Positions 1-64,000 of a DNA stretch of 64,000 bases are shown here, piece by piece. The stretch lies in NCBI GenBank assembly GCA_013200995.1, contig CP053688.1:682001-746000 (forward strand), read 5' to 3'. Position 1 is the first letter of the stretch. Each line of letters begins with the position of its first letter. The notes under the pieces were generated by a model that saw only the letters and a program-made list of their open reading frames with translations, made no database searches and was not told the origin of the DNA. This DNA comes from Arthrobacter citreus. GTDB lineage: Bacteria; Bacillota; Bacilli; Bacillales; Bacillaceae_G. A program made the translations under genes and the position numbers.

Positions 1-1139
1 AAGAGATGTTAGGAAATCATGTTCTAGTTAAAGCGTTTAGTGGTGAAGAGGAATCGACAAAAACATTTGGTCAGTATAATGATGAACTATATAAATCAGC
101 ATGGAGAGCTAATTTTCTATCTGGTCTAATGATTCCAATTACAGCTTTTATTGGAAATATCGGTTATGTTGCTATTTGTATATTAGGTGGTTATTTTACA
201 GCGAACGGTTCAATGACAGTAGGTGGTATTCAAGCTTTTATTCAATATGTAAGATCATTTACACAGCCAATCTCACAAATCGCAAATATTTCAAACATTC
301 TTCAGCAAACTGCAGCGGCAGCAGAAAGAGTATTTGAATTTTTACAAGAAGTAGAAGAAGTACCTGAAGAGACGAATGCAATTTCAATTAAGGAAAATGA
401 AGTCAACAGTCAAGTTCGATTTAATCATGTTGCTTTTGGTTATACACCAGATAAAACGATAATTCATGATTTTAATTTAGTTGTCGAACCTGGGCAGAAA
501 GTTGCCATTGTTGGACCAACTGGAGCAGGAAAATCAACAATTGTTAATTTATTAATGCGTTTTTATGATGTTAATAGTGGAGAAATCTCGATTGGTGGTC
601 ATGACATAAAGAATTACAAACGAGACGAACTAAGGTCATTATTTGGAATGGTTCTTCAAGATACATGGCTATTTAATGGTACTATTTCAGAAAATATCCG
701 ATTTGGAAAACTTGAAGCAAGTGATGAAGATGTCAAAAATGCATCGATTTCTGCTCAAGCTGATCATTTTATTCGTGCTTTACCGGATGGCTATAATATG
801 AAGCTTAACGAAGAAGCAAATAATATTTCACAAGGTCAAAAGCAATTATTAACAATTGCTCGAGCAATTTTGGCAGACCCTGAAATATTAATTTTAGATG
901 AAGCAACGAGTAGTGTTGATACTAGAACTGAAGCTTTAATACAAAAGGCAATGGATAATCTGATGAAGGGAAGAACAAGTTTTGTAATTGCCCATCGATT
1001 ATCGACGATTCGAAATGCAGATTTAATCCTTTGTATGAAGGATGGAGATATTGTTGAACAAGGTACTCATGACGAGTTAATGGAAAAAGAAGGTTTCTAT
1101 GCAAATCTTTATAATAGTCAATTTGAAATAATAAGTTAA
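1..1139 (+). CDS. ABC exporter half-transporter, C-terminal part (5' end outside window)
   Basis: This is the end of a fused membrane/ATPase ABC exporter subunit. The frame is open from the first base, so the N-terminal part of the membrane domain lies outside the window. What remains holds the last transmembrane helices and a complete nucleotide-binding domain. Counting from the Met at position 6, Walker A (GPTGAGKS) is near residues 170-177, the signature reads ISQGQ near 274-278, Walker B (ILILDEATSS) is near 295-303, and the H-loop is IAHRLST. An S-Q-G-Q signature is common in exporters that work as heterodimers, so a partner half may sit just upstream. The substrate cannot be told. A terminator follows. 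Confidence 0.93.
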   Translation, partial: EMLGNHVLVKAFSGEEESTKTFGQYNDELYKSAWRANFLSGLMIPITAFIGNIGYVAICILGGYFTANGSMTVGGIQAFIQYVRSFTQPISQIANISNILQQTAAAAERVFEFLQEVEEVPEETNAISIKENEVNSQVRFNHVAFGYTPDKTIIHDFNLVVEPGQKVAIVGPTGAGKSTIVNLLMRFYDVNSGEISIGGHDIKNYKRDELRSLFGMVLQDTWLFNGTISENIRFGKLEASDEDVKNASISAQADHFIRALPDGYNMKLNEEANNISQGQKQLLTIARAILADPEILILDEATSSVDTRTEALIQKAMDNLMKGRTSFVIAHRLSTIRNADLILCMKDGDIVEQGTHDELMEKEGFYANLYNSQFEIIS

Positions 1140-1148
1140 AAAATATGT

Positions 1149-1190
1149 CCGATAAAATTGAAACTGGTTGATTTTATCGGATTATTTTTT
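1149..1190 (+). terminator. Intrinsic terminator after the ABC exporter gene
   Basis: A perfect 10-bp stem (CCGATAAAAT at 1149-1158 with ATTTTATCGG at 1171-1180) is followed by a T-rich tract. Confidence 0.85.
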
Positions 1191-1225
1191 GTTTTTAAGA
1201 TTTAATACTAAAGGAGAAAGTTTTT

Positions 1226-1753
1226 ATGTTTGATCCAACTGCTTTTGATAATATGAAGGTTATATTAGAAGGGCTTATTTATGATAAAGATTTAGATGGA
1301 GAATATGAAATAATTGATCGAAATGATTATGTTAATCTTTCAAAAATGGATCGACTGTTCTCAATCCAATATAAAAAATTTAGTAAGCTGTCCTATACAA
1401 CAAGTTGTAAAATTACGATGAGTACTACGGCAAGTGATTTATTTAATGAATTAATCAATGGAAATACTGATGTAGGCTGTTTTATAGAATTTGAATTTTT
1501 CCTACCTAAAACAATGGAAATTGAAATTATTCAAAGAAGTCTCCTTTTATTTCAAAATAAAACAAATGAACAATATACGCCGTTTTATAACATTAAACAA
1601 TCCATTTTAGACAAAAATAAGATTGAATCATCTGTAAACATAAAATTTAAAGCAAAAATGACTGAAGATGACTTTGATAAGATAGAAGAATTGGTACATA
1701 TAGCAGAAATAATGTTACAATGGTACGATGAGCAAACATTAAAGGAGATTTAA
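1226..1753 (+). CDS. Hypothetical protein, 175 aa
   Basis: I do not recognise this protein. It has a ribosome binding site (AAAGGAGAAAG) ahead of the ATG and no signal peptide or membrane segment. It is rich in Asp, Glu and Lys with scattered aromatics, as expected for a soluble alpha/beta protein. Its stop codon directly abuts the ATG of the helicase gene, and the helicase ribosome binding site lies inside its last codons, so the two genes are probably co-transcribed and translationally coupled. That is the only functional hint. Confidence 0.75.
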   Translation: MFDPTAFDNMKVILEGLIYDKDLDGEYEIIDRNDYVNLSKMDRLFSIQYKKFSKLSYTTSCKITMSTTASDLFNELINGNTDVGCFIEFEFFLPKTMEIEIIQRSLLLFQNKTNEQYTPFYNIKQSILDKNKIESSVNIKFKAKMTEDDFDKIEELVHIAEIMLQWYDEQTLKEI

Positions 1754-2971
1754 ATGGAACATTTTCAATTACTAGAACAAACAATACTAAAAATAAAAGC
1801 AAATAATATTACGAAATGGACAGCAGTTCAAGAGGAATCAATCCCGGCTATTTTAGAGGGTAATGATGTAATAGCACAATCTCCGACTGGTACTGGTAAG
1901 ACGCTTGCGTATGTTTTACCGTTGATTAATAAAATCGATGAAAAAGAAGAAAACCCACAAGTTGTAATAATGGCCCCGACTCGTGAGCTTGTTATGCAAA
2001 TTTTTCAAGTTGTACAAGACTATACACAAAATACAAATATTAAGACCGCTTCTATAGTTGGAGGAGCAGACGTTAAACGTCAAATCGAAAAATTAAAACA
2101 AAAACCAAAAATTATTGTTGGTTCACCTGGACGAATCTCCCAATTAATTAAACAAAAAAAATTAAAAATGCATTGTGTTAAAACAATCGTATTTGATGAA
2201 GTAGATGAATTAATTAAAACGGATGATCAAAAAGACTTACCACAAATCGTCAAAGCTACAATGAAAGATCGCCAGCTGTTATTTTTATCTGCAACAATCA
2301 CTCCTGGGGCAATGAAATTTGCAAAGGAAACAAGTTCAAATTTAAAAGAAATATCGATTGAACAAAGCTTAGAGGGTAATATCATCCATGGCTATATTCC
2401 ATGTGAAGAAAGAGAAAAATTAGAGTTACTTAGAAGAATTGGTTCTGTTCAAAATATGAAAGCACTTGTATTTAGTAATGAGCCATTTAAACTTGAAGGT
2501 TACGCATCTAAATTAAACTTTAGAGGAGTTAAAACAGCGGTTCTTCATTCGAAACTAGGGAAAATGGAAAGAAGCCGAGTTTTAAAAGACCTTCAAACTG
2601 GTAAAATCACTTTACTATTTTCAACAGATGTAGCAGCGCGTGGTATTGATTTACAAGATTTACCATACGTCATTACACTTGATGTGCCAGAAAAAGTTGA
2701 ACAGTATACTCATCGAAGTGGTCGTGTCGGAAGAATGGGTAAACAAGGTACTGTTATTAACTTAACAACACCTCGTGAGAAAAAGCATTTATTTACCCTT
2801 AGAGGAACTCAAAAATTGTATTTTGAACAACTAATGGTATCGCATGGTGAAGTACAAAAATACGTAATGAAAGAGAACTCAACTGACGAAAAAAGAACGA
2901 AACCTACTTCAAATCCAACTAAAAAAGCTGATTCAAGTAAAAAGAAACCAGTGAAAAAATTTAAAAAATAA
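1754..2971 (+). CDS. DEAD-box-type ATP-dependent RNA helicase (YfmL-like)
   Basis: This is a two-domain RNA helicase of 405 residues. The Q-motif region (FQLLEQ, WTAVQEESIP) is followed by motif I SPTGTGKT near residues 43-50, motif Ia PTREL, motif Ib SPGR, motif II near 148-151, motif III SAT near 179-181, ARGIDL near 295 and HRSGRVGRMG near 320. Motif II reads DEVD instead of DEAD, a tolerated variant. The tail from about residue 370 is Lys-rich and disordered, probably for RNA contact. Length and motifs resemble B. subtilis YfmL, implicated in ribosome assembly, and a YfmR-type gene lies nearby. The exact orthology is inferred. Confidence 0.92.
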   Translation: MEHFQLLEQTILKIKANNITKWTAVQEESIPAILEGNDVIAQSPTGTGKTLAYVLPLINKIDEKEENPQVVIMAPTRELVMQIFQVVQDYTQNTNIKTASIVGGADVKRQIEKLKQKPKIIVGSPGRISQLIKQKKLKMHCVKTIVFDEVDELIKTDDQKDLPQIVKATMKDRQLLFLSATITPGAMKFAKETSSNLKEISIEQSLEGNIIHGYIPCEEREKLELLRRIGSVQNMKALVFSNEPFKLEGYASKLNFRGVKTAVLHSKLGKMERSRVLKDLQTGKITLLFSTDVAARGIDLQDLPYVITLDVPEKVEQYTHRSGRVGRMGKQGTVINLTTPREKKHLFTLRGTQKLYFEQLMVSHGEVQKYVMKENSTDEKRTKPTSNPTKKADSSKKKPVKKFKK

Positions 2972-2978
2972 ATTAAAA

Positions 2979-3005
2979 ACTTCAGCTAAACGGCTGAAGT
3001 TTTTT
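2979..3005 (+). terminator. Intrinsic terminator after the helicase gene
   Basis: An 8-bp stem ACTTCAGC/GCTGAAGT with a TAAACG loop is followed by a T-run. Repeat copy A begins immediately after it. Confidence 0.88.
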
Positions 3006-3492
3006 AGTGTATTGAAATATAAAATAGACAATAGATAATATGTTACTAAGCGATCTATTTGATATTAAATTTCTTTTAAAGTGACGTTATTTAATTGTTT
3101 TAATCGGTTTTTATTTTGTGCAATGCAAACATGCTTTAGTAATGGATATTATCTAGAATGTAGAGATGTTAATCGTTTGAAGAAGAACTTCAACTATTGG
3201 TCTTTATGTAAACGATTTATCAATATTAGAAAAATAACCGAGTATTAGTTTCTACTTTTCTCTAAGTGAAAAGGATTGTTAAGTTGCTTTATTGTATGCT
3301 TCTTTTTTTAAAGTAGTTGATTGGAACGGAGGGGTTCTCGACTCCTATGGGAGATGCGGGAAGGCTGAGACCCCGGAGGCAAAGCCGAGGAGGCTCAGGT
3401 CTCGCCCCATGGAAAGCAAGAATCCTGTAGTGGAAATCAGCCACATACCTCTTTCTTTACATAGGAAAAATTATTGGTTGACAAGTTTTTTT
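3001..3492 (+). repeat. Dispersed intergenic repeat, copy A (core 3314-3446)
   Basis: The GC-richer core starts near GTTGATTGGAACGG and ends near TGTAGTGGAAATCAGCCAC. It is about 80 percent identical by eye to a second core at 18279-18408, and a truncated copy lies inverted at 27540-27662. The ends are complementary (GTTGATT against AATCAGCC or AATCAAC), and the interior GGCTGAGACC can pair with GGCTCAGGTCTC, so the transcript could fold into a long structure. Similarity to copy B extends outside the core on both sides, for example TGTTACTAAG near 3041 and 18210. Elements of this look recur in Bacillaceae intergenic regions, from memory. No protein is encoded; the reading frame across it is incidental. 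Confidence 0.8.
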
Positions 3493-3495
3493 CAT

Positions 3496-4443
3496 TTATG
3501 CATTTCCATCCATAGCAAGTACTAATCCCATAGCTGAAACTTCTAAATCCAATTTAATAATCTGGAAAACAGGATGACTCTCATTTATATTTTTATTTTG
3601 AAGATCTTGTTTTACTTCTTTAAATAATGAATCTGATAAAATCCTACTTTTCACATAAAAAGGCTTATCTTTATTTTCTTCAATCGTAGATGTAGTTAGG
3701 TCTATAAAACGATCTAAATATACTTTTAAAGACTCATAAACGAATTTAGTATCTCTAGTTAATCCATAATGACCGAAGCAAATAGCTTCTGGCTTAAATG
3801 CTTGAATTTTTCTAGATGAATCAAGTGTTGCTTCGTATGAAAACTGATTAGGAGATGTTGATGGTAAAATAAAAGTACCTATTTCCTGTTGAAGCTGTGG
3901 ATAATAGATCCCTAATGTGTCACCTGTATACATAAATTTACTAGTAGAATCAAAAATTGAAATATGGTGATTAGCATGACCAGGAGTAAATAAAAATGTT
4001 AGTTTACGGTTATTACCAATAACAAGCTCCTCGCCATCGGCTACTTGATAAATTTGAGAAGACTTAATTGGAAGAATAGGATTAAAAAATCGATCAAAAT
4101 CTTCTCCATATACTTGTTTTGCACTTGCAATTAATTTTGTTGGATCTTCCAAATGTCTTGCGCCTTTAGGATGTACATAAAGCGTTGCATTAGGGCATTT
4201 TTCCATTAATACACCAGCGCCACCTGAGTGATCCAAATGAATATGTGTTACGATTACATTTTTTATCTTGTCAAATGAAATTTGTAACTCTTTTAACCCT
4301 GCCACTAAATGCTCATGAGAAGGAGTTGCACTAGTTTCAATGATTGTAATATCTTCATCTAAAATAACATAGCAACCTGTTCGTTCTGGAAATGATAAAT
4401 CATATAAATCAATTAAATATGTATTAAAGCCTAAATCTTGCAT
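3496..4443 (-). CDS. MBL-fold metallo-hydrolase
   Basis: This 315-residue cytoplasmic metallo-beta-lactamase-fold hydrolase has the metal motif THIHLDHSGG at residues 66-75 (His67, His69, Asp71, His72). Further metal ligands are offered by FTPGHANHH, YTGDTLG and CFGHYG. The extended C-terminal region after the MBL core (about residues 225-315) is helical. The substrate is unknown; candidates from the wider family are thioesters, lactones and glyoxalase II-like substrates. It is a single gene with a good ribosome binding site (ACGGAGGTAAG), and its 3' end runs right up to repeat copy A. Confidence 0.88.
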   Translation of the reverse strand: MQDLGFNTYLIDLYDLSFPERTGCYVILDEDITIIETSATPSHEHLVAGLKELQISFDKIKNVIVTHIHLDHSGGAGVLMEKCPNATLYVHPKGARHLEDPTKLIASAKQVYGEDFDRFFNPILPIKSSQIYQVADGEELVIGNNRKLTFLFTPGHANHHISIFDSTSKFMYTGDTLGIYYPQLQQEIGTFILPSTSPNQFSYEATLDSSRKIQAFKPEAICFGHYGLTRDTKFVYESLKVYLDRFIDLTTSTIEENKDKPFYVKSRILSDSLFKEVKQDLQNKNINESHPVFQIIKLDLEVSAMGLVLAMDGNA

Positions 4444-4614
4444 ACTCTTACCTCCGTTCTTTTCTAAAAAGGTGAAGAAATAAATTGGTTTAATTTAACG
4501 ATCATTTTAATTTTAATACGATTGAAGAATTTTTTCAAAATATAGTATTTAAGATTAGACTTTTTGATGGAAAATACTTACTATAAAATTATATGGAAGC
4601 AGGAGGAATGTAAA

Positions 4615-5097
4615 ATGGGTATTTATGATTTTCAAGTAAAAGATAGCAAAGGCGAAACAGTTTCACTTTCTGATTATAAAGATCAAGTCATTATTGTTGT
4701 AAATACTGCAAGTGCTTGTGGATATACTCCTCAATATAAAGATTTACAAGCATTATATGAAGAATATAAAGAACAAGGTTTAGTTATTCTAGGTTTTCCA
4801 TGCAATCAATTTATGAATCAAGAACCAGGTTCAAACGAAGAAATTCAAAGTTTTTGTGAATTAAATTATGGTGTGTCATTCCCTGTTTTTGGTAAAATTG
4901 AAGTAAATGGAGATAAAGCAGATCCATTATTTAAATATTTAAGTTCAGAAGCTCCGGGCATTATGGGATTAAAATCAATTAAATGGAATTTTACAAAATT
5001 TATTATTGATAAAAACGGTAAAGTAATCGAACGCTTTGCACCACAAACAAATCCTCAAGAGCTAAGACCGACACTCGAGAAATTATTGAAAGCTTAA
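4615..5097 (+). CDS. bsaA: Glutathione peroxidase family thiol peroxidase, Cys type
   Basis: The 160-residue thioredoxin-fold peroxidase reduces hydroperoxides. The peroxidatic Cys35 lies in [11 protein letters not shown], where selenoproteins carry Sec. Gln65 (FPCNQF) and the Trp of KWNFTKF complete the usual catalytic site, and Cys81 is the likely resolving Cys, which implies recycling by thioredoxin. I chose ATG 4615 because AGGAGG precedes it at the right distance; an in-frame extension to 4564 adds 17 residues that the family lacks and has no ribosome binding site. In B. subtilis the homologue is bsaA, close to ypgQ and ypgR as here. Confidence 0.94.
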
Positions 5098-5142
5098 ACT
5101 TGTGAAAAGATTTAAGGAGATTATATTGGATTTTGCCAATAG

Positions 5143-5175
5143 AAAAAACCTTCATTTGAAATGAAGGTTTTTTTT
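5143..5175 (+). terminator. Intrinsic terminator after bsaA
   Basis: The stem AACCTTCAT/ATGAAGGTT is flanked by an A-run and a long T-run, so it could act in both directions. Confidence 0.88.
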
Positions 5176-5350
5176 ACATAGTAAGTAAGAAAAAATAAAT
5201 TGTTAAATGTGATTGGGCATCGCTTGGTCTGCTCAGTCAATGCCTTCTTTCGCACTTCTCTTCTGATAGTTGATTTTTAAGAAGTCATTTTGAATTCTGT
5301 AGGTAAATCGTGTTTGATCGTAACGCATGCCAGATTTGAATAAGAGTCCT
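5176..5350. other. Gene-free stretch between bsaA and ypgQ
   Basis: I see no coding frame or known RNA here. The base composition is slightly GC-richer than the surrounding spacers (for example GGGCATCGCTTGGTCTGCTC near 5215), which could be a decayed gene or mobile fragment, but I cannot identify it. Confidence 0.4.
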
Positions 5351-5379
5351 AAAGGTTGTCTAAATCGACAACCTTTTTA
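5351..5379 (+). terminator. Stand-alone hairpin terminator
   Basis: A perfect 10-bp stem AAAGGTTGTC/GACAACCTTT with a 6-nt loop and short T-run. No gene ends just before it, so it may shield ypgQ from upstream transcription. Confidence 0.7.
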
Positions 5380-5487
5380 AAGTTCAAAAACAAGCTGACC
5401 CTATTTTTTAATCTAAACGTACTCTATTAATGTTTTACCGACAAAAAATGATATAATATCACTAGTCAATCTTTGGAGGTAAGTAGT

Positions 5488-6132
5488 ATGAAACAGCAAG
5501 AAATTATTATACAAATAGAAAACTATGTCCGAAGTCTTCATCAAGGTGATAGTAGTGGGCATGATTGGTATCATATTGACCGAGTTAGAAACTTAGCTGT
5601 CCATATTGCGCGAAAAGAAAATGCAAATCAATTTATTGTAGAGTGTGCTGCATTAGTACATGATGTGATTGATGATAAATTACATGACAATCTTGAAGCA
5701 CAAAAAGCCCAGTTAGAATCTTTTCTAAATGAACGATTAAATAGTAAAGATGTAAATGAAATAATGTACATAGTTGAAAATATTTCGTATAAAGGTGGAA
5801 ATGGAGTTATTCCTACATCAATTGAAGGTAAAATTGTCCAAGATGCAGATCGTTTGGATGCAATTGGTGCAATAGGGGTAGCTAGAACTTTTGCGTACGG
5901 TGGGAAAAAAAGCAGAAGTATGTTCAACCCTGAATTTAAAATAAGAGAGAACATGACAATCGAAGAATATAGAAGTGATCAAAGTTCATCAATGCATCAT
6001 TTCTATGAAAAAATACTGAAACTTAAAGATTTAATGAATACAGAGGCAGCGTTAGAGTTAGCCGAAGAAAGACATCAATTTGTAGAAAAATTCATTGGCG
6101 AATTTATGAAAGAGTGGAATTTTAAAATATGA
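5488..6132 (+). CDS. ypgQ: HD-domain phosphohydrolase (YpgQ-like)
   Basis: This is a 214-residue metal-dependent phosphohydrolase of the HD superfamily. The metal ligands are visible as His29 (WYHID), the His58-Asp59 pair (LVHDVIDDK) and an Asp near residue 128 in VQDADRLDAIGAIG, a segment typical of the YpgQ/YedJ group. Homologues hydrolyse nucleotide triphosphates in vitro. ATG 5488 is preferred because GGAGGT sits 7 nt upstream; an in-frame TTG at 5473 overlaps that site. A TATAAT at 5452-5457 may be the -10 of its promoter. The gene overlaps the ABC-F gene by 4 nt (ATGA), so they are coupled. Confidence 0.9.
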   Translation: MKQQEIIIQIENYVRSLHQGDSSGHDWYHIDRVRNLAVHIARKENANQFIVECAALVHDVIDDKLHDNLEAQKAQLESFLNERLNSKDVNEIMYIVENISYKGGNGVIPTSIEGKIVQDADRLDAIGAIGVARTFAYGGKKSRSMFNPEFKIRENMTIEEYRSDQSSSMHHFYEKILKLKDLMNTEAALELAEERHQFVEKFIGEFMKEWNFKI

Positions 6133-8018
6133 AGATTTTAAGTGTAGAAAATTTAATTAAAACGTATGGAGAAAAGAGTTTATTTAATGAAATTTCATTC
6201 ACCGTAAGTGAAGGGCAAAAAATTGGATTATTAGGTATAAACGGAACAGGTAAATCAAGCTTATTAAAGATCATAGCTGGTGAAGAAGCTGCAGATGATG
6301 GCAAAATCACTACTCCAAAGGATTATGTAATCAGTTATTTGCCACAGCATGAAGATTTTGATAAAAAACAAACGATTCTTGAAGCAGTTTTTGAGAGCGA
6401 AGACAAAGTAATGGTTTTAGTAAAATCTTATGAGAAAACATTACAAGCTCTTCAAGTAGATCCAGCAAACCAAGGATTACAAAATGAGTTATTAAAATTA
6501 CAAGCTGATATGGATTCATTAAATGGGTGGGATCTTGAAGCTAATGCTAAAACTATTTTAACTAAGTTAGGTTTATCAAATTTAAACTTAGATGTAACTC
6601 TACTTTCTGGTGGTCAGAAAAAAAGGGTAGCTTTAGCAAAAGCATTAATACATCCGTGTGATTTATTAATTTTAGATGAGCCTACGAACCATTTGGACTA
6701 TGAATGTATAGTATTTTTACAAGAGTACATAAAAAGACTTCAAAATGCAGTACTATTCGTAACACATGATCGTTATTTCTTAGATGAAGTTACTACTGCA
6801 TTATTAGAACTATCAAATGGGAATATTTATCGATACGAAGGTAACTATCAGTATTATATTGAACAAAGAGCTTCTCGAGAAGAGCAAGAAGCAGCTACAA
6901 ATGAAAAAAGAAACAACTTATTTAGACGAGAATTAGCTTGGATGCGTAGAGGTGCTAAAGCCCGAACGACAAAGCAAAAAGCTCGTATTCAGCGTTTTGA
7001 AGATCTTTCAGGTAAATTGAATAACCAAGAAAAAGTTGAAATGGAAATGAATTTTCAACAAACTCGTTTAGGAAAAAAAGTTGTTGAGTTTAAAGATGTA
7101 AGTAAAGCATTTAATGAAAAGAAAATTTTAGATAATTTTAATTTACTTTTACTTCAAACTGATCGAATTGGCATTATTGGTGAAAATGGAGCTGGTAAGA
7201 CAACTTTGTTAAAAATGCTAGTTGGAGATGAACAAGTTGATTCAGGCGAAATTGAAGTTGGGCAAACAGTTAAAGTAGCGTACTATACACAAATACAAGA
7301 AATAATGAATCCAACTATGAGAATGATTGATTATATTAAGGAAGAAGCAGAAATCATCCATACACCAGATGGAAAAACAATTTCAGCTTCTCAAATGCTT
7401 GAAACATTCTTATTCCCAACTCAATCACACGGAGTTCAATTAGGTAAACTTTCAGGCGGTGAGAAAAGAAGACTCTACTTATTAAAGCTATTAATGACTG
7501 CTCCAAACTTACTATTACTAGATGAGCCAACAAATGATTTAGATATTGATACTTTAACGGTTTTAGAGGATTATATTGAGAATTTTAGTGGCGTAGTCGT
7601 GACTGTATCACATGATCGTTATTTCTTAGATAAAGTTACAAATAAATTATTAATCTTTGAAGGTGAAGGAAAAGTATCATCTACTTTAGAAAGTTATACA
7701 GAATATTTAGAACGTCAATCAGTCGAAAAGCGTGAAGTCGAGTTAGAAAAAGTAGCGGTTGAAAAACCTGTATATCAAAAAGAGCAAAAGAAAAAACGAT
7801 TAACTTATCAAGAGCAAAAAGAATGGGAAAGTATTGAGTCAGATATCGAGAAGCTAGAGAATGAAATTGAAAAACTAAATGAAGACTTACAAGCAGTCGG
7901 CTCTGATTTTGATGAAGCTTTTAAGCTTTCTAAACAGATTGAAGACAAAGAAGGATTATTAGAGGAAAAAATGGAACGTTGGTCAGTTTTAAGTGACCTT
8001 GTTGAAAGTTTAAAGTAA
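6129..8018 (+). CDS. yfmR: ABC-F family ribosome-associated ATPase (YfmR/Uup type)
   Basis: The 629-residue protein carries two ABC ATPase domains and no membrane segment, so it is a translation factor rather than a transporter. Domain 1 has GINGTGKS, LSGGQKKR and LLILDEPTNHLD; domain 2 has GENGAGKT, LSGGEKRR and LLLLDEPTNDLD. Between them lies the P-site tRNA interaction linker, recognisable as RRELAWMRRGAKARTTKQ. The last 70 residues form an acidic coiled coil. This layout and length fit B. subtilis YfmR, which helps ribosomes stalled at proline stretches. Its 4-nt overlap with the HD hydrolase gene indicates an operon. Confidence 0.93.
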   Translation: MKILSVENLIKTYGEKSLFNEISFTVSEGQKIGLLGINGTGKSSLLKIIAGEEAADDGKITTPKDYVISYLPQHEDFDKKQTILEAVFESEDKVMVLVKSYEKTLQALQVDPANQGLQNELLKLQADMDSLNGWDLEANAKTILTKLGLSNLNLDVTLLSGGQKKRVALAKALIHPCDLLILDEPTNHLDYECIVFLQEYIKRLQNAVLFVTHDRYFLDEVTTALLELSNGNIYRYEGNYQYYIEQRASREEQEAATNEKRNNLFRRELAWMRRGAKARTTKQKARIQRFEDLSGKLNNQEKVEMEMNFQQTRLGKKVVEFKDVSKAFNEKKILDNFNLLLLQTDRIGIIGENGAGKTTLLKMLVGDEQVDSGEIEVGQTVKVAYYTQIQEIMNPTMRMIDYIKEEAEIIHTPDGKTISASQMLETFLFPTQSHGVQLGKLSGGEKRRLYLLKLLMTAPNLLLLDEPTNDLDIDTLTVLEDYIENFSGVVVTVSHDRYFLDKVTNKLLIFEGEGKVSSTLESYTEYLERQSVEKREVELEKVAVEKPVYQKEQKKKRLTYQEQKEWESIESDIEKLENEIEKLNEDLQAVGSDFDEAFKLSKQIEDKEGLLEEKMERWSVLSDLVESLK

Positions 8019-8183
8019 AGTATTAATTTTGAGTATTTAGCAATAAATCCGGCCAAATATTAAATATCTATTTAGCATATATTGAATTCTTTAACTGAAA
8101 AGGGTATTGAAAATACTATTTTCCTTTTTTTACGAACGTACAAATATTTTGTATTGTAGAAAAAAATAAAGGAGATGGTAATA

Positions 8184-8573
8184 ATGATCAATAATGTTGT
8201 ATTAGTAGGTAGATTAACGAAAGAACCGGTTTTACAAACAACAGCGAATGGTAGAAAAACAACTTTTATTAATATTGCTACAAATGTTTATTCAGACTAT
8301 CTGAAAAAAACAAGAACGAATTATGTATCAGTAAAATTATGGGGTCCTATTGCCGAATATGCTACTAAAAAAGCAAAAAAAGGTATGGAAGTCTCAATTG
8401 AAGGAATTATTAAAACGTCAAGTTATGTAAAGGAATCTGAAAGACCTATTTATGTGACTGAAATCATAGTTGAGAAATTTCACCTTTTTACTCGTCAATC
8501 TGAAGAGTTAACTCACAATGTAGCGGAATCAAATGCAAATGATTTTGAGCAATTCGTGAAAGCATTACAATAG
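8184..8573 (+). CDS. ssbB: Single-stranded DNA-binding protein, short SsbB-like form
   Basis: This 129-residue OB-fold protein starts MINNVVLVGRLTKEPVL and continues through FINIATN and YVSVKLWG, the standard SSB core. The tail is short and lacks the acidic DDDIPF tip that recruits partner proteins, unlike the replicative SsbA; this points to an SsbB/YwpH-type competence-associated SSB. ATG 8184 is chosen over the in-frame ATG at 8175, which overlaps the GGAGA ribosome binding site. It has its own spacer on both sides and appears monocistronic. The symbol rests on the missing tip only. Confidence 0.85.
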   Translation: MINNVVLVGRLTKEPVLQTTANGRKTTFINIATNVYSDYLKKTRTNYVSVKLWGPIAEYATKKAKKGMEVSIEGIIKTSSYVKESERPIYVTEIIVEKFHLFTRQSEELTHNVAESNANDFEQFVKALQ

Positions 8574-8628
8574 TGAGTTTCTCCTCTTTTTGATAAAATG
8601 AATTAAATAACAAGAAGAGGAGTTAAAA

Positions 8629-9786
8629 ATGAAGATTAAATCGATTGAACCAACACCAAGTCCTAATACAATGAAAGTACTATTAGATGAAGAATTGCCA
8701 TCTGGCAGTAGAAATCACTATTCTATTGATAATATAGAGAAAGTACCTGAAATTATTAAACAAATATTAGGGATAGACGGAATTAAAAGTGTATACCATG
8801 TAGCTGATTTTATTGCTATTGATCGTAAGTCAAATGCAAATTGGCAAAGTATTTTACTACAAGTACGCAATGTATTTGGAGAAGATGTAAATGATGTAGC
8901 AACTGATGAACCTGTTATTGATAATCATTTTGGTGAAGTTCAAGTATTTGTTCAAATGTATCATAACATCCCAATGCAGTTAAAATTAATTGTTAATGGT
9001 GAAGAACAAAGAGCGGCTTTACCGTCGTACTATAAAGAAGCAATTATGAAGCTAACAACGGCTGCATCCAACGTAGTATTTGAAAGGCAGTGGATTGATT
9101 ATGGAATTCGCTACGGTGAATTGTCTACCATCGAGAAAGAAATTATCGATGAATTAACTGCTACTCATTCTGAAAATGATATCAAAAATATTGTAAACGA
9201 AGTTATGACAAACGATGCTACAATTTCTGAGAAAAAAGATGCTCCTAAATTTGAACCATTTACTGCAGATATTTTTGAAGAAAAAGATTGGAAAAAAAGA
9301 TATGCTAGATTTGTAAAGATCGATCCGACAATTGAAGATTTGCCTTTACTAAAAATAGCATTAAAAGATGAGCATGTTTCAATAAGAAGATTAGCAACAG
9401 CTTATTTAGGTATGTTAAAATCTAAATTAGTGTTACCTTATTTATATGAGGCATTAAAGGATAAAGCAGTAGGTGTAAGAAGAATTGCTGGAGATTGTTT
9501 ATCTGACATCGGTTATGAAGAAGCTATGCCTGCTATGATTGAAGCGTTAAATGACTCAAGTAAATTAGTCAGATGGCGTGCGGCAATGTTTCTTTTTGAA
9601 TTAGGTGATGAAAGTGCAATTCCAGCATTAAGAGCTGCATTAGACGACCCAGAATTCGAAGTGAAGTTACAAGTTCAACTAGCATTACATCGAATTGAAA
9701 ATGGTGAGGAAGCATTAGGTTCAGTTTGGAAACAAATGACTGAACGTATGAAATCAGAAAATGAAAAAGGAGAAACAAAACAATGA
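8629..9786 (+). CDS. ypgR: NifU/Nfu N-terminal domain plus HEAT-repeat protein (YpgR/CvfC type)
   Basis: The 385-residue protein begins with an Nfu-type scaffold domain (residues 1-87; IEPTPSPNTMKV, GIDGIKSVYHVADFIAI) but has no CxxC iron-sulfur motif. A middle region follows, then HEAT-like helical repeats from about residue 240 (LPLLKIALKDEHVSIRRLA, ALKDKAVGVRRIAGDCL, ALNDSSKLVRWRAAMFL, ALDDPEFEVKLQVQLAL). Staphylococcal homologues are called conserved virulence factor C. The function is unresolved, but protein scaffolding is likely. The stop codon overlaps the start of the bacilliredoxin gene, so the pair may act together in thiol or iron-sulfur homeostasis; that link is inferred. Confidence 0.9.
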   Translation: MKIKSIEPTPSPNTMKVLLDEELPSGSRNHYSIDNIEKVPEIIKQILGIDGIKSVYHVADFIAIDRKSNANWQSILLQVRNVFGEDVNDVATDEPVIDNHFGEVQVFVQMYHNIPMQLKLIVNGEEQRAALPSYYKEAIMKLTTAASNVVFERQWIDYGIRYGELSTIEKEIIDELTATHSENDIKNIVNEVMTNDATISEKKDAPKFEPFTADIFEEKDWKKRYARFVKIDPTIEDLPLLKIALKDEHVSIRRLATAYLGMLKSKLVLPYLYEALKDKAVGVRRIAGDCLSDIGYEEAMPAMIEALNDSSKLVRWRAAMFLFELGDESAIPALRAALDDPEFEVKLQVQLALHRIENGEEALGSVWKQMTERMKSENEKGETKQ

Positions 9787-10211
9787 ATGCATACGATGAG
9801 TACATGAAAGGTATTGTAAAACCAATGAGAGAAGAATTAACTTCAAATGGTTTTACAGAATTAACAACAGGGGAAGAAGTAGAATCATTTATGAATGAAT
9901 TAAATGATACTGCATTTTTTGTAATTAATTCAGTTTGTGGTTGTGCTGCTGGTCTTGCTAGACCATCTGCAGTTCAAGCAGTAATCGATTCAGAAAAGAA
10001 ACCAGCAAATGTTATGACAGTGTTTGCAGGACAAGATAAAGAAGCAACAGCTACTTTAAGAGAATATTTAGCAGATTTCCCACCTTCTTCACCTTCAATG
10101 GCAGTATTTAAAGGTAAAGAGGTAGTTGGTTTTATACCTCGTGAACAAATCGAAGGTTCAACACCAGAAGATATTAAAGCTAGAATTCAATCAATATTCG
10201 AACAAATGTAA
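9783..10211 (+). CDS. brxA: Bacilliredoxin, BrxA/BrxB family (YphP)
   Basis: This 142-residue thioredoxin-fold protein of the DUF1094 family carries the active-site motif Cys52-Gly-Cys54 (SVCGCAAGLARP). Bacilliredoxins remove bacillithiol from S-bacillithiolated proteins, so the host probably makes bacillithiol. ATG overlaps the last codons of the HEAT-repeat gene by 4 nt (ATGA), implying coupling; an AAAGGAG site lies inside the upstream gene. Length and motif match B. subtilis YphP (BrxA), which sits in the same neighbourhood. A short hairpin AAGAGGAGTATTCCTCTTTTTTT follows as a terminator. Confidence 0.93.
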   Translation: MNAYDEYMKGIVKPMREELTSNGFTELTTGEEVESFMNELNDTAFFVINSVCGCAAGLARPSAVQAVIDSEKKPANVMTVFAGQDKEATATLREYLADFPPSSPSMAVFKGKEVVGFIPREQIEGSTPEDIKARIQSIFEQM

Positions 10212-10236
10212 AAAGAGGAGTATTCCTCTTTTTTTC
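10208..10236 (+). terminator. Short intrinsic terminator after brxA
   Basis: The stem AAAGAGGA/TCCTCTTT with a 3-nt loop and T-run lies directly after the stop codon. Confidence 0.75.
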
Positions 10237-10252
10237 TTAATTAAGGAGACCC

Positions 10253-11041
10253 ATGATTATTACAACTTGCTTAAGACCGGATATTAATTTAGAAAAAAAA
10301 GCTGAAAAAATTGCCTCAGATTTAAATGGACAGGCAATAATTCGAAATGAACTTAGCTTAGAAGAAATTTATCATAAATTTAATAAACCTATATTAGTTT
10401 TAGGTAAAAATAGATTAGAATGGTATGAGGATGATCAAGCAATTCCATATTTTTTTCACCCGAACTCATCAGTTTTTAGAATTAGAAGATTGATGAAAGG
10501 TGAACATGATCCTTTTTGTGATGCTTGTTTACTAACAAAAGGTGATTCACTTCTAGATTGTACACTTGGAATGGCATCAGATAGTATAGTTGCAAGTTAT
10601 GTTGTAGGTGACCATGGGAAAGTTTTAGGCTTAGAGAAAAATCAAATCATTTCTTACTTAACTTCAAAAGGCTTAAAAACAAATAAGCAGAACATTAATG
10701 ATTGGTCGAATATCATCAACAAAATTGAAGTGAAAAATATTGATTATAAAAATTATTTGAAGTCTCTTCCTGATCAATCTTTTGATATCGTTTATTTTGA
10801 TCCGATGTTTGAAAAAAATATTGAAGCCTCTTCTGGTATTGCAGCGTTGAAAAATTTAGCATCATATGATGACCTCAATTATGAAGTGATTAACGAAGCT
10901 AGACGCGTTGCTAAAAAAAGAGTAGTTTTGAAAGATCATTTTAGAAGTGAAAGATTTAAAAAATATGGTTTTAATCAGTTAATTCGTAAGTCTTCAGAAT
11001 TTCACTTTGGCTTTATTGAGGTTCGTAAAGAGGAGTATTAA
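10253..11041 (+). CDS. ypiP: Class I SAM-dependent methyltransferase (YpiP-like)
   Basis: The protein has 262 residues. SAM motif I appears as LLDCTLGMASDS near residue 100, the acidic loop as VLGLEKN, and the catalytic region as FDIVYFDPMFEKN, a DPMF-type motif like the D/N-PP-F/Y/W of nucleic-acid N-methylases. The N-terminal 90 residues are a separate domain ending in a Cys pair (DPFCDACLL). An RNA substrate is plausible but is inferred only. In B. subtilis ypiP occupies the same place between yphP and thyB. It lies 31 nt upstream of thyA and may be co-transcribed with it. Confidence 0.87.
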   Translation: MIITTCLRPDINLEKKAEKIASDLNGQAIIRNELSLEEIYHKFNKPILVLGKNRLEWYEDDQAIPYFFHPNSSVFRIRRLMKGEHDPFCDACLLTKGDSLLDCTLGMASDSIVASYVVGDHGKVLGLEKNQIISYLTSKGLKTNKQNINDWSNIINKIEVKNIDYKNYLKSLPDQSFDIVYFDPMFEKNIEASSGIAALKNLASYDDLNYEVINEARRVAKKRVVLKDHFRSERFKKYGFNQLIRKSSEFHFGFIEVRKEEY

Positions 11042-11072
11042 GAATTAAGAATACATAATTAGGGGGCCAAGT

Positions 11073-12148
11073 ATGAAGCAATACTTAGATTTATGTAAAC
11101 ACGTATTAGACAATGGCATGACAAAAACAGATCGTACTGGAACAGGAACTATCAGTACATTCGGTTATCAAATGCGATTTAATCTTCAAGATGGCTTTCC
11201 TTTAGTAACGACTAAGAAAGTTCATCTAAAATCAATCATTCATGAATTACTATGGTTTTTAAAAGGCGATACGAATATTGCATATTTAAAAGAAAATGGT
11301 GTTCGTATTTGGAATGAGTGGGCAGATGAGAATGGTAATCTAGGTCCTGTTTATGGTGAACAATGGAGATCATGGAAAGCTGCTGATGGTTCTACAATTG
11401 ATCAAATTTCCGAAGTTATTAATCAAATAAAAACAAATCCAGATTCACGAAGAATGATTGTCTCAGCTTGGAATGTTGGAGAACTTGATAAGATGGCATT
11501 AGCACCATGTCATTGTTTCTTCCAATTTTATGTGAATGATGGAAAGTTATCTTGTCAGCTTTATCAGCGTTAAATTTGAGCGCCTTTACAGAGTGATCTG
11601 TACCGAAAACCTTGCTAAACGGGGAAACTCTTTAATTAAAGACAATCCCGTGCTAAATTTATTCTTTGTTAATTAACAAAGAATAATAAATGCCTAACGA
11701 CTATCCAAATATGGAGTAGGGTGCAAGTTATTGGCACTCGAAATGCAAGGGGCCTCGTCTATGAGGCCGTGATATAGTCTCATCTGCATGGTGACATGTA
11801 GCAGTTCTCTTAAGAACGGGCCAGGCGTAACGAACTTGGTTGAAGATCTTGTCAGCTGACATTTTCCTAGGAGTACCATTTAACATCGCATCTTATGCAC
11901 TTTTAACTATGATGATTGCTCAAGTATGTGATTTAGAATTAGGTGATTTTGTACACACATTTGGAGATGCTCATATTTATACTAATCATCTTGAACAAAT
12001 TAATTTACAACTATCAAGAGAGCCACATAAATTACCGAAAATGAAGTTAAATGCTGAGATTAAAAACATTTTTGATTTTAAATTTGAAGATTTTACATTA
12101 GAAGATTATGAATTCCATCCTGCAATTAAAGGGGTAGTAAGTGTATGA
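11073..12148 (+). CDS. thyA: Thymidylate synthase, two exons (11073-11570 and 11852-12148)
   Basis: Thymidylate synthase makes dTMP from dUMP with methylene-tetrahydrofolate. Exon 1 encodes residues 1-166, including catalytic Cys146 ([10 protein letters not shown]), and stops being coding exactly at LYQR; exon 2 resumes with [11 protein letters not shown]. Joining 11570 to 11852 gives 264 residues, the normal length of the E. coli/ThyB-type enzyme, with no residue missing. The interruption is a group I intron, so active enzyme requires RNA splicing; unspliced translation stops at a TAA immediately after Arg166. GGGGG precedes the ATG. The stop codon overlaps the dfrA start by 4 nt, joining two enzymes of the same folate cycle. 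Confidence 0.95.
11571..11851 (+). ncRNA. Group I intron (td-like, no ORF) in thyA
   Basis: The 281-nt insert begins TAAATTTGAGCG and ends GATCTTG, splitting thyA between Arg166 and Ser167. Exon 1 ends in U and the intron ends in G, as group I splicing needs. P1 can form between exon AGCGU and intron GCGC at 11580-11583 with a U-G pair at the splice site. The core segments AAACGGGGAAACTC, GACAATCCCGTGCTAAAT, CCTAACGACTATCC, GATATAGTCTCATCTG and GCATGGTGACATG closely match, from memory, the phage T4 td intron (subgroup IA2). A 24-nt perfect palindrome at 11661-11684 forms a peripheral hairpin. There is no endonuclease frame, so it is splicing-proficient at most, not mobile by itself. Confidence 0.95.
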
Positions 12149-12627
12149 TCGCTGCATTAGTTGCTATGTCAGAAAACAATGTGATTGGTTTAAATAATGA
12201 AATGCCTTGGCATCTTCCGCAAGAGCTGGCTTATTTTAAAAAAGTGACTACTGGACATACAATTATTATGGGAAGAAAAACCTTTGATTCGATTGGTAGA
12301 CCACTTCCTAAACGTGAGAATGTCATTGTAACAAGACAAAAGGATTTTCATCCTGAAGGTGTTACGGTTATAAATGATGTGATCAGTTATCTTGAAGAAC
12401 ATAAAAACGAGGATTTATTTATTATAGGTGGAGCTGAAATATTTAATTTAACCTTCCCATACTTAGATACCCTTTATATTACTGAAATTGAACATAATTT
12501 TGATGGAGATACATTCTTCCCAAACTTTTTAAAGGAAGATTGGAATGTTAAATCCGTATCTGAAGTGCAGATTGATGAAAAATCCAAAATAAAATTTCGC
12601 TATTTTATATATGAAAAAAAGTGTTGA
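12145..12627 (+). CDS. dfrA: Dihydrofolate reductase
   Basis: The 160-residue enzyme regenerates tetrahydrofolate consumed by ThyA. Family marks are [32 protein letters not shown] and IIGGAEIFN. The active-site acid is Glu27 in place of the Asp of E. coli DHFR; Glu also occurs in some Bacillus enzymes. The start ATG overlaps the thyA stop (ATGA), so expression depends on the thyA transcript and possibly on intron splicing altering upstream translation. A promoter for azoR starts inside the last codons. Confidence 0.96.
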
Positions 12628-12652
12628 CATCTTGAATTGAAGATATTATTAT
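12624..12652 (+). promoter_or_regulatory. Sigma-A promoter for azoR overlapping the end of dfrA
   Basis: TTGACA at 12624-12629 and TATTAT at 12647-12652 are separated by 17 nt. The predicted transcript would begin near 12659, inside the hairpin that follows dfrA. Confidence 0.65.
12629..12644. promoter_or_regulatory. MhqR-like operator 1
   Basis: ATCTTGAATTGAAGAT is a near-perfect inverted repeat located between the -35 and -10 boxes. It matches the quinone-responsive MhqR box known from B. subtilis (core ATCTcgaAtTCgAGAT, from memory). Binding here would block RNA polymerase. Confidence 0.6.
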
Positions 12653-12656
12653 GAGG

Positions 12657-12686
12657 TTAAGGGATTTGGTTATCCCTTAATTTTTT
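12657..12686 (+). terminator. Intrinsic terminator after dfrA
   Basis: The 9-bp stem TTAAGGGAT/ATCCCTTAA is followed by six T. The azoR promoter starts transcription at about its first base. Confidence 0.8.
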
Positions 12687-12694
12687 AAAATAAA

Positions 12695-12710
12695 ATCTCG
12701 AATTAAAGAT
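12695..12710. promoter_or_regulatory. MhqR-like operator 2
   Basis: ATCTCGAATTAAAGAT is a second copy of the inverted repeat, 66 nt downstream of the first and just ahead of the azoR ribosome binding site, in the predicted 5' leader. Confidence 0.6.
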
Positions 12711-12737
12711 AAACAAAACTGAGAGGAAGTTGTTAAA

Positions 12738-13394
12738 ATGACAAAATTACTTTATATTACTGCAAACCCAAATGCGATTGAAAATTCATTTGGTCTTTCT
12801 GTAGGGGAAGCATTTATTACTGAATACAAGAAAGCAAATCCTGAAAATGAAGTTGTTCATTTCGATTTATTTAAAGAAAATGTTCCTATGTTAGATGGAA
12901 CTGTATTTGATGCATGGGGTAAATTAGCAAGCGGTACTGCTTTTGAAGAATTAAGTGCAGATCAACAAGCTACTTTAGCTGCTATGAATCATAATTTAGA
13001 AGTTTTCACTCAGGCTGATGAGTATGTATTCGTTACTCCATTCTGGAACTTTAGTTTCCCATCTGTAGTTAAAAACTTTATTGATAATATTTCAATTGCT
13101 GGAAAAACATTTAAATATACTGAAAATGGTCCAGTTGGTTTACTTGAAAATAAAAAAGCATTACACATCCAAGCAAGCGGTGGCGTATATTCAGAAGGTC
13201 CTGCTACTGGAATTAACTTCTCTAGCCCATACTTAACTAGCATCTTAAACTTCGTTGGTGTTACTGATGTAACTACTTTATTCGTTGAAGGTATGGCTGC
13301 AATGCCTGATAAAGCACAAGAAATTAAAGCTAATGCAATCGAAAAAGCTAAAGTTCTTGCAGCAGAATTCAGCAGTGCAAAAGTTTCGAACTAA
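12738..13394 (+). CDS. azoR: FMN-dependent NADH-azoreductase / quinone reductase
   Basis: The 218-residue flavodoxin-like enzyme reduces quinones and azo compounds with NADH and protects against electrophile stress. Visible marks are the FMN-binding start LLYITANPNAIENSFGLSVGEAFI, the VTPFWNFSFPSVVKNFIDNI segment and the GVYSEGPATGINF loop. The two MhqR-like boxes upstream fit the B. subtilis paradigm, where MhqR controls azoR2 (yvaB); the match of gene and operator strengthens both calls. AGAGGAAG provides the ribosome binding site. Confidence 0.94.
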   Translation: MTKLLYITANPNAIENSFGLSVGEAFITEYKKANPENEVVHFDLFKENVPMLDGTVFDAWGKLASGTAFEELSADQQATLAAMNHNLEVFTQADEYVFVTPFWNFSFPSVVKNFIDNISIAGKTFKYTENGPVGLLENKKALHIQASGGVYSEGPATGINFSSPYLTSILNFVGVTDVTTLFVEGMAAMPDKAQEIKANAIEKAKVLAAEFSSAKVSN

Positions 13395-13409
13395 AGATTC
13401 ACAATATCA

Positions 13410-13441
13410 AAGAATCGGCAAATACTTGTCGATTCTTTTTT
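13410..13441 (+). terminator. Intrinsic terminator after azoR
   Basis: A 12-bp stem AAGAATCGGCAA/TTGTCGATTCTT (one G-U) with an ATAC loop is followed by a T-run. Confidence 0.88.
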
Positions 13442-13670
13442 GCACATAAAGAAAGTATAAATTGGCAACCGTGAAGAAAAGTCGGCGTAGGTGCCAATTT
13501 TAGGTATAAGTATAAGTGCAACTACGCCTCTGTCTTCGCCTGACGGCTGACTAATCGGCGAGTTTTCTTTACATATTAAGTATATAATTTTGCAATTGTG
13601 AAGACAAATTTTTCGAGTTGGCAATACTAGAATTTTAAATTTGAGTAGATCCTAATGAAGCTTCTGTCTT
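13442..13670. repeat. Degenerate tandem duplication in a non-coding spacer
   Basis: Two diverged units are recognisable: AAGTATAAATTGGCAACCGTGAAGA near 13452 and AAGTATATAATTTTGCAATTGTGAAGA near 13579, each followed by a CTCTGTCTT or CTTCTGTCTT block (near 13527 and 13660). A hairpin CGCCTGACGGCTGACTAATC lies between them. I cannot link it to a known RNA or gene. Confidence 0.45.
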
Positions 13671-13767
13671 TAATTTACCTTACATTTATAAACAAAATGA
13701 ATAATACTTTTCAAGTGGTTGGGCATTTTGTATAATAATTAACATACTCAATTATCGGAGGAATAGT

Positions 13768-14472
13768 ATGTTTCGCACAATATATGCTGCAACACGCATT
13801 GTAATTGGTGTAATTGAAGCTAAGCTAAAATTATCATCAGTAAAAAAATTACCAAAAAATTTACCTGTAAGTGAAAGAGACCGTAGAATGCATGAATTTC
13901 CTGACTATTTTGGTCAAATGATGATTGGTTGTACTGGTAGTAAAGTAACAGTTGAAGGATTAGAAAATATTCCAAAAGACCAAGGTGTATTATTTGTTAG
14001 TAATCATCAAAGTAATTTTGATATTCCCCTACTATTAGGATATTTAAAGAAACCAATTGGATTTATTGCAAAAATCGAATTAAAAAAACTACCAATCGTA
14101 CCAGATTGGATGGAACAAATGCATAGTGTATTTATGGACAGAAGTGATCGAAGACAATCACTTAAAGCTATAATTGATGGTGTTGATAAACTAAAAAATG
14201 GTCATTCACTAGTTATCTTTCCAGAAGGTACTCGTAGTAAGAGTAGTAAAATGGGTGAATTTAAATCAGGGAGTTTTCATTTAGCAACTAAATCGGGAGT
14301 TCCAGTTATTCCTGTAAGAATTGAAGGTACATATAATATTTTAGAGGCTAATGGAAATCGAATTAAACCAGCAAATGTAACGCTTAAAGTATTTCCACCA
14401 GTATATCCTGAACAAATCGGCCTTACTGACGCTAAAGAATTAACTAAATATATAAAAGAGATTATCGAATAA
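13768..14472 (+). CDS. plsC: 1-acyl-sn-glycerol-3-phosphate acyltransferase (PlsC family, YpkP-like)
   Basis: The 234-residue membrane-associated acyltransferase makes phosphatidic acid in phospholipid synthesis. The catalytic HX4D motif is SNHQSNFDIP, the glycerol-phosphate binding motif is FPEGTRSKS, and VPVIPVRIEGTY is motif IV. A short hydrophobic N-terminus may anchor it at the membrane. GGAGGAA precedes ATG 13768. B. subtilis ypkP holds the same position next to dfrA. Confidence 0.93.
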   Translation: MFRTIYAATRIVIGVIEAKLKLSSVKKLPKNLPVSERDRRMHEFPDYFGQMMIGCTGSKVTVEGLENIPKDQGVLFVSNHQSNFDIPLLLGYLKKPIGFIAKIELKKLPIVPDWMEQMHSVFMDRSDRRQSLKAIIDGVDKLKNGHSLVIFPEGTRSKSSKMGEFKSGSFHLATKSGVPVIPVRIEGTYNILEANGNRIKPANVTLKVFPPVYPEQIGLTDAKELTKYIKEIIE

Positions 14473-14476
14473 ATGA

Positions 14477-14513
14477 CAAAAGCGCTCAATTTATAATTTG
14501 AGCGCTTTTTTGT
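14477..14513 (+). terminator. Intrinsic terminator between convergent genes
   Basis: The stem AAAGCGCTCAAAT/ATTTGAGCGCTTT, with T-run on the plus strand, ends the acyltransferase gene and probably also serves the hemolysin III gene. Confidence 0.85.
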
Positions 14514-14535
14514 GCTTAAATCATCAGTCTGTTTT

Positions 14536-15162
14536 TTAAACAACGAATTTAAAAATACAAAAATACATCGAGGCACTTCCAAACAAAACAAATAAATGCC
14601 ATATTGCATGACTATAAGGCCAACGCTTTACGAGAAAAAAAATCGTGCCAATAGAGTAAAATAAACCACCTAATAACAAGTAGAAAAATCCAATTCCAGA
14701 TAGTCCAACATAAATAGGTTTAATTGCAAACATCATTAGCCAACCCATTATTAAATAAACAATTGTAGAAAATAATTCGAACCGATTGACATATATAAAT
14801 TTAAAGATTACACCAGAAACGGCTAACCCCCAAACAATGGTTAATAACGACCAACCAATTTTCCCTCTTAATGTTATGAGTAAAAATGGAGTATATGTTC
14901 CAGCTATTAATAAATAGATAGCTGAGTGATCTAGAATGGTAAATATTTTAATAAGCTTCGGGTCTCTTACACTATGAAGTAAAGTTGAACAAATATAAAG
15001 GAGCAACATGGAAGACCCAAAGATTGTAAAAGAAAATAAATGCCAAGGCGTTCCATTATTAAGCGCTTTACTAATTAAATAATACAGTGCTGGAATACTC
15101 AGGATTGCGCCGACTCCGTGAGTAATTGCATTTGCTAATTCTTCTTTCATTGCTCTACTCAT
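14536..15162 (-). CDS. yplQ: Hemolysin III family membrane protein (YplQ-like)
   Basis: This 208-residue protein has about seven membrane helices and belongs to the PAQR/Izh/hemolysin III family. The family motifs are EELANAITHGVGA at the start, HSAIYLLIAGTYTPF in the middle and HAIWHLFVLFGS near the end; their His, Ser and Asp residues form a putative metal-dependent hydrolase site in the membrane. Its true role is uncertain; the hemolysin name is historical. The start at 15162 is chosen because AGGAGG precedes it; an in-frame upstream ATG at 15201 would add 13 non-family residues without a site. Confidence 0.9.
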   Translation of the reverse strand: MSRAMKEELANAITHGVGAILSIPALYYLISKALNNGTPWHLFSFTIFGSSMLLLYICSTLLHSVRDPKLIKIFTILDHSAIYLLIAGTYTPFLLITLRGKIGWSLLTIVWGLAVSGVIFKFIYVNRFELFSTIVYLIMGWLMMFAIKPIYVGLSGIGFFYLLLGGLFYSIGTIFFLVKRWPYSHAIWHLFVLFGSASMYFCIFKFVV

Positions 15163-15370
15163 AAAAATGCCTCCTATATTAATTGAATCATTTTTATCCA
15201 TGAGAGTATTATGAACAAATGTAGAGATTTAATGTTTTCAACTTTTGTTAGTAGTATGTAATTTTTGTTGGAAAACAGCTTTTAATTAGCTTTAAAAAGC
15301 AACAAAGATTCCTAAAACAGCCATTTATGTTAATCTGAAATTAAACTGATTGAGATCATTGGAGGTATAT

Positions 15371-16537
15371 ATGTTACTCATAAAAAATGGAGAAATTTTT
15401 ACACCCAAATCAATAGGTAAAAACGATATTTTAATTTCGAATGAAAAAATTGAGCATGTTCATGAGGAAATTAACTTTACTTCAGCTAATCTGCCTATAC
15501 AAATATTGGATGCAACTGACTACTATATTGTGCCTGGCTTCATTGATGCACATGTTCATCTTATTGGAGGTGGCGGAGAGGGTGGATTTAAAACTAGAAC
15601 ACCTGAATTATTGTTATCTGACTGTATTAAAGGTGGAATCACTACAGTAGTAGGGGTGCTTGGTACAGATGGAACAACAAGAACTATGACAAGCCTACTT
15701 GCAAAATGTAGGGCTTTAGAGGAAGAAGGAATAACTTCGTTTGTCTACACAGGTTCATACCAAACACCTGTTAAAACACTATTTCCTAAAATTGAAGAAG
15801 ACATCATCCTAATTGATAAAATTATTGGTGTAGGTGAAATTGCAATTTCGGACCATCGATCCTCTCAACCGACAAAGGATGAATTTGCAAGAATAGCAGC
15901 ACAAGCTCGAAATGGAGGAATGCTTTCTGGAAAAGCTGGTGTTGTGAATGTACATATAGGGGATAGTAAAAAAATGTTATCAATGATTGAGGAGATTGTA
16001 GATGAAACCGAATTACCAATCACTCAATTCTATCCCACGCATATTAACCGAAATAGTTACTTATTTGAAGCAGGGATAAATTTTGCAAAAAATGGTGGAT
16101 TTGTAGACTTTACAACAAGCTCCATTCCACACTTTTTAAATAATGGTGAAGTCAAATGTAGTGTAGGTTTAAAAAGAATGCTTGACTCTGGAGTTAATAT
16201 TGAACAAATTACATTTACATCTGATGGACAAGGAAGTCTCCCTGAGTTTGATGAAAATGGAAAATTACGAGGAATGAAAGTTGGAAGAGTAAGTAGTTTA
16301 TATAGCGAAGTGAAGGATGCTATTTTAATCGAAGGTATTTCGATTGAAGATGCAATTAGTGTCATCACAATCAATCCAGCCAACATCTTAAAATTACAAA
16401 AGGGCCAAATCAAAAATGGTTTCGATGCTGATTTAGTATTTTTAAATAAAACTACTTTAGAAATTGAAAGCGTTATATCAAAAGGTAAAATCATGATGCG
16501 AAATAATGAGCTATTAGTCAAAGGAACATTTGAATAG
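15371..16537 (+). CDS. iadA: Isoaspartyl (beta-aspartyl) dipeptidase
   Basis: The 388-residue amidohydrolase cleaves isoaspartyl dipeptides that arise from protein damage. Family marks are the first metal motif GFIDAHVHLIGGGGEGG with RTPEL directly after it, GITTVVGVLGTDG, SDHRSSQPT, the VHIGD loop, THINRN and the final catalytic Asp in FTSDGQGS. GGAGGT lies 5 nt upstream of ATG 15371; an upstream in-frame extension has no site. It is flanked by spacers and appears monocistronic. Confidence 0.92.
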   Translation: MLLIKNGEIFTPKSIGKNDILISNEKIEHVHEEINFTSANLPIQILDATDYYIVPGFIDAHVHLIGGGGEGGFKTRTPELLLSDCIKGGITTVVGVLGTDGTTRTMTSLLAKCRALEEEGITSFVYTGSYQTPVKTLFPKIEEDIILIDKIIGVGEIAISDHRSSQPTKDEFARIAAQARNGGMLSGKAGVVNVHIGDSKKMLSMIEEIVDETELPITQFYPTHINRNSYLFEAGINFAKNGGFVDFTTSSIPHFLNNGEVKCSVGLKRMLDSGVNIEQITFTSDGQGSLPEFDENGKLRGMKVGRVSSLYSEVKDAILIEGISIEDAISVITINPANILKLQKGQIKNGFDADLVFLNKTTLEIESVISKGKIMMRNNELLVKGTFE

Positions 16538-16730
16538 TTTTGGGATTAATGGGTTAAGAGCGGTCTAAGGAAAGGATTTTACTATTTTAAATACTCGTTT
16601 CAATCCCTATTTGATAATATTTTCTTTTTCTTAAAAACCTTTAATTTCCTAATACCTGCATTTAGAGACGAATAAAAGAATTAACCGAAATTCATACTAG
16701 AAATAATTGTATTTGAATGAGGTGAATGAT

Positions 16731-17777
16731 TTGTATAAAAAAAAGACTGCATTAATCTTCACTATGATAATTGCAGTCGTTATTTCGGCTTGCAGTGTTA
16801 AACAAGATTCTGGTGATTCTTTTAAAATTGGGATCGTATCAAACTCTAATGGTAAAAATGATAGTTATTTAAACTCAATTGCAAAGAAAGGGATTACTAA
16901 ATTTGCAAAAGAGGAGAAGCTAAAAAAAGATAAAGATTATAAATACATTGAAACAACAAGTACTAAAAAATTTGAAAAGAAAATAAGCAAAATGGCAGAT
17001 TCAAATTATGATTTAATTATTGGAATCGGAAGTAATTTAACTAATTCCATGAATACAGTTGCCACGCAATATAAAAATATAAATTTTGGTTTAATTGATT
17101 CAAGGGTTGATTTACCTAATGTGATTAGTATAAATTTTTCTGAACAAGATGGAGGCTTTTTAGCAGGCGTAATTGCGGCTATGAAAACAAAAACAAAAAA
17201 ATTAGGGTTTATCGGCGGTGTCGACAATGAAATAATAAACCGTTATAAATATGGTTTTATTTCTGGCGTTAAATCTATCAATAAAGACATCGAAGTTTTT
17301 ACGGCTTATTCTGATACTTTTAGTGATCCAAAAGAAGGTTCTAAAATAGCCACCGATTTTTTTAATCAAAATGTAGATATTATTTTTCCAGTTGCAGGTT
17401 TAACAAGTAAAGGCGTTTTTAATACTGCCAAAAAAATTAAGAAATCAAATAAAGGAGAATTGTGGGTTATAGGAGTAAACAAAAACGAATATAAACAAGG
17501 TTTACCTGAAAATGTGACTCTTTTCTCAATTGTAAAAAAAATTGATCAAGCAGTATATGATTTAGCTAAGCAAGCAAAAACAAATGAATTCCATGGTGGT
17601 AAAACATTAATTTATGGGCTTAATGAAGGTGGCATAAGGTTAATATGGGCTAAAAATAATGTAGAGGACCCCATTTTATTAAAGGTTGGAGAATATAAAG
17701 ATAAAATAGAATCAGGTAGTATTGTTGTACCAAGTAATGAAAATGAATACTTGAAGTTCAAAGAAAATTTAACTTAA
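16731..17777 (+). CDS. BMP/Med-like substrate-binding lipoprotein
   Basis: This is a 348-residue lipoprotein of the basic membrane protein (PnrA/Med) group. The signal peptide ends in the lipobox ISAC near residue 22 of the mature reading. The periplasmic-binding-like fold shows FKIGIVSNSNGKNDSYLNSIAKKG, IIGIGSNLTNSM, EQDGGFLAGVIAAMKTKTKKLGFIGG and IIFPVAGLTSKG. The start is best placed at TTG 16731, 5-6 nt after GAGGTGA. No permease or ATPase genes are adjacent, so it is an orphan. B. subtilis Med, a related orphan, promotes competence gene expression; a nucleoside-binding role is equally possible. Confidence 0.87.
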   Translation: MYKKKTALIFTMIIAVVISACSVKQDSGDSFKIGIVSNSNGKNDSYLNSIAKKGITKFAKEEKLKKDKDYKYIETTSTKKFEKKISKMADSNYDLIIGIGSNLTNSMNTVATQYKNINFGLIDSRVDLPNVISINFSEQDGGFLAGVIAAMKTKTKKLGFIGGVDNEIINRYKYGFISGVKSINKDIEVFTAYSDTFSDPKEGSKIATDFFNQNVDIIFPVAGLTSKGVFNTAKKIKKSNKGELWVIGVNKNEYKQGLPENVTLFSIVKKIDQAVYDLAKQAKTNEFHGGKTLIYGLNEGGIRLIWAKNNVEDPILLKVGEYKDKIESGSIVVPSNENEYLKFKENLT

Positions 17778-17953
17778 ATAAATGTTAATAAAATGGAAAT
17801 AATATTATTATGTAAACTAAATCTTGATACTTATTAAAATTTTATAAAAATCCTTAAAATTATTTGACGAATGGACAAATTTTTGACAATATTACTATAT
17901 AAGGAAAGTTTGGTACTTACTTATTAATAGTGGATGGAAGTTGGGGGAAAATA

Positions 17954-18133
17954 ATGGCTAACATAGGCTTTCCAGGTTTAATTTTAATTCTAATTTTAGC
18001 TTTAATTATATTTGGACCAAAAAAATTACCTGAAATCGGAAGGGCATTTGGAGATACACTTAGAGAATTTAAGCGTTCTACACAAGGCCTTACAAATGAT
18101 CTTTTAGAAGATAAAGATGAGAAGAAAAAGTAA
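17954..18133 (+). CDS. tatA: Twin-arginine translocase subunit TatA
   Basis: The 59-residue protein has one N-terminal membrane helix ([16 protein letters not shown]), the GPKKLPE hinge and the amphipathic helix [15 protein letters not shown] that are diagnostic of TatA. It would form the pore of the Tat pathway for folded proteins. No tatC lies in this window, so the receptor must be encoded elsewhere. ATG 17954 follows GGGGG; the in-frame ATG at 17930 would add eight residues ahead of the helix. Confidence 0.94.
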
Positions 18134-18143
18134 ATAAATTACT

Positions 18144-18174
18144 AAAAAACTCGGATTAGTACCGAGTTTTTTTT
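18144..18174 (+). terminator. Terminator after tatA (left flank of repeat copy B)
   Basis: The stem AAAACTCGG/CCGAGTTTT with ATTAGTA loop and T-run is nearly the same sequence as the terminator at 18471, on the other side of the repeat. Confidence 0.88.
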
Positions 18175-18465
18175 AGTGCGTTGAAATAAAAAATAGTCAA
18201 AAGTTAAATTGTTACTAAGTGATATTCCCATACGATAGGGGATTAGTAAAGTTCTTTATTGCTGCTTTTATTTGAAAAAGTTGATTGGAACGGAAAGGAT
18301 TCTCGACTCCTATGGGAGATGAGGGAAGGCTGAGACCCCGCAGGCTTGCAGAAGAGGCTCAGGTCTCGACCCTTGGAAAGCGAGATTCCTGTAGTGGAAA
18401 TCAACTACACTTAGCTTCTTTTTCATGGGAAAATTTATTAATTGATAGGTTCTTATTCCAACAAA
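18171..18465 (+). repeat. Dispersed intergenic repeat, copy B (core 18279-18408)
   Basis: The core has the same order as copy A: GTTGATTGGAACGG, TCTCGACTCCTATGGGAGAT, GGCTGAGACCCCG, GAGGCTCAGGTCTCG, TTGGAAAGCGAGATTCC, TGTAGTGGAAATCAAC. Its ends GTTGATT and AATCAAC are perfectly complementary. Similarity to copy A continues outside the core (TTGAAATA and TGTTACTAAG on the left; AGGAAAA/GGGAAAA and TATTRATTGATAGGT-like sequence on the right). It lies between two near-identical terminators. The open frame inside it is incidental. Confidence 0.82.
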
Positions 18466-18470
18466 GTGTA

Positions 18471-18499
18471 AAAAACTCGGTATGATACCGAGTTTTTTT
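18471..18499 (+). terminator. Second CTCGG/CCGAG terminator (right flank of repeat copy B)
   Basis: The stem AAAAACTCGGTA/TACCGAGTTTTT repeats the tatA terminator almost exactly, although no gene ends here. Confidence 0.85.
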
Positions 18500-18694
18500 A
18501 TTTTATTAAGGTCAATACGAGTGTCCCTTTTAATAGTTTATCGCTTCAATTTCCTAATTTTTCTCTGAAGTCAATACGATTTTTTAATAAATTTTGAATT
18601 TTTAATGGAATTTTAATAGTTACTGTTAACTGAAAATAAAAATGATATAATAAGTTAGCTTTGCAAAATTTGTAGAATTTTAGAAGAGAAAGAT

Positions 18695-19546
18695 GTGAAT
18701 CAATTGGCGAATATTAAGATTGTTACTGACTCAACGGCCGACTTATTAAAAGAAGAAATTGAAAATTTAAATATAACAGTAATTCCATTATCAATTCAAA
18801 TAAATGGTGAAACTTATATAGACGGTGTTACGATCTCACCGAAGGAATTTATCGATAAAATGCAACAAACAGTCGAATTGCCAAAGACTTCACAACCAGC
18901 TGTTGGTACATTTGTAGAGACATTTGAAAAATTAACAGCTGATGGTAGTAAAGTTATTTCAATTCATTTATCAAGTGGTTTAAGTGGTACTTATTCAACT
19001 GCATGTGTAGCAGCTGGTATGGTGGAAGGTGATGTTACAGTAATAGATTCAGCATTTATTACAAGAGCAATGGCTTTTCAAGTAATAGAAGCAGCAAAAA
19101 TGGCAGAAGACGGATCAACAAAAGAAGAAATCGTTAAACGTATTACGGAAATTAAAAATAATTCATATTTATATATTATGGTAGATACACTTGAAAATTT
19201 AGTTAAAGGCGGAAGAATTGGGAAGGGTAAAGCATTTATTGGTTCATTATTAAATATTAAACCAATCGCATCACTTGATGGAGGAGTTTATTCTCCAGTT
19301 GGAAAGGTGCGTAGCCATCCACAAGTCGTAAAAACGTTAACGAAGTATTTTGAGCAAGATACAAATGGAAAAACGATTAAAGGGGTAGGAATTGCCCATG
19401 CAGATGCTCCAGAACTTGCAGATGCTCTTAGAAATTCAATTCAACAATTTTCAAATTTTGAATTAGATAAAACTGGCTATACTACACCAGTTATAAGCAC
19501 ACATACTGGTAAAGGTGCAATTGGGTTTGTTTTTTACGCTGAGTAA
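18695..19546 (+). CDS. degV: DegV family fatty-acid-binding protein (FakB-like)
   Basis: The 283-residue cytoplasmic protein has the DegV hallmarks: DSTADL at the start, TSQPAVGTF, LSSGLSGTY, a central VKGGRIGKG loop and HTGKGAIGFVFY at the end. Members bind a fatty acid and present it to the kinase FakA for phosphorylation. The likely start is GTG 18695, which has a purine-rich AGAAGAG site 6 nt upstream. A gene of this family also lies close to ypmQ in B. subtilis. Confidence 0.91.
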   Translation: MNQLANIKIVTDSTADLLKEEIENLNITVIPLSIQINGETYIDGVTISPKEFIDKMQQTVELPKTSQPAVGTFVETFEKLTADGSKVISIHLSSGLSGTYSTACVAAGMVEGDVTVIDSAFITRAMAFQVIEAAKMAEDGSTKEEIVKRITEIKNNSYLYIMVDTLENLVKGGRIGKGKAFIGSLLNIKPIASLDGGVYSPVGKVRSHPQVVKTLTKYFEQDTNGKTIKGVGIAHADAPELADALRNSIQQFSNFELDKTGYTTPVISTHTGKGAIGFVFYAE

Positions 19547-19561
19547 TATTTTTTCATAATT

Positions 19562-19601
19562 AAAAGAAGAAGCCTCAATAAAAAATGGCTTCTTCTTTTT
19601 T
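19562..19601. terminator. Bidirectional terminator between degV and the MBL gene
   Basis: A 13-bp stem AAAAGAAGAAGCC/GGCTTCTTCTTTT has A- and T-tracts on its two sides. Its left end overlaps the tail of the convergent gene. Confidence 0.86.
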
Positions 19602-20528
19602 ATTAATTACTTTAGAATGCAGTATTGTTTCGCCTAGTAAAGATATTTTAAGCTTTTCAGTTTTTAATTTCTTTCTTTTCCATTCAGAACATAATCGCTC
19701 TAATGCTTCGATTGGAGTGTCATCTGCAAGTTTAAAGGTTCCGTAATGCATTGGGATAAATAATTTTGCATTTAAATCGATAAACGCTTGCACAGCCTCC
19801 TCAGGTGACATATGGTTGTATTTCATAAACCATTCAGGTTCATATGCTCCAATTGGGATGATTGCTGTATCAATTTTAAATTTTTTCCCAATTTCTTTAA
19901 AGCCTGAGAAATATGCACTATCACCAACGTGATATAAGCATTCTGTAGATGTTTTGAAAACAAACCCACCCCAATGTGATTTATTTCTGTCAAATAATGT
20001 TCGCTTCGTCCAGTGTTGTGCAGGGACAAATGAAACATTAATTCCAGAATAGTTTTTTGATTCCCACCAATTCATTTCACTTACGTTATGATAGCCACGT
20101 TTATGAAACTTTTCCTTTAAACCTATTGGTAAAATGAATAATGTGTTTTTTGGAAAATGGCGTAATGTATTAAAATCAAGATGATCATAATGACCATGTG
20201 AGATACAAATTATGTCAATTGGAGGTAATTCGGATAAAGATAGCCCTGGATTTGATAAACGTTTTTTTAAGGCCATTTGATTAGCATAAACTGGATCAGT
20301 TAAAATATTGATTCCGTTAATTTGAATTAGAAAAGTAGAATGTCCAATCCATGTAATTGTTGTTTTATGACGATTTTCTTTTAAAAATGAGATTTCCTTT
20401 TGACTACTTTGTTGAATTGTACTGCTGTAATCTTTTCTTTTTTTACTTCTTTCAATTCCGCATTTGACATAATCTTTAAAAGTTTTTCGATAACTCGTGT
20501 CTAAATTTTTGTATTTTTTATTTGCCAT
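19575..20528 (-). CDS. MBL-fold hydrolase of the NAPE-PLD/UlaG-like group
   Basis: The 317-residue metallo-hydrolase shows the NAPE-phospholipase D-like motif set: TWIGHSTFLIQINGINILTDPVY, CISHGHYDHLD (metal His/Asp), QHWTKRTLFDRNKSHWGGF, YHVGDSAYF and PMHYGTF. The N-terminal 60 residues are basic. Bacterial members are mostly uncharacterised; activity on phospholipid-like or lactone substrates is inferred from the family only. It is convergent with degV and shares its terminator. Confidence 0.88.
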   Translation of the reverse strand: MANKKYKNLDTSYRKTFKDYVKCGIERSKKRKDYSSTIQQSSQKEISFLKENRHKTTITWIGHSTFLIQINGINILTDPVYANQMALKKRLSNPGLSLSELPPIDIICISHGHYDHLDFNTLRHFPKNTLFILPIGLKEKFHKRGYHNVSEMNWWESKNYSGINVSFVPAQHWTKRTLFDRNKSHWGGFVFKTSTECLYHVGDSAYFSGFKEIGKKFKIDTAIIPIGAYEPEWFMKYNHMSPEEAVQAFIDLNAKLFIPMHYGTFKLADDTPIEALERLCSEWKRKKLKTEKLKISLLGETILHSKVINKKEEAIFY

Positions 20529-20699
20529 TATCAGTCATCCTTTCGAAGATTATTAATCAACATGATTAGTGTAACTTTAGTTTGTAAAATTATCTTTTGA
20601 AAAAATTAAAGTTTATATGTTAATTAATTTAAAATATTAGAAAAGAGTAAGCTATTTTTGATACAATGGACGAGTACAACGCAACTTAGGGGGATAAAT

Positions 20700-21284
20700 A
20701 TGAAGAAAAATAAGTATATCATGACATTAATAGTGATTTTATGTCTTTCATTATTAAGTGGTTGTGGAAATAAACTTGATAATCCTTTAAATTGGGATTT
20801 AGAGAAATTTACATACAAAAATCAAGAAAATCAGTCATTTGGTACAAAGAATTTAAAAGGTAAAGTTTGGCTAGCTGATTTCATATTTACAAGTTGTCAA
20901 ACAGTTTGTCCGCCGATGACAGCAAATATGGCAAAATTACAACAAAAGGCAGCAGAAAAGAAATTGAACGTGGACTTTATTTCGTTTAGTATTGATCCAG
21001 GAGTTGATACACCACAATTATTAACGACATACGCTAATAAATTTAATGCTGACTTTAGTAATTGGAACTTCTTAACTGGTTATTCCCAAAATCATATCGA
21101 AAAATTTGCTTCAGAAAATTTTAAAACAATTGTTAAAAAACCAAAAAACAATTCTCAAGTTATTCATGGTACTAGGTTTTATTTAGTTGATCAAAAAGGC
21201 AAGATTGTGAAAGATTACAGCGGTGTAAGTAATGTGCCATTTGATGACATTTTGTCAGATATTAAAACATTGAACGGCCAATAA
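20700..21284 (+). CDS. ypmQ: SCO1/SenC family copper-binding lipoprotein (YpmQ-like)
   Basis: This 194-residue thioredoxin-fold protein is exported as a lipoprotein (signal helix, lipobox LLSGC). The copper motif CxxxC appears as TSCQTVCPPM, and the distal His ligand as VIHGTRFYLVD. SCO proteins deliver copper to the CuA site of cytochrome oxidase. ATG 20700 follows GGGGG; a longer frame to 20658 would spoil the signal peptide. YpmQ of B. subtilis has nearly the same length and lies in the same region. Confidence 0.92.
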   Translation: MKKNKYIMTLIVILCLSLLSGCGNKLDNPLNWDLEKFTYKNQENQSFGTKNLKGKVWLADFIFTSCQTVCPPMTANMAKLQQKAAEKKLNVDFISFSIDPGVDTPQLLTTYANKFNADFSNWNFLTGYSQNHIEKFASENFKTIVKKPKNNSQVIHGTRFYLVDQKGKIVKDYSGVSNVPFDDILSDIKTLNGQ

Positions 21285-21316
21285 AGGTTAAATGTTAAAA
21301 TAAAATATGATTTAAT

Positions 21317-21353
21317 AAAAAACTGAGTACTTAAAAGATACTCAGTTTTTTTA
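21317..21353 (+). terminator. Intrinsic terminator after ypmQ
   Basis: The stem AACTGAGTA/TACTCAGTT is followed by seven T and preceded by an A-run. Confidence 0.87.
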
Positions 21354-21391
21354 TTTTGAATTTAGTTATTGCTAGCTAATTGAAATGATTT

Positions 21392-21877
21392 TCAGTCTAA
21401 AAAGATTTGTTTTTGGTATTCTGGTAATTTTGTACCTTTTATGACAAGCATTCCATTTTCGTATATTGCAGTCGCTGTCGTTGCATTGATTGGATATGGT
21501 AATTTAACAATTCGTTGGGATTGGCTATAAGAATATTTTTTATATGAGTAGTTTGTTTGATCGTTTAAAACTTCAGTAGTCGTATCAGCTTTTAAGCCTA
21601 TTGTTAAGATTGTTCCTTCTAAGTCCATATAAATTTGTTCTTTGCTAACACCAGGCATACTTGCTTGAATAATTAGCTCTTCTCCATTTTCAATGATTTC
21701 TACTCCAATTGAAGAAAATACACCGTGTTTATGGAAGAATTTATCAATTTCATCAAAAAGACCTCTAATAGGGGATTGATCGATTAAATCATCCACCTTT
21801 TTTAAATAATGTTGTAAATCAATAGATGAATGGCTTTGTTTTTCATCTGGAGTGTTGTTATTTTCTTTTTCACTCAT
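21392..21877 (-). CDS. Hsp20/alpha-crystallin small heat-shock protein
   Basis: The 161-residue chaperone has a charged N-terminus, a crystallin domain from about residue 55 (SSIGVEIIENGEELIIQASMPGVSKEQI, LPYPINATTATAIYENGMLVIKG) and the A-x-x-x-NGML signature of the fold. It would hold unfolded proteins. AGGAGGT lies 8 nt before the ATG at 21877. B. subtilis has several paralogues, including spore-coat-associated ones; which one this matches cannot be decided here. Confidence 0.88.
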   Translation of the reverse strand: MSEKENNNTPDEKQSHSSIDLQHYLKKVDDLIDQSPIRGLFDEIDKFFHKHGVFSSIGVEIIENGEELIIQASMPGVSKEQIYMDLEGTILTIGLKADTTTEVLNDQTNYSYKKYSYSQSQRIVKLPYPINATTATAIYENGMLVIKGTKLPEYQKQIFLD

Positions 21878-22064
21878 ACTTATACCTCCTAACATTCCGA
21901 CTAACGCAGTATATGTAATGAGCCTAATTTAGGTGCAGGTATTACGCGAAAAAATGCAAAGAAAATAATCAGGATAAGCCAGAATTGATAAAACCAATAG
22001 TTAAAAAAGTTTATTATAATGTAAAATAAGGAAATAGAATTAATAAATGAGAAGAGGAAGTTTA

Positions 22065-22550
22065 ATGGAAATAACATTTGCAGCAAAAGAAGATGTAAAA
22101 GATATTGTAACAATTTATAATGACGCAATCATGAACACAACTGCTACATTTGACACGAAAATTAAAACGGAAGAGGAAATGCTAATATGGTTTCATAATC
22201 ATACTGAACTTTATCCAGTTATTGTTTCTAAAGAGAATGGAATCGTCTCTGGTTATTGTGCAATAACACAATTTAAAGAAAAAGATGCATATAAACATAC
22301 AGTAGAATTATCTGTTTATATCCATCCAGACCATCGTCGTAAAGGATTAGCAAAAGCATTAATGGTTGAGATGATCGAAACTGCTAAAAAATTAGGCCAT
22401 TATACAATTATTTCATGTATAACTAGTGGAAATGAAGTTAGTGAAAGATTACATGAAAAATTAGGATATCAAAAGGTAGGACATTTTTATAAAGTTGGCC
22501 AGAAGTTTAACCAATGGTTAGATATTGTTTATTATCAATTAATGCTTTAG
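22065..22550 (+). CDS. GNAT N-acetyltransferase, phosphinothricin-acetyltransferase-like
   Basis: The 161-residue enzyme belongs to the Pat/YwnH branch of GNAT. Marks are the N-terminal IVTIYNDAIMNTTATFDT, the strand pair SGYCAITQFKEKDAYKHTVELSVYIHPDHRRKGLAKALM with the acetyl-CoA loop RRKGLA, and HEKLGYQKVGHFYKVGQKFNQWLDIVYYQL at the end. It probably acetylates an amino acid analogue such as methionine sulfoximine. ATG 22065 is used because AGAGGAAG precedes it; six upstream codons are in frame. Confidence 0.9.
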   Translation: MEITFAAKEDVKDIVTIYNDAIMNTTATFDTKIKTEEEMLIWFHNHTELYPVIVSKENGIVSGYCAITQFKEKDAYKHTVELSVYIHPDHRRKGLAKALMVEMIETAKKLGHYTIISCITSGNEVSERLHEKLGYQKVGHFYKVGQKFNQWLDIVYYQLML

Positions 22551-22636
22551 GACTTTTTCATTTTATTTAACTTACACAAATTACACTAGAAGAAACAATT
22601 AACAACAATTTGATTTTATACTTTGTCTACTATTAA

Positions 22637-22664
22637 ACATCTAGGATTTCCTAGGTGTTTTTAT
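22637..22664 (+). terminator. Intrinsic terminator after the acetyltransferase gene
   Basis: The stem ACATCTAGG/CCTAGGTGT (one G-U) with a short loop and T-run. Confidence 0.75.
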
Positions 22665-22741
22665 TTGTAATAAGGCCGTAGTATTCATAATTTCTATACT
22701 TTGAACGTAAAATGTAGGAGAAATGTCGGAAAGTGGGGGAA

Positions 22742-24661
22742 ATGACTTTGAAATTAAAACGCGCATTGACCCAGAAATTAGTGAAAAAAATTCATAATTT
22801 CTTATTTCTTGGAAAAATTGTTACAGAAAGAGTAGTGGATCAAGAAAAGCAGAGCTTGCTTTTTTATGAGGATGAAGATCATATTCGTTTTTATGTAGAA
22901 TGCTTATCTCCAATTCCATCAAAATTAAAAGCTAGTTTTTCAACTCAAGACGTGCTGTTTGTAGGGACAACTGCAAATAAAAATAATGAAAGTAAAATAA
23001 AACCATGGATTAAAAGTAAGAAAAAAGACGATATAATTGACGGTCTAAAAAAGGTGTTTGATTCTAAGTTAGTCATGTTTCGTTTAGAATATGCGAATGA
23101 AGTAATTACAGCAGATTTAGTTGAGTTTTTTGATGGGAAAAGAGATACATTCTATCATCTTTTACCAGTTATTGAACTTAGAGGGGATGGTAAACGTGAA
23201 GAGGTGGAGAATCGGTTAATAAAAGGATCCTTGCCAATTCATTTACCTAAATATTTTAATGACTTTGAACAACCCGAATTTATTTTTTATGAAAATAGAC
23301 TATATGGAAATTTATTTTTAAAATCGATGATGAATGATATCAGTTACTTAGAAAAGCAAAATGAAGTTACTTTTCAAGAATATCATGAGGATGAACTGAA
23401 AAAGTCTTTTATTCATTTAAATAATTTAATTTATTTTATCCCGGAAAAACAGTGGGATGAGCTGAAAAAAGACTTTAAAAAAGAATGTAGAGAACTGATC
23501 TATACTCAAGAATTTACTGAGAAACAACCATTTCCAAATGAGTGGAGTAGTGATTCTGAAAATGCGTTCATTGAAAGGTTTTATCAAAATTGCTTGCAGC
23601 AAGGCTTGTTGTATGAAAAAAAAGACATCATAAATTTTCATATATGTTGTAAGTTCCAGGCATTGACAATATTAGGTGGAGTCAGCGGCACAGGGAAGTC
23701 ACAACTAGCAAGGGTTTATGGTGAGACTTTAGGACTGGAGTTTGGTAAAGAGCTACTTTTTGTTCCAATTTCTCCATCTTATCGAGAACATTACGATTTA
23801 TTAGGCTATTTAAATCCGGCAACAGGAATCTATATAGACTCAGAGACTGGTTTAACAAAATTACTTATAGAGGCAGAGCAATTTCCACACAGGATGTATA
23901 TGGTGATTTTTGATGAGATGAATCTTTCTCAAATTGAACATTGGTTTAGTAAATTTTTATCAATTTTAGAAATGCCACAAGATAAGAGAGTTATTACATT
24001 ATTTCATGATCATAATGTCGTAATTAACCAATATTATAAGCCTAAAGTAAAAATAGGAAATAATATTATTTTTGTTGGTACAGTTAATTTTGATGAAACC
24101 TCTAGTGAGTTTTCTTTAAGATTATTAGACCGCGTTAATATCATCTCACTTAGATCTACGTCTTTTGTAAATTATGCTGAAAAGATGAGTAATGAAAATA
24201 TTTATGAAAATGTACCTCAAATTTATATTAATGCAGAATCCTTTAATAATTGGACGAAGAAAACGTTCAGTTCTTCAGAGCTTACAAATGACGAGCTTAA
24301 GTTTTTTGACGAATTTAATAAAATAGTTGAGCAGTCGCTTAGTGAACGAATTATCTCTCCTCGAATGATAAAAGATTTATCAAATTATTTAGCTAATATC
24401 CCAACATTGCCTTCACATATCCAATTTGAACGTAGAGAAGCAATCGATCTTTTTGTAAAGCAACGTGTATTAACGAAGGTCAGGGGACTGTTTGCAAATT
24501 TAGAAGAATTAATTGGTACCGGAGAGGGGAATGAACAAGAAGGGCTGTTAAACATGATTATGAAATCAAATTTAGGTAGATCAATTTCTGATTTTGAGAA
24601 TTCTATTAAAGAATTGAAAAAGAAAAGAAAACAGCTGGAGATTGATGGATATGTCAACTAA
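22742..24661 (+). CDS. McrB-like AAA+ ATPase
   Basis: The C-terminal half is an AAA+ motor of the McrB clade: Walker A GGVSGTGKS near residue 312, an FVPISPSYREHYDLLGYLNP loop, Walker B VIFDEMNLS near 390 with the McrB-type DEMN, and sensor region GTVNFDETSSEFSLRLLDRVN. The first 300 residues are an unrecognised domain that may sense DNA or another trigger. It overlaps the downstream nuclease gene, so the two form one restriction-like unit. The start is uncertain: ATG 22742 is only 2 nt from GGGGG; GTG 22733 and TTG 22748 are also in frame; the best ribosome binding site belongs to an ATG at 22723 in another frame (see findings). Confidence 0.88.
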   Translation: MTLKLKRALTQKLVKKIHNFLFLGKIVTERVVDQEKQSLLFYEDEDHIRFYVECLSPIPSKLKASFSTQDVLFVGTTANKNNESKIKPWIKSKKKDDIIDGLKKVFDSKLVMFRLEYANEVITADLVEFFDGKRDTFYHLLPVIELRGDGKREEVENRLIKGSLPIHLPKYFNDFEQPEFIFYENRLYGNLFLKSMMNDISYLEKQNEVTFQEYHEDELKKSFIHLNNLIYFIPEKQWDELKKDFKKECRELIYTQEFTEKQPFPNEWSSDSENAFIERFYQNCLQQGLLYEKKDIINFHICCKFQALTILGGVSGTGKSQLARVYGETLGLEFGKELLFVPISPSYREHYDLLGYLNPATGIYIDSETGLTKLLIEAEQFPHRMYMVIFDEMNLSQIEHWFSKFLSILEMPQDKRVITLFHDHNVVINQYYKPKVKIGNNIIFVGTVNFDETSSEFSLRLLDRVNIISLRSTSFVNYAEKMSNENIYENVPQIYINAESFNNWTKKTFSSSELTNDELKFFDEFNKIVEQSLSERIISPRMIKDLSNYLANIPTLPSHIQFERREAIDLFVKQRVLTKVRGLFANLEELIGTGEGNEQEGLLNMIMKSNLGRSISDFENSIKELKKKRKQLEIDGYVN

Positions 24662-26522
24662 CGAAAGTCCAGAAGTTTTTGAACCTCTTTATCTACCATT
24701 TACAATTGCAATTCTAGTTGGAACTAGAGGCAAAGAAGAAAAAATCTCTCTGGATGCACTAACGATGAATCCAAAGGAAGCTTATTTATTTGCCTATGAA
24801 ATACAGGAATTAAAAAGGTTTTTATTTCAAGTTGATGGTGAATTTGACGGTAAAATTACATTCATTTGGAACAATTTGTATCATTTTCAACAAGAAAATT
24901 TGGATGATCATCAATATATTTTCACACCAGAAAATAGAAGAATACTAATTTATGAACATGGTAAAACGGAAAATGCATATCCTTGGAGATGTGGTTATTA
25001 TGAATTTTGCATTGTTTATCAGGAACAACATTTTTACGGAATGATTAAAATCGTACCGAAAAATTTAGAATATGATCAATTAGAGTGGATGCATGCCACT
25101 TTACATCAACAAATAAATGGAATAATGAATGATTCTCAATACTTTAAAAAATCTTCGGCTTCTTTAACACAAAATGGAACAATGTATTTTTGGCCAATTA
25201 TTCGCTTTATCGAAGCTAATGAAGAGCGATTACTTGTAGCTATTCAGCAATTTATTAGTAAACTAAAGCGGAAACAAAAAAAAGAATATGAATTAAAAAG
25301 GCAAGTTAAAAAATTAGATTTCACTACGATTAGATGGAATTTATTGCATCCAGACATTTCAAATGCAACGAATTTAACGATGCAGCCCGTTGTTCAAGAG
25401 GAAAATTATTTAGATGAAATCAAGTATGCAAAAAATAAGGTTCGCAAATTTTTATTAACAATTGAAACGCTATTAACATTTGTAAAATATGAATTAGTAA
25501 AAGACAAAAATAAAATGAATCAAATCGATTTTCAAATAAGAGATATTGAAAAAATGATGCAGAACGTTGTCGGTAATGGTTCAATTACGGATCGGGAAAA
25601 AGCTAAATATCGACAGTCAAAATTATTAAAGGAAATCGAGCTCGAAAAATTAGTGAAAAGCGTTTCAGAGAAAGAACGAATTACGAATTCCTTAGAAAAA
25701 CTTTATGAAGTTTATTTTAGAGAATATACAATCGGTATTTTTCGGATCGCGACTGATAATGATACGTCTAATTATCCGACCAGTCCTTCTAAAGTGTTTT
25801 TAAACTTTATTCACTCGTTAAGTTTGTTTGATAAAAAGGTAAAGGAGTATGGTAAAAAACAAATGCTTTTACCTGTTTATAAGCCTACTTTTTTACTATA
25901 CGAATACTTTGTTTTTTTTTCATTATGCGATATTTTCCTTAAGCTGAAGTTTCATAATGATGAAGAACCGTTAGCTGAACAGATTTTAATGCATATTAAA
26001 GATGATGAGCTAATGGATGGTGCATTTGTAAAGCTTGAAAACAAAGAATGGATTATTAGCTTAGTGTATAACGAAATCATTGAAGGAAGTCCACAAGTAT
26101 CACTGTTGAAAGGAACTAATTTTTTTAGCGGTGAAGAATCTAAGAAGCCCGATATTCGGTTAGATTTTTACCGAAAAAAAAATAATGAATATGTTGCATC
26201 AATCATTTTTGAAATTAAATATAGCCCTATGTTTAATATTTACCAACCAGTAGGAAACACAAAAGCTATGGAACAAATGTATAAATACTGGGGACTTAAA
26301 TATGTGGAACGTGTGAATGGTAAATTATCATTTGTGCGAAAACCGATCAATGAAGTAATTTGCTTATATCCAGGAAGTAATGTTCATCGTAAAGTTTTAG
26401 AGGCAGGTTGCGGAACTTATATTCAGTTTTACCCTAAGAAAAAGGGCGAGGATTTTTATGAGCTAGTAGGTGAAAGGGAATTAGTAGAAATTATTAATAA
26501 AACCCTTGAAGAAATAAAGTGA
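24651..26522 (+). CDS. McrC-like DUF2357/PD-(D/E)XK nuclease-domain protein
   Basis: This 624-residue partner of the McrB-like ATPase has a beta-rich N-terminal region, a long helical/coiled middle (about residues 180-390, charged Lys/Glu helices) and a C-terminal nuclease fold. The likely catalytic residues are the Asp of KPDIRLDF near residue 500 and Glu-X-Lys in IIFEIKYSP near 520, the pattern of PD-(D/E)XK enzymes in DUF524. It would cut DNA when driven by the motor protein. Starts at 24645 and 24651 are both possible after GGAG; each overlaps the end of the ATPase gene. Homologues are McrC-type subunits of modification-dependent or phage-defence systems. Confidence 0.86.
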   Translation: MSTNESPEVFEPLYLPFTIAILVGTRGKEEKISLDALTMNPKEAYLFAYEIQELKRFLFQVDGEFDGKITFIWNNLYHFQQENLDDHQYIFTPENRRILIYEHGKTENAYPWRCGYYEFCIVYQEQHFYGMIKIVPKNLEYDQLEWMHATLHQQINGIMNDSQYFKKSSASLTQNGTMYFWPIIRFIEANEERLLVAIQQFISKLKRKQKKEYELKRQVKKLDFTTIRWNLLHPDISNATNLTMQPVVQEENYLDEIKYAKNKVRKFLLTIETLLTFVKYELVKDKNKMNQIDFQIRDIEKMMQNVVGNGSITDREKAKYRQSKLLKEIELEKLVKSVSEKERITNSLEKLYEVYFREYTIGIFRIATDNDTSNYPTSPSKVFLNFIHSLSLFDKKVKEYGKKQMLLPVYKPTFLLYEYFVFFSLCDIFLKLKFHNDEEPLAEQILMHIKDDELMDGAFVKLENKEWIISLVYNEIIEGSPQVSLLKGTNFFSGEESKKPDIRLDFYRKKNNEYVASIIFEIKYSPMFNIYQPVGNTKAMEQMYKYWGLKYVERVNGKLSFVRKPINEVICLYPGSNVHRKVLEAGCGTYIQFYPKKKGEDFYELVGERELVEIINKTLEEIK

Positions 26523-26922
26523 TTTTCGAACTTAAACTTGGAACAAATTGTTCAAAGTTAGCTACGCTATCAGAAAAAACAGTGCCCTATACCGAACGAA
26601 AGGCGTAGGGCATATTTTTTCTAAACAAGAAGTATTGTGGTTTGACATTTCGTTACATTGTCTATATCTTATTTTAAATTGGAAATGTATATTACAAAAC
26701 TAATTATGTTATAATTCGGAATTCACATTTTATACATAATTACTTATGAAAGCGTTGCCAAAAGCTAAATTTTACCATACAATAGAGCCATGTACTCAAG
26801 ATATTTATATAATTTTTTAACAAAATAACTAAATAGAATTCATGTGAGTTTATTAAAATTTGGTATAAACATAGGTTTATAGACGTAAGATAAGAATATT
26901 TATATAGGAATTTTAGGGGTGA
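26523..26922. other. Gene-free stretch downstream of the McrBC-like pair
   Basis: It contains one hairpin terminator (next entry) and an AT-rich leader for the next gene. TTGACA occurs at 26641-26646. I see no coding frame with a ribosome binding site. Confidence 0.5.
26583..26620 (+). terminator. Intrinsic terminator after the McrC-like gene
   Basis: The stem TGCCCTA/TAGGGCA with a 16-nt loop is followed by ATATTTTTT. Confidence 0.75.
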
Positions 26923-27486
26923 ATGAGAGTGTTTCGTGTTATTCATACAAATGAAGAGAATAATTTATTTAACGAGCTTTGGGGAGATTTTTGTGAAGAA
27001 AACGAAATGCCTTTTTTAAAAAGACATAATCAAGTTACTCGTTATGGTATTTGTAATTCGGATAAAAAGTTAATTGGCACATTGGAGTTTGATAAATTTG
27101 AGTTTGGCAGTGAAGACAAAAACAAATATTATTATAATTTTTCCGAAAACAAGTATATTAAATATATCCAAAATGAAGAAATCTATGAAATTAGTAAGTT
27201 ATTAATTACCCGAGAAAATAGAGGGAAAGGGTTTTTTAAACATATTTTATTGGCTTGTTATGATCATGCGATGAATAGTAACGCTGATTGGTATATTGGT
27301 ACAATTAATAAAAGACTTTATATGTTTGCTAGAAGTGTAGGGTTTAAAATCTTACCTATAGACGAGTATTTCGAAATTAGTGATGATATTATTGCTGTTC
27401 CTTTTTTACTGGATATCAAGCATGCAATTAAACTATTGAAACATTCAGATGAATTTAAAGAAATATTGATGTATTACGATAAATAA
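26923..27486 (+). CDS. Putative GNAT-fold acetyltransferase, 187 aa
   Basis: The acetyl-CoA binding segment is suggested by YEISKLLITRENRGKGFFKHILLACYDHA (about residues 85-115), which has the beta4-Arg-X-X-Gly-X-Gly/Ala layout of GNAT enzymes, and by MFARSVGFKILP later on. The N-terminal part does not match a subfamily I know. GGGGTG provides the ribosome binding site before ATG 26923. The context (after the McrBC-like pair, before repeat copy C) does not suggest a substrate. Confidence 0.7.
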   Translation: MRVFRVIHTNEENNLFNELWGDFCEENEMPFLKRHNQVTRYGICNSDKKLIGTLEFDKFEFGSEDKNKYYYNFSENKYIKYIQNEEIYEISKLLITRENRGKGFFKHILLACYDHAMNSNADWYIGTINKRLYMFARSVGFKILPIDEYFEISDDIIAVPFLLDIKHAIKLLKHSDEFKEILMYYDK

Positions 27487-27493
27487 TATTACG

Positions 27494-27522
27494 AAAAGCT
27501 CAGGGGATACCCTGAGTTTTTC
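27494..27522 (+). terminator. Terminator after the GNAT gene (left flank of repeat copy C)
   Basis: The stem CTCAGGG/CCCTGAG with GATA loop and T-run is a near copy of the terminator at 27733. Confidence 0.86.
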
Positions 27523-27539
27523 TATACTAGTGAAAAGAG

Positions 27540-27662
27540 AAATTGTTAATTAAGGAAGATTTTTCAATGAAAAGGAAGTTGTATGAAGTGATTTCCACTA
27601 CAGCTTTCTCGCTTTCCATGGGGCTAGAGCTGAGCTTCCTCGGCGCGCCTGCTTTGTCTCAA
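27540..27662 (-). repeat. Dispersed intergenic repeat, copy C, truncated and inverted
   Basis: Read on the minus strand it gives GAGACAAAGCAGGCGCGCC, GAGGAAGCTCAG, CCCCATGGAAAGCGAGAAAGC and TGTAGTGGAAATCAC, aligned with the second half of copies A and B and with their right flank (CTTCCTTTTCATTGAAAA). The first third of the element is missing. A reading frame crosses it in the plus direction but is incidental. Confidence 0.78.
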
Positions 27663-27732
27663 TATAGAAATGAATTACTCAATATTTTTGCCTATCTCAA
27701 TCGATTATCTACTTATAATTTCAACACACTAA

Positions 27733-27762
27733 AAAAACTCAGGGGAATTCCTGAGTTTTTCA
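27733..27762. terminator. Second CTCAGG/CCTGAG terminator (right flank of repeat copy C)
   Basis: The stem AAAAACTCAGG/CCTGAGTTTTT has A- and T-runs, so it can serve the convergent gene on the minus strand as well. Confidence 0.85.
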
Positions 27763-27769
27763 AATTGCA

Positions 27770-27961
27770 CTATTCTTGCTCAAGAATAGAAGCTGTTTGA
27801 TTTGTTTGATTATAAGCGGTTTGACAAGCTTGTAGAGCTTGTTCAATTCTTTCGTGATTTTGTGGTTTTTCAACAGTTTCTAATGCAGATTGAAGACATT
27901 CAATAGCGTGTTTAAGTTCAGTTGTAGCATCCTGAGTAAATTGACGAGCATTTTTTTGCAT
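27770..27961 (-). CDS. Hypothetical small helical protein, 63 aa
   Basis: I do not recognise this protein. It starts MQKNARQFTQDATTELKH and is predicted to be two amphipathic helices (many Ala, Gln, Glu, Thr; two Cys). A strong GGAGGG site precedes the ATG at 27961, so it is probably a real gene. It shares orientation with the RacA-like gene upstream. Small helical proteins of this kind are common in Bacillus spores and coats, but nothing in the sequence proves such a role. Confidence 0.7.
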   Translation of the reverse strand: MQKNARQFTQDATTELKHAIECLQSALETVEKPQNHERIEQALQACQTAYNQTNQTASILEQE

Positions 27962-28011
27962 AGAAATTCCTCCCTTCATTCATTTTTATTTTTACCAACA
28001 TTAATTTAAGT

Positions 28012-28047
28012 ATGTAAAAAAACGCAGCAGAGAAAATCTGCTACGCT
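28012..28047 (-). terminator. Terminator after the RacA-like gene (minus strand)
   Basis: On the minus strand CGTAGCAGA/TCTGCTGCG forms a stem followed by seven T. Confidence 0.83.
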
Positions 28048-28090
28048 TCTGAACTCTTATTAAGTTTTCGTACTGAATTATGTCTAACGA

Positions 28091-28555
28091 TTAAACTCCA
28101 AAAATTGATAAGATTGCAAACCGCTTTTTTGGTTTAAATGTTAGAATTTTTTTCTGATCCTCTAAATCAGCTTTTAATAAAGTTACTTGTTCATTTAATT
28201 GGTCAACTTGATTTTCAAGGGTACCAATTACTTTTTTTAAGTCTTCTATTTCGCAGCGATGTTCCAATATTTGCACTGAAACAACCTCGTTTGCTTTTGT
28301 TTCAACCTTTTCTTCAAGTTTGATTAATTTTTGAGTTAATTCTCTAATCATATCAATACTGTCAGTTTCCATTTGTTTTGATTCAACTACTTGAATTGAT
28401 TCTTCATAAATTTCTTTAATTTGCTCTATTTGTTCATCTGTAAATAAATAACCATTATTGGATTTCTCTAATTTTAAATCACCTTTTTTTGAAAATAATA
28501 AAACTTTTTTATTTGTTAGTTGAAGCTGTTCCGCTACTTGAGAAGTTGTATACAT
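28091..28555 (-). CDS. MerR-type helix-turn-helix and coiled-coil protein (RacA-like)
   Basis: The 154-residue protein has an N-terminal winged-helix of MerR type (MYTTSQVAEQLQLTNKKVLLF, then NGYLFTDEQIEQIKEI), followed by a long Glu/Lys/Gln coiled coil (about residues 75-140) and a short basic end (FKPKKRF). The same architecture is found in RacA, which anchors the chromosome to the cell pole during sporulation, but the sequence match is too loose for certainty. The start at 28555 lies 7 nt after GGAGG; an ATG two codons upstream overlaps that site. Confidence 0.75.
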   Translation of the reverse strand: MYTTSQVAEQLQLTNKKVLLFSKKGDLKLEKSNNGYLFTDEQIEQIKEIYEESIQVVESKQMETDSIDMIRELTQKLIKLEEKVETKANEVVSVQILEHRCEIEDLKKVIGTLENQVDQLNEQVTLLKADLEDQKKILTFKPKKRFAILSIFGV

Positions 28556-28561
28556 TGCCAT

Positions 28562-28884
28562 TCCTCCTCTAATAATTTATATATAAACAGTTCTTTATTA
28601 AATTCGACTTTCCTTTATGGTTGACAAAACTAGTGTTGACTCGGCAAAAGTTCTTATAATACTTCGAATTTATTTGATATACCTATTAAAATGACTGTTT
28701 ATGTAAACTTTTTTATTTTTATATTGTTTTTTAGCGAAGGGCAGGACATAGATGTTTAATTTGCTCTTTTGATGAAATACTTTTTAAAAATTTTTTGATA
28801 ACAAATTATTTAACTGAATATACTAAGATAAGCCTAATTTTAAAATTTAGATTATGAAGATAGCCTTCACTTCCAAATGGAGGG
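28562..28884. other. Divergent promoter spacer
   Basis: This AT-rich spacer lies between divergent genes. TTGACA-like boxes occur at 28622 (TTGACA, plus strand) and TTGACT at 28636. No coding frame or folded RNA was recognised. Confidence 0.45.
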
Positions 28885-30234
28885 ATGACTCAGTTGTTAG
28901 GAATTGGAACTAAGCTACTTTTAGTTGTTGTATTAATTGCATTTACGGCCTTTTTTGTTGCTTCAGAATTTGCGATTGTTAAAATAAGAAGTTCAAGAAT
29001 TGACCAGTTGTTAGGGGAAGGAAATAAAAAAGCAAGAGCTGTTAAAAAAGTAATTACCCATCTTGATGAATATCTTTCAGCTTGTCAACTTGGTATTACT
29101 GTTACGAGCTTAGGTTTAGGTTGGTTAGGTGAGCCAACGATAGATACGTTATTTACACCTTTAATCGAACATATGAATTTGAATCCTGCTTTTACAAAAA
29201 CGGTTTCATTTTTAATCGCATTTGGGATTATTACATTTATTCATGTAGTTGTTGGTGAATTGGCTCCTAAAACAATTGCAATTCAAAAGGCAGAACAAAT
29301 TACCTTAATGTTTGCTCCAGTTTTAATTTTATTTTACAAAATTACATATCCGTTTATATGGTTATTTAATAATTCAGCAAGACTAGTCTTAAAAATATTT
29401 GGACTTCCACCTGCATCCGAGCATGAGGTAGCGCATTCAGAAGAAGAATTAAGAATTTTACTTTCAGAAAGCTATAAGAGTGGCGAAATTAATCAATCTG
29501 AATTTAAGTATGTAAATAATATCTTTGATTTTAATATGCGAGTCGCTAAAGAAATTATGGTACCTAGAACGGAAATGACAGCAATTGATTTGCGCGAACC
29601 TTTTCATGAGAATATTCATTTTATGAGCACAGAAAAGTATACACGATTTCCTGTTGTAGATGGAGATAAAGACCATGTTGTCGGATTAATAAACTTTAAA
29701 GATGTTTTTACTGATTTTGTCCTTCATAAAGGAGATGCAGAGGTAAAAACACTTGAACAATATATTAGACCGATCATTCAGGTTATCGAATCAATTTCTG
29801 TTCATGATCTGCTTGTGAAAATGCAAAGAGAACATATACATATGTCGATTTTAGTTGATGAATATGGTGGAACTTCTGGGCTTGTAACCGTTGAAGACAT
29901 TTTAGAAGAAATTGTTGGAGAAATTCGAGATGAGTTTGATGTTGATGAAAAAGAGGATATTACGAAAGTAAACGAAAATAAATTTATTATCGCTGGTAAA
30001 GTATTAATTAGTGAAATCAATGATGTTTTTAGTTTGGATATTGACGATACAGATGTCGATACAATTGGTGGTTGGGTTTTAACCGAAAATTTTGATGTCC
30101 AAGAGGGAGACTTTATTAAATTTCAAAACTGTACATTTAAAGTACTTAAACTAGATGGGCACTATATAAAATCAATTGAATTAACACGTGAACCAGTTAA
30201 AAAAACTGAAAGCCAAGAAGAAAGCGCAACTTAA
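28885..30234 (+). CDS. CNNM/CorC (TlyC-type hemolysin) family transporter-like protein
   Basis: The 449-residue membrane protein has a DUF21/CNNM domain with about four helices (residues 1-190, including ASEFAIVKIRSSR and GELAPKTIAIQKAE), a pair of CBS domains (about 205-335, MVPRTEMTAIDL and LVDEYGGTSGLVTVEDILEEIVGEI) and a CorC/HlyC C-terminal domain. Family members are linked to magnesium export or resistance (B. subtilis YhdP, YugS, YrkA). ATG 28885 sits right against GAGGG; TTG 28894, three codons in, has better spacing and may be the true start. Confidence 0.91.
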   Translation: MTQLLGIGTKLLLVVVLIAFTAFFVASEFAIVKIRSSRIDQLLGEGNKKARAVKKVITHLDEYLSACQLGITVTSLGLGWLGEPTIDTLFTPLIEHMNLNPAFTKTVSFLIAFGIITFIHVVVGELAPKTIAIQKAEQITLMFAPVLILFYKITYPFIWLFNNSARLVLKIFGLPPASEHEVAHSEEELRILLSESYKSGEINQSEFKYVNNIFDFNMRVAKEIMVPRTEMTAIDLREPFHENIHFMSTEKYTRFPVVDGDKDHVVGLINFKDVFTDFVLHKGDAEVKTLEQYIRPIIQVIESISVHDLLVKMQREHIHMSILVDEYGGTSGLVTVEDILEEIVGEIRDEFDVDEKEDITKVNENKFIIAGKVLISEINDVFSLDIDDTDVDTIGGWVLTENFDVQEGDFIKFQNCTFKVLKLDGHYIKSIELTREPVKKTESQEESAT

Positions 30235-30262
30235 ATTGTCAAACAATTAAGCTGCGCTTTTA
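30222..30262 (+). terminator. Intrinsic terminator overlapping the end of the CNNM gene
   Basis: A long stem AGCGCA..CTTAA(A)TTG / CAATTAAG.TGCGCT with T-run includes the stop codon. Confidence 0.8.
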
Positions 30263-30296
30263 TCTATCATTTTTAAAATTTCACATACCGTAGTAA

Positions 30297-30686
30297 TTAA
30301 AAATCAGTTGATTTAAAAAGGGCATCTTTTACAAAAATTTCGTTCTTCTCAATTGCTTTGCTATGAGTCACCACTAGTCCGATTGGGGTAGGGACGGGTA
30401 GATTATTGACAAGTGAAAATGGAATATTCTTATTCTTAGCCATTAAAATATATTTTGAGATTGAATTGTAAGGAAGGGTACCATTTAATAATAATGTGAC
30501 ATCCTTGTTCTTAATTGAATTTTCAACGTTTGGATAAATTGAATTTGACATAACTTGACTAGTTGTTAATGCAATTTCAATTCTCTCGCGAATTGTGCCT
30601 AAAAAAACGTTTCGTTCTTCAATTTTTACTTGCTTTTCACCATAGATACCTTTAATTAAATAATCTTCAACATTATTACTAGCCAT
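30297..30686 (-). CDS. yueI: YueI family protein (DUF1694)
   Basis: The 129-residue cytoplasmic protein begins EDYLIKGIYGEKQVKIEERNVFLGTIRERIEIALT, the conserved start of the YueI family, and continues with a Rossmann-like alternation (VTLLLNGTLPYNSISKYI, PIGLVVTHSKAI). Its fold is thought to be related to tRNA/ribosomal L7Ae-type folds, but no activity is established. The gene is convergent with the CNNM gene and appears monocistronic. Confidence 0.88.
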   Translation of the reverse strand: MASNNVEDYLIKGIYGEKQVKIEERNVFLGTIRERIEIALTTSQVMSNSIYPNVENSIKNKDVTLLLNGTLPYNSISKYILMAKNKNIPFSLVNNLPVPTPIGLVVTHSKAIEKNEIFVKDALFKSTDF

Positions 30687-30922
30687 CGAAAAACCTACTT
30701 TCAGTTTATTAATTTAATTGTATCTAAATTTATTCTATTCTACATACGATATTATTGACATTTTTTCATACTTTTAGTTTATTAATAACTGACTAAAAGA
30801 TTGAATAGGAGAATTTTGAAAGCCAATTTTAAAATTAATTGGATCTTAGCTTCATTATAATTATAATTTTAATTTTATGTAAAATCGGAAAATTGTAAAA
30901 AATAATACCTTTTTGTAATAAA

Positions 30923-30929
30923 TTCGACA
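30923..30929. promoter_or_regulatory. Possible Spo0A box
   Basis: TTCGACA is a perfect 7-nt 0A-box half-site about 80 nt upstream of the sporulation-kinase-like gene. A 7-mer can occur by chance; the position is the only support. Confidence 0.3.
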
Positions 30930-31007
30930 AATTTTTATTTTTTACTTAACGAATATTTAAAAATTTGATACTATTTAATTAATAGATTTTTATTGGAGGT
31001 GTTCCTT

Positions 31008-32117
31008 ATTGATAAATCAATAGAGAGTAGGTATAGCTCTTTCATAAAGGAAAGTATGCCTACATTAACGAAGAATTGGGTCGCTCAAGCGGTAATTAGC
31101 GATGATGATCCATTTAAATCCGAGATTATCATTAATGGAACCAAATTGATTGATTATACATTATTATTTATTGAAGGTAAAATTAATGAGGATCAAGTAG
31201 TAGATTTGGCACATAAAATAGCCCTTGAACGAGCGAAAGCCAGCGCAAACATCGGTGATTTTGTATATAACTCGAATATAGGCAGAAGTGAACTTTTTAA
31301 ACATTTGTCAGAATTTGAAGAAAGTATTAGCTTACTTCAACCACTAATTAATAAAATAAACTATGTTTTTGACCAGTTTATTTATTTTACAGTTAAACAG
31401 TATTCTTATATTATTACTCAAGACATTGAAGAAAAGAAGCACTTCATAGATGAAACACATAAAGAACGACTTACAATTCTTGGTCAAATGTCAGCTAGTT
31501 TTGTACATGAATTTAGAAATCCACTTACTTCAATTATTGGATTTGTAAAATTACTTAAAGGTGATCATCCGGAATTGAAATATTTAGACATAATAGATCA
31601 TGAATTGCATCAATTAAATTTTAGAATTGATCAATTTCTTCATGTTTCGAAAAAAGATCATGATCAAATGGTGGAGAACTTTTTAATAAATGATTTATTC
31701 AAAGAGATAACTGATTTTCTATATCCAAGTATTGTAAATTCGAATGTTATTTTACAAGAAGGACTTTTTAATCATATATACATACCAGGTTTCCGAAACG
31801 AACTTCGCCAAGTTTTACTTAATATACTGATGAATTCAATTGATGCACTTGCTGAAAACAACGGTCAAAAAACGATTCATTATCAAGTTGTCGATTTAGA
31901 AGATAAAATTGAAATTCAAATTAGAAATAATGGCCCTAAAATAAGTGAAGAAAGCATACGGACAATTTTTGAACCATTTGTTACGACAAAAAATCATGGT
32001 ACTGGAATTGGTTTATTTGTATGTAAACAAATTGTAGAAAAACACGATGGTAAAATCGAATGTATTTCTGATGAGGATTGGACAGCATTTTGCATAACTC
32101 TGCCAAAAGAGGCATAA
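31008..32117 (+). CDS. Cytoplasmic sensor histidine kinase, sporulation-kinase-like
   Basis: The 369-residue kinase lacks membrane segments. The first 150 residues are an all-helical sensor domain reminiscent of the RsbR-type N-terminal globin-like fold (TLTKNWVAQAV, LERAKASANIGDFVYNSN). The H-box is ASFVHEFRNPLTSIIGF, the N-box LLNILMNSIDAL, the G-box GTGIGLFVCKQIVEKHDG. No response regulator is adjacent, as for the Kin enzymes feeding Spo0F. No ATG, GTG or TTG is well placed: GGAGGT at 30995-31000 points to ATT 31008, while TTG 30993 overlaps the ribosome binding site and GTG 30999 is inside it. I use ATT. Confidence 0.87.
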   Translation: MDKSIESRYSSFIKESMPTLTKNWVAQAVISDDDPFKSEIIINGTKLIDYTLLFIEGKINEDQVVDLAHKIALERAKASANIGDFVYNSNIGRSELFKHLSEFEESISLLQPLINKINYVFDQFIYFTVKQYSYIITQDIEEKKHFIDETHKERLTILGQMSASFVHEFRNPLTSIIGFVKLLKGDHPELKYLDIIDHELHQLNFRIDQFLHVSKKDHDQMVENFLINDLFKEITDFLYPSIVNSNVILQEGLFNHIYIPGFRNELRQVLLNILMNSIDALAENNGQKTIHYQVVDLEDKIEIQIRNNGPKISEESIRTIFEPFVTTKNHGTGIGLFVCKQIVEKHDGKIECISDEDWTAFCITLPKEA

Positions 32118-32147
32118 AAAAACTCGGAAAAAACCCGAGTTTTTTTA
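32115..32147. terminator. Terminator between the kinase and DUF4397 genes
   Basis: The stem AAAACTCGG/CCGAGTTTT with flanking A- and T-runs works in both directions and overlaps neither coding region significantly. Confidence 0.86.
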
Positions 32148-32152
32148 TTTTA

Positions 32153-32917
32153 CTAACATAATTTTATAACATCAAATTTTGAATCCCCACCAATACTCCC
32201 AACTGACACTAAATCATATACTATATTTTCTTGAAATTTTGATTGATAAAGCGGCAGAATAATTAATTTTGTACCTGATAACCTTATTTCTAAATTAACA
32301 GTCATAGGTGAAATAGGGAGATATTCTGATGCATTTTTATATTGTACATTTGAAAAAACAACGTCTCCTTCCCCAGCTTTTACAGCAAAATCAAGATTAG
32401 TTGAACTAGGAGATAAGTTAATAAAACGAATTTTAGCTTCTCCTAAAGGTAATGAAAGATCATCTGTATAAGAAAATAGTGAAATCTGCTCTACGTTAGC
32501 ACCTATTGCAATTGTATAATTTTGCTCATCATGTAACGATATTTCTTCAGAGTGTATCGGATTGGATAAATCCCCAGTTTTGAAAATGTCAATATGGTGT
32601 ACTCCAGAAGAAATGGTTAAATAATGAGTCGAGTTTTTAAATGATAAATTAGATATTAATGGTTTTTTATTAATAAAAATATCAATGCTAGTGTAGTTCG
32701 GGATTACATTTAATAGTCTAATAAAGGATAAATTTTGTTTTATTATCGCATGTTTTTTATGACTTAATGGTGCAGCATTTGTTAATAATCTTTCAAACGA
32801 ATCAAACTGCTGATATTTGATATGGTAAAAATTATCATTGTTATTTGTATTTGTATTTGATGAAAATTGATTAACGATATTTGGTTTCAAACGATCCATA
32901 TGCTCGACTTCCTTCAA
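32153..32917 (-). CDS. DUF4397 domain protein
   Basis: The 254-residue protein contains two DUF4397-like beta-sandwich repeats: IRLLNVIPNYTSIDIFINKKPLI with HYLTISSGVHHIDIF, and IRFINLSPSSTNLDFAVKAGEG with EYLPISPMTVNLEIR. No signal peptide is present although many family members are extracellular; in spore-formers cytoplasmic forms may be spore-coat proteins. AGGAGG lies 8 nt upstream of TTG 32917; a GTG three codons earlier overlaps the site. A decayed relative of this gene lies at 38459-38745. Confidence 0.83.
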   Translation of the reverse strand: MKEVEHMDRLKPNIVNQFSSNTNTNNNDNFYHIKYQQFDSFERLLTNAAPLSHKKHAIIKQNLSFIRLLNVIPNYTSIDIFINKKPLISNLSFKNSTHYLTISSGVHHIDIFKTGDLSNPIHSEEISLHDEQNYTIAIGANVEQISLFSYTDDLSLPLGEAKIRFINLSPSSTNLDFAVKAGEGDVVFSNVQYKNASEYLPISPMTVNLEIRLSGTKLIILPLYQSKFQENIVYDLVSVGSIGGDSKFDVIKLC

Positions 32918-33293
32918 ATTACACACCTCCTATATGTATCATTCAACCGTCCCACTAAAACTATTATTCAATATATAGATAATTATGAATTATTTTCTAT
33001 TTAAAACTTTAACCAAAAGATTGCAAAGAGTATTATCTAATGATTTTTGAAGGAAATCAAAATGAATTGGTGCGTAACGTATGGCGCAATCGAGCATCCA
33101 ATTCGTTTTCTATTCTTCAAATGATATTGTGGATCAAAAATATGGAAAGAATCGAAGAAACGAAAAACATAGACAAGACTCAGAAAGATAGACTTAGGGC
33201 AGATTCGAAAGCAAAAAAGAATAAAAGGAAATGATAAAATTAGAAAGATTGATAATAATATTTTATAAACTTATAAAGGTATAGGAGAAAATT

Positions 33294-33608
33294 ATGGCTT
33301 TAAGTGCAACTGTAAATTATAAAGATAAAAGTGTTAAAAGCTTTGTAATAGAAGAACATCTTCATGATGAAATATTTGAAAAAAATACAGTGTGGAAATC
33401 ATATATACAACTTTCAAAGATAAGTGATTATTATCTTTATGGATTGAAAATGAATAAAAAAGATTTTTTTCAATTTATTGAAGAGTGGGAGGAATATTCA
33501 AAATGGATACAAACTACTTATCAGATAGAATATGAAAAAATATTGATTGATTTGAGAAAAATATATCATTTCAATGAAGTAAGTTATGTGAAATTTATGG
33601 GTGATTGA
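33294..33608 (+). CDS. Hypothetical protein, 104 aa
   Basis: I do not recognise this protein. AGGAGAAAA precedes the ATG at a good distance and a terminator follows, so it is probably expressed. It is rich in Lys, Glu, Tyr and Trp (EEWEEYSKWIQTTYQIEYEKIL) and is mainly helical after a short beta start (ALSATVNYKDKSVKSFVIEEH). No signal peptide or membrane segment is visible. Confidence 0.65.
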   Translation: MALSATVNYKDKSVKSFVIEEHLHDEIFEKNTVWKSYIQLSKISDYYLYGLKMNKKDFFQFIEEWEEYSKWIQTTYQIEYEKILIDLRKIYHFNEVSYVKFMGD

Positions 33609-33686
33609 TTTGGTTAATTAAACTAATTGGTTTAGAAAGATATTATGCCTATGTAACTAAAACATTGTTAGTTCGATAACATTTTG

Positions 33687-33711
33687 GAGCTCTAATCAGC
33701 TCTTTTTTTTT
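33687..33711 (+). terminator. Intrinsic terminator
   Basis: The short stem GAGCT/AGCTC with a 6-nt loop is followed by nine T. Confidence 0.75.
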
Positions 33712-33838
33712 GAAAAAATGGTAGTTTAGTACCAAAAGGATTGTTTAATTTTATATGAAAAAATGAGAGATTTCCCAAAATTATATAATACGTTAAGTTG
33801 ATATAATTAACTTAAAAATATTTGAAGGTGGAGTAAAT

Positions 33839-34219
33839 ATGAAGAAATTTATATGGGTACTACTTTGTATTAGTGTATTTTCATTATTATCTGGATGCAA
33901 TTCGGATAACAAGAGTTTTTCAGAGTTGTATCAAGGAAATTTAAATGAAATTAGCAAAATTAAAATTACTAACGGTCAGAACGGGGAAAACAGAGTAATA
34001 ACAGAAAAGAAAGCAATTGATAATTTTATTAGTGATATTAAAGATATTAAAGTTGCCCAAAATAAAAATACTGATGTAAAGGGATGGTCATACAGTGTTA
34101 CATTGTATAATCAAGACAAAAAGTTAATGAGTTTCACAACTAGTGAAATAGAAGGAAAGACAAAAAAAGATGATACAACATTAGTTATAGCAATTGAAAC
34201 ATTATTGAATCTAGAGTAA
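33839..34219 (+). CDS. Small lipoprotein, 126 aa
   Basis: The signal peptide MKKFIWVLLCISVFSLLSGC ends in a canonical lipobox with Cys20. The mature 107 residues alternate charged beta strands (ISKIKITNGQNGENRVITEKKAIDNFI, WSYSVTLYNQDKKLMSFTTSE) and end in a helix. I cannot assign a family; the pattern of an ITEKKAIDNFISDIKDIK helix after a GENRVI strand is typical of small Bacillus surface lipoproteins of unknown role. GGTGGAG precedes the ATG. Confidence 0.78.
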   Translation: MKKFIWVLLCISVFSLLSGCNSDNKSFSELYQGNLNEISKIKITNGQNGENRVITEKKAIDNFISDIKDIKVAQNKNTDVKGWSYSVTLYNQDKKLMSFTTSEIEGKTKKDDTTLVIAIETLLNLE

Positions 34220-34436
34220 ATTTTATTCAACTAAGCAATGCCTTAGTCGAACAATTTGATCGACGTTCTGCCGTTTTTTTTTTATTGAAGACAATGGGAG
34301 ATTAGTTGAAAAAGGATTGTCTGAAACTACATAAAAAAGTGGAATTCTCCTCCAAATTATAGAACTCTCTTATGTAAAATAAGAAAAGCTTATTGTCCTG
34401 TCCCTTTCATTAGATTGGTTATCTGAAACAATACAC

Positions 34437-34472
34437 ATTATCGATTTAAACAATAATAAGGAAATCGATAAT
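34437..34472. repeat. Perfect 11-bp inverted repeat upstream of asnA
   Basis: ATTATCGATTT at 34437-34447 is the exact reverse complement of AAATCGATAAT at 34462-34472. No T-run follows, so it is more like an operator than a terminator. It lies about 70 nt upstream of the T-box promoter. The remaining DNA from 34264 to 34536 shows no gene. Confidence 0.5.
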
Positions 34473-34539
34473 GGCTTGACTTGGTCAATTTTTATTGGAA
34501 ATAAAAATCATGATAAAGAATAAAAATAATAAAAATATA

Positions 34540-34567
34540 TTGACATTTTCATATTTATATATAAAAT
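34540..34567 (+). promoter_or_regulatory. Promoter of the asnA T-box transcript
   Basis: TTGACA at 34540-34545 and TAAAAT at 34562-34567 are 16 nt apart, just ahead of the T-box leader. Confidence 0.6.
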
Positions 34568-34604
34568 AATTATTAATAAAATGTTTCAGAGATGTGACAA
34601 CAAA

Positions 34605-34888
34605 ACGACTGTGAAAGGACGAGTAGTAGTAGGACGTAGACAAAGCGAGTCAGGGGTGGTGTGAGCCTGATACGAAGCCTATTATGAAGAACCTCCTGGA
34701 GTCGCTGACCGAAATCCTTTAGAGGAAAGTAGACTTAGCCGTGATCTTCGACGTTACAAGAAGAGCAGTATCGAGATCTCTCTAATCTCCGTACTGAATA
34801 AGTGAGCAACCTCTGTTGCTAATTTGGGTGGTACCGCGGAACCAAAGCCTTTCGTCCCAGTTTTTTTGGGAAAGAAGGGCTTTTTTTG
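34605..34888 (+). promoter_or_regulatory. T-box leader (tRNA-sensing) controlling asnA
   Basis: The diagnostic T-box sequence TGGGTGGTACCGCGG is at 34825-34839, preceded by the stem III hairpin AGCAAC/GTTGCT and followed by a strong terminator at 34844-34887 (GCCTTTCGTCCC pairing with GGGAAAGAAGGGC, then seven T). The long 5' part (34605-34790) supplies stem I. Uncharged tRNA would bind and stabilise the antiterminator. tRNA-Asn is inferred from the gene downstream; an AAC in GAAGAACCTCC near 34690 could be the specifier, but I could not fold stem I reliably. Confidence 0.93.
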
Positions 34889-34933
34889 TTGGCTTTTTTC
34901 TACTACATCCAAACATTTTAGGGGGAAATAGAC

Positions 34934-35917
34934 ATGTATCAATCATTAATGACAGTAAGAGAGACACAAATCGCAATTAAGGAAGTTAAGACATTTTTTG
35001 AGGAACAATTAGCAAAACGTCTTGGGATGTTCCGCGTATCTGCACCATTATTCGTAACAAAAAAATCAGGTTTAAACGATCACTTAAACGGTGTAGAACG
35101 CCCAATTGAATTTGATATGCTTCATTCAGGAGAAGAGTTAGAAATTGTTCACTCACTAGCAAAATGGAAACGATTTGCACTGCATGAATATGGTTACGAA
35201 GCTGGTGAAGGTATCTATACAAACATGAACGCGATTCGACGTGATGAGGAACTAGATGCTACGCATTCAATTTACGTTGACCAATGGGATTGGGAAAAAA
35301 TTATTCAAAAAGAATGGCGTACAGTAGATTATTTACAAGAAACTGTACAGACAATTTATGGAATCTTTAAAGAATTGGAAAATCATTTATTTGAAAAATA
35401 TCCGTATCTTGGGAAGTATTTACCAGAAGAGATCGTATTTATTACATCCCAGGAGTTAGAAGATAAATATCCAGAGTTAACACCAAAAGATCGTGAGCAT
35501 GCGATTGCAAAAGAACACGGAGCAGTTTTTATTATCGGAATCGGCGATGTACTTCGTTCAGGTGAAAAACATGATGGACGCGCAGCTGACTATGACGACT
35601 GGAAATTAAACGGTGATATCTTATTCTGGCATCCAGTATTGCAATCTTCATTTGAATTATCATCAATGGGTATTCGTGTTGATAGTAAATCACTTGATGA
35701 GCAGCTAACGAAGACAGGTGAAGATTTCAAACGCGAGTATAATTTTCATAAAGGTATTTTAGAAGATGTGCTTCCACTAACACTTGGTGGTGGTATAGGG
35801 CAATCAAGAATGTGCATGTACTTCTTACGAAAAGCACATATTGGTGAAGTTCAATCTTCTGTATGGCCTGATGAAATGCGAGAAGCATGTAAGAAGGAAA
35901 ACATTCATTTGTTTTAA
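34934..35917 (+). CDS. asnA: Aspartate-ammonia ligase (asparagine synthetase A)
   Basis: This 327-residue class II aminoacyl-tRNA-synthetase-like enzyme makes asparagine from aspartate, ammonia and ATP. Marks are [64 protein letters not shown] and the C-terminal [23 protein letters not shown]. Its length equals E. coli AsnA. The T-box leader provides induction when charged tRNA-Asn is scarce, and AGGGGG is the ribosome binding site. A hairpin terminator follows at 36000. Confidence 0.96.
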
Positions 35918-35999
35918 GACAAATTAGCAATAAATAAAAGCATGCCTCTATATCTTTTGTTAATACATATTCATTAGAGAATTGAAGTTTAATAACATG

Positions 36000-36028
36000 T
36001 AGACTGTTTCAGCAGTCTATTTTTTTTA
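36000..36028 (+). terminator. Intrinsic terminator after asnA
   Basis: The stem TAGACTG/CAGTCTA with a 6-nt loop is followed by eight T. Confidence 0.83.
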
Positions 36029-36177
36029 TGTTAAATGGCAAATCATTATACGTTTTCAAACAATAGTCTGATTTATAAATGTTGGTTTGCAAATTATTTT
36101 GATTTTTTTCTTGACTTGAAATCCATTTCATAACTTAGATTGAAAATAAGTTGAATTTCAACAAAGGGGGAAGAAAG

Positions 36178-36483
36178 ATGATTAGAAAAGTTAATCTTCA
36201 CCAGGACGAATTTGTATTAGCTACTATTACAGGTTTAGTAGATATTTTTGATGGGATGCAAAATATCTACTATGGAGACTTGTTTTTAACAAATAAAAGA
36301 TTATTTATAGAAAGCAATAAACTTATAGATTTTGAAAAGTCTTTTTGGTTTGAAGGAGAGATGGACACTATCAAAAATTCTACCCTTATTGTAGGGGAAC
36401 ACAGAATTGAGGTAAGATGGGCGTACAGTGGAAATCTAATTTACTTTATAAAAGCTTTTCAGATGTTGAAAGCAAGTGTGTAG
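36178..36483 (+). CDS. Hypothetical protein with GRAM/PH-like character, 101 aa
   Basis: I do not recognise the family with certainty. The sequence has the beta pattern of a GRAM/PH-like fold: DEFVLATITGLVDI, IYYGDLFLTNKRLFIES, then FEKSFWFEG and HRIEVRWAYSG, with a closing helix LIYFIKAFQML. GGGGGAAG precedes ATG 36178. It is 35 nt upstream of the LacI-type regulator gene and in the same direction, so it may belong to that operon. Confidence 0.65.
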   Translation: MIRKVNLHQDEFVLATITGLVDIFDGMQNIYYGDLFLTNKRLFIESNKLIDFEKSFWFEGEMDTIKNSTLIVGEHRIEVRWAYSGNLIYFIKAFQMLKASV

Positions 36484-36518
36484 TAATCTTCATCAGAGGT
36501 TGTTGTGGGAGGTAAGTG

Positions 36519-37466
36519 ATGGCAAATATTAACGATATTGCAAAATTAGCAGGTGTATCCGTCTCTACTGTTTCTAGAGTTCTTAACAATTATAAGTATG
36601 TTGCTAGTGATAAAAGAGAAGCTGTCCTTAAAGTTATTGAAGAAATGAATTATACACCAAATAAAAATGCGATTGATTTAATACGAGGAGAAACAAGAAC
36701 AATCGGTGTTATTCTCCCATATAACAATAATCCAGCATTCGATCAAATCTTGAACGGAGTCTTGAACAAAGCATTGGAAAATGATTTTTTGATTACGGTG
36801 CTTCCTTCAAATTATAGTAAAGAAAAAGAAGTGGAATATCTGCAAAAATTAAAAAGTAAGCTATATGATGGGATCATTATTGCTTCAAGGGCAAATGATT
36901 GGGAGACGATCCTTCCTTATAGCGAATATGGAACGATCGTAGCTTGTGAATATACACAGCACAAGGAAATTGGATGTTCCTATATGGACCGTTATTCTTC
37001 TTATCTAGATGCCTTTCAATTATTAAAAAATAAAGGACATTATAAGGTAGCTTTCACAACAGCTAGGCTAAAGAGCAATAGTACAAATCAAATGATTGAA
37101 GCTTATACTGAGATTTTTGGTGAGCTTCAACCTAAATATCATATATCTGATTGTCATACCTTAGAAGATGGTTACATGGCAGCAAAGAAATTCTTGCAAT
37201 TGTCAAAAAGACCAACAGCCATCTATGCGAATGGAGATGAGGTGGCTGGTGGTATGTATTTATTTGCTAAGTCTCAACAATTGAAAATCCCAAGTGATTT
37301 AGCGATCATTGGTCAAGAAAATCAACCGATTGGAATCGGTATGGGGATCTCTACAGTGGATCACCAATTAATGAAAGTCGGTGCACAGGCTTGTGACTTA
37401 GTAATAAATAAGTCTACAGAAAAAGTAAAAATACCGTATCGCATTGTGGAAAGAGATTCAGTTTAA
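36519..37466 (+). CDS. LacI family transcriptional regulator
   Basis: The 315-residue repressor starts with the LacI helix-turn-helix (INDIAKLAGVSVSTVSRVLNN), followed by the hinge NKNAIDLIRGETRTIGVILP and a sugar-binding-type core (ILNGVLNKALENDFLITVLP, DGIIIASRA, AIYANGDEVAGGMYLFAK, LAIIGQENQPIGIGMGISTVDHQ). The effector and targets are unknown; the downstream HAD phosphatase is the only co-directional neighbour that could be controlled. ATG 36519 is chosen over GTG 36516 because of spacing to GGAGGT. Confidence 0.93.
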   Translation: MANINDIAKLAGVSVSTVSRVLNNYKYVASDKREAVLKVIEEMNYTPNKNAIDLIRGETRTIGVILPYNNNPAFDQILNGVLNKALENDFLITVLPSNYSKEKEVEYLQKLKSKLYDGIIIASRANDWETILPYSEYGTIVACEYTQHKEIGCSYMDRYSSYLDAFQLLKNKGHYKVAFTTARLKSNSTNQMIEAYTEIFGELQPKYHISDCHTLEDGYMAAKKFLQLSKRPTAIYANGDEVAGGMYLFAKSQQLKIPSDLAIIGQENQPIGIGMGISTVDHQLMKVGAQACDLVINKSTEKVKIPYRIVERDSV

Positions 37467-37542
37467 ATCACATTTTTGGTGGTATTAACAAAGAGGCTAT
37501 TTATAACATAGATAAAAAATTAGTTTAAAGTGGGGAAAGAAA

Positions 37543-38313
37543 ATGAGTAAAAAATTTATAGTTTTTGACATTGATGGAACGTTACTCACGACAGAAATGA
37601 AGTTTTTAGACAGTACAAAAGAAGCTTTAATTTCACTTAAAGAAAAAGGACATGAGATCGGGATTGCGACAGGAAGGGACTACACTTCAGCAATAGCAAT
37701 CGTTGATGAGCTTGAAATTGATACTTATGTTTTATGTAATGGATCAATTGGATATGTCCGACATGAGTTGGCGCATGAGGAAAACTTTACAAAGCAATCT
37801 ATTATGCAATTAATTAAAATTGCAACAGAAAACAATGATCAGATTGTATTCCAAACAGCGAGCGGATTAAAAAGACATTTCGAGCTACCAGGAGATTCGT
37901 TAACGAATGCCTACGATAGTCTAGGATTGATCATTCCTGAGTTTGATGATCTGTATTGGGAACAAAATTCAATTATTCAAGCAATGCTTTTTTGTAAGCC
38001 AGAAGATCTTCCAAAATATGATATCAATGAATTTAGATATGTTAGTTGGCATAAATTTGGCTCTGATGTCATTCCGAAAGAAGGATCAAAAGCAAAAACT
38101 ATTTTGAAAATCGCAGAAGAAAATGGATTTAAGCAGGAGGATATCATCTTTTTCGGAGATGGAATGAACGACATCGAACTGATGGAACACTCAGGAGTTG
38201 GGGTTGCAATGGGAAATGCCGAAACAGAAGTAAAAGAAAAAGCCAATTTAATAACAGATAGTTGCGATGAACATGGAATTTACAATGCTCTTAAGAAAAT
38301 GTTATTAATATAA
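37543..38313 (+). CDS. Cof-type HAD phosphatase
   Basis: The 256-residue HAD-superfamily hydrolase with a type IIB cap shows motif I FDIDGTLL, motif II ATGRD, motif III Lys in PKEGSKAKTI and motif IV FFGDGMNDIELM. Such enzymes dephosphorylate sugar phosphates, FMN or nucleotides. GGGGAAAG precedes the ATG. It lies 76 nt behind the LacI-type gene and may be co-transcribed with it, suggesting a sugar-phosphate substrate; that is inferred. Confidence 0.92.
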   Translation: MSKKFIVFDIDGTLLTTEMKFLDSTKEALISLKEKGHEIGIATGRDYTSAIAIVDELEIDTYVLCNGSIGYVRHELAHEENFTKQSIMQLIKIATENNDQIVFQTASGLKRHFELPGDSLTNAYDSLGLIIPEFDDLYWEQNSIIQAMLFCKPEDLPKYDINEFRYVSWHKFGSDVIPKEGSKAKTILKIAEENGFKQEDIIFFGDGMNDIELMEHSGVGVAMGNAETEVKEKANLITDSCDEHGIYNALKKMLLI

Positions 38314-38396
38314 TATATGGTGAGATTATTAAAGAAAAAATCAACTAATGGATGAATTAGTTAAATAACTTCCTCGACTAAAAAACTGCAAAAATA

Positions 38397-38429
38397 AACA
38401 GGATTGTCTAATTTGACAATCCTGTTTTT
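38397..38429 (+). terminator. Intrinsic terminator after the HAD gene
   Basis: The 12-bp stem AACAGGATTGTC/GACAATCCTGTT is followed by a T-run. Confidence 0.87.
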
Positions 38430-38458
38430 CAACATCTTTTATAATAATCCTAAAATAA

Positions 38459-38745
38459 TTAATTAACGTCAAATCTTGTCTCCTCTTTAACACACCCTAC
38501 TTATACTAAATCGTATAATGTATTTTCTTTAAATTTCGTTTTATACGGTGGAACAAGCCAAATTGTTTATAATTAACTTGGAACATAAAATCCTTTTTTT
38601 TACCCCTTTTTTCAAACTCCATTCCTTCGATGAACTCCAACCTTTATTCCCATTTATAATATAATTCATTAGAAAGAAAATTGAGAATTATTTTATATTT
38701 AAAACTCTTAAAATAGTTATTGCATTTTAGACTCAAAATTTAATA
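38459..38745 (-). pseudogene. Decayed DUF4397 gene relic
   Basis: Minus-strand translation of 38463-38565 gives YKTKFKENTLYDLV, a stop, then VGCVKEETRFDVN. This aligns with the C-terminus of the intact DUF4397 protein at 32153 (YQSKFQENIVYDLVSVGSIGGDSKFDV). The DNA near 38680-38720 (GAGAATTATTTTATATTTAA) also matches the upstream region of the intact gene, near 32975-33020. The body of the gene has been lost. It is the remains of a second copy. Confidence 0.75.
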
Positions 38746-38828
38746 GAATACTTTTAATATAGTTTTTTACAACTAAATATAAGCTAATTAAGTTCAGTCA
38801 CTTTTATTTTAAAGTGATTCTTAATACG

Positions 38829-38928
38829 CTCGTATAATTTTGGAAATAAACGGTCCAAGAGTATCTACCAAACTGCCGTATAGTTTGACTACGAGAGATA
38901 TGACATAACATAATCTCTCCTATTTTTT
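38829..38928 (+). promoter_or_regulatory. Purine riboswitch (guanine-type) controlling adeC
   Basis: The aptamer at 38829-38895 has P1 CTCGTA/TACGAG, the J1/2 and J2/3 consensus (TATAAT, AGTATCTACC), P2 TTTTGG/CCAAGA and P3 AAACT/AGTTT. The specificity base corresponding to position 74 is C (38889, in TTTGACTACG), which selects guanine or hypoxanthine instead of adenine. The 3' strand of P1 overlaps a terminator stem GAGAGAT (38893-38899)/ATCTCTC (38913-38919) followed by TATTTTTT, so ligand binding should influence termination. Confidence 0.93.
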
Positions 38929-38943
38929 AGGGGGAATAAGCAA

Positions 38944-40665
38944 ATGAACTTACATGAAATGAAAACATCCACAAAGGCTGAAAAAGCTGACTTTTTAATA
39001 AAAAATGGAAAAATAATTAATGTATTTACAAAAGAAATAATAGAGGATTCGATTGCGATTACTAATGGAATCATTGTTGGAATCGGTGAGTATGAAGCGA
39101 ATATAGTAATTGATGCAGAAGGTAAATATATTTCACCAGGCTTCATTGATTCACATGTTCATATCGAGTCCTCTATGGTGTTACCTAGTGAATATGCAAA
39201 AACAGTGCTACCACATGGAGTTACGACTGTCATAACAGATCCGCATGAGATTGCAAATGTTGCTGGGGTTAATGGGATTAAAATGATGTTAGATGCTTCA
39301 GAAAATATTCCATTAGACGTTCGGGTGATGCTACCGTCTTGTGTTCCTGCAACTTCGTTAGAGCGTGGGGGAGCGGTACTTTATGCAGAGCATTTAGAGC
39401 CATTTATGAGTCATCCAAGAGTGTTAGGTTTAGCAGAAGTAATGGATTATCCTTCTGTTATGACGATGGAAAAACAGATGATGGATAAATTAAATTTAGC
39501 ACATAAATATCAAATGCCGATAGATGGTCATTTAGCAGGACTAACTAAAAATGAAATTAACGCATATTCCTATGCTGGTATTTCAACAGATCATGAATGT
39601 ACAAATGTTCAAGAAGTGCTTGAAAGACTTAGAGTAGGGATGTATGTTGCATTTAGAGAAGGGTCCGCTGCAAGAAATCTAAAGGATTTGTTACCTGCAG
39701 TAAATGAAAGAAATGCTGGGCGTATTATGTATTGTACTGATGATAAACATTTAGACGATATTATGAAAGAGGGTTCGATTGATTTTTGTATTCGAACAGC
39801 AATCGAATATGGGATTCATCCAGTAACTGCCTATTCAATGGCGACTTTAAATCCAGCTACTTGCTATGGTTTAAAACAAAAAGGTGCAATAGCTCCTGGA
39901 TATGAAGCAAACTTTGTATTTTTAAGTGATTTAGAATTAGTAGAAATTACTGATGTATGGTGTAAAAATGAATTTACCGTAAGAAATAGTCAAAATACCT
40001 ATTTTATAAAAAATGAAGAGTCAAAATTGATTGAATCTAAATTAAGCTTAGGTGATATAAAGATTGAAGATCTTGAGTTGAAAACAGACTCACAAACGTT
40101 CGCTAACATTATTGAAATTAATCCGAATAGTATTGTTACAAATCATATAATTGATAAAATCACGATTGAAAATAATTCATTCAAGCCAAGTGCAAAAGAA
40201 AACTTAAGTAAAATAGCAGTAATCGATCGCTATCATTCAGAAAAAGAAATTGGTTTAGGAATTGTTAAAGGTCTAAATTTAATTGATGGAGCGATCGCAA
40301 CGACCATTGCTCATGATTCTCACCAATTAATCGTTGCCGGCATGAATGATGATGATATGTATGTTGCGGTCAAGACAATTGAAGAAATGAACGGTGGAAT
40401 TGTTATCGTATCTTCGGGAAAAGTAATCGCTAAATTATCATTACCAATTGGAGGATTAATGAGTAATCAGTCTGCAGAAGAAGTAGAAGCAGGTTTACAT
40501 CAAATTGAGAATTCTTTGCTAAAAATCAGACCTAACAATACGTTTAATGCTTTCTTAACTTTATCTTTCCTTGCATTACCTGTTATACCGAGTATAAAAA
40601 TTACGACTAAAGGTTTATTTAGTGTAAATGAATTTAAATTTATTCCTGTTTTGGTTAATGAGTAA
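38944..40665 (+). CDS. adeC: Adenine deaminase
   Basis: The 573-residue amidohydrolase converts adenine to hypoxanthine and ammonia. Family marks are GKYISPGFIDSHVHIESSMV, HGVTTVITDPHEIANV, MPIDGHLAGL, GISTDHECTNVQE and YCTDDKHLDDI; the C-terminal adenine deaminase domain (from about residue 400) includes TIAHDSHQLIVAGMND and LPIGGLMSNQSAEEV. AGGGGG precedes the ATG. Its riboswitch senses the product class (guanine/hypoxanthine), which would give feedback control. Confidence 0.96.
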   Translation: MNLHEMKTSTKAEKADFLIKNGKIINVFTKEIIEDSIAITNGIIVGIGEYEANIVIDAEGKYISPGFIDSHVHIESSMVLPSEYAKTVLPHGVTTVITDPHEIANVAGVNGIKMMLDASENIPLDVRVMLPSCVPATSLERGGAVLYAEHLEPFMSHPRVLGLAEVMDYPSVMTMEKQMMDKLNLAHKYQMPIDGHLAGLTKNEINAYSYAGISTDHECTNVQEVLERLRVGMYVAFREGSAARNLKDLLPAVNERNAGRIMYCTDDKHLDDIMKEGSIDFCIRTAIEYGIHPVTAYSMATLNPATCYGLKQKGAIAPGYEANFVFLSDLELVEITDVWCKNEFTVRNSQNTYFIKNEESKLIESKLSLGDIKIEDLELKTDSQTFANIIEINPNSIVTNHIIDKITIENNSFKPSAKENLSKIAVIDRYHSEKEIGLGIVKGLNLIDGAIATTIAHDSHQLIVAGMNDDDMYVAVKTIEEMNGGIVIVSSGKVIAKLSLPIGGLMSNQSAEEVEAGLHQIENSLLKIRPNNTFNAFLTLSFLALPVIPSIKITTKGLFSVNEFKFIPVLVNE

Positions 40666-40686
40666 AATAGAATACTGTACTAAATG

Positions 40687-40711
40687 AGACTCCGAGAATT
40701 GGGGTCTTTTT
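40687..40711 (+). terminator. Intrinsic terminator after adeC
   Basis: The stem AGACTCC/GGGGTCT (one T-G pair) is followed by a T-run. Confidence 0.78.
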
Positions 40712-40850
40712 GAAGTTTAAACAGTTTGATAGGTCACATTACCTAAAATTAAATTTGAATTTTTAAATAGAATTGATGAAATTCTTATACAATAGTAAAT
40801 GAGAAATATTCGATAAACAATCAGTTAAAATGGATTTAGGAGAAGAATGC

Positions 40851-41540
40851 ATGTCAGAAGTGATTTTTAACCATTTAAGAAAAGTCCCACTCTTTAAAAG
40901 CCTTACAGATGTAGAGCTTCAATCTATTGTGGACATTTCATATACAAGAGAATATATTGCAAAATCATTTATCTTTATGCAAGGAGAAAGTCTAGACAGA
41001 GTATTTTTTATCCATTCCGGTAAAATAAAAATACATATAAATGATCTGTCAGGGAAAGAGCAAATTGTTTCGATTCCACAAGCTGAAGAAATGTTTCCTC
41101 ATGTTGGTTTATTTCTTAAAGGTACTTTTCCTGCACATGCTGAAGTTATTAAAGCTGCCAAATTAATTGTTTTACCAATTGCAGATTTTGAGCTAATACT
41201 AATTAAACATCCTGAATTATGCATTAAATTATTTAAGTTTCTTAGCGAAAAGATTGTTGATTTACAAGCGAGGTTAATTGAACAAACACTTCATAATTCA
41301 TACGACAAAATCACCATGTTATTACGACGACTATGTAAGTCAAATGGAATACCATTAAATAGTAATCAATTTAAAATAACAACCCATTTTACCAATCGTG
41401 AGCTTGCAAATATGATTGGTACATCAAGGGAAACGGTTAATCGAACAATCAATCAATTAAGAAAAAAAGAAGTAATTAGCATGGATACGGAAGGTTTTAT
41501 TATCATAAATATAGACAAACTCGAAAATGAGCTTTATTAA
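40851..41540 (+). CDS. Crp/Fnr family transcriptional regulator
   Basis: The 229-residue regulator has a cyclic-nucleotide-binding-like sensor domain (LFKSLTDVELQSIVDI, GESLDRVFFIHSGKIKI), a long dimer helix (ILIKHPELCIKLFKFLSEKIVDLQARL) and a Crp-type winged helix with recognition helix TSRETVNRTINQLRKK. There is no N- or C-terminal cysteine cluster, so it is not a classical Fe-S Fnr; haem or redox sensing as in DNR-like proteins is possible. It is convergent with ric, whose promoter carries a perfect Fnr-type site. ATG 40851 follows GGAGAAG. Confidence 0.9.
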   Translation: MSEVIFNHLRKVPLFKSLTDVELQSIVDISYTREYIAKSFIFMQGESLDRVFFIHSGKIKIHINDLSGKEQIVSIPQAEEMFPHVGLFLKGTFPAHAEVIKAAKLIVLPIADFELILIKHPELCIKLFKFLSEKIVDLQARLIEQTLHNSYDKITMLLRRLCKSNGIPLNSNQFKITTHFTNRELANMIGTSRETVNRTINQLRKKEVISMDTEGFIIINIDKLENELY

Positions 41541-41550
41541 GAATAAGAAA

Positions 41551-41586
41551 AAAAGGCATATGAAGTTAAAGTTCATAGGCCTTTAT
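41551..41586. terminator. Bidirectional terminator between the Crp/Fnr and ric genes
   Basis: The 13-bp stem AAAGGCATATGAA/TTCATAGGCCTTT (one mismatch) has an A-run on its left, giving a T-run for the minus strand. Confidence 0.83.
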
Positions 41587-41621
41587 AAGTTTTCACAAAT
41601 TTTTAAACCCGTAATATTTGA

Positions 41622-42329
41622 TTAATCTCTTTCGATTACTCGATTAAATAAGATATTATTTTCTAAATGGATATGTTGGAATGTATCAGCCTCAAGAGCC
41701 TCAAGTCTTTGATAGACAAGACGATAAGTTCCACAAGCTTCAACTGGAGGAGTAAAGTCATTCGTAATTTCACGTAATTCCTTTAAGATATTACCAGCAG
41801 AGTTATTGTCACTTTCTAATTCGTCAACGATTTTATTTAGTTTATTACGATTTTCAGCAGTAGGATTTTGTTCATGCTCTAATATTAGCTTAAAGTCTAC
41901 TGATTCTTCCTTCCAAGTATGTTGTTCCAGTTCTGTTTTTAAGTCAAAAAATAATTTGTGTAAGTGTACTAAATGAGGATGAGATTGACCGTGAACTCGC
42001 ATTACTTTCGTTACATATGGGCTTAAAAGTGGTAATTCTTCGTTTAAAAAGCGATGATGTTTGTTCACAATATGAGCAATTAATTCTTTATTTGAAGCTT
42101 TATTATAATCAATTTCTGCTTCGTTTATTTGTTTAGATTCATGATAAAGTGTATTTAATTTTGTTAAAATCTCTTCAACGTTCAAATTTTTTTCTTTAAT
42201 CGCTTCAATTAGTGGTCTATTACCACCACAGCAAAAATCAATTCGATATGATTTAAAAAGGTCACTAGCCTTTGGAAATTCGGTAACAATCTTGCTAATT
42301 TTATCAAATTGATTATATGGTTGATTCAT
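41622..42329 (-). CDS. ric: Iron-sulfur cluster repair protein RIC (ScdA/YtfE)
   Basis: The 235-residue di-iron protein repairs Fe-S clusters damaged by nitric oxide or oxidants. The N-terminal ScdA domain has the motif DFCCGGNRPL; the hemerythrin-like domain contains HIVNKHHRFLNEELP, VHGQSHPHL, ELEQHTWKEE, YRLVYQRLEALEADTFQHIHLENNILF with the His and Glu metal ligands. A perfect Fnr-type operator stands at about -41.5 from the predicted start of transcription, consistent with activation under low oxygen or NO by the neighbouring regulator. Confidence 0.94.
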   Translation of the reverse strand: MNQPYNQFDKISKIVTEFPKASDLFKSYRIDFCCGGNRPLIEAIKEKNLNVEEILTKLNTLYHESKQINEAEIDYNKASNKELIAHIVNKHHRFLNEELPLLSPYVTKVMRVHGQSHPHLVHLHKLFFDLKTELEQHTWKEESVDFKLILEHEQNPTAENRNKLNKIVDELESDNNSAGNILKELREITNDFTPPVEACGTYRLVYQRLEALEADTFQHIHLENNILFNRVIERD

Positions 42330-42366
42330 AAAAAAGCCTCCATCATTTTTTTTTCTAACTAGAAAA

Positions 42367-42372
42367 AGAATA
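42367..42372 (-). promoter_or_regulatory. Predicted -10 element of the ric promoter
   Basis: On the minus strand TATTCT lies so that transcription would begin near 42360, placing the Fnr-type site centre 41.5 nt upstream. There is no good -35 box, as expected for an activator-dependent promoter. Confidence 0.5.
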
Positions 42373-42392
42373 ACAATTTGAGGAACTATATT

Positions 42393-42410
42393 TTGTGATA
42401 TAAATCACAA
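42393..42410. promoter_or_regulatory. Perfect Fnr/Crp-type operator upstream of ric
   Basis: TTGTGATATAAATCACAA consists of arms TTGTGAT and ATCACAA, the TGTGA-N6-TCACA pattern recognised by Fnr-type proteins. It is centred at 42401.5, upstream of ric on the minus strand; no plus-strand gene starts within 370 nt. Confidence 0.82.
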
Positions 42411-42770
42411 GTTTGCATTTTTATATTAAAGAGTGAAAATATGAAAAGTAAATAAATTATTTGTAGATTTCTTTAGTGTCAAGGTGTATAGGTAGGAATT
42501 TTAAAAAACTCTGGTTCAAAAGAGTATATGTCATTTTGTTAAATTATTCACATAGTGGACAAAGGATAAGATTTTTGTACTTGGTTTAATCACTAAAACT
42601 GAGATATACATGTAAACAGATTGAAAAATGACTCAAGCAATTCCTGAGTCATTTTGTTTTTTTTAGGGTTAATTCTATTCAAATCAACAAAATCTATAAT
42701 GAAGAAATTCTTATATACTGGACGAATTATAAAGACGAACTAAATGTGAAGAGTATGTATTACAAAGCAT
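42411..42770. other. Spacer with one orphan hairpin
   Basis: The only feature I see is a strong stem AAAATGACTCA/TGAGTCATTTT with T-run at 42624-42664 and no gene ending before it. An untranslated small RNA ending at this terminator is possible but there is no other evidence. Confidence 0.4.
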
Positions 42771-42784
42771 AAGGAGAGATTGTG

Positions 42785-43012
42785 TTGAGTGATAAGATAG
42801 ATTTTTCAGAAAAAATCCATATAGGTGAATTGATTGCAGTTTCAAACGTGTACGGATTAACGCCATATACCCTTCTTTTAGAACTAGAAAAAGGTACGAT
42901 TGAAGTATTTCTTTCGATAAATGAATTTAACGGGAAATATAGTGATACGACAGATCTTGACTGGTGTCAATTAAATAACGGAAAGGTATTTTCTAAAAAA
43001 ATGAATGACTAA
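42785..43012 (+). CDS. Hypothetical protein, 75 aa
   Basis: I do not recognise this protein. AGGAGAG lies upstream; TTG 42785 has better spacing than GTG 42782. The sequence suggests a small beta-rich fold (IHIGELIAVSNVYGLTPYTLLLELEKGTIEVFLSI) with a charged end, no signal peptide and one Cys. A terminator follows. Confidence 0.6.
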   Translation: MSDKIDFSEKIHIGELIAVSNVYGLTPYTLLLELEKGTIEVFLSINEFNGKYSDTTDLDWCQLNNGKVFSKKMND

Positions 43013-43085
43013 AATTAAGTTCTGCTAATTTTAAAATTTAACATTGAAAACAACTCGATAAATTAATAATCTAACTAATCAGGTA

Positions 43086-43113
43086 AATACCCTATCTAAA
43101 AGGTAGGGTTTTG
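43086..43113 (+). terminator. Intrinsic terminator
   Basis: The stem ACCCTATC/GGTAGGGT with a short A-rich loop is followed by TTTTG. It lies between convergent small genes. Confidence 0.7.
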
Positions 43114-43127
43114 ATTAAACGTTTTTT

Positions 43128-43352
43128 TTAAGTTCTTTTATTTAATACGATTTCACCAAACATGGCTAATTGATCATTATTTAGACTTTCTTTATCAATT
43201 GTTGGCATGACAACAGATAGTAGGAAATTAACCTCATTATTTAATCGATGAATCTCTTCTAACAATTCAATTTGTATGCCTTTCATTTCGCTTATTACCT
43301 CTAAAAACAAATCTTCTTTATTCTCATTTAATTCATTCAGTTTACTACTCAT
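43128..43352 (-). CDS. Hypothetical small coiled-coil protein, 74 aa
   Basis: I do not recognise this protein. It reads MSSKLNELNENKEDLFLEV and then forms one long heptad-like helix (GIQIELLEEIHRLNNEVNFLLSVV). GGAGGT lies 8 nt before the ATG at 43352. It has no membrane segment. Its neighbours are other small unknown proteins on both strands. Confidence 0.65.
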   Translation of the reverse strand: MSSKLNELNENKEDLFLEVISEMKGIQIELLEEIHRLNNEVNFLLSVVMPTIDKESLNNDQLAMFGEIVLNKRT

Positions 43353-43437
43353 ATCAAACACCTCCAAAGAGATTATTCGTTACATAATATTCAATATCCT
43401 TTTTGTATTAAGAATTTTTAACATTTCTATAAAGTAA

Positions 43438-43477
43438 AAAAACTCAGCCAATCATTTAATTTTGGCATGAGTGGGAT
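43438..43477 (-). terminator. Terminator of the 76-aa protein gene (minus strand)
   Basis: On the minus strand ACTCA(T)GCCAA pairs with TTGGCTGAGT and is followed by seven T. Confidence 0.72.
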
Positions 43478-43527
43478 TTTTCATTTTAAAAAAGTACAAA
43501 TTTTCTCGCTTCTTAAGGATGTAGTAT

Positions 43528-43758
43528 TCATTCTCCAATATTATCTTCAAACCATTCCTGCAGGTCTTTTAAAGATGTAAAGGAAAAAATTTCTTCACCA
43601 TTTTGTCCATTATCAGTACCATTATTACCCCTTAAAGTAATTTGACCTTCTTCTCCAGAAATTAAGATTGCATATGGATGGTTTAAATTAATAAATCTCG
43701 CATCTAAATTATTATCAATCCAATTTTTACTACTTAAAAATGCTTCGTAATGATCCAT
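43528..43758 (-). CDS. Hypothetical protein, 76 aa
   Basis: I do not recognise this protein. It is acidic, with AILISGEEGQITLRGNNGTDNGQNGEE in the middle and a C-terminal helix SLKDLQEWFEDNIG. AGGAGG precedes the ATG. It has its own terminator and is divergent from the germinant receptor operon. Confidence 0.65.
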   Translation of the reverse strand: MDHYEAFLSSKNWIDNNLDARFINLNHPYAILISGEEGQITLRGNNGTDNGQNGEEIFSFTSLKDLQEWFEDNIGE

Positions 43759-43975
43759 ATTGATTCCTCCTATCGATGATATTGTTCCAACTTATAAAAA
43801 AAATACGCAAGTATTTAGGTTTATAAGGCGTAAAGATCCTTTTTTTAGTCCGTTTTTTTCGTATAGGGTCAATCGCTAGCTAAAGAATAATTTAAATTGC
43901 CAATAATTTCCGTATATAGAAGTTAAAAATAGAAAATTATAGAAAAGACAATGCAGCAAAAAAGGGGGGAGTTAT

Positions 43976-45523
43976 TTGATTCGAAATAAACATAAATTGC
44001 TAAGAACGTTTAAGTCAAAAAAGAATGACGAAATAAATGTTCGACAAGATCCCCTATATGACAATTATGGTCAAAATATCGAAGCACTCGAATTAATTTA
44101 TGATAATTGCTCAGACGTAATTTTTCGTTCCTTTTTACTATTCGGAAATACTAGGGCAACGATTATTTATATTGAAGGCCTTACAGATAAAGAAGGAATT
44201 GAAAATTTTGTTTTAGTGCCACTAATGGAAAAAGTAATAACCATAAAACAATCAATAAATGATGTAATTGAGGATAAAATTCCAGTTTCTAAAGTGAATA
44301 AGGTCATTTCATTTCAGCAATGTATTGATTCAATTTCATCTGGTAATCCAATTCTTTTATCAGAAGGTGTAAAAGCTGGGTTTTCTTTAGGGCTTGCAAA
44401 GTGGGAAAAACGGTCAATAGAGGAACCAACGGCTGAGGTTGGCATTAAAGGACCGCGTGAGGGATTTAATGAGTCAATAGAAATTAGTAAATCTCAAATA
44501 CGTAGAATTATTAAAAGTCCTTCACTTAAAATGCTATCGCTGAAAATTGGGCGCTATACGAATACGACAATTGTTATTACCTACATTGAAGGAATTGCAG
44601 ATCAAACGCTAATCGATGAAATCGTTAGCCGATTAACAGGTATTGAAGTAGATGGAATTTTGGAAAGTGAATACATTGAGGAATTGATTGAAGATAATCC
44701 TTTTTCGCCTTTTCCACAGATTTTGTCTACAGAACGTCCAGATGTAGTTTGCTCTAATTTACTTGAGGGAAGGGTAGGCATTTTAGTTGAAGGAACGCCG
44801 TTTTGCTTAATTGCTCCAATTTCATTTTTTTCATTGATTCAATCACATGAGGATTACTATCAACGATTTATCGTTAGTTCAGCGATTCGATGGTTACGCT
44901 ATTTATTCCTTGGAATTTCACTTTTGCTTCCATCATTTTATGTTGCGATTATGACGTTTCATCAAGAAATGGTACCAACTAATTTGTTGCTAAGTATGGC
45001 AGCTTCTCGAGAACCAATTCCTTTTCCATCAATTGTAGAAGTATTGATTATGGAAGTTTCATTTGAAGCATTGCGGGAAGCAGGAGTTCGATTACCTAAG
45101 CAAATTGGAGCGGCCGTAAGTATTGTAGGTGCTTTAGTAATTGGTCAAGCAGCTGTTCAGGCAGGTTTGGTTTCTTCACCAATGGTAATTGTAGTGGCGA
45201 TTACTGGAATTGCTTCATTCATGTTGCCTCGTTATATTGCAGGGATTGCGATTCGTTTGCTCAGATTCCCGATGATATTACTTGCTGGTTCATTGGGGTT
45301 AGTTGGAATTATGTTAGGTATAATCCTAATCGTCATCCATTTATGTAGCTTACGTTCATTTGGTGTTCCATATTTATCTCCACTGGCTCCGCTTAAAACT
45401 GAAGAACTAAAGGATGTCTTATGGAGAGCTCCCTTTTGGATGATGGATACACGTCCTCATCTCACAGGAAAGACTAATTTAAATCGTCAATCCGACGGAC
45501 AATCACCAAAAAATGATAAATGA
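43976..45523 (+). CDS. Spore germination receptor A subunit (GerA family)
   Basis: The 515-residue subunit A of a nutrient germinant receptor sits in the spore inner membrane. A cytoplasmic N-terminal region of about 290 residues (LFGNTRATIIYIEGLTDKEGIE, LLEGRVGILVEGTPFCLIAPISFFSLIQSHEDYYQR) is followed by about five membrane helices and ends KTEELKDVLWRAPFWMMDTRP, a hallmark of GerAA/GerKA proteins. TTG 43976 follows GGGGGA by 5 nt. It heads a four-gene cluster ordered A-C-D-B; expression in the forespore by sigma-G is expected from the family. Confidence 0.94.
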   Translation: MIRNKHKLLRTFKSKKNDEINVRQDPLYDNYGQNIEALELIYDNCSDVIFRSFLLFGNTRATIIYIEGLTDKEGIENFVLVPLMEKVITIKQSINDVIEDKIPVSKVNKVISFQQCIDSISSGNPILLSEGVKAGFSLGLAKWEKRSIEEPTAEVGIKGPREGFNESIEISKSQIRRIIKSPSLKMLSLKIGRYTNTTIVITYIEGIADQTLIDEIVSRLTGIEVDGILESEYIEELIEDNPFSPFPQILSTERPDVVCSNLLEGRVGILVEGTPFCLIAPISFFSLIQSHEDYYQRFIVSSAIRWLRYLFLGISLLLPSFYVAIMTFHQEMVPTNLLLSMAASREPIPFPSIVEVLIMEVSFEALREAGVRLPKQIGAAVSIVGALVIGQAAVQAGLVSSPMVIVVAITGIASFMLPRYIAGIAIRLLRFPMILLAGSLGLVGIMLGIILIVIHLCSLRSFGVPYLSPLAPLKTEELKDVLWRAPFWMMDTRPHLTGKTNLNRQSDGQSPKNDK

Positions 45524-45573
45524 AATAGCCTTTAGTAAAAAAATTAAAGGAAAGACGAAAGGAGAATCAATTA

Positions 45574-46764
45574 ATGAAACGTGTTCTCTATTTGTTATCC
45601 TTATGTGGATCGATTTTATTGTTAAGTGGTTGCTGGGATCGATTGGAGATAAATGATTTAGCCATTGTCACTGCAGTTGCCATAGATCGAGTAGATGATA
45701 AAACAATTGAGCTTTCAACTCAAATAATTATTCCGAAAGACTTAAGTTCTGGTAATGGACAAGCCGGAGTAGGTCAACAAAGTTCATTAACTGTTGTTAG
45801 ATCTCAAAAAGGAAAAAATATTGCCGATGCAATCTCAAAACTGCAAACGAAATTACCGCGTAAAATATTTTGGGGACAGTGTGAGGTATACATTTTTAGT
45901 GAAGAATTAGCTAAAAAAGGTGTAAAAGAGCAAATGGATTTTTTACTTCGTCATCCTCAACCAAGGGAAAGAGCCTATTTATTCGTAAGTAAAATTGATC
46001 CAAAGCAAATACTCCAGATGTCTACACCAATAGAACGGTATTCAGCTGAAACAATTATGGGATTATCCGATTTTCGATTTTCAATGCAAGTCGATTTGCA
46101 GTCCTTTGAAGCAATGTTAACAAGGCAAGCTAATGCAGCTGCTATTCCATTACTAGATATATTGTCAGAACCAAAGAATGAGGACTCAGATCAATCCAAT
46201 CGACTACCAGCCATTATCGGTACAGCTGTTTTTAAAAAGGATAAAATGATTGGACAGTTTTCGGAACGTGAAACTAGAGGAGTTCTATTATTAAGAAATG
46301 AACAGAAAGAATTTACTGTAACACTAAAATCCGCTGACATGAAAGGCAATGTGTCATTATATCCAGTTTTGCAGCATACAAAGCTTGTACCAGTAATACA
46401 GGGAGATAAATGGAAAATGCTTGTGAAAGTAAAGGCAGAAGGTGCAATTGTCCAAAACGGGACGAATTTAGACTATTCAAATCAACTACTTAAAAAGAAA
46501 CTAGAAAAAGTTTTTCAAGAAAAGATTAAAGATGGAATAGAACAAACTCTTAAGCAAGTTCAACTAAACCTAAAAACTGATATTATAGGTTTTGCTGATG
46601 AGTTTCACAGAGTCTATCCGAAACAATGGAAAAAAGTCGAAAATCACTGGGATGAGAAATTTCCTACTGTAGAAGTAAAAATTGACGTCGATGCAAACAT
46701 TCGAAGACAAGGCTATATTAACAAACCAGGAGCAATACCTGAGAAAGAGGTTCGGAATAAATGA
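45574..46764 (+). CDS. Spore germination receptor C subunit (Ger(x)C lipoprotein)
   Basis: The 396-residue lipoprotein has a signal peptide with lipobox LLSGC and the family opening GCWDRLEINDLAIVTAVAIDR. Three beta-rich domains follow (LPRKIFWGQCEVYIFSEELAKKG, IERYSAETIMGLSDFRF, RLPAIIGTAVFKKDKMIGQF), and the end contains DIIGFADEFHRVYPKQWKKVENHWDEKFP. It anchors on the outer face of the spore inner membrane. The stop overlaps the start of the small D gene by 4 nt. Confidence 0.94.
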   Translation: MKRVLYLLSLCGSILLLSGCWDRLEINDLAIVTAVAIDRVDDKTIELSTQIIIPKDLSSGNGQAGVGQQSSLTVVRSQKGKNIADAISKLQTKLPRKIFWGQCEVYIFSEELAKKGVKEQMDFLLRHPQPRERAYLFVSKIDPKQILQMSTPIERYSAETIMGLSDFRFSMQVDLQSFEAMLTRQANAAAIPLLDILSEPKNEDSDQSNRLPAIIGTAVFKKDKMIGQFSERETRGVLLLRNEQKEFTVTLKSADMKGNVSLYPVLQHTKLVPVIQGDKWKMLVKVKAEGAIVQNGTNLDYSNQLLKKKLEKVFQEKIKDGIEQTLKQVQLNLKTDIIGFADEFHRVYPKQWKKVENHWDEKFPTVEVKIDVDANIRRQGYINKPGAIPEKEVRNK

Positions 46765-46976
46765 AGTGGGGTTCTTTTATTTGTACAACAGTAATTGTAG
46801 CTCTAATTTTCATTTTTGAATGGAAAAAAATGAAGTCAGCTCCTAAAGAAGATCAGATTGGCTTTGTTTTGTTACTTTTATTAGCATGGATTTTTTCTTT
46901 GTTTAATCTACAGCAAATGGCTGGACCAATTACATGGGTTGAAGCTCTTTTTAAACCATTTGAAAAATATATGTAA
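46761..46976 (+). CDS. Small two-helix membrane protein, germinant receptor D subunit
   Basis: The 71-residue protein has two membrane helices (SFICTTVIVALIFIFEW and IGFVLLLLLAWIFSLF) separated by a charged loop KKMKSAPKEDQ. Small proteins of this form occur in several ger operons and are called D subunits; they tune receptor response. It overlaps the C-subunit gene by 4 nt (ATGA) and lies ahead of the permease-type B gene, so it belongs to the operon. Confidence 0.82.
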   Translation: MKWGSFICTTVIVALIFIFEWKKMKSAPKEDQIGFVLLLLLAWIFSLFNLQQMAGPITWVEALFKPFEKYM

Positions 46977-47097
46977 TGACAGATCAATTTTACAATTCTT
47001 AAAGGAACAAGATTATTTGAGAGCGGTTGTTTAGTAGAGCTATGAAAAAAATAATCTAAACTTCGGTCATAGCATTATTCCAAAAAGGAGGTAGACA

Positions 47098-48195
47098 ATG
47101 GAGAAAGGAAAAATTTCATCGCTTCAAATGGCATTCATGCTGTATCCAACCATAATTGCTACAGCTATCCTCATGCTACCTAGTTTCACTGCTCAATACG
47201 CTAAACAAGATCTATGGCTGTCTCCGATTTGGGCGTGTTTAATCGGATTTTTAACTGTTTTCATAGCAATTCAATTAAATAAACTATACCCGAATCAAAC
47301 AGTGATTCAATTTAGCCAGGAAATAGTAGGTCGCTTCTTTGGGAAAATAGTTGGATTACTATTTTTGATATTTTACATTCCTACTACAGGTTTAATTACT
47401 AGAAGTTATGGAGAATTTGTGGTCGACTCCTTTCTACCTCATACGCCAGTGGTTGTTATTACGGGATCTATGGTATTAGTCTGTTCTTTTGCGATTCGAG
47501 GAGGTATTGAATTACTAGGAAGAGTTGCAGATTTATTTGTGCCGATCTTTCTAATTACCCTTATTTTACTTTTACTCTTATTGCTTCCAGATTTTAACTT
47601 CAACAATTTATTGCCTATCATGGAAAATGGATTCATGCCTTCATTTAAAGGGTCAATCATACTACAAGGCTGGTTTACAGAATTTTTTTTAATCATCTTT
47701 CTCCTTCCATTTTTAAAGGATTCTAAAAAAGGGCCAAAATCAATTTCTTGGACTGTATTTGCAGTAATGATTACTTTAGTTATCGTAAATATGTCAACCT
47801 ATGCTGTACTTGGAACAACAACTGCTTACAAAGTCTATCCTTTAATGAATGTAGCCCGATATATAAGTATTGCCAATTTTTTTGAACATTTAGAGGCAAT
47901 TTTTATGGCAGTATGGATTTTAGGAACATTTGTTAAAATATCTATATTTTATTACGCCTCGGTACTAGTCGTTGCTCAGTTATTGAATCTATCTGATTAC
48001 CGTCCAATCGTATTACCAGTTGGGATTCTAATCGTTGAATTTTGCTTTTGGTCATTGCCTAGTACAGTTGAAATTAGCCGTTATGAAACCGCAGCATTCC
48101 CATTTTATGCTCTTTTTGTTCAAACCATAATTCCTTTATTCTTGCTATTACTTTCGCTATTTAAAAGAAGTTTTCAAAAGCTAACCGAAAATTGA
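47098..48195 (+). CDS. Spore germination receptor B subunit (GerB, amino acid permease-like)
   Basis: The 365-residue protein has about ten membrane helices of the APC-type spore germination permease family (LQMAFMLYPTIIATAILMLPS at the start, GKIVGLLFLIFYIPTTGLITRSYGEFV, and FALFVQTIIPLFLLLLSLF near the end). Subunit B binds the germinant, probably an amino acid. AAGGAGG lies 7 nt before the ATG. The 121-nt gap before it contains no terminator, so it is co-transcribed with A, C and D. Confidence 0.93.
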   Translation: MEKGKISSLQMAFMLYPTIIATAILMLPSFTAQYAKQDLWLSPIWACLIGFLTVFIAIQLNKLYPNQTVIQFSQEIVGRFFGKIVGLLFLIFYIPTTGLITRSYGEFVVDSFLPHTPVVVITGSMVLVCSFAIRGGIELLGRVADLFVPIFLITLILLLLLLLPDFNFNNLLPIMENGFMPSFKGSIILQGWFTEFFLIIFLLPFLKDSKKGPKSISWTVFAVMITLVIVNMSTYAVLGTTTAYKVYPLMNVARYISIANFFEHLEAIFMAVWILGTFVKISIFYYASVLVVAQLLNLSDYRPIVLPVGILIVEFCFWSLPSTVEISRYETAAFPFYALFVQTIIPLFLLLLSLFKRSFQKLTEN

Positions 48196-48353
48196 GCGTT
48201 GATCAAAACCAATTAGAACAAAAATAAAATTTTTATCACAAAGTTAATTTAAAGTGGTAAAAAATACACAATTTGAACTGTTAAAAATATTGTGTATTAG
48301 CATGTATAGGACAAACTTGCTTCCGGGAAGGCTTAAAGTAAGGAGGCGTTAAA

Positions 48354-48452
48354 ATGGTTACTTTTGAAGTTTTATCTTTAATGTTTAGCTTTGGAATGTT
48401 TGTCATCGCCATTTTAGAATTTAAAGAAAAGGATCGAAATAAAAATTCTTAA
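48354..48452 (+). CDS. Type I toxin-like (holin-like) micropeptide, 32 aa
   Basis: The peptide MVTFEVLSLMFSFGMFVIAI continues with a charged tail LEFKEKDRNKNS. One hydrophobic helix with a short charged C-terminus and the opening MVTFE are characteristic of the putative holin-like toxins annotated in Bacillus type I toxin-antitoxin loci. AAGGAGG precedes the ATG at an ideal distance, TTGAAC and TATTAG may form a promoter near 48271-48299, and a strong terminator follows. An antisense antitoxin RNA would be expected from the 3' side but I cannot see its promoter with confidence. Confidence 0.75.
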   Translation: MVTFEVLSLMFSFGMFVIAILEFKEKDRNKNS

Positions 48453-48483
48453 GGACGCTCATGATATTAGATAGTAAACCTTG

Positions 48484-48512
48484 TAACACGCTATAAAAGC
48501 GTGTTTTTTTTA
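48484..48512 (+). terminator. Intrinsic terminator after the micropeptide gene
   Basis: The stem ACACGCT/AGCGTGT is followed by eight T. Confidence 0.85.
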
Positions 48513-48603
48513 TTTCAGTTTTATACAAAATTCACTTAATCTAAAATAATTATTGTACAATTATACTAGATTAAGTGAAAAAGTTAAGAAGGTGGATGTA
48601 GAA

Positions 48604-49968
48604 ATGTATGATATTACAATAATCGGATCAGGTGTAAGTAGTATTTTTTTAGCATATACATTATTACAAACAAATCAAAAGGTATTAATACTTGAAAAAG
48701 GAAAATCATTAGAGGAAAGAACGTGTGGACTCGACCGAGGAGAAACTTGTAATTGTGAAGTTTGCGGTAAATTTTATGGCTTTGCAGGACTTGGGAAATC
48801 AGAAGGTAAATTTAATTATTCCTGTGATTTTGGTGGAGAATTGGCCCAAAAAGTAGGAAAAGAAAAGTTAATACAATTAATGGATGAAGTTGACGAATTA
48901 TTATGCCTTTTCGGTGCTGACTCGGTGCAAAAATATTCGACTGTAAATGAAAAGCTAGCAAAGAAAGCGCAAGATTGTAATTTGCAAATGTTAACAACAG
49001 AAGTAAGACATCTTGGAACACAGCTTTCAACAGAAATATTTCAACGTTTGTATACTATTATAGCAAGTAAAGTTGATATTCGTTTCGAAGTTGATATTCA
49101 AAATCTGAGAAAAGAAATGAATACATTCACTATAAATACGAATCTAGGGAAATTTGAATCTAAACATGTTGTTTTTGCTACAGGTAGATCTGGAACAGAT
49201 TGGCTAAAAGAGCAATGTACAGATCTCAATGTTAGGCAAGGGAAAACTCGTCTAGATTTAGGAATTAGAGTTGAAATGAAAGAACAACAATTGCGTTCAA
49301 TTTTGGAAGATACTTTTGAAACAAAACTAGCGTTTGAATATGATGATGTTATTTCAACTACATATTGCATGAATCCAAAAGGTAGAATCGTTCGAAAGTT
49401 TCAGGAAGGTTTAGTCATGCCTGATGGACAAAATTTTAAAGAAAAGGAGACAGGAACAACTAATTTAAATTTTACATTGTTTACTCCTAACTATTTTCCT
49501 TCTTTAAAGGAAGCAAATCTTTATGCTAGTAAAATCATAGGAAGTATTAATAATGATTCAGATAGAATCGTAGTACAGCGATTAGGTGATCTACTTTGTG
49601 GAGAACCAACAACTGAAGTGAAAATGGAAGAAAATAGTATCATACCTACATTAAGTGCAGACTGCGGTGATTTAACGAAAGAAGTACCTTTATTTTATTT
49701 AACTATTTTACAAGGATTTTTAAATCAATTGGAAGAATTTATAGGAGAAACGATTGATAAAGATACTCTTCTTTATGGAATCGATGGAAAGTTTTATTCT
49801 CCTATTATTGAAACAGATTTAAACTTTCAAACTAGTTTAGACGGATTATTTGTCATTGGTGATGCTTCAGGCGTTACACATTCGTTATCTCAAGCAGCGG
49901 CTAGTGGTATTTATTTAGGTGAATTTTTGGCTAATAAAGAACAAAGTGAATTTGAAGTAACTAAATGA
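48604..49968 (+). CDS. FAD-dependent oxidoreductase
   Basis: The 454-residue flavoprotein opens with the dinucleotide-binding motif YDITIIGSGVSSIFLAYTLL and ends with the second FAD motif GLFVIGDASGVTHSLSQAAASG. A Cys-rich stretch RTCGLDRGETCNCEVCGK near residues 40-57 could bind metal or an Fe-S cluster. The family resembles uncharacterised NAD(P)/FAD dehydrogenases; the substrate is unknown. ATG 48604 follows AAGGTGG; 17 upstream in-frame codons lack a site. The phosphatase gene starts 43 nt downstream in the same direction. Confidence 0.84.
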   Translation: MYDITIIGSGVSSIFLAYTLLQTNQKVLILEKGKSLEERTCGLDRGETCNCEVCGKFYGFAGLGKSEGKFNYSCDFGGELAQKVGKEKLIQLMDEVDELLCLFGADSVQKYSTVNEKLAKKAQDCNLQMLTTEVRHLGTQLSTEIFQRLYTIIASKVDIRFEVDIQNLRKEMNTFTINTNLGKFESKHVVFATGRSGTDWLKEQCTDLNVRQGKTRLDLGIRVEMKEQQLRSILEDTFETKLAFEYDDVISTTYCMNPKGRIVRKFQEGLVMPDGQNFKEKETGTTNLNFTLFTPNYFPSLKEANLYASKIIGSINNDSDRIVVQRLGDLLCGEPTTEVKMEENSIIPTLSADCGDLTKEVPLFYLTILQGFLNQLEEFIGETIDKDTLLYGIDGKFYSPIIETDLNFQTSLDGLFVIGDASGVTHSLSQAAASGIYLGEFLANKEQSEFEVTK

Positions 49969-50011
49969 AAATTTCTTTTAAGATTTAAAAATTCATATAG
50001 TAGGTGATTCA

Positions 50012-50662
50012 ATGACAAATAAAATTCATTTATATTTAATTCGACATGGTGAAACTTATTTAAATCGTTATAAAAGAATGCAAGGTTGGGCCGATAGTCC
50101 ATTAACAGAAGAAGGAAAAATTGTTGCGATTGATTGTGGTAAGAGATTATCCGAAATTCAATTTGATCGCGTTTATACAAGTGATTCAGGCAGAACGGTT
50201 GAAACGGCCGAATTAATTTTACAACAAAACAATTACGAAATACCTGTCATCAGAAAAACAAAAGCCTTTCGAGAATCTTTTTTTGGTAGTTTTGAAGGAG
50301 AATTTTCAGCTGTAGCTTTAGGTAAAGTTGCAAAAGATAACGGTTATTCTTCATTTGGGGAACTAATGCGAAATCGAACACTTGAAGATATAACAAATTT
50401 TTTTAAAGAATCTGATCCATACCATCATGCCGAAAACTATAGTGAACTATGGAATCGTATAGAAAAAGGCCTTGATGAACTCATTATAGAAAACAATAAA
50501 AACGATGAAAATGTTTTAATCGTCACTCATGGAAATACAATCCGCAATATCGTAAAAAAATTTTCAGAGGAATTTAATATTGAATTAGAAATAAAGAACG
50601 CTAGTATTACATTATTGGAATATTCATCTGAAACTTATAAAGTGATTTCTTTTAATCAGTAA
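50012..50662 (+). CDS. Histidine phosphatase family protein
   Basis: The 216-residue phosphoglycerate-mutase-like phosphatase carries the catalytic motif LIRHGETYLNRYKRMQGWADSPLTEEG near the N-terminus and the second His in VLIVTHGNTIRNIV near residue 172. The Glu in KAFRESFFGSFEGE completes the site. The substrate is unknown; sugar phosphates and nucleotides are typical. It may share a transcript with the flavoprotein gene. It is followed by the 21-bp repeat array. Confidence 0.9.
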   Translation: MTNKIHLYLIRHGETYLNRYKRMQGWADSPLTEEGKIVAIDCGKRLSEIQFDRVYTSDSGRTVETAELILQQNNYEIPVIRKTKAFRESFFGSFEGEFSAVALGKVAKDNGYSSFGELMRNRTLEDITNFFKESDPYHHAENYSELWNRIEKGLDELIIENNKNDENVLIVTHGNTIRNIVKKFSEEFNIELEIKNASITLLEYSSETYKVISFNQ

Positions 50663-50677
50663 ATGATTACGTTGAAA

Positions 50678-50820
50678 TGCATATAAAAAGGTGAAAAGTG
50701 GAATTAAATTTTGTGAAAGTGCAAATAAAAAAGCTAAAACTGCAAATAAAATTTAAGGACCTGCAATTAAAAAAAGTAAAACTGCAAATAAAATCGTGTA
50801 AACTGCAAATAAGACCTTCA
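50678..50820. repeat. 21-bp tandem repeat, about seven units
   Basis: TGCAAATAAAA-type units start at 50678, 50699, 50720, 50741, 50762, 50783 and 50804, exactly 21 bp apart; the first two are degenerate. Each unit ends in AAAC or AAAG before the next TGC. The spacing is two helical turns, so the A-tracts are phased and the DNA is probably bent. The remaining DNA to 51150 holds no gene I can see. Confidence 0.82.
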
Positions 50821-51156
50821 TTTAAGTATAAAAATGAGTGATTCAGAGAAATATCAAGACAAACCAATGAATTAGACTTAAAGAACTAAAAAAACGATTC
50901 AAAACCATAAAAATAAACAAAAAAGAAGTCTCTTCGCGGGAAGAAAACAATAAAACACCAAAAGAAATGGCAACTAATTAGCATAAAAATTAGTTGCCTA
51001 TTTTTATCAAAAATTCTCAACCTAAATCTCGTGTTTTATAAGCCACAATATTCATTGATGTTGCAATATGCGATTTTGGTAATTAAAAAATAGTAAAAGA
51101 TTTTTAATAATTGTAAAAAGAATAGTTAATAACAAGTCACAATAAAGGAGATGAAA

Positions 51157-51513
51157 TTGAAAAAACTAAATTTAATAGTAGTAAGCATTACATTATTAGT
51201 ATTTATCTTAGCTGGTTGTATCAACAATACAAAAAAAACAGTAAAAGAAGAATACTCCTTATCAATTACAAAAATCGCTTATGATAGCCTTGATGCTGGT
51301 GACAGAAATGAATTATTAAATGACAAACCAGATGGTGTAGTGGAAAGGAAAGTTGTTACAAAAGATATCGCACACTTAATCGATATGAAATACGATGGAA
51401 AAGAAGTGTATGCAGTAACATTCAAAGTAAAAAATAGCGATTTATTAGGAGATATAACAGTTTATTTTGATGGTGAAAAACAGAAAGTAATCGGTAGAGG
51501 GTATAGAGAATAA
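51157..51513 (+). CDS. Small lipoprotein, 118 aa
   Basis: The signal peptide LKKLNLIVVSITLLVFILAGC has a lipobox ending in Cys. The mature part is charged with several beta strands (YSLSITKIAYDSLDAGDRN, YAVTFKVKNSDLLGDITVYFD). I do not recognise the family. TTG 51157 has ideal spacing from AAGGAG; the in-frame ATG at 51151 directly abuts that site. Confidence 0.75.
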   Translation: MKKLNLIVVSITLLVFILAGCINNTKKTVKEEYSLSITKIAYDSLDAGDRNELLNDKPDGVVERKVVTKDIAHLIDMKYDGKEVYAVTFKVKNSDLLGDITVYFDGEKQKVIGRGYRE

Positions 51514-51541
51514 AAAGGTAGGGATCTCCCCTACCTTTTTG
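51512..51541. terminator. Bidirectional terminator between lipoprotein and LCP genes
   Basis: AAAAAGGTAGGG pairs with CCCTACCTTTTT around an ATCTC loop. Confidence 0.85.
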
Positions 51542-51578
51542 ATTTGCTATTTTACATGTAAATTTGTAGTTCAATTTT

Positions 51579-52538
51579 TCATTTATTTTTTAATTTTTTT
51601 CGCCCATTACTATTTTTACTTTTAATAACTGGTGAAGGTGCTTTAAAAAATTGCTTTATTGATTGCCTGTTCTTAGTTAAGTCTAACTTTAGTACTGCTC
51701 CCGAATGTTCTACAGTTTCATTCGTGTAGCCGGTATCTACTGGAATACTTAAGCGATCAATTTTTTCAATTGGTTGAGTAAATGCAATAGAGGCTAGTGA
51801 AAGTATGTCGTCTAGCTTTAAATCGGTGGAGACATATTTTGTTGTTTCGTCTAGTAAAAGCGGAACTCTAGCAATACCACCGAATGTATTTAACTTTTCT
51901 TTAACAGCACTTACTACTTTTAATAATACTTCCTGTTGACGTTGGACTCTTCCAAAATCGTTGTTTTGATCATGTCTAAAGCGAACGTATTTTAACAGCT
52001 GCTCACCATGTAAGTTGTTTTTTCCAGGTTTCATTTTCAAATTCATATCGTCAATTAAAGATTGACTAACATCTACAGTTATACCTTCTGGAACTATCGT
52101 ATCTACGATGCCAACAAAACCTTTAAAATCGATGATGACTGTATGGTCAATTGGAATGCCGAGATTACGATAGATTGTATCCTTTAGTAGTTTTTCACCA
52201 CCTAAATAATAGGCTTGATTTATTTTTCCATATCCATACTTATAACCCTTAATTTTGACATATGAATCCCTTAAAATTGAAGCTACCTTTAATGTACGGT
52301 CCTCAACATTATATTGAACAACTGCGATACTATCTGATCTAGAATTTTTTTCACCACGAGAATCAACACCGATGACAAGGAAAAATAAAGAGTTTTTTAA
52401 CAGCTTATTTTTAAAGCTCATTTCTTGCCTATTTTTATGATTTGCTTCATTTCGACCCTCATTTGAGGGTTTAATTTGGCAACCAACTAAACAAAAAACA
52501 AGGATCGAAAGAAGGCATATTCGAAAAAATTTCAACAT
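51579..52538 (-). CDS. LytR-CpsA-Psr family cell-wall ligase, lipobox-bearing
   Basis: The 319-residue LCP protein would attach anionic polymers such as teichoic acids to peptidoglycan. Family motifs are LVIGVDSRGEKNSRSDSIAVV, ASILRDSYVKI, KINQAYYLGG, HTVIIDFKGFVGIVD and LLKYVRFRHDQNNDFGRVQRQQEVL with the Arg pair that binds the polyprenyl phosphate. Unusually, the N-terminus reads LLSILVFCLVGC, a lipobox, instead of the normal uncleaved membrane helix. The C-terminus is Lys-rich. Confidence 0.89.
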   Translation of the reverse strand: MLKFFRICLLSILVFCLVGCQIKPSNEGRNEANHKNRQEMSFKNKLLKNSLFFLVIGVDSRGEKNSRSDSIAVVQYNVEDRTLKVASILRDSYVKIKGYKYGYGKINQAYYLGGEKLLKDTIYRNLGIPIDHTVIIDFKGFVGIVDTIVPEGITVDVSQSLIDDMNLKMKPGKNNLHGEQLLKYVRFRHDQNNDFGRVQRQQEVLLKVVSAVKEKLNTFGGIARVPLLLDETTKYVSTDLKLDDILSLASIAFTQPIEKIDRLSIPVDTGYTNETVEHSGAVLKLDLTKNRQSIKQFFKAPSPVIKSKNSNGRKKLKNK

Positions 52539-52724
52539 AATCTATTACTCCTTCTATGTAAATAAGTAAGTTTATTTGTATGTATTTTAGTTTATATTTC
52601 CCATCAAATATTTTGATAATACATAACTGATTTTAGAACAAAGTATAATAATGACTATTTGTACAGTAAAACTTCGATCGACGTAGGTCTTTTTTGTTAT
52701 TAATTCGCAATATAATTGAGAGTA
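52539..52724. other. AT-rich leader of the LCP gene
   Basis: This region holds only presumptive promoter sequence for the minus-strand LCP gene; no frame with a ribosome binding site is visible. Confidence 0.4.
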
Positions 52725-52765
52725 GAAAAAGTCTTGGGAAATTATTTTCTCGAGACTTTTTCTTT
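52725..52765. terminator. Orphan long hairpin with terminator-like tail
   Basis: A 15-bp stem GAAAAAGTCTTGGGA/TCTCGAGACTTTTTC (two wobble pairs) is followed by TTTTT. No gene ends nearby on either strand. Confidence 0.6.
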
Positions 52766-52872
52766 TTATGATTGGATTTTTATAATTTTTTAATGCCATT
52801 TTAGTAGTCATTCATTGAATATAAATGATAATTGATTAAATCTTACTTAAAATATAGACAAATGCCCATGTA

Positions 52873-52900
52873 ACAAGGATTGTGAACCTTACATATACTT
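52873..52900 (+). promoter_or_regulatory. Possible sigma-K-type promoter for the YjcZ gene
   Basis: AC at 52873 and CATATACTT at 52892-52900 with a 17-nt spacer resemble the sigma-K pattern AC-N16/17-CATANNNTA, with one mismatch. Confidence 0.4.
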
Positions 52901-52940
52901 TATTGTGATTTCTAATATGTATTTGAAGGAGGCAATATAC

Positions 52941-53069
52941 ATGAAAGGTTATTCACCTTATTACGGCGGTGGCGGTTGTGGCTTTGGATGTGGCGGCGGA
53001 GGATTTGCGCTAATCGTTGTATTGTTTATTTTATTAATTATCATCGGTGCTTCATTTGTAAATTGCTAA
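52941..53069 (+). CDS. YjcZ family small spore protein, 42 aa
   Basis: The peptide MKGYSPYYGGGGCGFGCGGG has the Tyr/Gly-rich head of the YjcZ family and continues GFALIVVLFILLIIIGASFVNC, the highly conserved membrane helix. Such proteins are made in the mother cell during sporulation and associate with the spore. GGAGG lies 8 nt upstream of the ATG, and a sigma-K-like promoter precedes it. A strong terminator follows. Confidence 0.93.
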   Translation: MKGYSPYYGGGGCGFGCGGGGFALIVVLFILLIIIGASFVNC

Positions 53070-53091
53070 AAACTATTGAGCGTCAGCCACT

Positions 53092-53126
53092 TAAACCGAC
53101 TAACAACAAGTTAGTCGGTTTATTTC
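53092..53126 (+). terminator. Intrinsic terminator after the YjcZ gene
   Basis: A perfect 13-bp stem TAAACCGACTAAC/GTTAGTCGGTTTA; the T-tract is short (TATTTC). Confidence 0.8.
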
Positions 53127-53262
53127 ATTTCTAACTATGAATTCAATTAGTAGTTTTTTCACCATCTTTTTATAAATTGCATATAAAGAAGTAGGTATAT
53201 AACTAGAAATTCTACTTAAATTAGTTTATTCAATTTGTCCTATTAAACAAGGAGGACCATAA

Positions 53263-54294
53263 ATGAAAAATCAGCTTTATAAACCGCAAAGACATTGGAA
53301 GGATATTCCTTTATGGAAAGACGTTACCGATGAACAATGGAACGATTGGCTATGGCAATTAACGAATACTGTAAGAACATTGGATGATTTGAAGCAAGTG
53401 ATTGATTTAACAAAGGATGAAGAAGAAGGAGTTAGAATATCCACAAAAACCATTCCTTTAAATATCACTCCATATTATGCTTCATTAATGAATCCTACTG
53501 ATCCACGGTGTCCTATTCGAATGCAATCTGTACCAATTAGTAAAGAACTAAATAAAACAAAATATGATTCGGAAGACCCGCTCGGGGAAGATGACGATAG
53601 TCCAGTATCAGGTTTAACACATCGATACCCAGACAGAGTACTTTTTTTAGTGACAAATCAATGTTCAATGTATTGTCGCTACTGTACAAGACGTCGTTTT
53701 TCAGGCCAAATTGGAATGGGCGTACCAAAAAAACAATTAGACGAAGCAATTGCCTATATTCGTGATACAGAAGAAATTAGAGACGTACTTATATCTGGTG
53801 GAGATGGATTATTAATTAATGACAATATTTTAGAATATATTTTAAAAAATTTAAGAGCAATTGATCATGTAGAAATTATTAGAATAGGCACAAGAGCACC
53901 TGTAGTATTTCCTCAACGGATTACAGAAAACCTTTGCGAAATTTTAAAAAAATACCATCCAGTATGGTTAAACACGCATTTTAATACAAGTATTGAAGTT
54001 ACCGAAGAAGCTAAAAAAGCATGTGAAATGCTTGCAAATGCTGGAGTTCCAGTAGGAAACCAGTCTGTTATCTTAACTGGAATTAATGACAGTGTACCAA
54101 TTATGAAAAAGTTAATGCATGATTTAGTAAAAATCAGAGTCAGACCATATTATATTTATCAATGTGATTTATCAGAAGGAATTGGTCATTTTAGAGCACC
54201 AGTAGCTAAAGGATTAGAGATCATTGAAGGTTTGAGAGGTCATACTTCTGGTTATGCAGTACCTACTGCATTTTTTTCATGCAGAACTATTTAA
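53263..54294 (+). pseudogene. kamA: kamA, lysine 2,3-aminomutase, 3'-truncated by the adjacent recombinase element
   Basis: The 343-residue product matches the N-terminal two thirds of KamA (B. subtilis YodO, about 470 residues). The radical-SAM cluster motif CSMYCRYCTRRRFSG is intact, and homology runs to GLRGHTSGYAVPT. The frame then departs into AFFSCRTI and stops. The expected PGGGGK motif with the PLP-binding Lys and the C-terminal domain are missing, so the product should be inactive. A large serine recombinase gene starts 71 nt later. kamA belongs to a mother-cell sporulation operon in B. subtilis. The lost 3' part is not found elsewhere in this window. Confidence 0.9.
54254..54284. 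other. Putative attachment-site region at the kamA breakpoint
   Basis: ATGCAG at 54254-54259, CTGCAT at 54266-54271 and ATGCAG at 54279-54284 form nested inverted repeats exactly where kamA homology ends (after position 54263). CTGCATGAAA recurs inverted at 56017-56026, after the recombinase gene. Imperfect inverted repeats are usual in serine-integrase attachment sites. Confidence 0.5.
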
Positions 54295-54365
54295 TCCAAT
54301 ATTTTTTATTTTTATATTAATTTTTGAACGATTTTAACAGTAATAATAACTAGGGGGGATTATTA

Positions 54366-55952
54366 TTGAGTATCGTTGGAAAAAGTAAGATAAATAACAG
54401 TATAAATCATGTTGCTATTTACTTAAGAATATCCCAAGAAAAGAAAGGTGAAAATGCCGACACATTATTTAACCATAGAGCCATTCTAACGGAATTTGCT
54501 AAGGAATGTGGATGGGAATTCGAACTGTACCAAGAAGTATTAAGCGGTGGTAAATCCGAGTTAAGTGAACGCCCCCAATTACAACGCATGTTAAAGGAAA
54601 TCGAGTTATACGACGGTATATTGGTAGTAGAATTAAGCCGTTTAAGCCGTAATGGTCTAATTAGTGAAAAAGTGTTGCAAACTTGTGTAGATTATAATAA
54701 GCCAATCATTACTAGAGAACGGATTTACGACTTAGCGAATAGTCAATCTGACGTATTAATGTACCGTTTTGGAAGTTTAATTGCTTCACAAGAACACTCT
54801 TTAATAGGTGCTCGCAGTAAAAATAATAAATTATCAATGGTTAAACAAGGTATGCACGTTAGTGGTACTGTACCATTTGGATACAAACGAAATAAAAATA
54901 CGAAACGATTAGAAATAGAAGAGAACAATGCAGAAATTATTCGTTACATATTTAAGCTGCAAAATGAAGGATTAGGGAGCTATCGTATACGAGACATACT
55001 GAATGCAGAAGGATATAAAAGTGCAACAGGTAAAGCGTTTAACTTACCAAGTATTAAACGGATCATTCGTAATCCAGCTTATAAGGGGACGGTTGTATTT
55101 AATGATCGTAAGCGAGTTAAACAAAATGGTAAGTATGTTTATGTTAACGTTAATACAATAGAGGTGGAAAATGCACATCCCAAAATTGTTACTGCAGCAG
55201 AGTGGGAAAAAGCTAATGGAATACGTGATGCAAGGGCAGAATCGGCAAATATTATTAGAGAAAGACCTAGCTCAGTTACAGGTGTTACCAAATTAAAAGA
55301 TTTATGTTTTTGCTATAACTGTGGTAGAAAGCTAGTTATTTGTAAAAACAATCGAAATGCAAGTTATTACATTAAAGGGTGCGAGTACTTAATGGAAGAT
55401 GGTACAAAATGCCCGAATATTGGTATAAATGCTATTTATGTTGAAGAGTTAGTAATGCAAGAAGTAGGGAAGTTAAGAGATGAAATTGAATTAGAAATTG
55501 AACGCCTACTAAATAATGATACAACTGATTTAACAACCAATTTAGAAGAACAATTAGTCCATTTAAATGGGAAAATAGAAGAACAAACAAAACAATTTAA
55601 TAAGTTAATTGAATTAGCCATAAGTGGAGTATTTACGGTTAATGAAATAGCAAGTAAAAAGAGGACAATAAACGATTCCATTGAATTATTAAAAGCAGAA
55701 CGTGAGGAACTGACAGTTAGACTCGCAAATACTCTTTCTGCGTCAAATACAGAAAAGCTGTCTAATGTTTTAACCTTGGTGGATGAAATTGAAAAGGGTA
55801 ATGCAGATCCTATAGAAATCAATATTCACTTGAAAAGGTTTATACGTAAAATATATTATAAACGGATGCTAGACTCAGAAATGCAAAACTTATCACCAAA
55901 TAATCCTATCCGTCGCAACGCGCCTTTTACGATTGAAATAGAATACCTTTGA
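54366..55952 (+). CDS. Large serine recombinase (SpoIVCA/SprA class)
   Basis: The 528-residue site-specific recombinase has an N-terminal resolvase domain with catalytic Ser23 (VAIYLRISQEKKG), ELSRLSRNGL and the E-helix, a recombinase DNA-binding domain (GTVPFGYKRNKNTKRLEIEE, IRDILNAEGYKSATGKAFN, RIIRNPAYKGTV), a zinc ribbon (CYNCGRKLVICKN and CEYLMEDGTKC) and a coiled coil (about 370-470). Such enzymes integrate and excise phages and intervening elements. TTG 54366 follows GGGGGGA. Its place behind the kamA stump mirrors spoIVCA next to the 5' half of sigK in the skin element. Confidence 0.94.
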   Translation: MSIVGKSKINNSINHVAIYLRISQEKKGENADTLFNHRAILTEFAKECGWEFELYQEVLSGGKSELSERPQLQRMLKEIELYDGILVVELSRLSRNGLISEKVLQTCVDYNKPIITRERIYDLANSQSDVLMYRFGSLIASQEHSLIGARSKNNKLSMVKQGMHVSGTVPFGYKRNKNTKRLEIEENNAEIIRYIFKLQNEGLGSYRIRDILNAEGYKSATGKAFNLPSIKRIIRNPAYKGTVVFNDRKRVKQNGKYVYVNVNTIEVENAHPKIVTAAEWEKANGIRDARAESANIIRERPSSVTGVTKLKDLCFCYNCGRKLVICKNNRNASYYIKGCEYLMEDGTKCPNIGINAIYVEELVMQEVGKLRDEIELEIERLLNNDTTDLTTNLEEQLVHLNGKIEEQTKQFNKLIELAISGVFTVNEIASKKRTINDSIELLKAEREELTVRLANTLSASNTEKLSNVLTLVDEIEKGNADPIEINIHLKRFIRKIYYKRMLDSEMQNLSPNNPIRRNAPFTIEIEYL

Positions 55953-56337
55953 TAACATTTGTTAACAAAAGTATTTTTTTGTTGCGAATATAGGGTTTTC
56001 TCAACTAACGGTATAACTGCATGAAATATTTATTTCCTAGTAAATACTCGTCACAAGTAATTCATAAGAAGAACATTTATTCATTTTTTTATAGCTTTGT
56101 TGAGTTTAGTAGATTTCTTCTTGATTTAATGTAATGGAATAGTTTAATAATACTTGAATTTAATATCGAGGAATGGTTCGTATATTACTAACTGGCAGGC
56201 CACAAAAAAATAATAAGCAAAAACCGTTAGTTAATGTGACTTTAAAATATAAATCAGCGTTTTTTGAATTAAAATTCTACCTAAGCAAAAATAAAATAAA
56301 TTTTATAAAGTTAGTATTCTTATAGTGAGACTGAGAG
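55953..56337. other. Gene-free stretch downstream of the recombinase
   Basis: It contains the inverted CTGCATGAAA copy at 56017-56026 and AACTAACGGT near 56003 with the related ACCGTTAGTTAA near 56225 (inverted). No kamA 3' sequence and no coding frame could be seen. Confidence 0.5.
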
Positions 56338-56349
56338 GTGGTCATTTAT

Positions 56350-56775
56350 TTGAATAAATTTATAAAGTTTGGTGGGTTTTTACTATTAATCACCATTGTT
56401 TTTAGTGGTGGATTTATTTGCGGGAAATTACTGTATAACAAACCAACAAGAGAGATACAAGTGGGATATGAAGAAACAGGGCAACAAGGTGTGATCGAAA
56501 TACGTAATGTTATTAATGATGTAAATAATCAAGACAAAATTGATTTTATCCAACAAATGCTAACCGTTGCTAAGCAAATTAACGTTAATAAAAAAGACCT
56601 AGGAGAATCAGATGTACACTTGTTTATCAATAGTCCTAAACAAGGGATTCGTTTGATGGAAATACGAATATGGTTTACTGATGATGGTGCGATTATAGAT
56701 ATGGGAGATTATCGAAAAATTGATCAATCGGAAGCTAAAATGTTAAAGAAAATGCTTGGATATAAGGAACAATAG
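56350..56775 (+). CDS. Hypothetical membrane-anchored protein, 141 aa
   Basis: I do not recognise this protein. A single N-terminal helix (FGGFLLLITIVFSGGFICGKLL) is followed by an extracytoplasmic-looking domain of about 110 residues (GVIEIRNVINDVNNQDKIDFIQQML, SDVHLFINSPKQGIRLMEIRIWFTDDGAII). TTG 56350 is preferred because GAGGTGG lies upstream; GTG 56338 overlaps that site. It is the first gene after the recombinase. Confidence 0.68.
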   Translation: MNKFIKFGGFLLLITIVFSGGFICGKLLYNKPTREIQVGYEETGQQGVIEIRNVINDVNNQDKIDFIQQMLTVAKQINVNKKDLGESDVHLFINSPKQGIRLMEIRIWFTDDGAIIDMGDYRKIDQSEAKMLKKMLGYKEQ

Positions 56776-56819
56776 AAACTTCTTTAAGTAACTAACTATT
56801 CCACATATTTAAATTCAAG

Positions 56820-56900
56820 AACTGCTTAGATGCAGTTTTTTTAATTAAATTAAATTAATTGGACAACTCGATCGGCTGCGTAGTCGATTTTTTTTATTAA
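56820..56900 (+). terminator. Two successive hairpins with T-runs
   Basis: The stem ACTGC/GCAGT at 56821-56836 with seven T is followed by a second hairpin around CGATCGGCTGCGTAGTCG with eight T near 56890. Confidence 0.65.
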
Positions 56901-57032
56901 TTCGAATCAAAAAATATTACGCGAAACCAATTAAATTAGAGATGATACATTTCCGCAAACTTAGAAACACATCAATTTTAGATATAATATCTAGTGAGTT
57001 ATTCATTAAAACTATTTAAGGAGAAATAGAGA

Positions 57033-57113
57033 ATGTATTTTTTTATTCAAAAAATAGTTTTTAGTTTAATCATGGGTATTCTTATTACTATTGCGAGGGT
57101 GTTATCTAAATGA
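57033..57113 (+). CDS. Possible 26-aa membrane micropeptide
   Basis: MYFFIQKIVFSLIMGILITI and a short basic tail ARVLSK would make a single helix. AAGGAGA lies 7-8 nt before the ATG. It is too short for family assignment, and the spacer from 57114 to 57346 is otherwise empty. Confidence 0.45.
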   Translation: MYFFIQKIVFSLIMGILITIARVLSK

Positions 57114-57346
57114 TCAAAAAAGTAATGTAGATTAACATTTATGATAGGAAAGGTTATATCTTTGCTCGTGTAATTTTCTAATGTAATAAAGGTTTAGTTT
57201 ATTTTATTGAAAGATTCTCAGAATAATTGAGTGTTTTGGAGGGTAAGAAAGAACTTTTATAAGATCATGTAGGTAAAATAATAATTGAAATTAAATTTCT
57301 TGAAAAATTAATGTACGTTTCGCTTAATAGATTAGGAGGTACGGAA

Positions 57347-57589
57347 TTGCTTAAAAAGATCAGTTTAATATCTCTTTTAACTGCAATCATTTTGCAAGTT
57401 TACGGTTTTTTTACTAACAGATTTTGGATCCTGATGCCATATACATTTTTCATATTAGGAATCATGCTTTTTTTACTAGCCTTACAGGAAAAAGGAAAAG
57501 TTAGAAGAAATCTTTTCATCATGACAGGGAGTACTGTTTTTATGGGATTTATAAGATTGTTAAGTAACTACTTTGGAACAAATTTTTAA
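57347..57589 (+). CDS. DUF3953-like small membrane protein, 80 aa
   Basis: The protein has two to three membrane helices (ISLISLLTAIILQVYGFF, WILMPYTFFILGIMLFLLALQ, FIMTGSTVFMGFIRLL) and resembles DUF3953 proteins of Bacillus, from memory. AGGAGGT lies upstream of TTG 57347; twelve further in-frame codons upstream are unlikely to be translated. The role is unknown. Confidence 0.68.
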   Translation: MLKKISLISLLTAIILQVYGFFTNRFWILMPYTFFILGIMLFLLALQEKGKVRRNLFIMTGSTVFMGFIRLLSNYFGTNF

Positions 57590-57617
57590 GCTTAAATTTA
57601 ATAAGGTGAATTAAGTG

Positions 57618-57683
57618 GTGTATAACACTATTATTGCTCCTTTAGCTTTAATGGTAATGTGTATATTATTATTGATGAATTAA
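57618..57683 (+). CDS. Possible 21-aa membrane micropeptide
   Basis: MYNTIIAPLALMVMCILLLM followed by Asn is preceded by AAGGTG; the start is GTG. A purely hydrophobic short frame may be fortuitous. Confidence 0.25.
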   Translation: MYNTIIAPLALMVMCILLLMN

Positions 57684-57821
57684 TAGATCTATTTGTTATC
57701 TCATAGGAGCCATGATGGCTCATTTTTACTATATTGAAGTAGTTATAAAGGAAATCATTACCATTTTATAGAATATTAATATATATAAATAATGATATTT
57801 GGAGTGCTTTGGTGAAAAATA

Positions 57822-58748
57822 ATGTATAAAGTAAAACATAATAAAATTACTAATGAAGTATTAAAAGAATTGGATCAAAAATTTGTCCCAGATGTAGATT
57901 ACTTTTATTTTGAGGATCGACCAAACTTTGTTTTAGTGAATGAGCGTGAGACAGTTGATTTGTCATTAGATTTAAAAACCTCTTACTTGCTGTGGAATAT
58001 TTCTGCAAAGGCTCGTTATATAGCTATTGTATCTAATGAGGAATTTCTAAGTTGGGAGGAAGAGATACAAAAATTAGTCTTGAGGGAACAAATACGCCTA
58101 AATAGGGGTTACATATTTGAGTTAGATGAGTTAAGAAAAGGAATAGGGGACATTCCAGTTGAGGTACAGAATGCACTCGATACTTTTTCGATTAATATTG
58201 ATGGGATGAAAATGATTACATTGCAAAGGTTTTTATGGAACACTTTTCCCAATGAAATAAGAACGAATATATTACTTTATGTAGCAAATATGTTTGTAGA
58301 CATGGATTCGATTTCAGATGAAAGTTTTTTAAATACCTTAAAGTGTGAATATCCAACAGTTGCTTCCTTACTTAATACATTTGGAAGTAGAAATGGACCG
58401 AACTGCTTTGGTGCTGTGTTAATAGCATTGCAGAAGGATGAAGATAAAATAACATCTTATTTAAATAAATGGGTACTTCCAACTGAATTTTATAAAGAAC
58501 TGAAAAATAAAGATTATGTGAGAATTGAAACAGATTCAATCGAATCAAATGACATATTGATTTGGGAAAAGGATCACAATACACTCCATTCGTGTTTCGT
58601 ATTGAATAATGGCTTAGTACTTAATAAACAAGGGCAAACGATGTTTAATCCATACCAATGTCTCCCATTAGAGGATGTTCTTATTAATTGGAATTGGGTT
58701 GAGGCTTCTGGTGGTCATTTAATGATTTACAGAAAAAATGAAGTTTAA
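57822..58748 (+). CDS. Uncharacterised protein with NlpC/papain-like C-terminal region, 308 aa
   Basis: I cannot assign a family with confidence. The C-terminal 120 residues have the layout of a papain-like fold: Cys195 in GPNCFGAVLIALQ, then NDILIWEK and His256 in TLHSCFVLNNGLVLNKQG, followed by GGHLMIYRK. That would make it a cysteine peptidase or amidase relative acting in the cytoplasm, as no signal peptide is seen. The N-terminal 180 residues (SLDLKTSYLLWNISAKARYIAIVS) are a separate domain. Confidence 0.6.
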   Translation: MYKVKHNKITNEVLKELDQKFVPDVDYFYFEDRPNFVLVNERETVDLSLDLKTSYLLWNISAKARYIAIVSNEEFLSWEEEIQKLVLREQIRLNRGYIFELDELRKGIGDIPVEVQNALDTFSINIDGMKMITLQRFLWNTFPNEIRTNILLYVANMFVDMDSISDESFLNTLKCEYPTVASLLNTFGSRNGPNCFGAVLIALQKDEDKITSYLNKWVLPTEFYKELKNKDYVRIETDSIESNDILIWEKDHNTLHSCFVLNNGLVLNKQGQTMFNPYQCLPLEDVLINWNWVEASGGHLMIYRKNEV

Positions 58749-58909
58749 TTTCTTGAATACTAAACGACTACTTTTGCAGTTGAATTATTGAATAAGGAGG
58801 ATTCAATGTTAATCTATTGAATTAAATAAATTAGCATACAATAGTAAAAAATAACTTAAATACTACTATTTATGAATTATTCGAGTTTAAGAAAGACTGA
58901 GGAATTATT

Positions 58910-59725
58910 ATGGAAATAATTACAGGAAAAGTGATCATTATATCTGTATTTATATTTATTGTGACAATGATAGAAACTTTAGCTTATTCGACTAGAATAT
59001 CTGGTGCACGAGTAAAATTAATTGCAACTGCATTATCTTTATTTAGTACTTTAGTAATTGTTTCAAGGTTTTCTACAATGATTCAGCAACCTTTAACGGC
59101 CAAACTTATTGCGCAAGCACCAGATACAAACAAATTAGATTATTTAGAGGAACAGTATAGGATTTTAATTGGGGTAACAACAATGGGAGTACTAGTTGGT
59201 ATACTATTATTCCCTACTTTTGTAAATATATTTTCAAGGGCAATTATTCAATTATCTAAACAACGTGGTTCCGTTGTAGGGCTGTTTATTAGCCAGTTTA
59301 ATCGTAATGGATTTACTAAGATTATTAAGTGTTTTAAAGTTCCAAGTTTATCCTATTTAAAAGGTATAACATTAAGAACGATTCCAAAACGTCTGTTTGT
59401 TATAAATGTTATTATCACATCTATATACACAATATCTGTACTTTCTTCAATCTATGCATCAATGTTAGTACCGAAAGATCTTGCTCAGGCTGCATTAATG
59501 TCATCTGGAATTGTTAATGGTATATCTACAATTTTATTAACATTATTTATTGACCCTAAAGCTTCTGTTTTAGCAGATCGAGTTATGAAAAAACAAAGTG
59601 ATTATATTTATTTGAAAAGTTATTCGTTAACTATGATTAGTTCTAAATTTATAGGGACACTTTTTTCTCAAATTTTATTTATTCCTGCTGCTTACTATGT
59701 TGCATGGTTTGCAAAGTGGATATAA
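58910..59725 (+). CDS. amj: Lipid II flippase Amj
   Basis: The 271-residue membrane protein (DUF2837) has about six helices and the length of B. subtilis Amj (YdaH). Recognisable segments are TMIETLAYSTRISGARVKLIATALSLFSTLVIVSR, MIQQPL and VGILLFPTFVNIFSRAI. Amj moves lipid II across the membrane when MurJ is missing or inhibited, and is induced by envelope stress through sigma-M in B. subtilis. GAGGA precedes the ATG. A strong terminator follows. Confidence 0.92.
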   Translation: MEIITGKVIIISVFIFIVTMIETLAYSTRISGARVKLIATALSLFSTLVIVSRFSTMIQQPLTAKLIAQAPDTNKLDYLEEQYRILIGVTTMGVLVGILLFPTFVNIFSRAIIQLSKQRGSVVGLFISQFNRNGFTKIIKCFKVPSLSYLKGITLRTIPKRLFVINVIITSIYTISVLSSIYASMLVPKDLAQAALMSSGIVNGISTILLTLFIDPKASVLADRVMKKQSDYIYLKSYSLTMISSKFIGTLFSQILFIPAAYYVAWFAKWI

Positions 59726-59760
59726 GTTCCTAAAACACAACTAATTTATATGATTGTTTA

Positions 59761-59797
59761 AATAGGAGTCGATAAACAATAATCGACTCCTATTTTA
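59761..59797 (+). terminator. Intrinsic terminator after amj
   Basis: The stem AATAGGAGTCGAT/ATCGACTCCTATT is followed by a short T-tract. Confidence 0.82.
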
Positions 59798-59822
59798 CTA
59801 CTAATTTAAAAGGAGAGATTCT

Positions 59823-60160
59823 ATGTTTTATAGAAGGAAATATTACATCGTAAAAAATGAATTTGTAGAAGCGTTTAATGAACATTTTAATGAAACGAAT
59901 TTACCTAATCAACTAAGCATGGTGCAAGATTGACAGGTAGATGGATGACTTCTCATGATGCAACAACTACAGAAATATTCGCTATTTGGGAGTATGACAG
60001 CTATGAAAAGTATCAAGAAATTGAAGCAAATGTTAGAGGCGATCAAGAACATGTACAACGAGTTCAAAATTGGTATGAAAAATATGGCGGTAGAACTAAA
60101 GTATTTGAAGTATATTGTTTAGAGGTTAGAAACGAAGAGTTGATATCGACTTTGAAATAA
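59823..60160 (+). pseudogene. NIPSNAP-family gene with a single-base frameshift
   Basis: ATG 59823 with AAGGAGAG upstream gives MFYRRKYYIVKNEFVEAFNE and onward to NLPNQLSMVQD, then stops at 59932. One extra A in CAACTAAGCATGG would restore QLKHGARLTGRWMTSHDATTTEIFAIWEYDSYEKYQEIEA, the usual NIPSNAP/monooxygenase-like dimeric ferredoxin fold that continues in the next frame to 60160. The deletion is in a short A-run near 59913-59917. Either the gene is inactivated or the base is a sequencing error. Confidence 0.8.
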
Positions 60161-60164
60161 TAAA

Positions 60165-60287
60165 ATATGGTCAATTTAATACTGTTAAAGCCGAATATAT
60201 AAAAATAAGTGAAGATACTTTATTTATACGACCGATGTTAAATCAGTTGCCTAAACACTTTTTATTTCCAATAACAACTCATGCATA
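60165..60287 (+). pseudogene. Possible 3' gene fragment without a start
   Basis: The frame KYGQFNTVKAEYIKISEDTL continues to LPKHFLFPITTHA and a stop. It is open for about 41 codons but has no start codon or ribosome binding site and overlaps no other gene. It may be the end of a lost gene, or chance. Confidence 0.3.
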
Positions 60288-60324
60288 GATAATATTAAAC
60301 TAATAGATTAATAGGGAGAGTTCT

Positions 60325-60879
60325 ATGTTAACTAACTTATACTTTGTAAGACATGCACATTCTACGTATACTCCTGATGAATTGGGGCGTCCATTATCAA
60401 AGAGAGGTTTTTCTGACGCACTAATAGTAGCAGATCTACTCTTAAAAGAAAAAATTGACTTTGTTGTTTCAAGCCCATATAAACGGGCTATTCAAACTGT
60501 CGAAGCGGTTGCCAAATCGTTAAAAAAAGAAATTGAAATTGAAGCGAATTTTAAAGAACGTGAACTCTCAAAAAAGCCTGTTGAGGACTTTAACTATGTC
60601 ATAACTCAAGTATGGAAGGACTTTAATTTATCTTGGGAGGGTGGAGAATCAAACGTTAATGCACAGAAAAGAGGAATTGAGGCTACGAAGAAGATTTTAA
60701 AAGATTACGAGAGGAAAAATGTTGTAATAGGAACACATGGTAATATTATGGTCCTAATTATGAATTATTTTGATCAGAAATATGACTTTGAATTTTGGAA
60801 TAACCTTGCAATGCCAGATATCTATCGACTAACTTTTGAAGGTGAATCATTAATTGAAGTGAAAAGAATATGGAAGTAA
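60325..60879 (+). CDS. Histidine phosphatase family protein
   Basis: The 184-residue phosphatase begins LTNLYFVRHAHSTYTPDELGRPLSKRG with the catalytic His in RHAHS and has the second His in VVIGTHGNIMVLIMNYF. The acid is in FKERELSKKP. AGGGAGAG precedes the ATG. It is a second, distinct member of the family seen at 50012; the substrate is unknown. Confidence 0.88.
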   Translation: MLTNLYFVRHAHSTYTPDELGRPLSKRGFSDALIVADLLLKEKIDFVVSSPYKRAIQTVEAVAKSLKKEIEIEANFKERELSKKPVEDFNYVITQVWKDFNLSWEGGESNVNAQKRGIEATKKILKDYERKNVVIGTHGNIMVLIMNYFDQKYDFEFWNNLAMPDIYRLTFEGESLIEVKRIWK

Positions 60880-61053
60880 AACTATGCTTCAGTTGAAAAG
60901 TAATTAGAAGCTGATTGAACAAAAAATTGCTTATCTGTAGCCTAGTTTAATATGGAATCTGCATTTAAATTTATATAAATTAATCACATATGAATTATTT
61001 TAATAGACTAACTTAAGAAAAAACTAATCAGATTTCAAATGGAGATGATCGCA

Positions 61054-61725
61054 TTGCAACAGGCACTTATATTTGATATGGATGGAACATTATTTCAAAC
61101 TGATAAAATTTTAGAGCTATCACTTGAAGATACATTTAATCACTTAAGATCACTAAATTTATGGAACTCAGTAACACCTATTGAAAAGTATCGTCAAATA
61201 ATGGGCGTACCTTTACCAAAAGTTTGGGAGGCTTTATTACCTGAGTATTCTATTGAAGTACGAGAACAAACAGATGCTTTTTTCCAGGAAAGATTAATTG
61301 ATAATATTATTAATGGGAATGGAGCTTTATATCCTAATGTAAAAGAGATTTTTGCTTATTTAAAAGAAAATAATTATTCAATTTACATAGCGAGTAATGG
61401 TTTAACAAACTATTTAAGTGCAATTGTTAAGTATTATCAGTTAGATAATTGGGTTACAGAAACGTTTAGTATCCAGCAAATTCAATCGCTAAATAAGAGC
61501 GAATTAGTTAAAACCATCCTTAAAAAGTTTGAGATTATGGACGGAGCTGTAATAGGAGATCGATTATCTGACATAAATGCAGCTAAGGATAATAATTTAA
61601 TGGCGATTGGATGTAGGTTTGATTTTTCACAAGAAGATGAACTCAAACAAGCAGAGTTGGTAATTGATGATTTAATTCAATTAAAAACTGTTTTTCCTAA
61701 AACGAATGGTATTTTAAGTAGCTAA
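61054..61725 (+). CDS. HAD family hydrolase
   Basis: The 223-residue phosphatase has motif I LIFDMDGTLFQTD, a helical cap domain, motif II YIASNGLT, Lys in LNKSELVKTI and motif IV VIGDRLSDINAAKDN. It resembles phosphoglycolate- or pyrophosphatase-like members. TTG 61054 is spaced best from GGAG at 61041-61044; ATG codons at 61039 and 61045 overlap the site. A terminator follows at 61756. Confidence 0.87.
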   Translation: MQQALIFDMDGTLFQTDKILELSLEDTFNHLRSLNLWNSVTPIEKYRQIMGVPLPKVWEALLPEYSIEVREQTDAFFQERLIDNIINGNGALYPNVKEIFAYLKENNYSIYIASNGLTNYLSAIVKYYQLDNWVTETFSIQQIQSLNKSELVKTILKKFEIMDGAVIGDRLSDINAAKDNNLMAIGCRFDFSQEDELKQAELVIDDLIQLKTVFPKTNGILSS

Positions 61726-61755
61726 AGTATGGGGAAGTTCTATATTTGAGAAGAG

Positions 61756-61782
61756 GTTAGCATTCATTTGCTAGCTTTTTTA
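61756..61782 (+). terminator. Intrinsic terminator after the HAD gene
   Basis: The stem GTTAGCA/TGCTAGC (one wobble) is followed by six T. Confidence 0.7.
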
Positions 61783-61907
61783 ATCATGTAAATCAATACT
61801 CTGAGTAAAAATAAGTTATTTTTTAATCCGGTTTGTGTACACAAATGCTTACCGAAAATTTTATAGAGTGCTATGTTCTTATTAGTAATGATTGGGAGGG
61901 GAAAAAC

Positions 61908-62855
61908 ATCAAAAGTAAGAGTATTCACTTTAGAATCAATGAAACAATTTTAGAAAAATTTGAAGATGCTTTAATATACGAAGGAATAAACAAAACAGAA
62001 TTCCTAACCCATGCGATTCAAAATTTTTGTGCAAAAGTGGCATCACAAAAAATGAATGATGTGAAACGTCAATATGAAGCTAGTACACATTTGCAAGTAC
62101 GAATTGATACACATATATTGTACGAAGAAAAACGGGTCGATTTAGATGAATGGGTTATTAAGCTATTAAATTTAACAAAAGATGAAAAGATACTAGACAT
62201 TGGATGTGCGACTGGGGCATTCCTTTCGCTACTACAAACAAAAGGTCATAGAGGAGTACTTACCGGACTTGATCAGTCATCAAAAATGATTGAAGAAGCA
62301 ACTAAGAACTCTAAAAAAAAGAATTTAACTATTGAATGGATTATTGGTGATGCAAGAAAACTTCCTTTTTTAGGAAATTCATATGATTGGCTAGTAGCAA
62401 GACATATGCTTTATCATGTCCCAAATCTTCAAGAAACAATAGAAGGTTTTAAACGAGTTATTAAACCAAACGGAGGACTAATTACTACTACAAATTCTCG
62501 TGATTCATTACCAAAAATTAGGGAGCTTTGTAATGACATGCTATTTGAATTTGGTTTCCCTGAAAGAGTTTCGCCTACTGCTCCATTTTGTATAGAGAAT
62601 GCAAAAGAACTGTTAAACTCAACTTTTGATCGAGTAGACGAAACAGTGATTTCTAATTCATTAATTTTTGAACAACCAGAGCCAATCATGAATTATGTAG
62701 TCAGCATGTTTCCGTCATTAAATATACCACAAGATACTGGCTTATACACTGATATGAAAAAATGGTTGAAAGTTGAAGTTGAGAATAGATTAGCAAGTAA
62801 TGGAAGAGTATGGCGTGATCCTAAGGATGTAGGGTTCTATTTATGTAGAAAATAA
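61908..62855 (+). CDS. SAM-dependent methyltransferase with N-terminal ribbon-helix-helix-like region
   Basis: The first 45 residues (SKSIHFRINETILEKFEDALIYEGINKTEFLTHAIQNF) have the strand-helix-helix layout of RHH DNA-binding proteins. The rest is a class I methyltransferase: motif I ILDIGCATGAFLSLL, LTGLDQS, WIIGDARKLPFLGNSYDWLVARHMLYHV and LKPNGG-like IKPNGGLITTTNS. The substrate is unknown. GGGAGGGG at 61894-61901 points to ATC 61908 as the start codon; the in-frame GTG at 61833 has no ribosome binding site and would add 25 residues before the RHH region. Confidence 0.82.
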   Translation: MKSKSIHFRINETILEKFEDALIYEGINKTEFLTHAIQNFCAKVASQKMNDVKRQYEASTHLQVRIDTHILYEEKRVDLDEWVIKLLNLTKDEKILDIGCATGAFLSLLQTKGHRGVLTGLDQSSKMIEEATKNSKKKNLTIEWIIGDARKLPFLGNSYDWLVARHMLYHVPNLQETIEGFKRVIKPNGGLITTTNSRDSLPKIRELCNDMLFEFGFPERVSPTAPFCIENAKELLNSTFDRVDETVISNSLIFEQPEPIMNYVVSMFPSLNIPQDTGLYTDMKKWLKVEVENRLASNGRVWRDPKDVGFYLCRK

Positions 62856-62941
62856 GATGTGAAATAATCTATTAGAATTAAAGTTTTCCAAAAATTATTA
62901 TGGTAATATTAGTAGAGTTCTAATAGGAAGGACAGGTTATT

Positions 62942-63607
62942 ATGGACAAATACAAGATAATATTATTTGATTTAGATGGAACACTTTCAGATCCAAAAGT
63001 AGGTATTACGAAATCAGTTCAATATGCATTAGAGAAAATGGAAATAATTGAACCTGATCTTGATAAGCTTGAATGCTTTATAGGACCACCTTTACAAGAA
63101 TCGTTTGCCGAATATTACAATTTTGATCAACCAAAGATTCAAAAAGCAATCGAGTTTTATAGAGAGAGATTCACGGAAAAAGGGATGTTTGAGAATGAAT
63201 TATACTCAAATATTTCTTCGTTATTAAAATCCCTAAAAGACCATCAATATATTTTAGTTGTCGCAACATCTAAACCAACAGTTTTTTCTGAAAAAATACT
63301 AAACTACTTTAAGATTGATCAGTATTTTGACTTTATTGTTGGAAGTAATCTTGACGGAACTAGATCATCAAAAACTGAAATTATCCAATACATAATTGAT
63401 CAATACGACGAGTTCGATTTGGATAATTTTATTATGATTGGTGACAGAAAACACGATATCATAGGAGCAAATAATACTGGTATTGATTCGATAGGAGTTA
63501 CTTATGGATATGGATCAGTTGAAGAACTGAATAAAGCTAACTCAACAAATATTGTAAAAAATGTAGATGAACTAAAGGAATTATTGCTAGGGAAATTAGT
63601 TAAGTAA
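62942..63607 (+). CDS. HAD family phosphatase, phosphoglycolate-phosphatase-like
   Basis: The 221-residue enzyme has motif I IILFDLDGTLSDPKVGITKSVQYAL, a cap with FIGPPLQESF, motif II VVATSKPT, Lys in RSSKTEIIQY and motif IV MIGDRKHDIIGAN, ending in GVTYGYGSVEEL. Gph/PpaX-type proteins hydrolyse phosphoglycolate or related small phosphates. AGGAAGG precedes the ATG. It is the third HAD enzyme of the window and the second in this region. Confidence 0.9.
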   Translation: MDKYKIILFDLDGTLSDPKVGITKSVQYALEKMEIIEPDLDKLECFIGPPLQESFAEYYNFDQPKIQKAIEFYRERFTEKGMFENELYSNISSLLKSLKDHQYILVVATSKPTVFSEKILNYFKIDQYFDFIVGSNLDGTRSSKTEIIQYIIDQYDEFDLDNFIMIGDRKHDIIGANNTGIDSIGVTYGYGSVEELNKANSTNIVKNVDELKELLLGKLVK

Positions 63608-63784
63608 ATAAAGTTCATACTAGTAGATCAAATTAAAGTTTAAATTAATCATTGTATAAGTAAACACCAATGGGCTGCTTCGGTAGTCTTTTTTTTGACT
63701 AAAAACGAGTTTTATATGAATAAAGGAAATTTATGTAAATTATTGAATAGTATAATATATACCTTTTAAGTGGAGGAACTATGT

Positions 63785-63910
63785 ATGATAAGCAGTTTAA
63801 GTTCAAATGATTGGATGTCTGGAACTACCGCATTGGTTACATTGATTTCTTTAGGAGTTGCAGCATTTATTCTATTCAAACATAGAAATAATAAAAAAAC
63901 TGACAATTAA
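63785..63910 (+). CDS. Small single-helix membrane protein, 41 aa
   Basis: MISSLSSNDWMSGTTALVTL continues as a hydrophobic helix (ISLGVAAFILF) and a basic tail KHRNNKKTDN. TGGAGGA precedes the ATG, and TATAAT at 63751-63756 could be its -10 box. A terminator follows. The form resembles small toxin or regulatory membrane peptides, but I do not recognise it. Confidence 0.55.
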   Translation: MISSLSSNDWMSGTTALVTLISLGVAAFILFKHRNNKKTDN

Positions 63911-63947
63911 AATCAACCTGATTTAAATCTGCTGATAGTTGAGCTGC

Positions 63948-63977
63948 AAAATCGACTTTATGGTCGATTTTTTTTAT
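63948..63977 (+). terminator. Intrinsic terminator at the window end
   Basis: The stem AATCGAC/GTCGATT with a 6-nt loop is followed by eight T. Confidence 0.82.
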
Positions 63978-64000
63978 TTCGATTAACGGTGCACTTTTGA

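Follow-up and report, generated by a model that had tools for sequence, protein, structure and literature searches.

A T4 td-like group I intron in the thyA gene of a Gottfriedia genome and a recoded empty site in intronless sister species

In this study, we found that the thyA gene (11073-12148) of a 64,000-nucleotide stretch of bacterial DNA, called here the window, is interrupted after codon 166, between Arg166 and Ser167, by 281 nt, and our sequence comparisons confirmed that this insert (11571-11851) is a T4 td-like group I intron, which we take to belong to subgroup IA. The intron is very probably functional and would be spliced from the transcript of the sole thymidylate synthase gene found in this genome, which groups within Gottfriedia (Bacillaceae). 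This kind of intron is already known, with a precedent in the thyA of Bacillus mojavensis that the original prediction did not name; what had not been expected is the empty site of the intronless sister species.

The insert scored 86 bits with the Rfam group I model RF00028 (gathering score 50) in covariance-model searches of the short stretch and of the whole genome, in agreement with the original prediction of a group I intron. A run over the whole window at the gathering score did not list the 281-nt intron, most likely because of its faster filters. The window also carries a T-box leader (34602-34862) and a purine riboswitch (38810-38911). When the two thyA exons were searched separately and unjoined, no PF00303 position was lost or duplicated across the split, and the exons sum to 264 codons, so the predicted insertion point, insert length and residue number were all reproduced. 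The intron begins with an in-frame UAA, ends in G and is directly preceded by U11570. There is no open reading frame inside it on the + strand, and the sole frame of at least 60 aa that overlaps most of it lies on the - strand (61 aa); a transposase gene, the mark of an IStron, was not found in the 281 nt. Since the intron is present in 7 of the 13 genomes of the genus, an assembly error is excluded. The gene and the predicted helices are arranged as follows, all on the + strand, with cells counted over 13 introns.

11073-11570, +, thyA exon 1 (codons 1-166), PF00303 positions 1-168, E 7.8e-83
11567-11570, +, 5' exon side of P1 (GCGU), with U11570 in a U-G pair
11571-11851, +, td-like group I intron, 281 nt, RF00028 match at 11561-11801
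11576-11583, +, internal guide; 11580-11583 pairs with exon 1 (P1), 11576-11579 with exon 2 (P10)
11588-11592 / 11597-11601, +, P2, two-sided change at 5 of 5 pairs in 13 introns
11610-11615 / 11745-11750, +, P3, pairing in all 78 cells, both sides changed at 4 of 6 pairs
11620-11623 / 11647-11650, +, P4, enclosing P5, 52 of 52 cells paired
11630-11633 / 11638-11641, +, P5, 48 of 52 cells paired
11659-11686, +, P6a hairpin, a perfect palindrome of 28 nt and the place at which relatives have an endonuclease gene or its remnants
11699-11703 / 11775-11779, +, P7, invariant in 13 introns and hence outside the covariation test
11704-11707 / 11712-11715, +, P7.1, 51 of 52 cells paired
11719-11724 / 11734-11739, +, P7.2, 72 of 78 cells paired
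11751-11756 / 11763-11768, +, P8, 76 of 78 cells paired
11784-11790 / 11795-11801, +, P9, 91 of 91 cells paired
11804-11808 / 11813-11817, +, P9.1, 56 of 65 cells paired
11821-11825 / 11835-11839, +, P9.2, 65 of 65 cells paired
11852-11855, +, exon side of P10, the first bases of exon 2
11852-12148, +, thyA exon 2 (codons 167-264 and the stop; 98 aa), PF00303 positions 169-266, E 2.2e-42
12145-12627, +, dfrA, named from its position, the original prediction and related loci; its start overlaps the thyA stop (ATGA, 12145-12148)

The U before the intron, the G at its end and the P1 pairing had been noted from the sequence beforehand, and we found them again, with 4 pairs in P1 and 4 in P10. We compared 16 introns at the thyA site, comprising that of the window, those of six Gottfriedia sisters, six from other Bacillaceae or Bacillales genomes or MAGs, one from phage KKP_4047 and two from IMG/VR contigs. 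P1 has 4 pairs and P10 has 3 to 6 pairs in all 16, of which 8 were retrieved with a DNA pattern that contains the P1 bases and the UAA, and the 7 of Gottfriedia by protein match. In the pattern scans, a thyA exon adjoined 13 of the 17 genome matches and two of the five viral matches, and the remaining seven were excluded; two of the 13 genome loci (L087 and L088) are partial introns and were kept out of the P1/P10 comparison. P10 covaries with the exon, as the exon 2 start UCUGG of two introns meets the guide CCAGA and the start UCA meets UGA. The introns of L081 (REN16), L095 (a Bacillales MAG), L077 (UViG24312), G112 and G240 end in A instead of G by exon frame and P10 pairing.

For the covariation test, 13 of the 16 introns were used, and those of REN16, the Bacillales MAG and UViG24312, which differ around P5-P6, were excluded. 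In these 13, 719 of 741 cells were paired and 38 of 57 pairs showed two-sided change, against 210-323 paired cells and 4-8 such pairs when the partner was slid by 1-3 columns, a comparison in which the structure has an advantage because it was drawn on the window sequence. P5 and P7 showed no two-sided change in the 13 introns; P7, the guanosine site, is invariant, and P6 stood outside the count. When the comparison was confined to the seven introns of Gottfriedia, two-sided change was left at just 1 of 57 pairs, so the covariation signal stems from introns outside the genus. The fold of the intron with its flanks gave a z of -5.1, and none of 100 shuffles was as stable. The minimum-energy structure contains P2, P3, P4, P5, P6a, P7.1, P7.2, P8, P9 and P9.1, and it does not contain P7 or P9.2. 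Covariation among the 13 relatives supports most of the predicted core helices.

After transcription, the RNA would fold, guanosine would attack after U11570, the freed exon would attack after G11851, and the joined exons would encode a 264-residue ThyA. In the unspliced mRNA, translation would stop at the UAA after 166 codons and, given the ATGA overlap, translation of dfrA may be reduced as well. Searches of the genome itself found one thyA and no thyX. The dependence of dTMP synthesis on splicing, which the original prediction had drawn, should therefore hold, and the independent intact thyA that would have spoken against it was not found in these searches. Exon 2, downstream of the intron stop, has a dN/dS of 0.081 in 21 carrier pairs and of 0.060 in 10 intronless pairs, and exon 1 has 0.040 and 0.042, respectively. 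At the level of sequence change, these values show that the exon downstream of the intron stop is under purifying selection.

In the carriers, exon 2 has double the ratio of exon 1, as might be expected of a dead relic, that is, a non-splicing intron in a thyA pseudogene of a cell that uses thymidine or another enzyme. We consider this very improbable, however, because the ratio is far below 1 and close to the intronless value, P1, P10 and the structure are intact in all seven Gottfriedia carriers, and no thyX was found in the genome. Still harder to credit is a two-piece enzyme, whose exon 1 and exon 2 products would be translated separately and assemble without splicing: an open frame with a TTG start exists at 11840-12148, but this TTG falls within the conserved P9.2, the split interrupts Arg-Ser, which is presumably the phosphate-binding motif of ThyA, and the compensatory changes in the ribozyme core would need another cause. 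A functional, splicing intron remains our reading.

The original prediction had allowed that the whole thyA came from a phage, and this part did not hold. At the DNA level, nine other Gottfriedia species, with and without the intron, share 91.2-93.6% identity with the window in exon 1 and 89.6-93.9% in exon 2, and the two outgroups share 82-86%. The protein encoded by exon 1 has 97-99% identity to that of five named Gottfriedia, and of the 3,776 matching records in the phage collection none reaches 80%. On this comparison, the thyA of the window is a native gene and not a phage import. The intron core is 91.8-93.8% identical to those of the Gottfriedia sisters, and this difference of 6-8% is roughly that of the exons. 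Outside the genus, the nearest cores lie in the bacterial thyA of Priestia abyssalis (79.0%) and Bacillus sp. FJAT-14578 (78.2%), followed by those of Rossellomorea (76.2%), Bacillus phage KKP_4047 (75.2%), Pseudalkalibacillus (71.7%), T4 td and a B. subtilis plasmid thyA with the intron at another site (69.7% each, for T4 over 234 columns), and UViG2886 (66.8%). Support is low (28-77) at the deep nodes of this tree of introns. The source of the intron may have been a phage or a chromosome.

In the genus, 7 of the 13 genomes have a thyA split by intron DNA and five an unsplit orthologue; one (G003:C12:7545-8480, L071) has a longer thymidylate synthase with an open frame of 341 aa, replacing the 264-residue type, and was excluded from the exon comparisons. 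An order-wide sample gave a thyA match in 243 of 249 genomes, and at least seven were split at the window site (four Gottfriedia, G112, G181 and G240), as judged from the score column, with the low single scores of G066, G093, G209 and G234 and second copies left aside. The introns of G112 and G240 are letter-identical to those of L095 and L081, respectively, which are probably the same genomes. The site is intron-bearing in other Bacillaceae and also in phages.

The original prediction stated that the intron had lost, or never had, an endonuclease. The absence stands, and the sister genomes point to loss as the most likely course, also for the window copy. Among the seven carrier species, one has a frameshifted GIY-YIG gene in the P6a loop, three have remnants, and three, including the window, have none. 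In Bacillus sp. FJAT-25509 (G012), the gene lies in two frames, the first piece being the GIY-YIG domain and the second NUMOD3 with the I-TevI DNA-binding domain. AFS001701 (G002) and G011 keep the first endonuclease codons and share one deletion remnant, and Gottfriedia acidiceleris 1-17 (G009) has a shorter remnant in P6a. No recognisable remnant was found in the introns of AFS088145 (G005), AFS055030 (G010) and the window, and the window intron has no GIY-YIG endonuclease in P6a of the td/I-BmoI kind. In Rossellomorea aquimaris, this position is occupied by an open GIY-YIG frame of 279 aa, and the gene is broken or a remnant in Pseudalkalibacillus, P. abyssalis and FJAT-14578. To judge from these relatives, a GIY-YIG endonuclease in the P6a loop probably once drove homing of the intron, and after its decay the intron would have persisted as a passenger without mobility of its own. 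The rpoB-locus tree (5.1 kb) does not place G002 and G011 together as sisters, so their shared remnant suggests that intron alleles crossed between species or that an older allele sorted unevenly.

At the insertion point, Gln-Arg-Ser is written CAG CGT|TCA in the carriers and CAA AGA|AGY in the intronless G004, G006 and G007. The six fixed exon differences are all synonymous and lie at -4, -3, -1, +1, +2 and +3, which are the P1/P10 pairing positions, and no further fixed difference between carriers and intronless species was found in the other exon bases of 795. Among the 120 three-versus-seven splits of the ten species, only the observed one gives at least three fixed differences within 10 nt. 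A switch of codon box occurred at one of 10 invariant serines, that of the empty site, and at two of eight invariant arginines. The uniform codons of the carriers would follow from their pairing in P1 and P10. In a survey covering 28 of the 30 loci submitted, CAG CGT TCA occurred in 2 of 28 intronless genes (5 of the 28 from Gottfriedia), and the codons vary here. G004, G006 and G007 do not form a clade in the rpoB-locus tree (separating branches with support 94, 97 and 100), so the shared recoding points to a patch of common origin, either inherited or spread by short gene conversion. Escape from endonuclease cutting was considered as the cause of the recoding and was weakened, as the recoded alleles keep the G-C at -2; I-BmoI is reported to need this pair, and A at -4 to be harmless, while G at -3 and -1, where the recoded alleles have A, slows cutting (PMC3161791).

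Two histories could explain this distribution. It is plausible, although we do not go as far as to favour it outright, that the clade of ten species inherited the intron from its ancestor and that short gene conversion later put a recoded intronless allele in its place on three occasions, in G004, G006 and G007. The divergence of the window intron core from its sisters, about like that of the exons, is consistent with this, and so is the placement of G006 within the carriers of the rpoB-locus tree; the branch beside G006, however, has a support of 63, and CAA AGA AGT may be an ancestral spelling, as it is also found beyond the genus, in G045. We regard it only as possible that the recoded intronless site was ancestral to the clade and that repeated entry of the intron introduced CAG CGT|TCA by co-conversion. 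The flanks of phage KKP_4047 are identical (CAGCGT|TCA), and the remnant types cross the rpoB-locus tree, which suggests that alleles moved between species, but co-converted tracts as short as 7 nt would be required every time, and outgroups G001 and G008 have CGN TCN codons. A broader proposal, which we find rather doubtful, is that two thyA alleles compete in the genus and that the recoded intronless one, altered by synonymous changes at just the bases read by the intron's guide in P1 and P10, acts as a natural cure, very short gene conversion having driven the intron out of several species. If so, an intron landing in the recoded allele without its own flanks would be unable to splice.

Edgell and Shub are said to have described in 2001 a group I intron with I-BmoI in the thyA of B. 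mojavensis. Like that of the window, it interrupts the chromosomal thyA of a member of the Bacillaceae, but it has 1122 nt and an active endonuclease, while the window intron has 281 nt and none. One paper places I-BmoI in an intron of the chromosomal gene (PMC1995217), and a second describes I-BmoI and its thyA target (PMC3161791), in which CGT stands just before the insertion point as in the window, a likeness taken from the description only. Phage beta22 has a thymidylate synthase intron with a pseudo endonuclease, comparable in its decay although it lies in a phage gene and has 392 nt, according to a table entry (PMC1995217). Bacillus phage KKP_4047 (L003) shares the site and the guide, and differs in that the gene is a phage gene and P6a holds an unrelated short sequence. 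T4 td has the same core plan, including P7.1, P7.2, P9.1 and P9.2, so the td-like core of the original prediction was recovered by comparison; its intron differs in having 1017 nt and I-TevI, and its split lies exactly seven codons (21 nt) downstream, at the distance originally predicted. P. abyssalis (L086), FJAT-14578 (L084) and R. aquimaris EaN35-1 (L091) have the window's site and thyA followed by dfrA, but the first two retain an endonuclease remnant and the third its open GIY-YIG frame. A few introns are reported from the thymidylate synthase genes of Bastillevirinae phages (PMC11878797), and bacterial group I introns are described as rarer in protein-coding than in structural RNA genes (PMC3984707). 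Our literature search, with subscription journals mostly outside its scope, gave nothing that combines Gottfriedia with an intron and, in the parts of the sources available, no earlier description of the decay series or of a recoded empty site.

Other group I introns were met in the course of the analysis. A second one in the same genome (G000:C1:2627051-2627333, - strand; loci L007/L072) scored 52 bits with RF00028 (gathering 50) and splits a gene of which both halves match the RtcB RNA ligase (PF01139); its exon frame gives no G at the 3' end. No case of rtcB with a group I intron appeared by title among the literature matches listed. The idea that the weaker intron matches in relatives lie in rtcB was rejected, as tblastn of nine loci matched only L072. 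Td-like intron sequence was also seen in split genes for the large subunit of ribonucleotide reductase (L073 in G012 C33, L074 in G007 C17 and L075 in G014 C1). L075 includes a gene for a GIY-YIG endonuclease, L073 and L074 only remnants; the L073 gene and the L075 endonuclease were assigned by Pfam. In B. subtilis plasmid NZ_CP106792 (L005, 1700-3800), a phage-like thyA is interrupted at another position by a related intron that encodes a NUMOD3 endonuclease.

Taken together, a group I intron lies in the sole dTMP-making gene found in this genome, and the series of decay stages with the rewritten empty site is instructive. One gene in one genus presents a broken endonuclease, remnants, no endonuclease and an empty site. 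As all these stages occur within a single genus, the losing phase of the homing cycle, together with the later fate of the empty site, should be directly testable in cultured bacteria.
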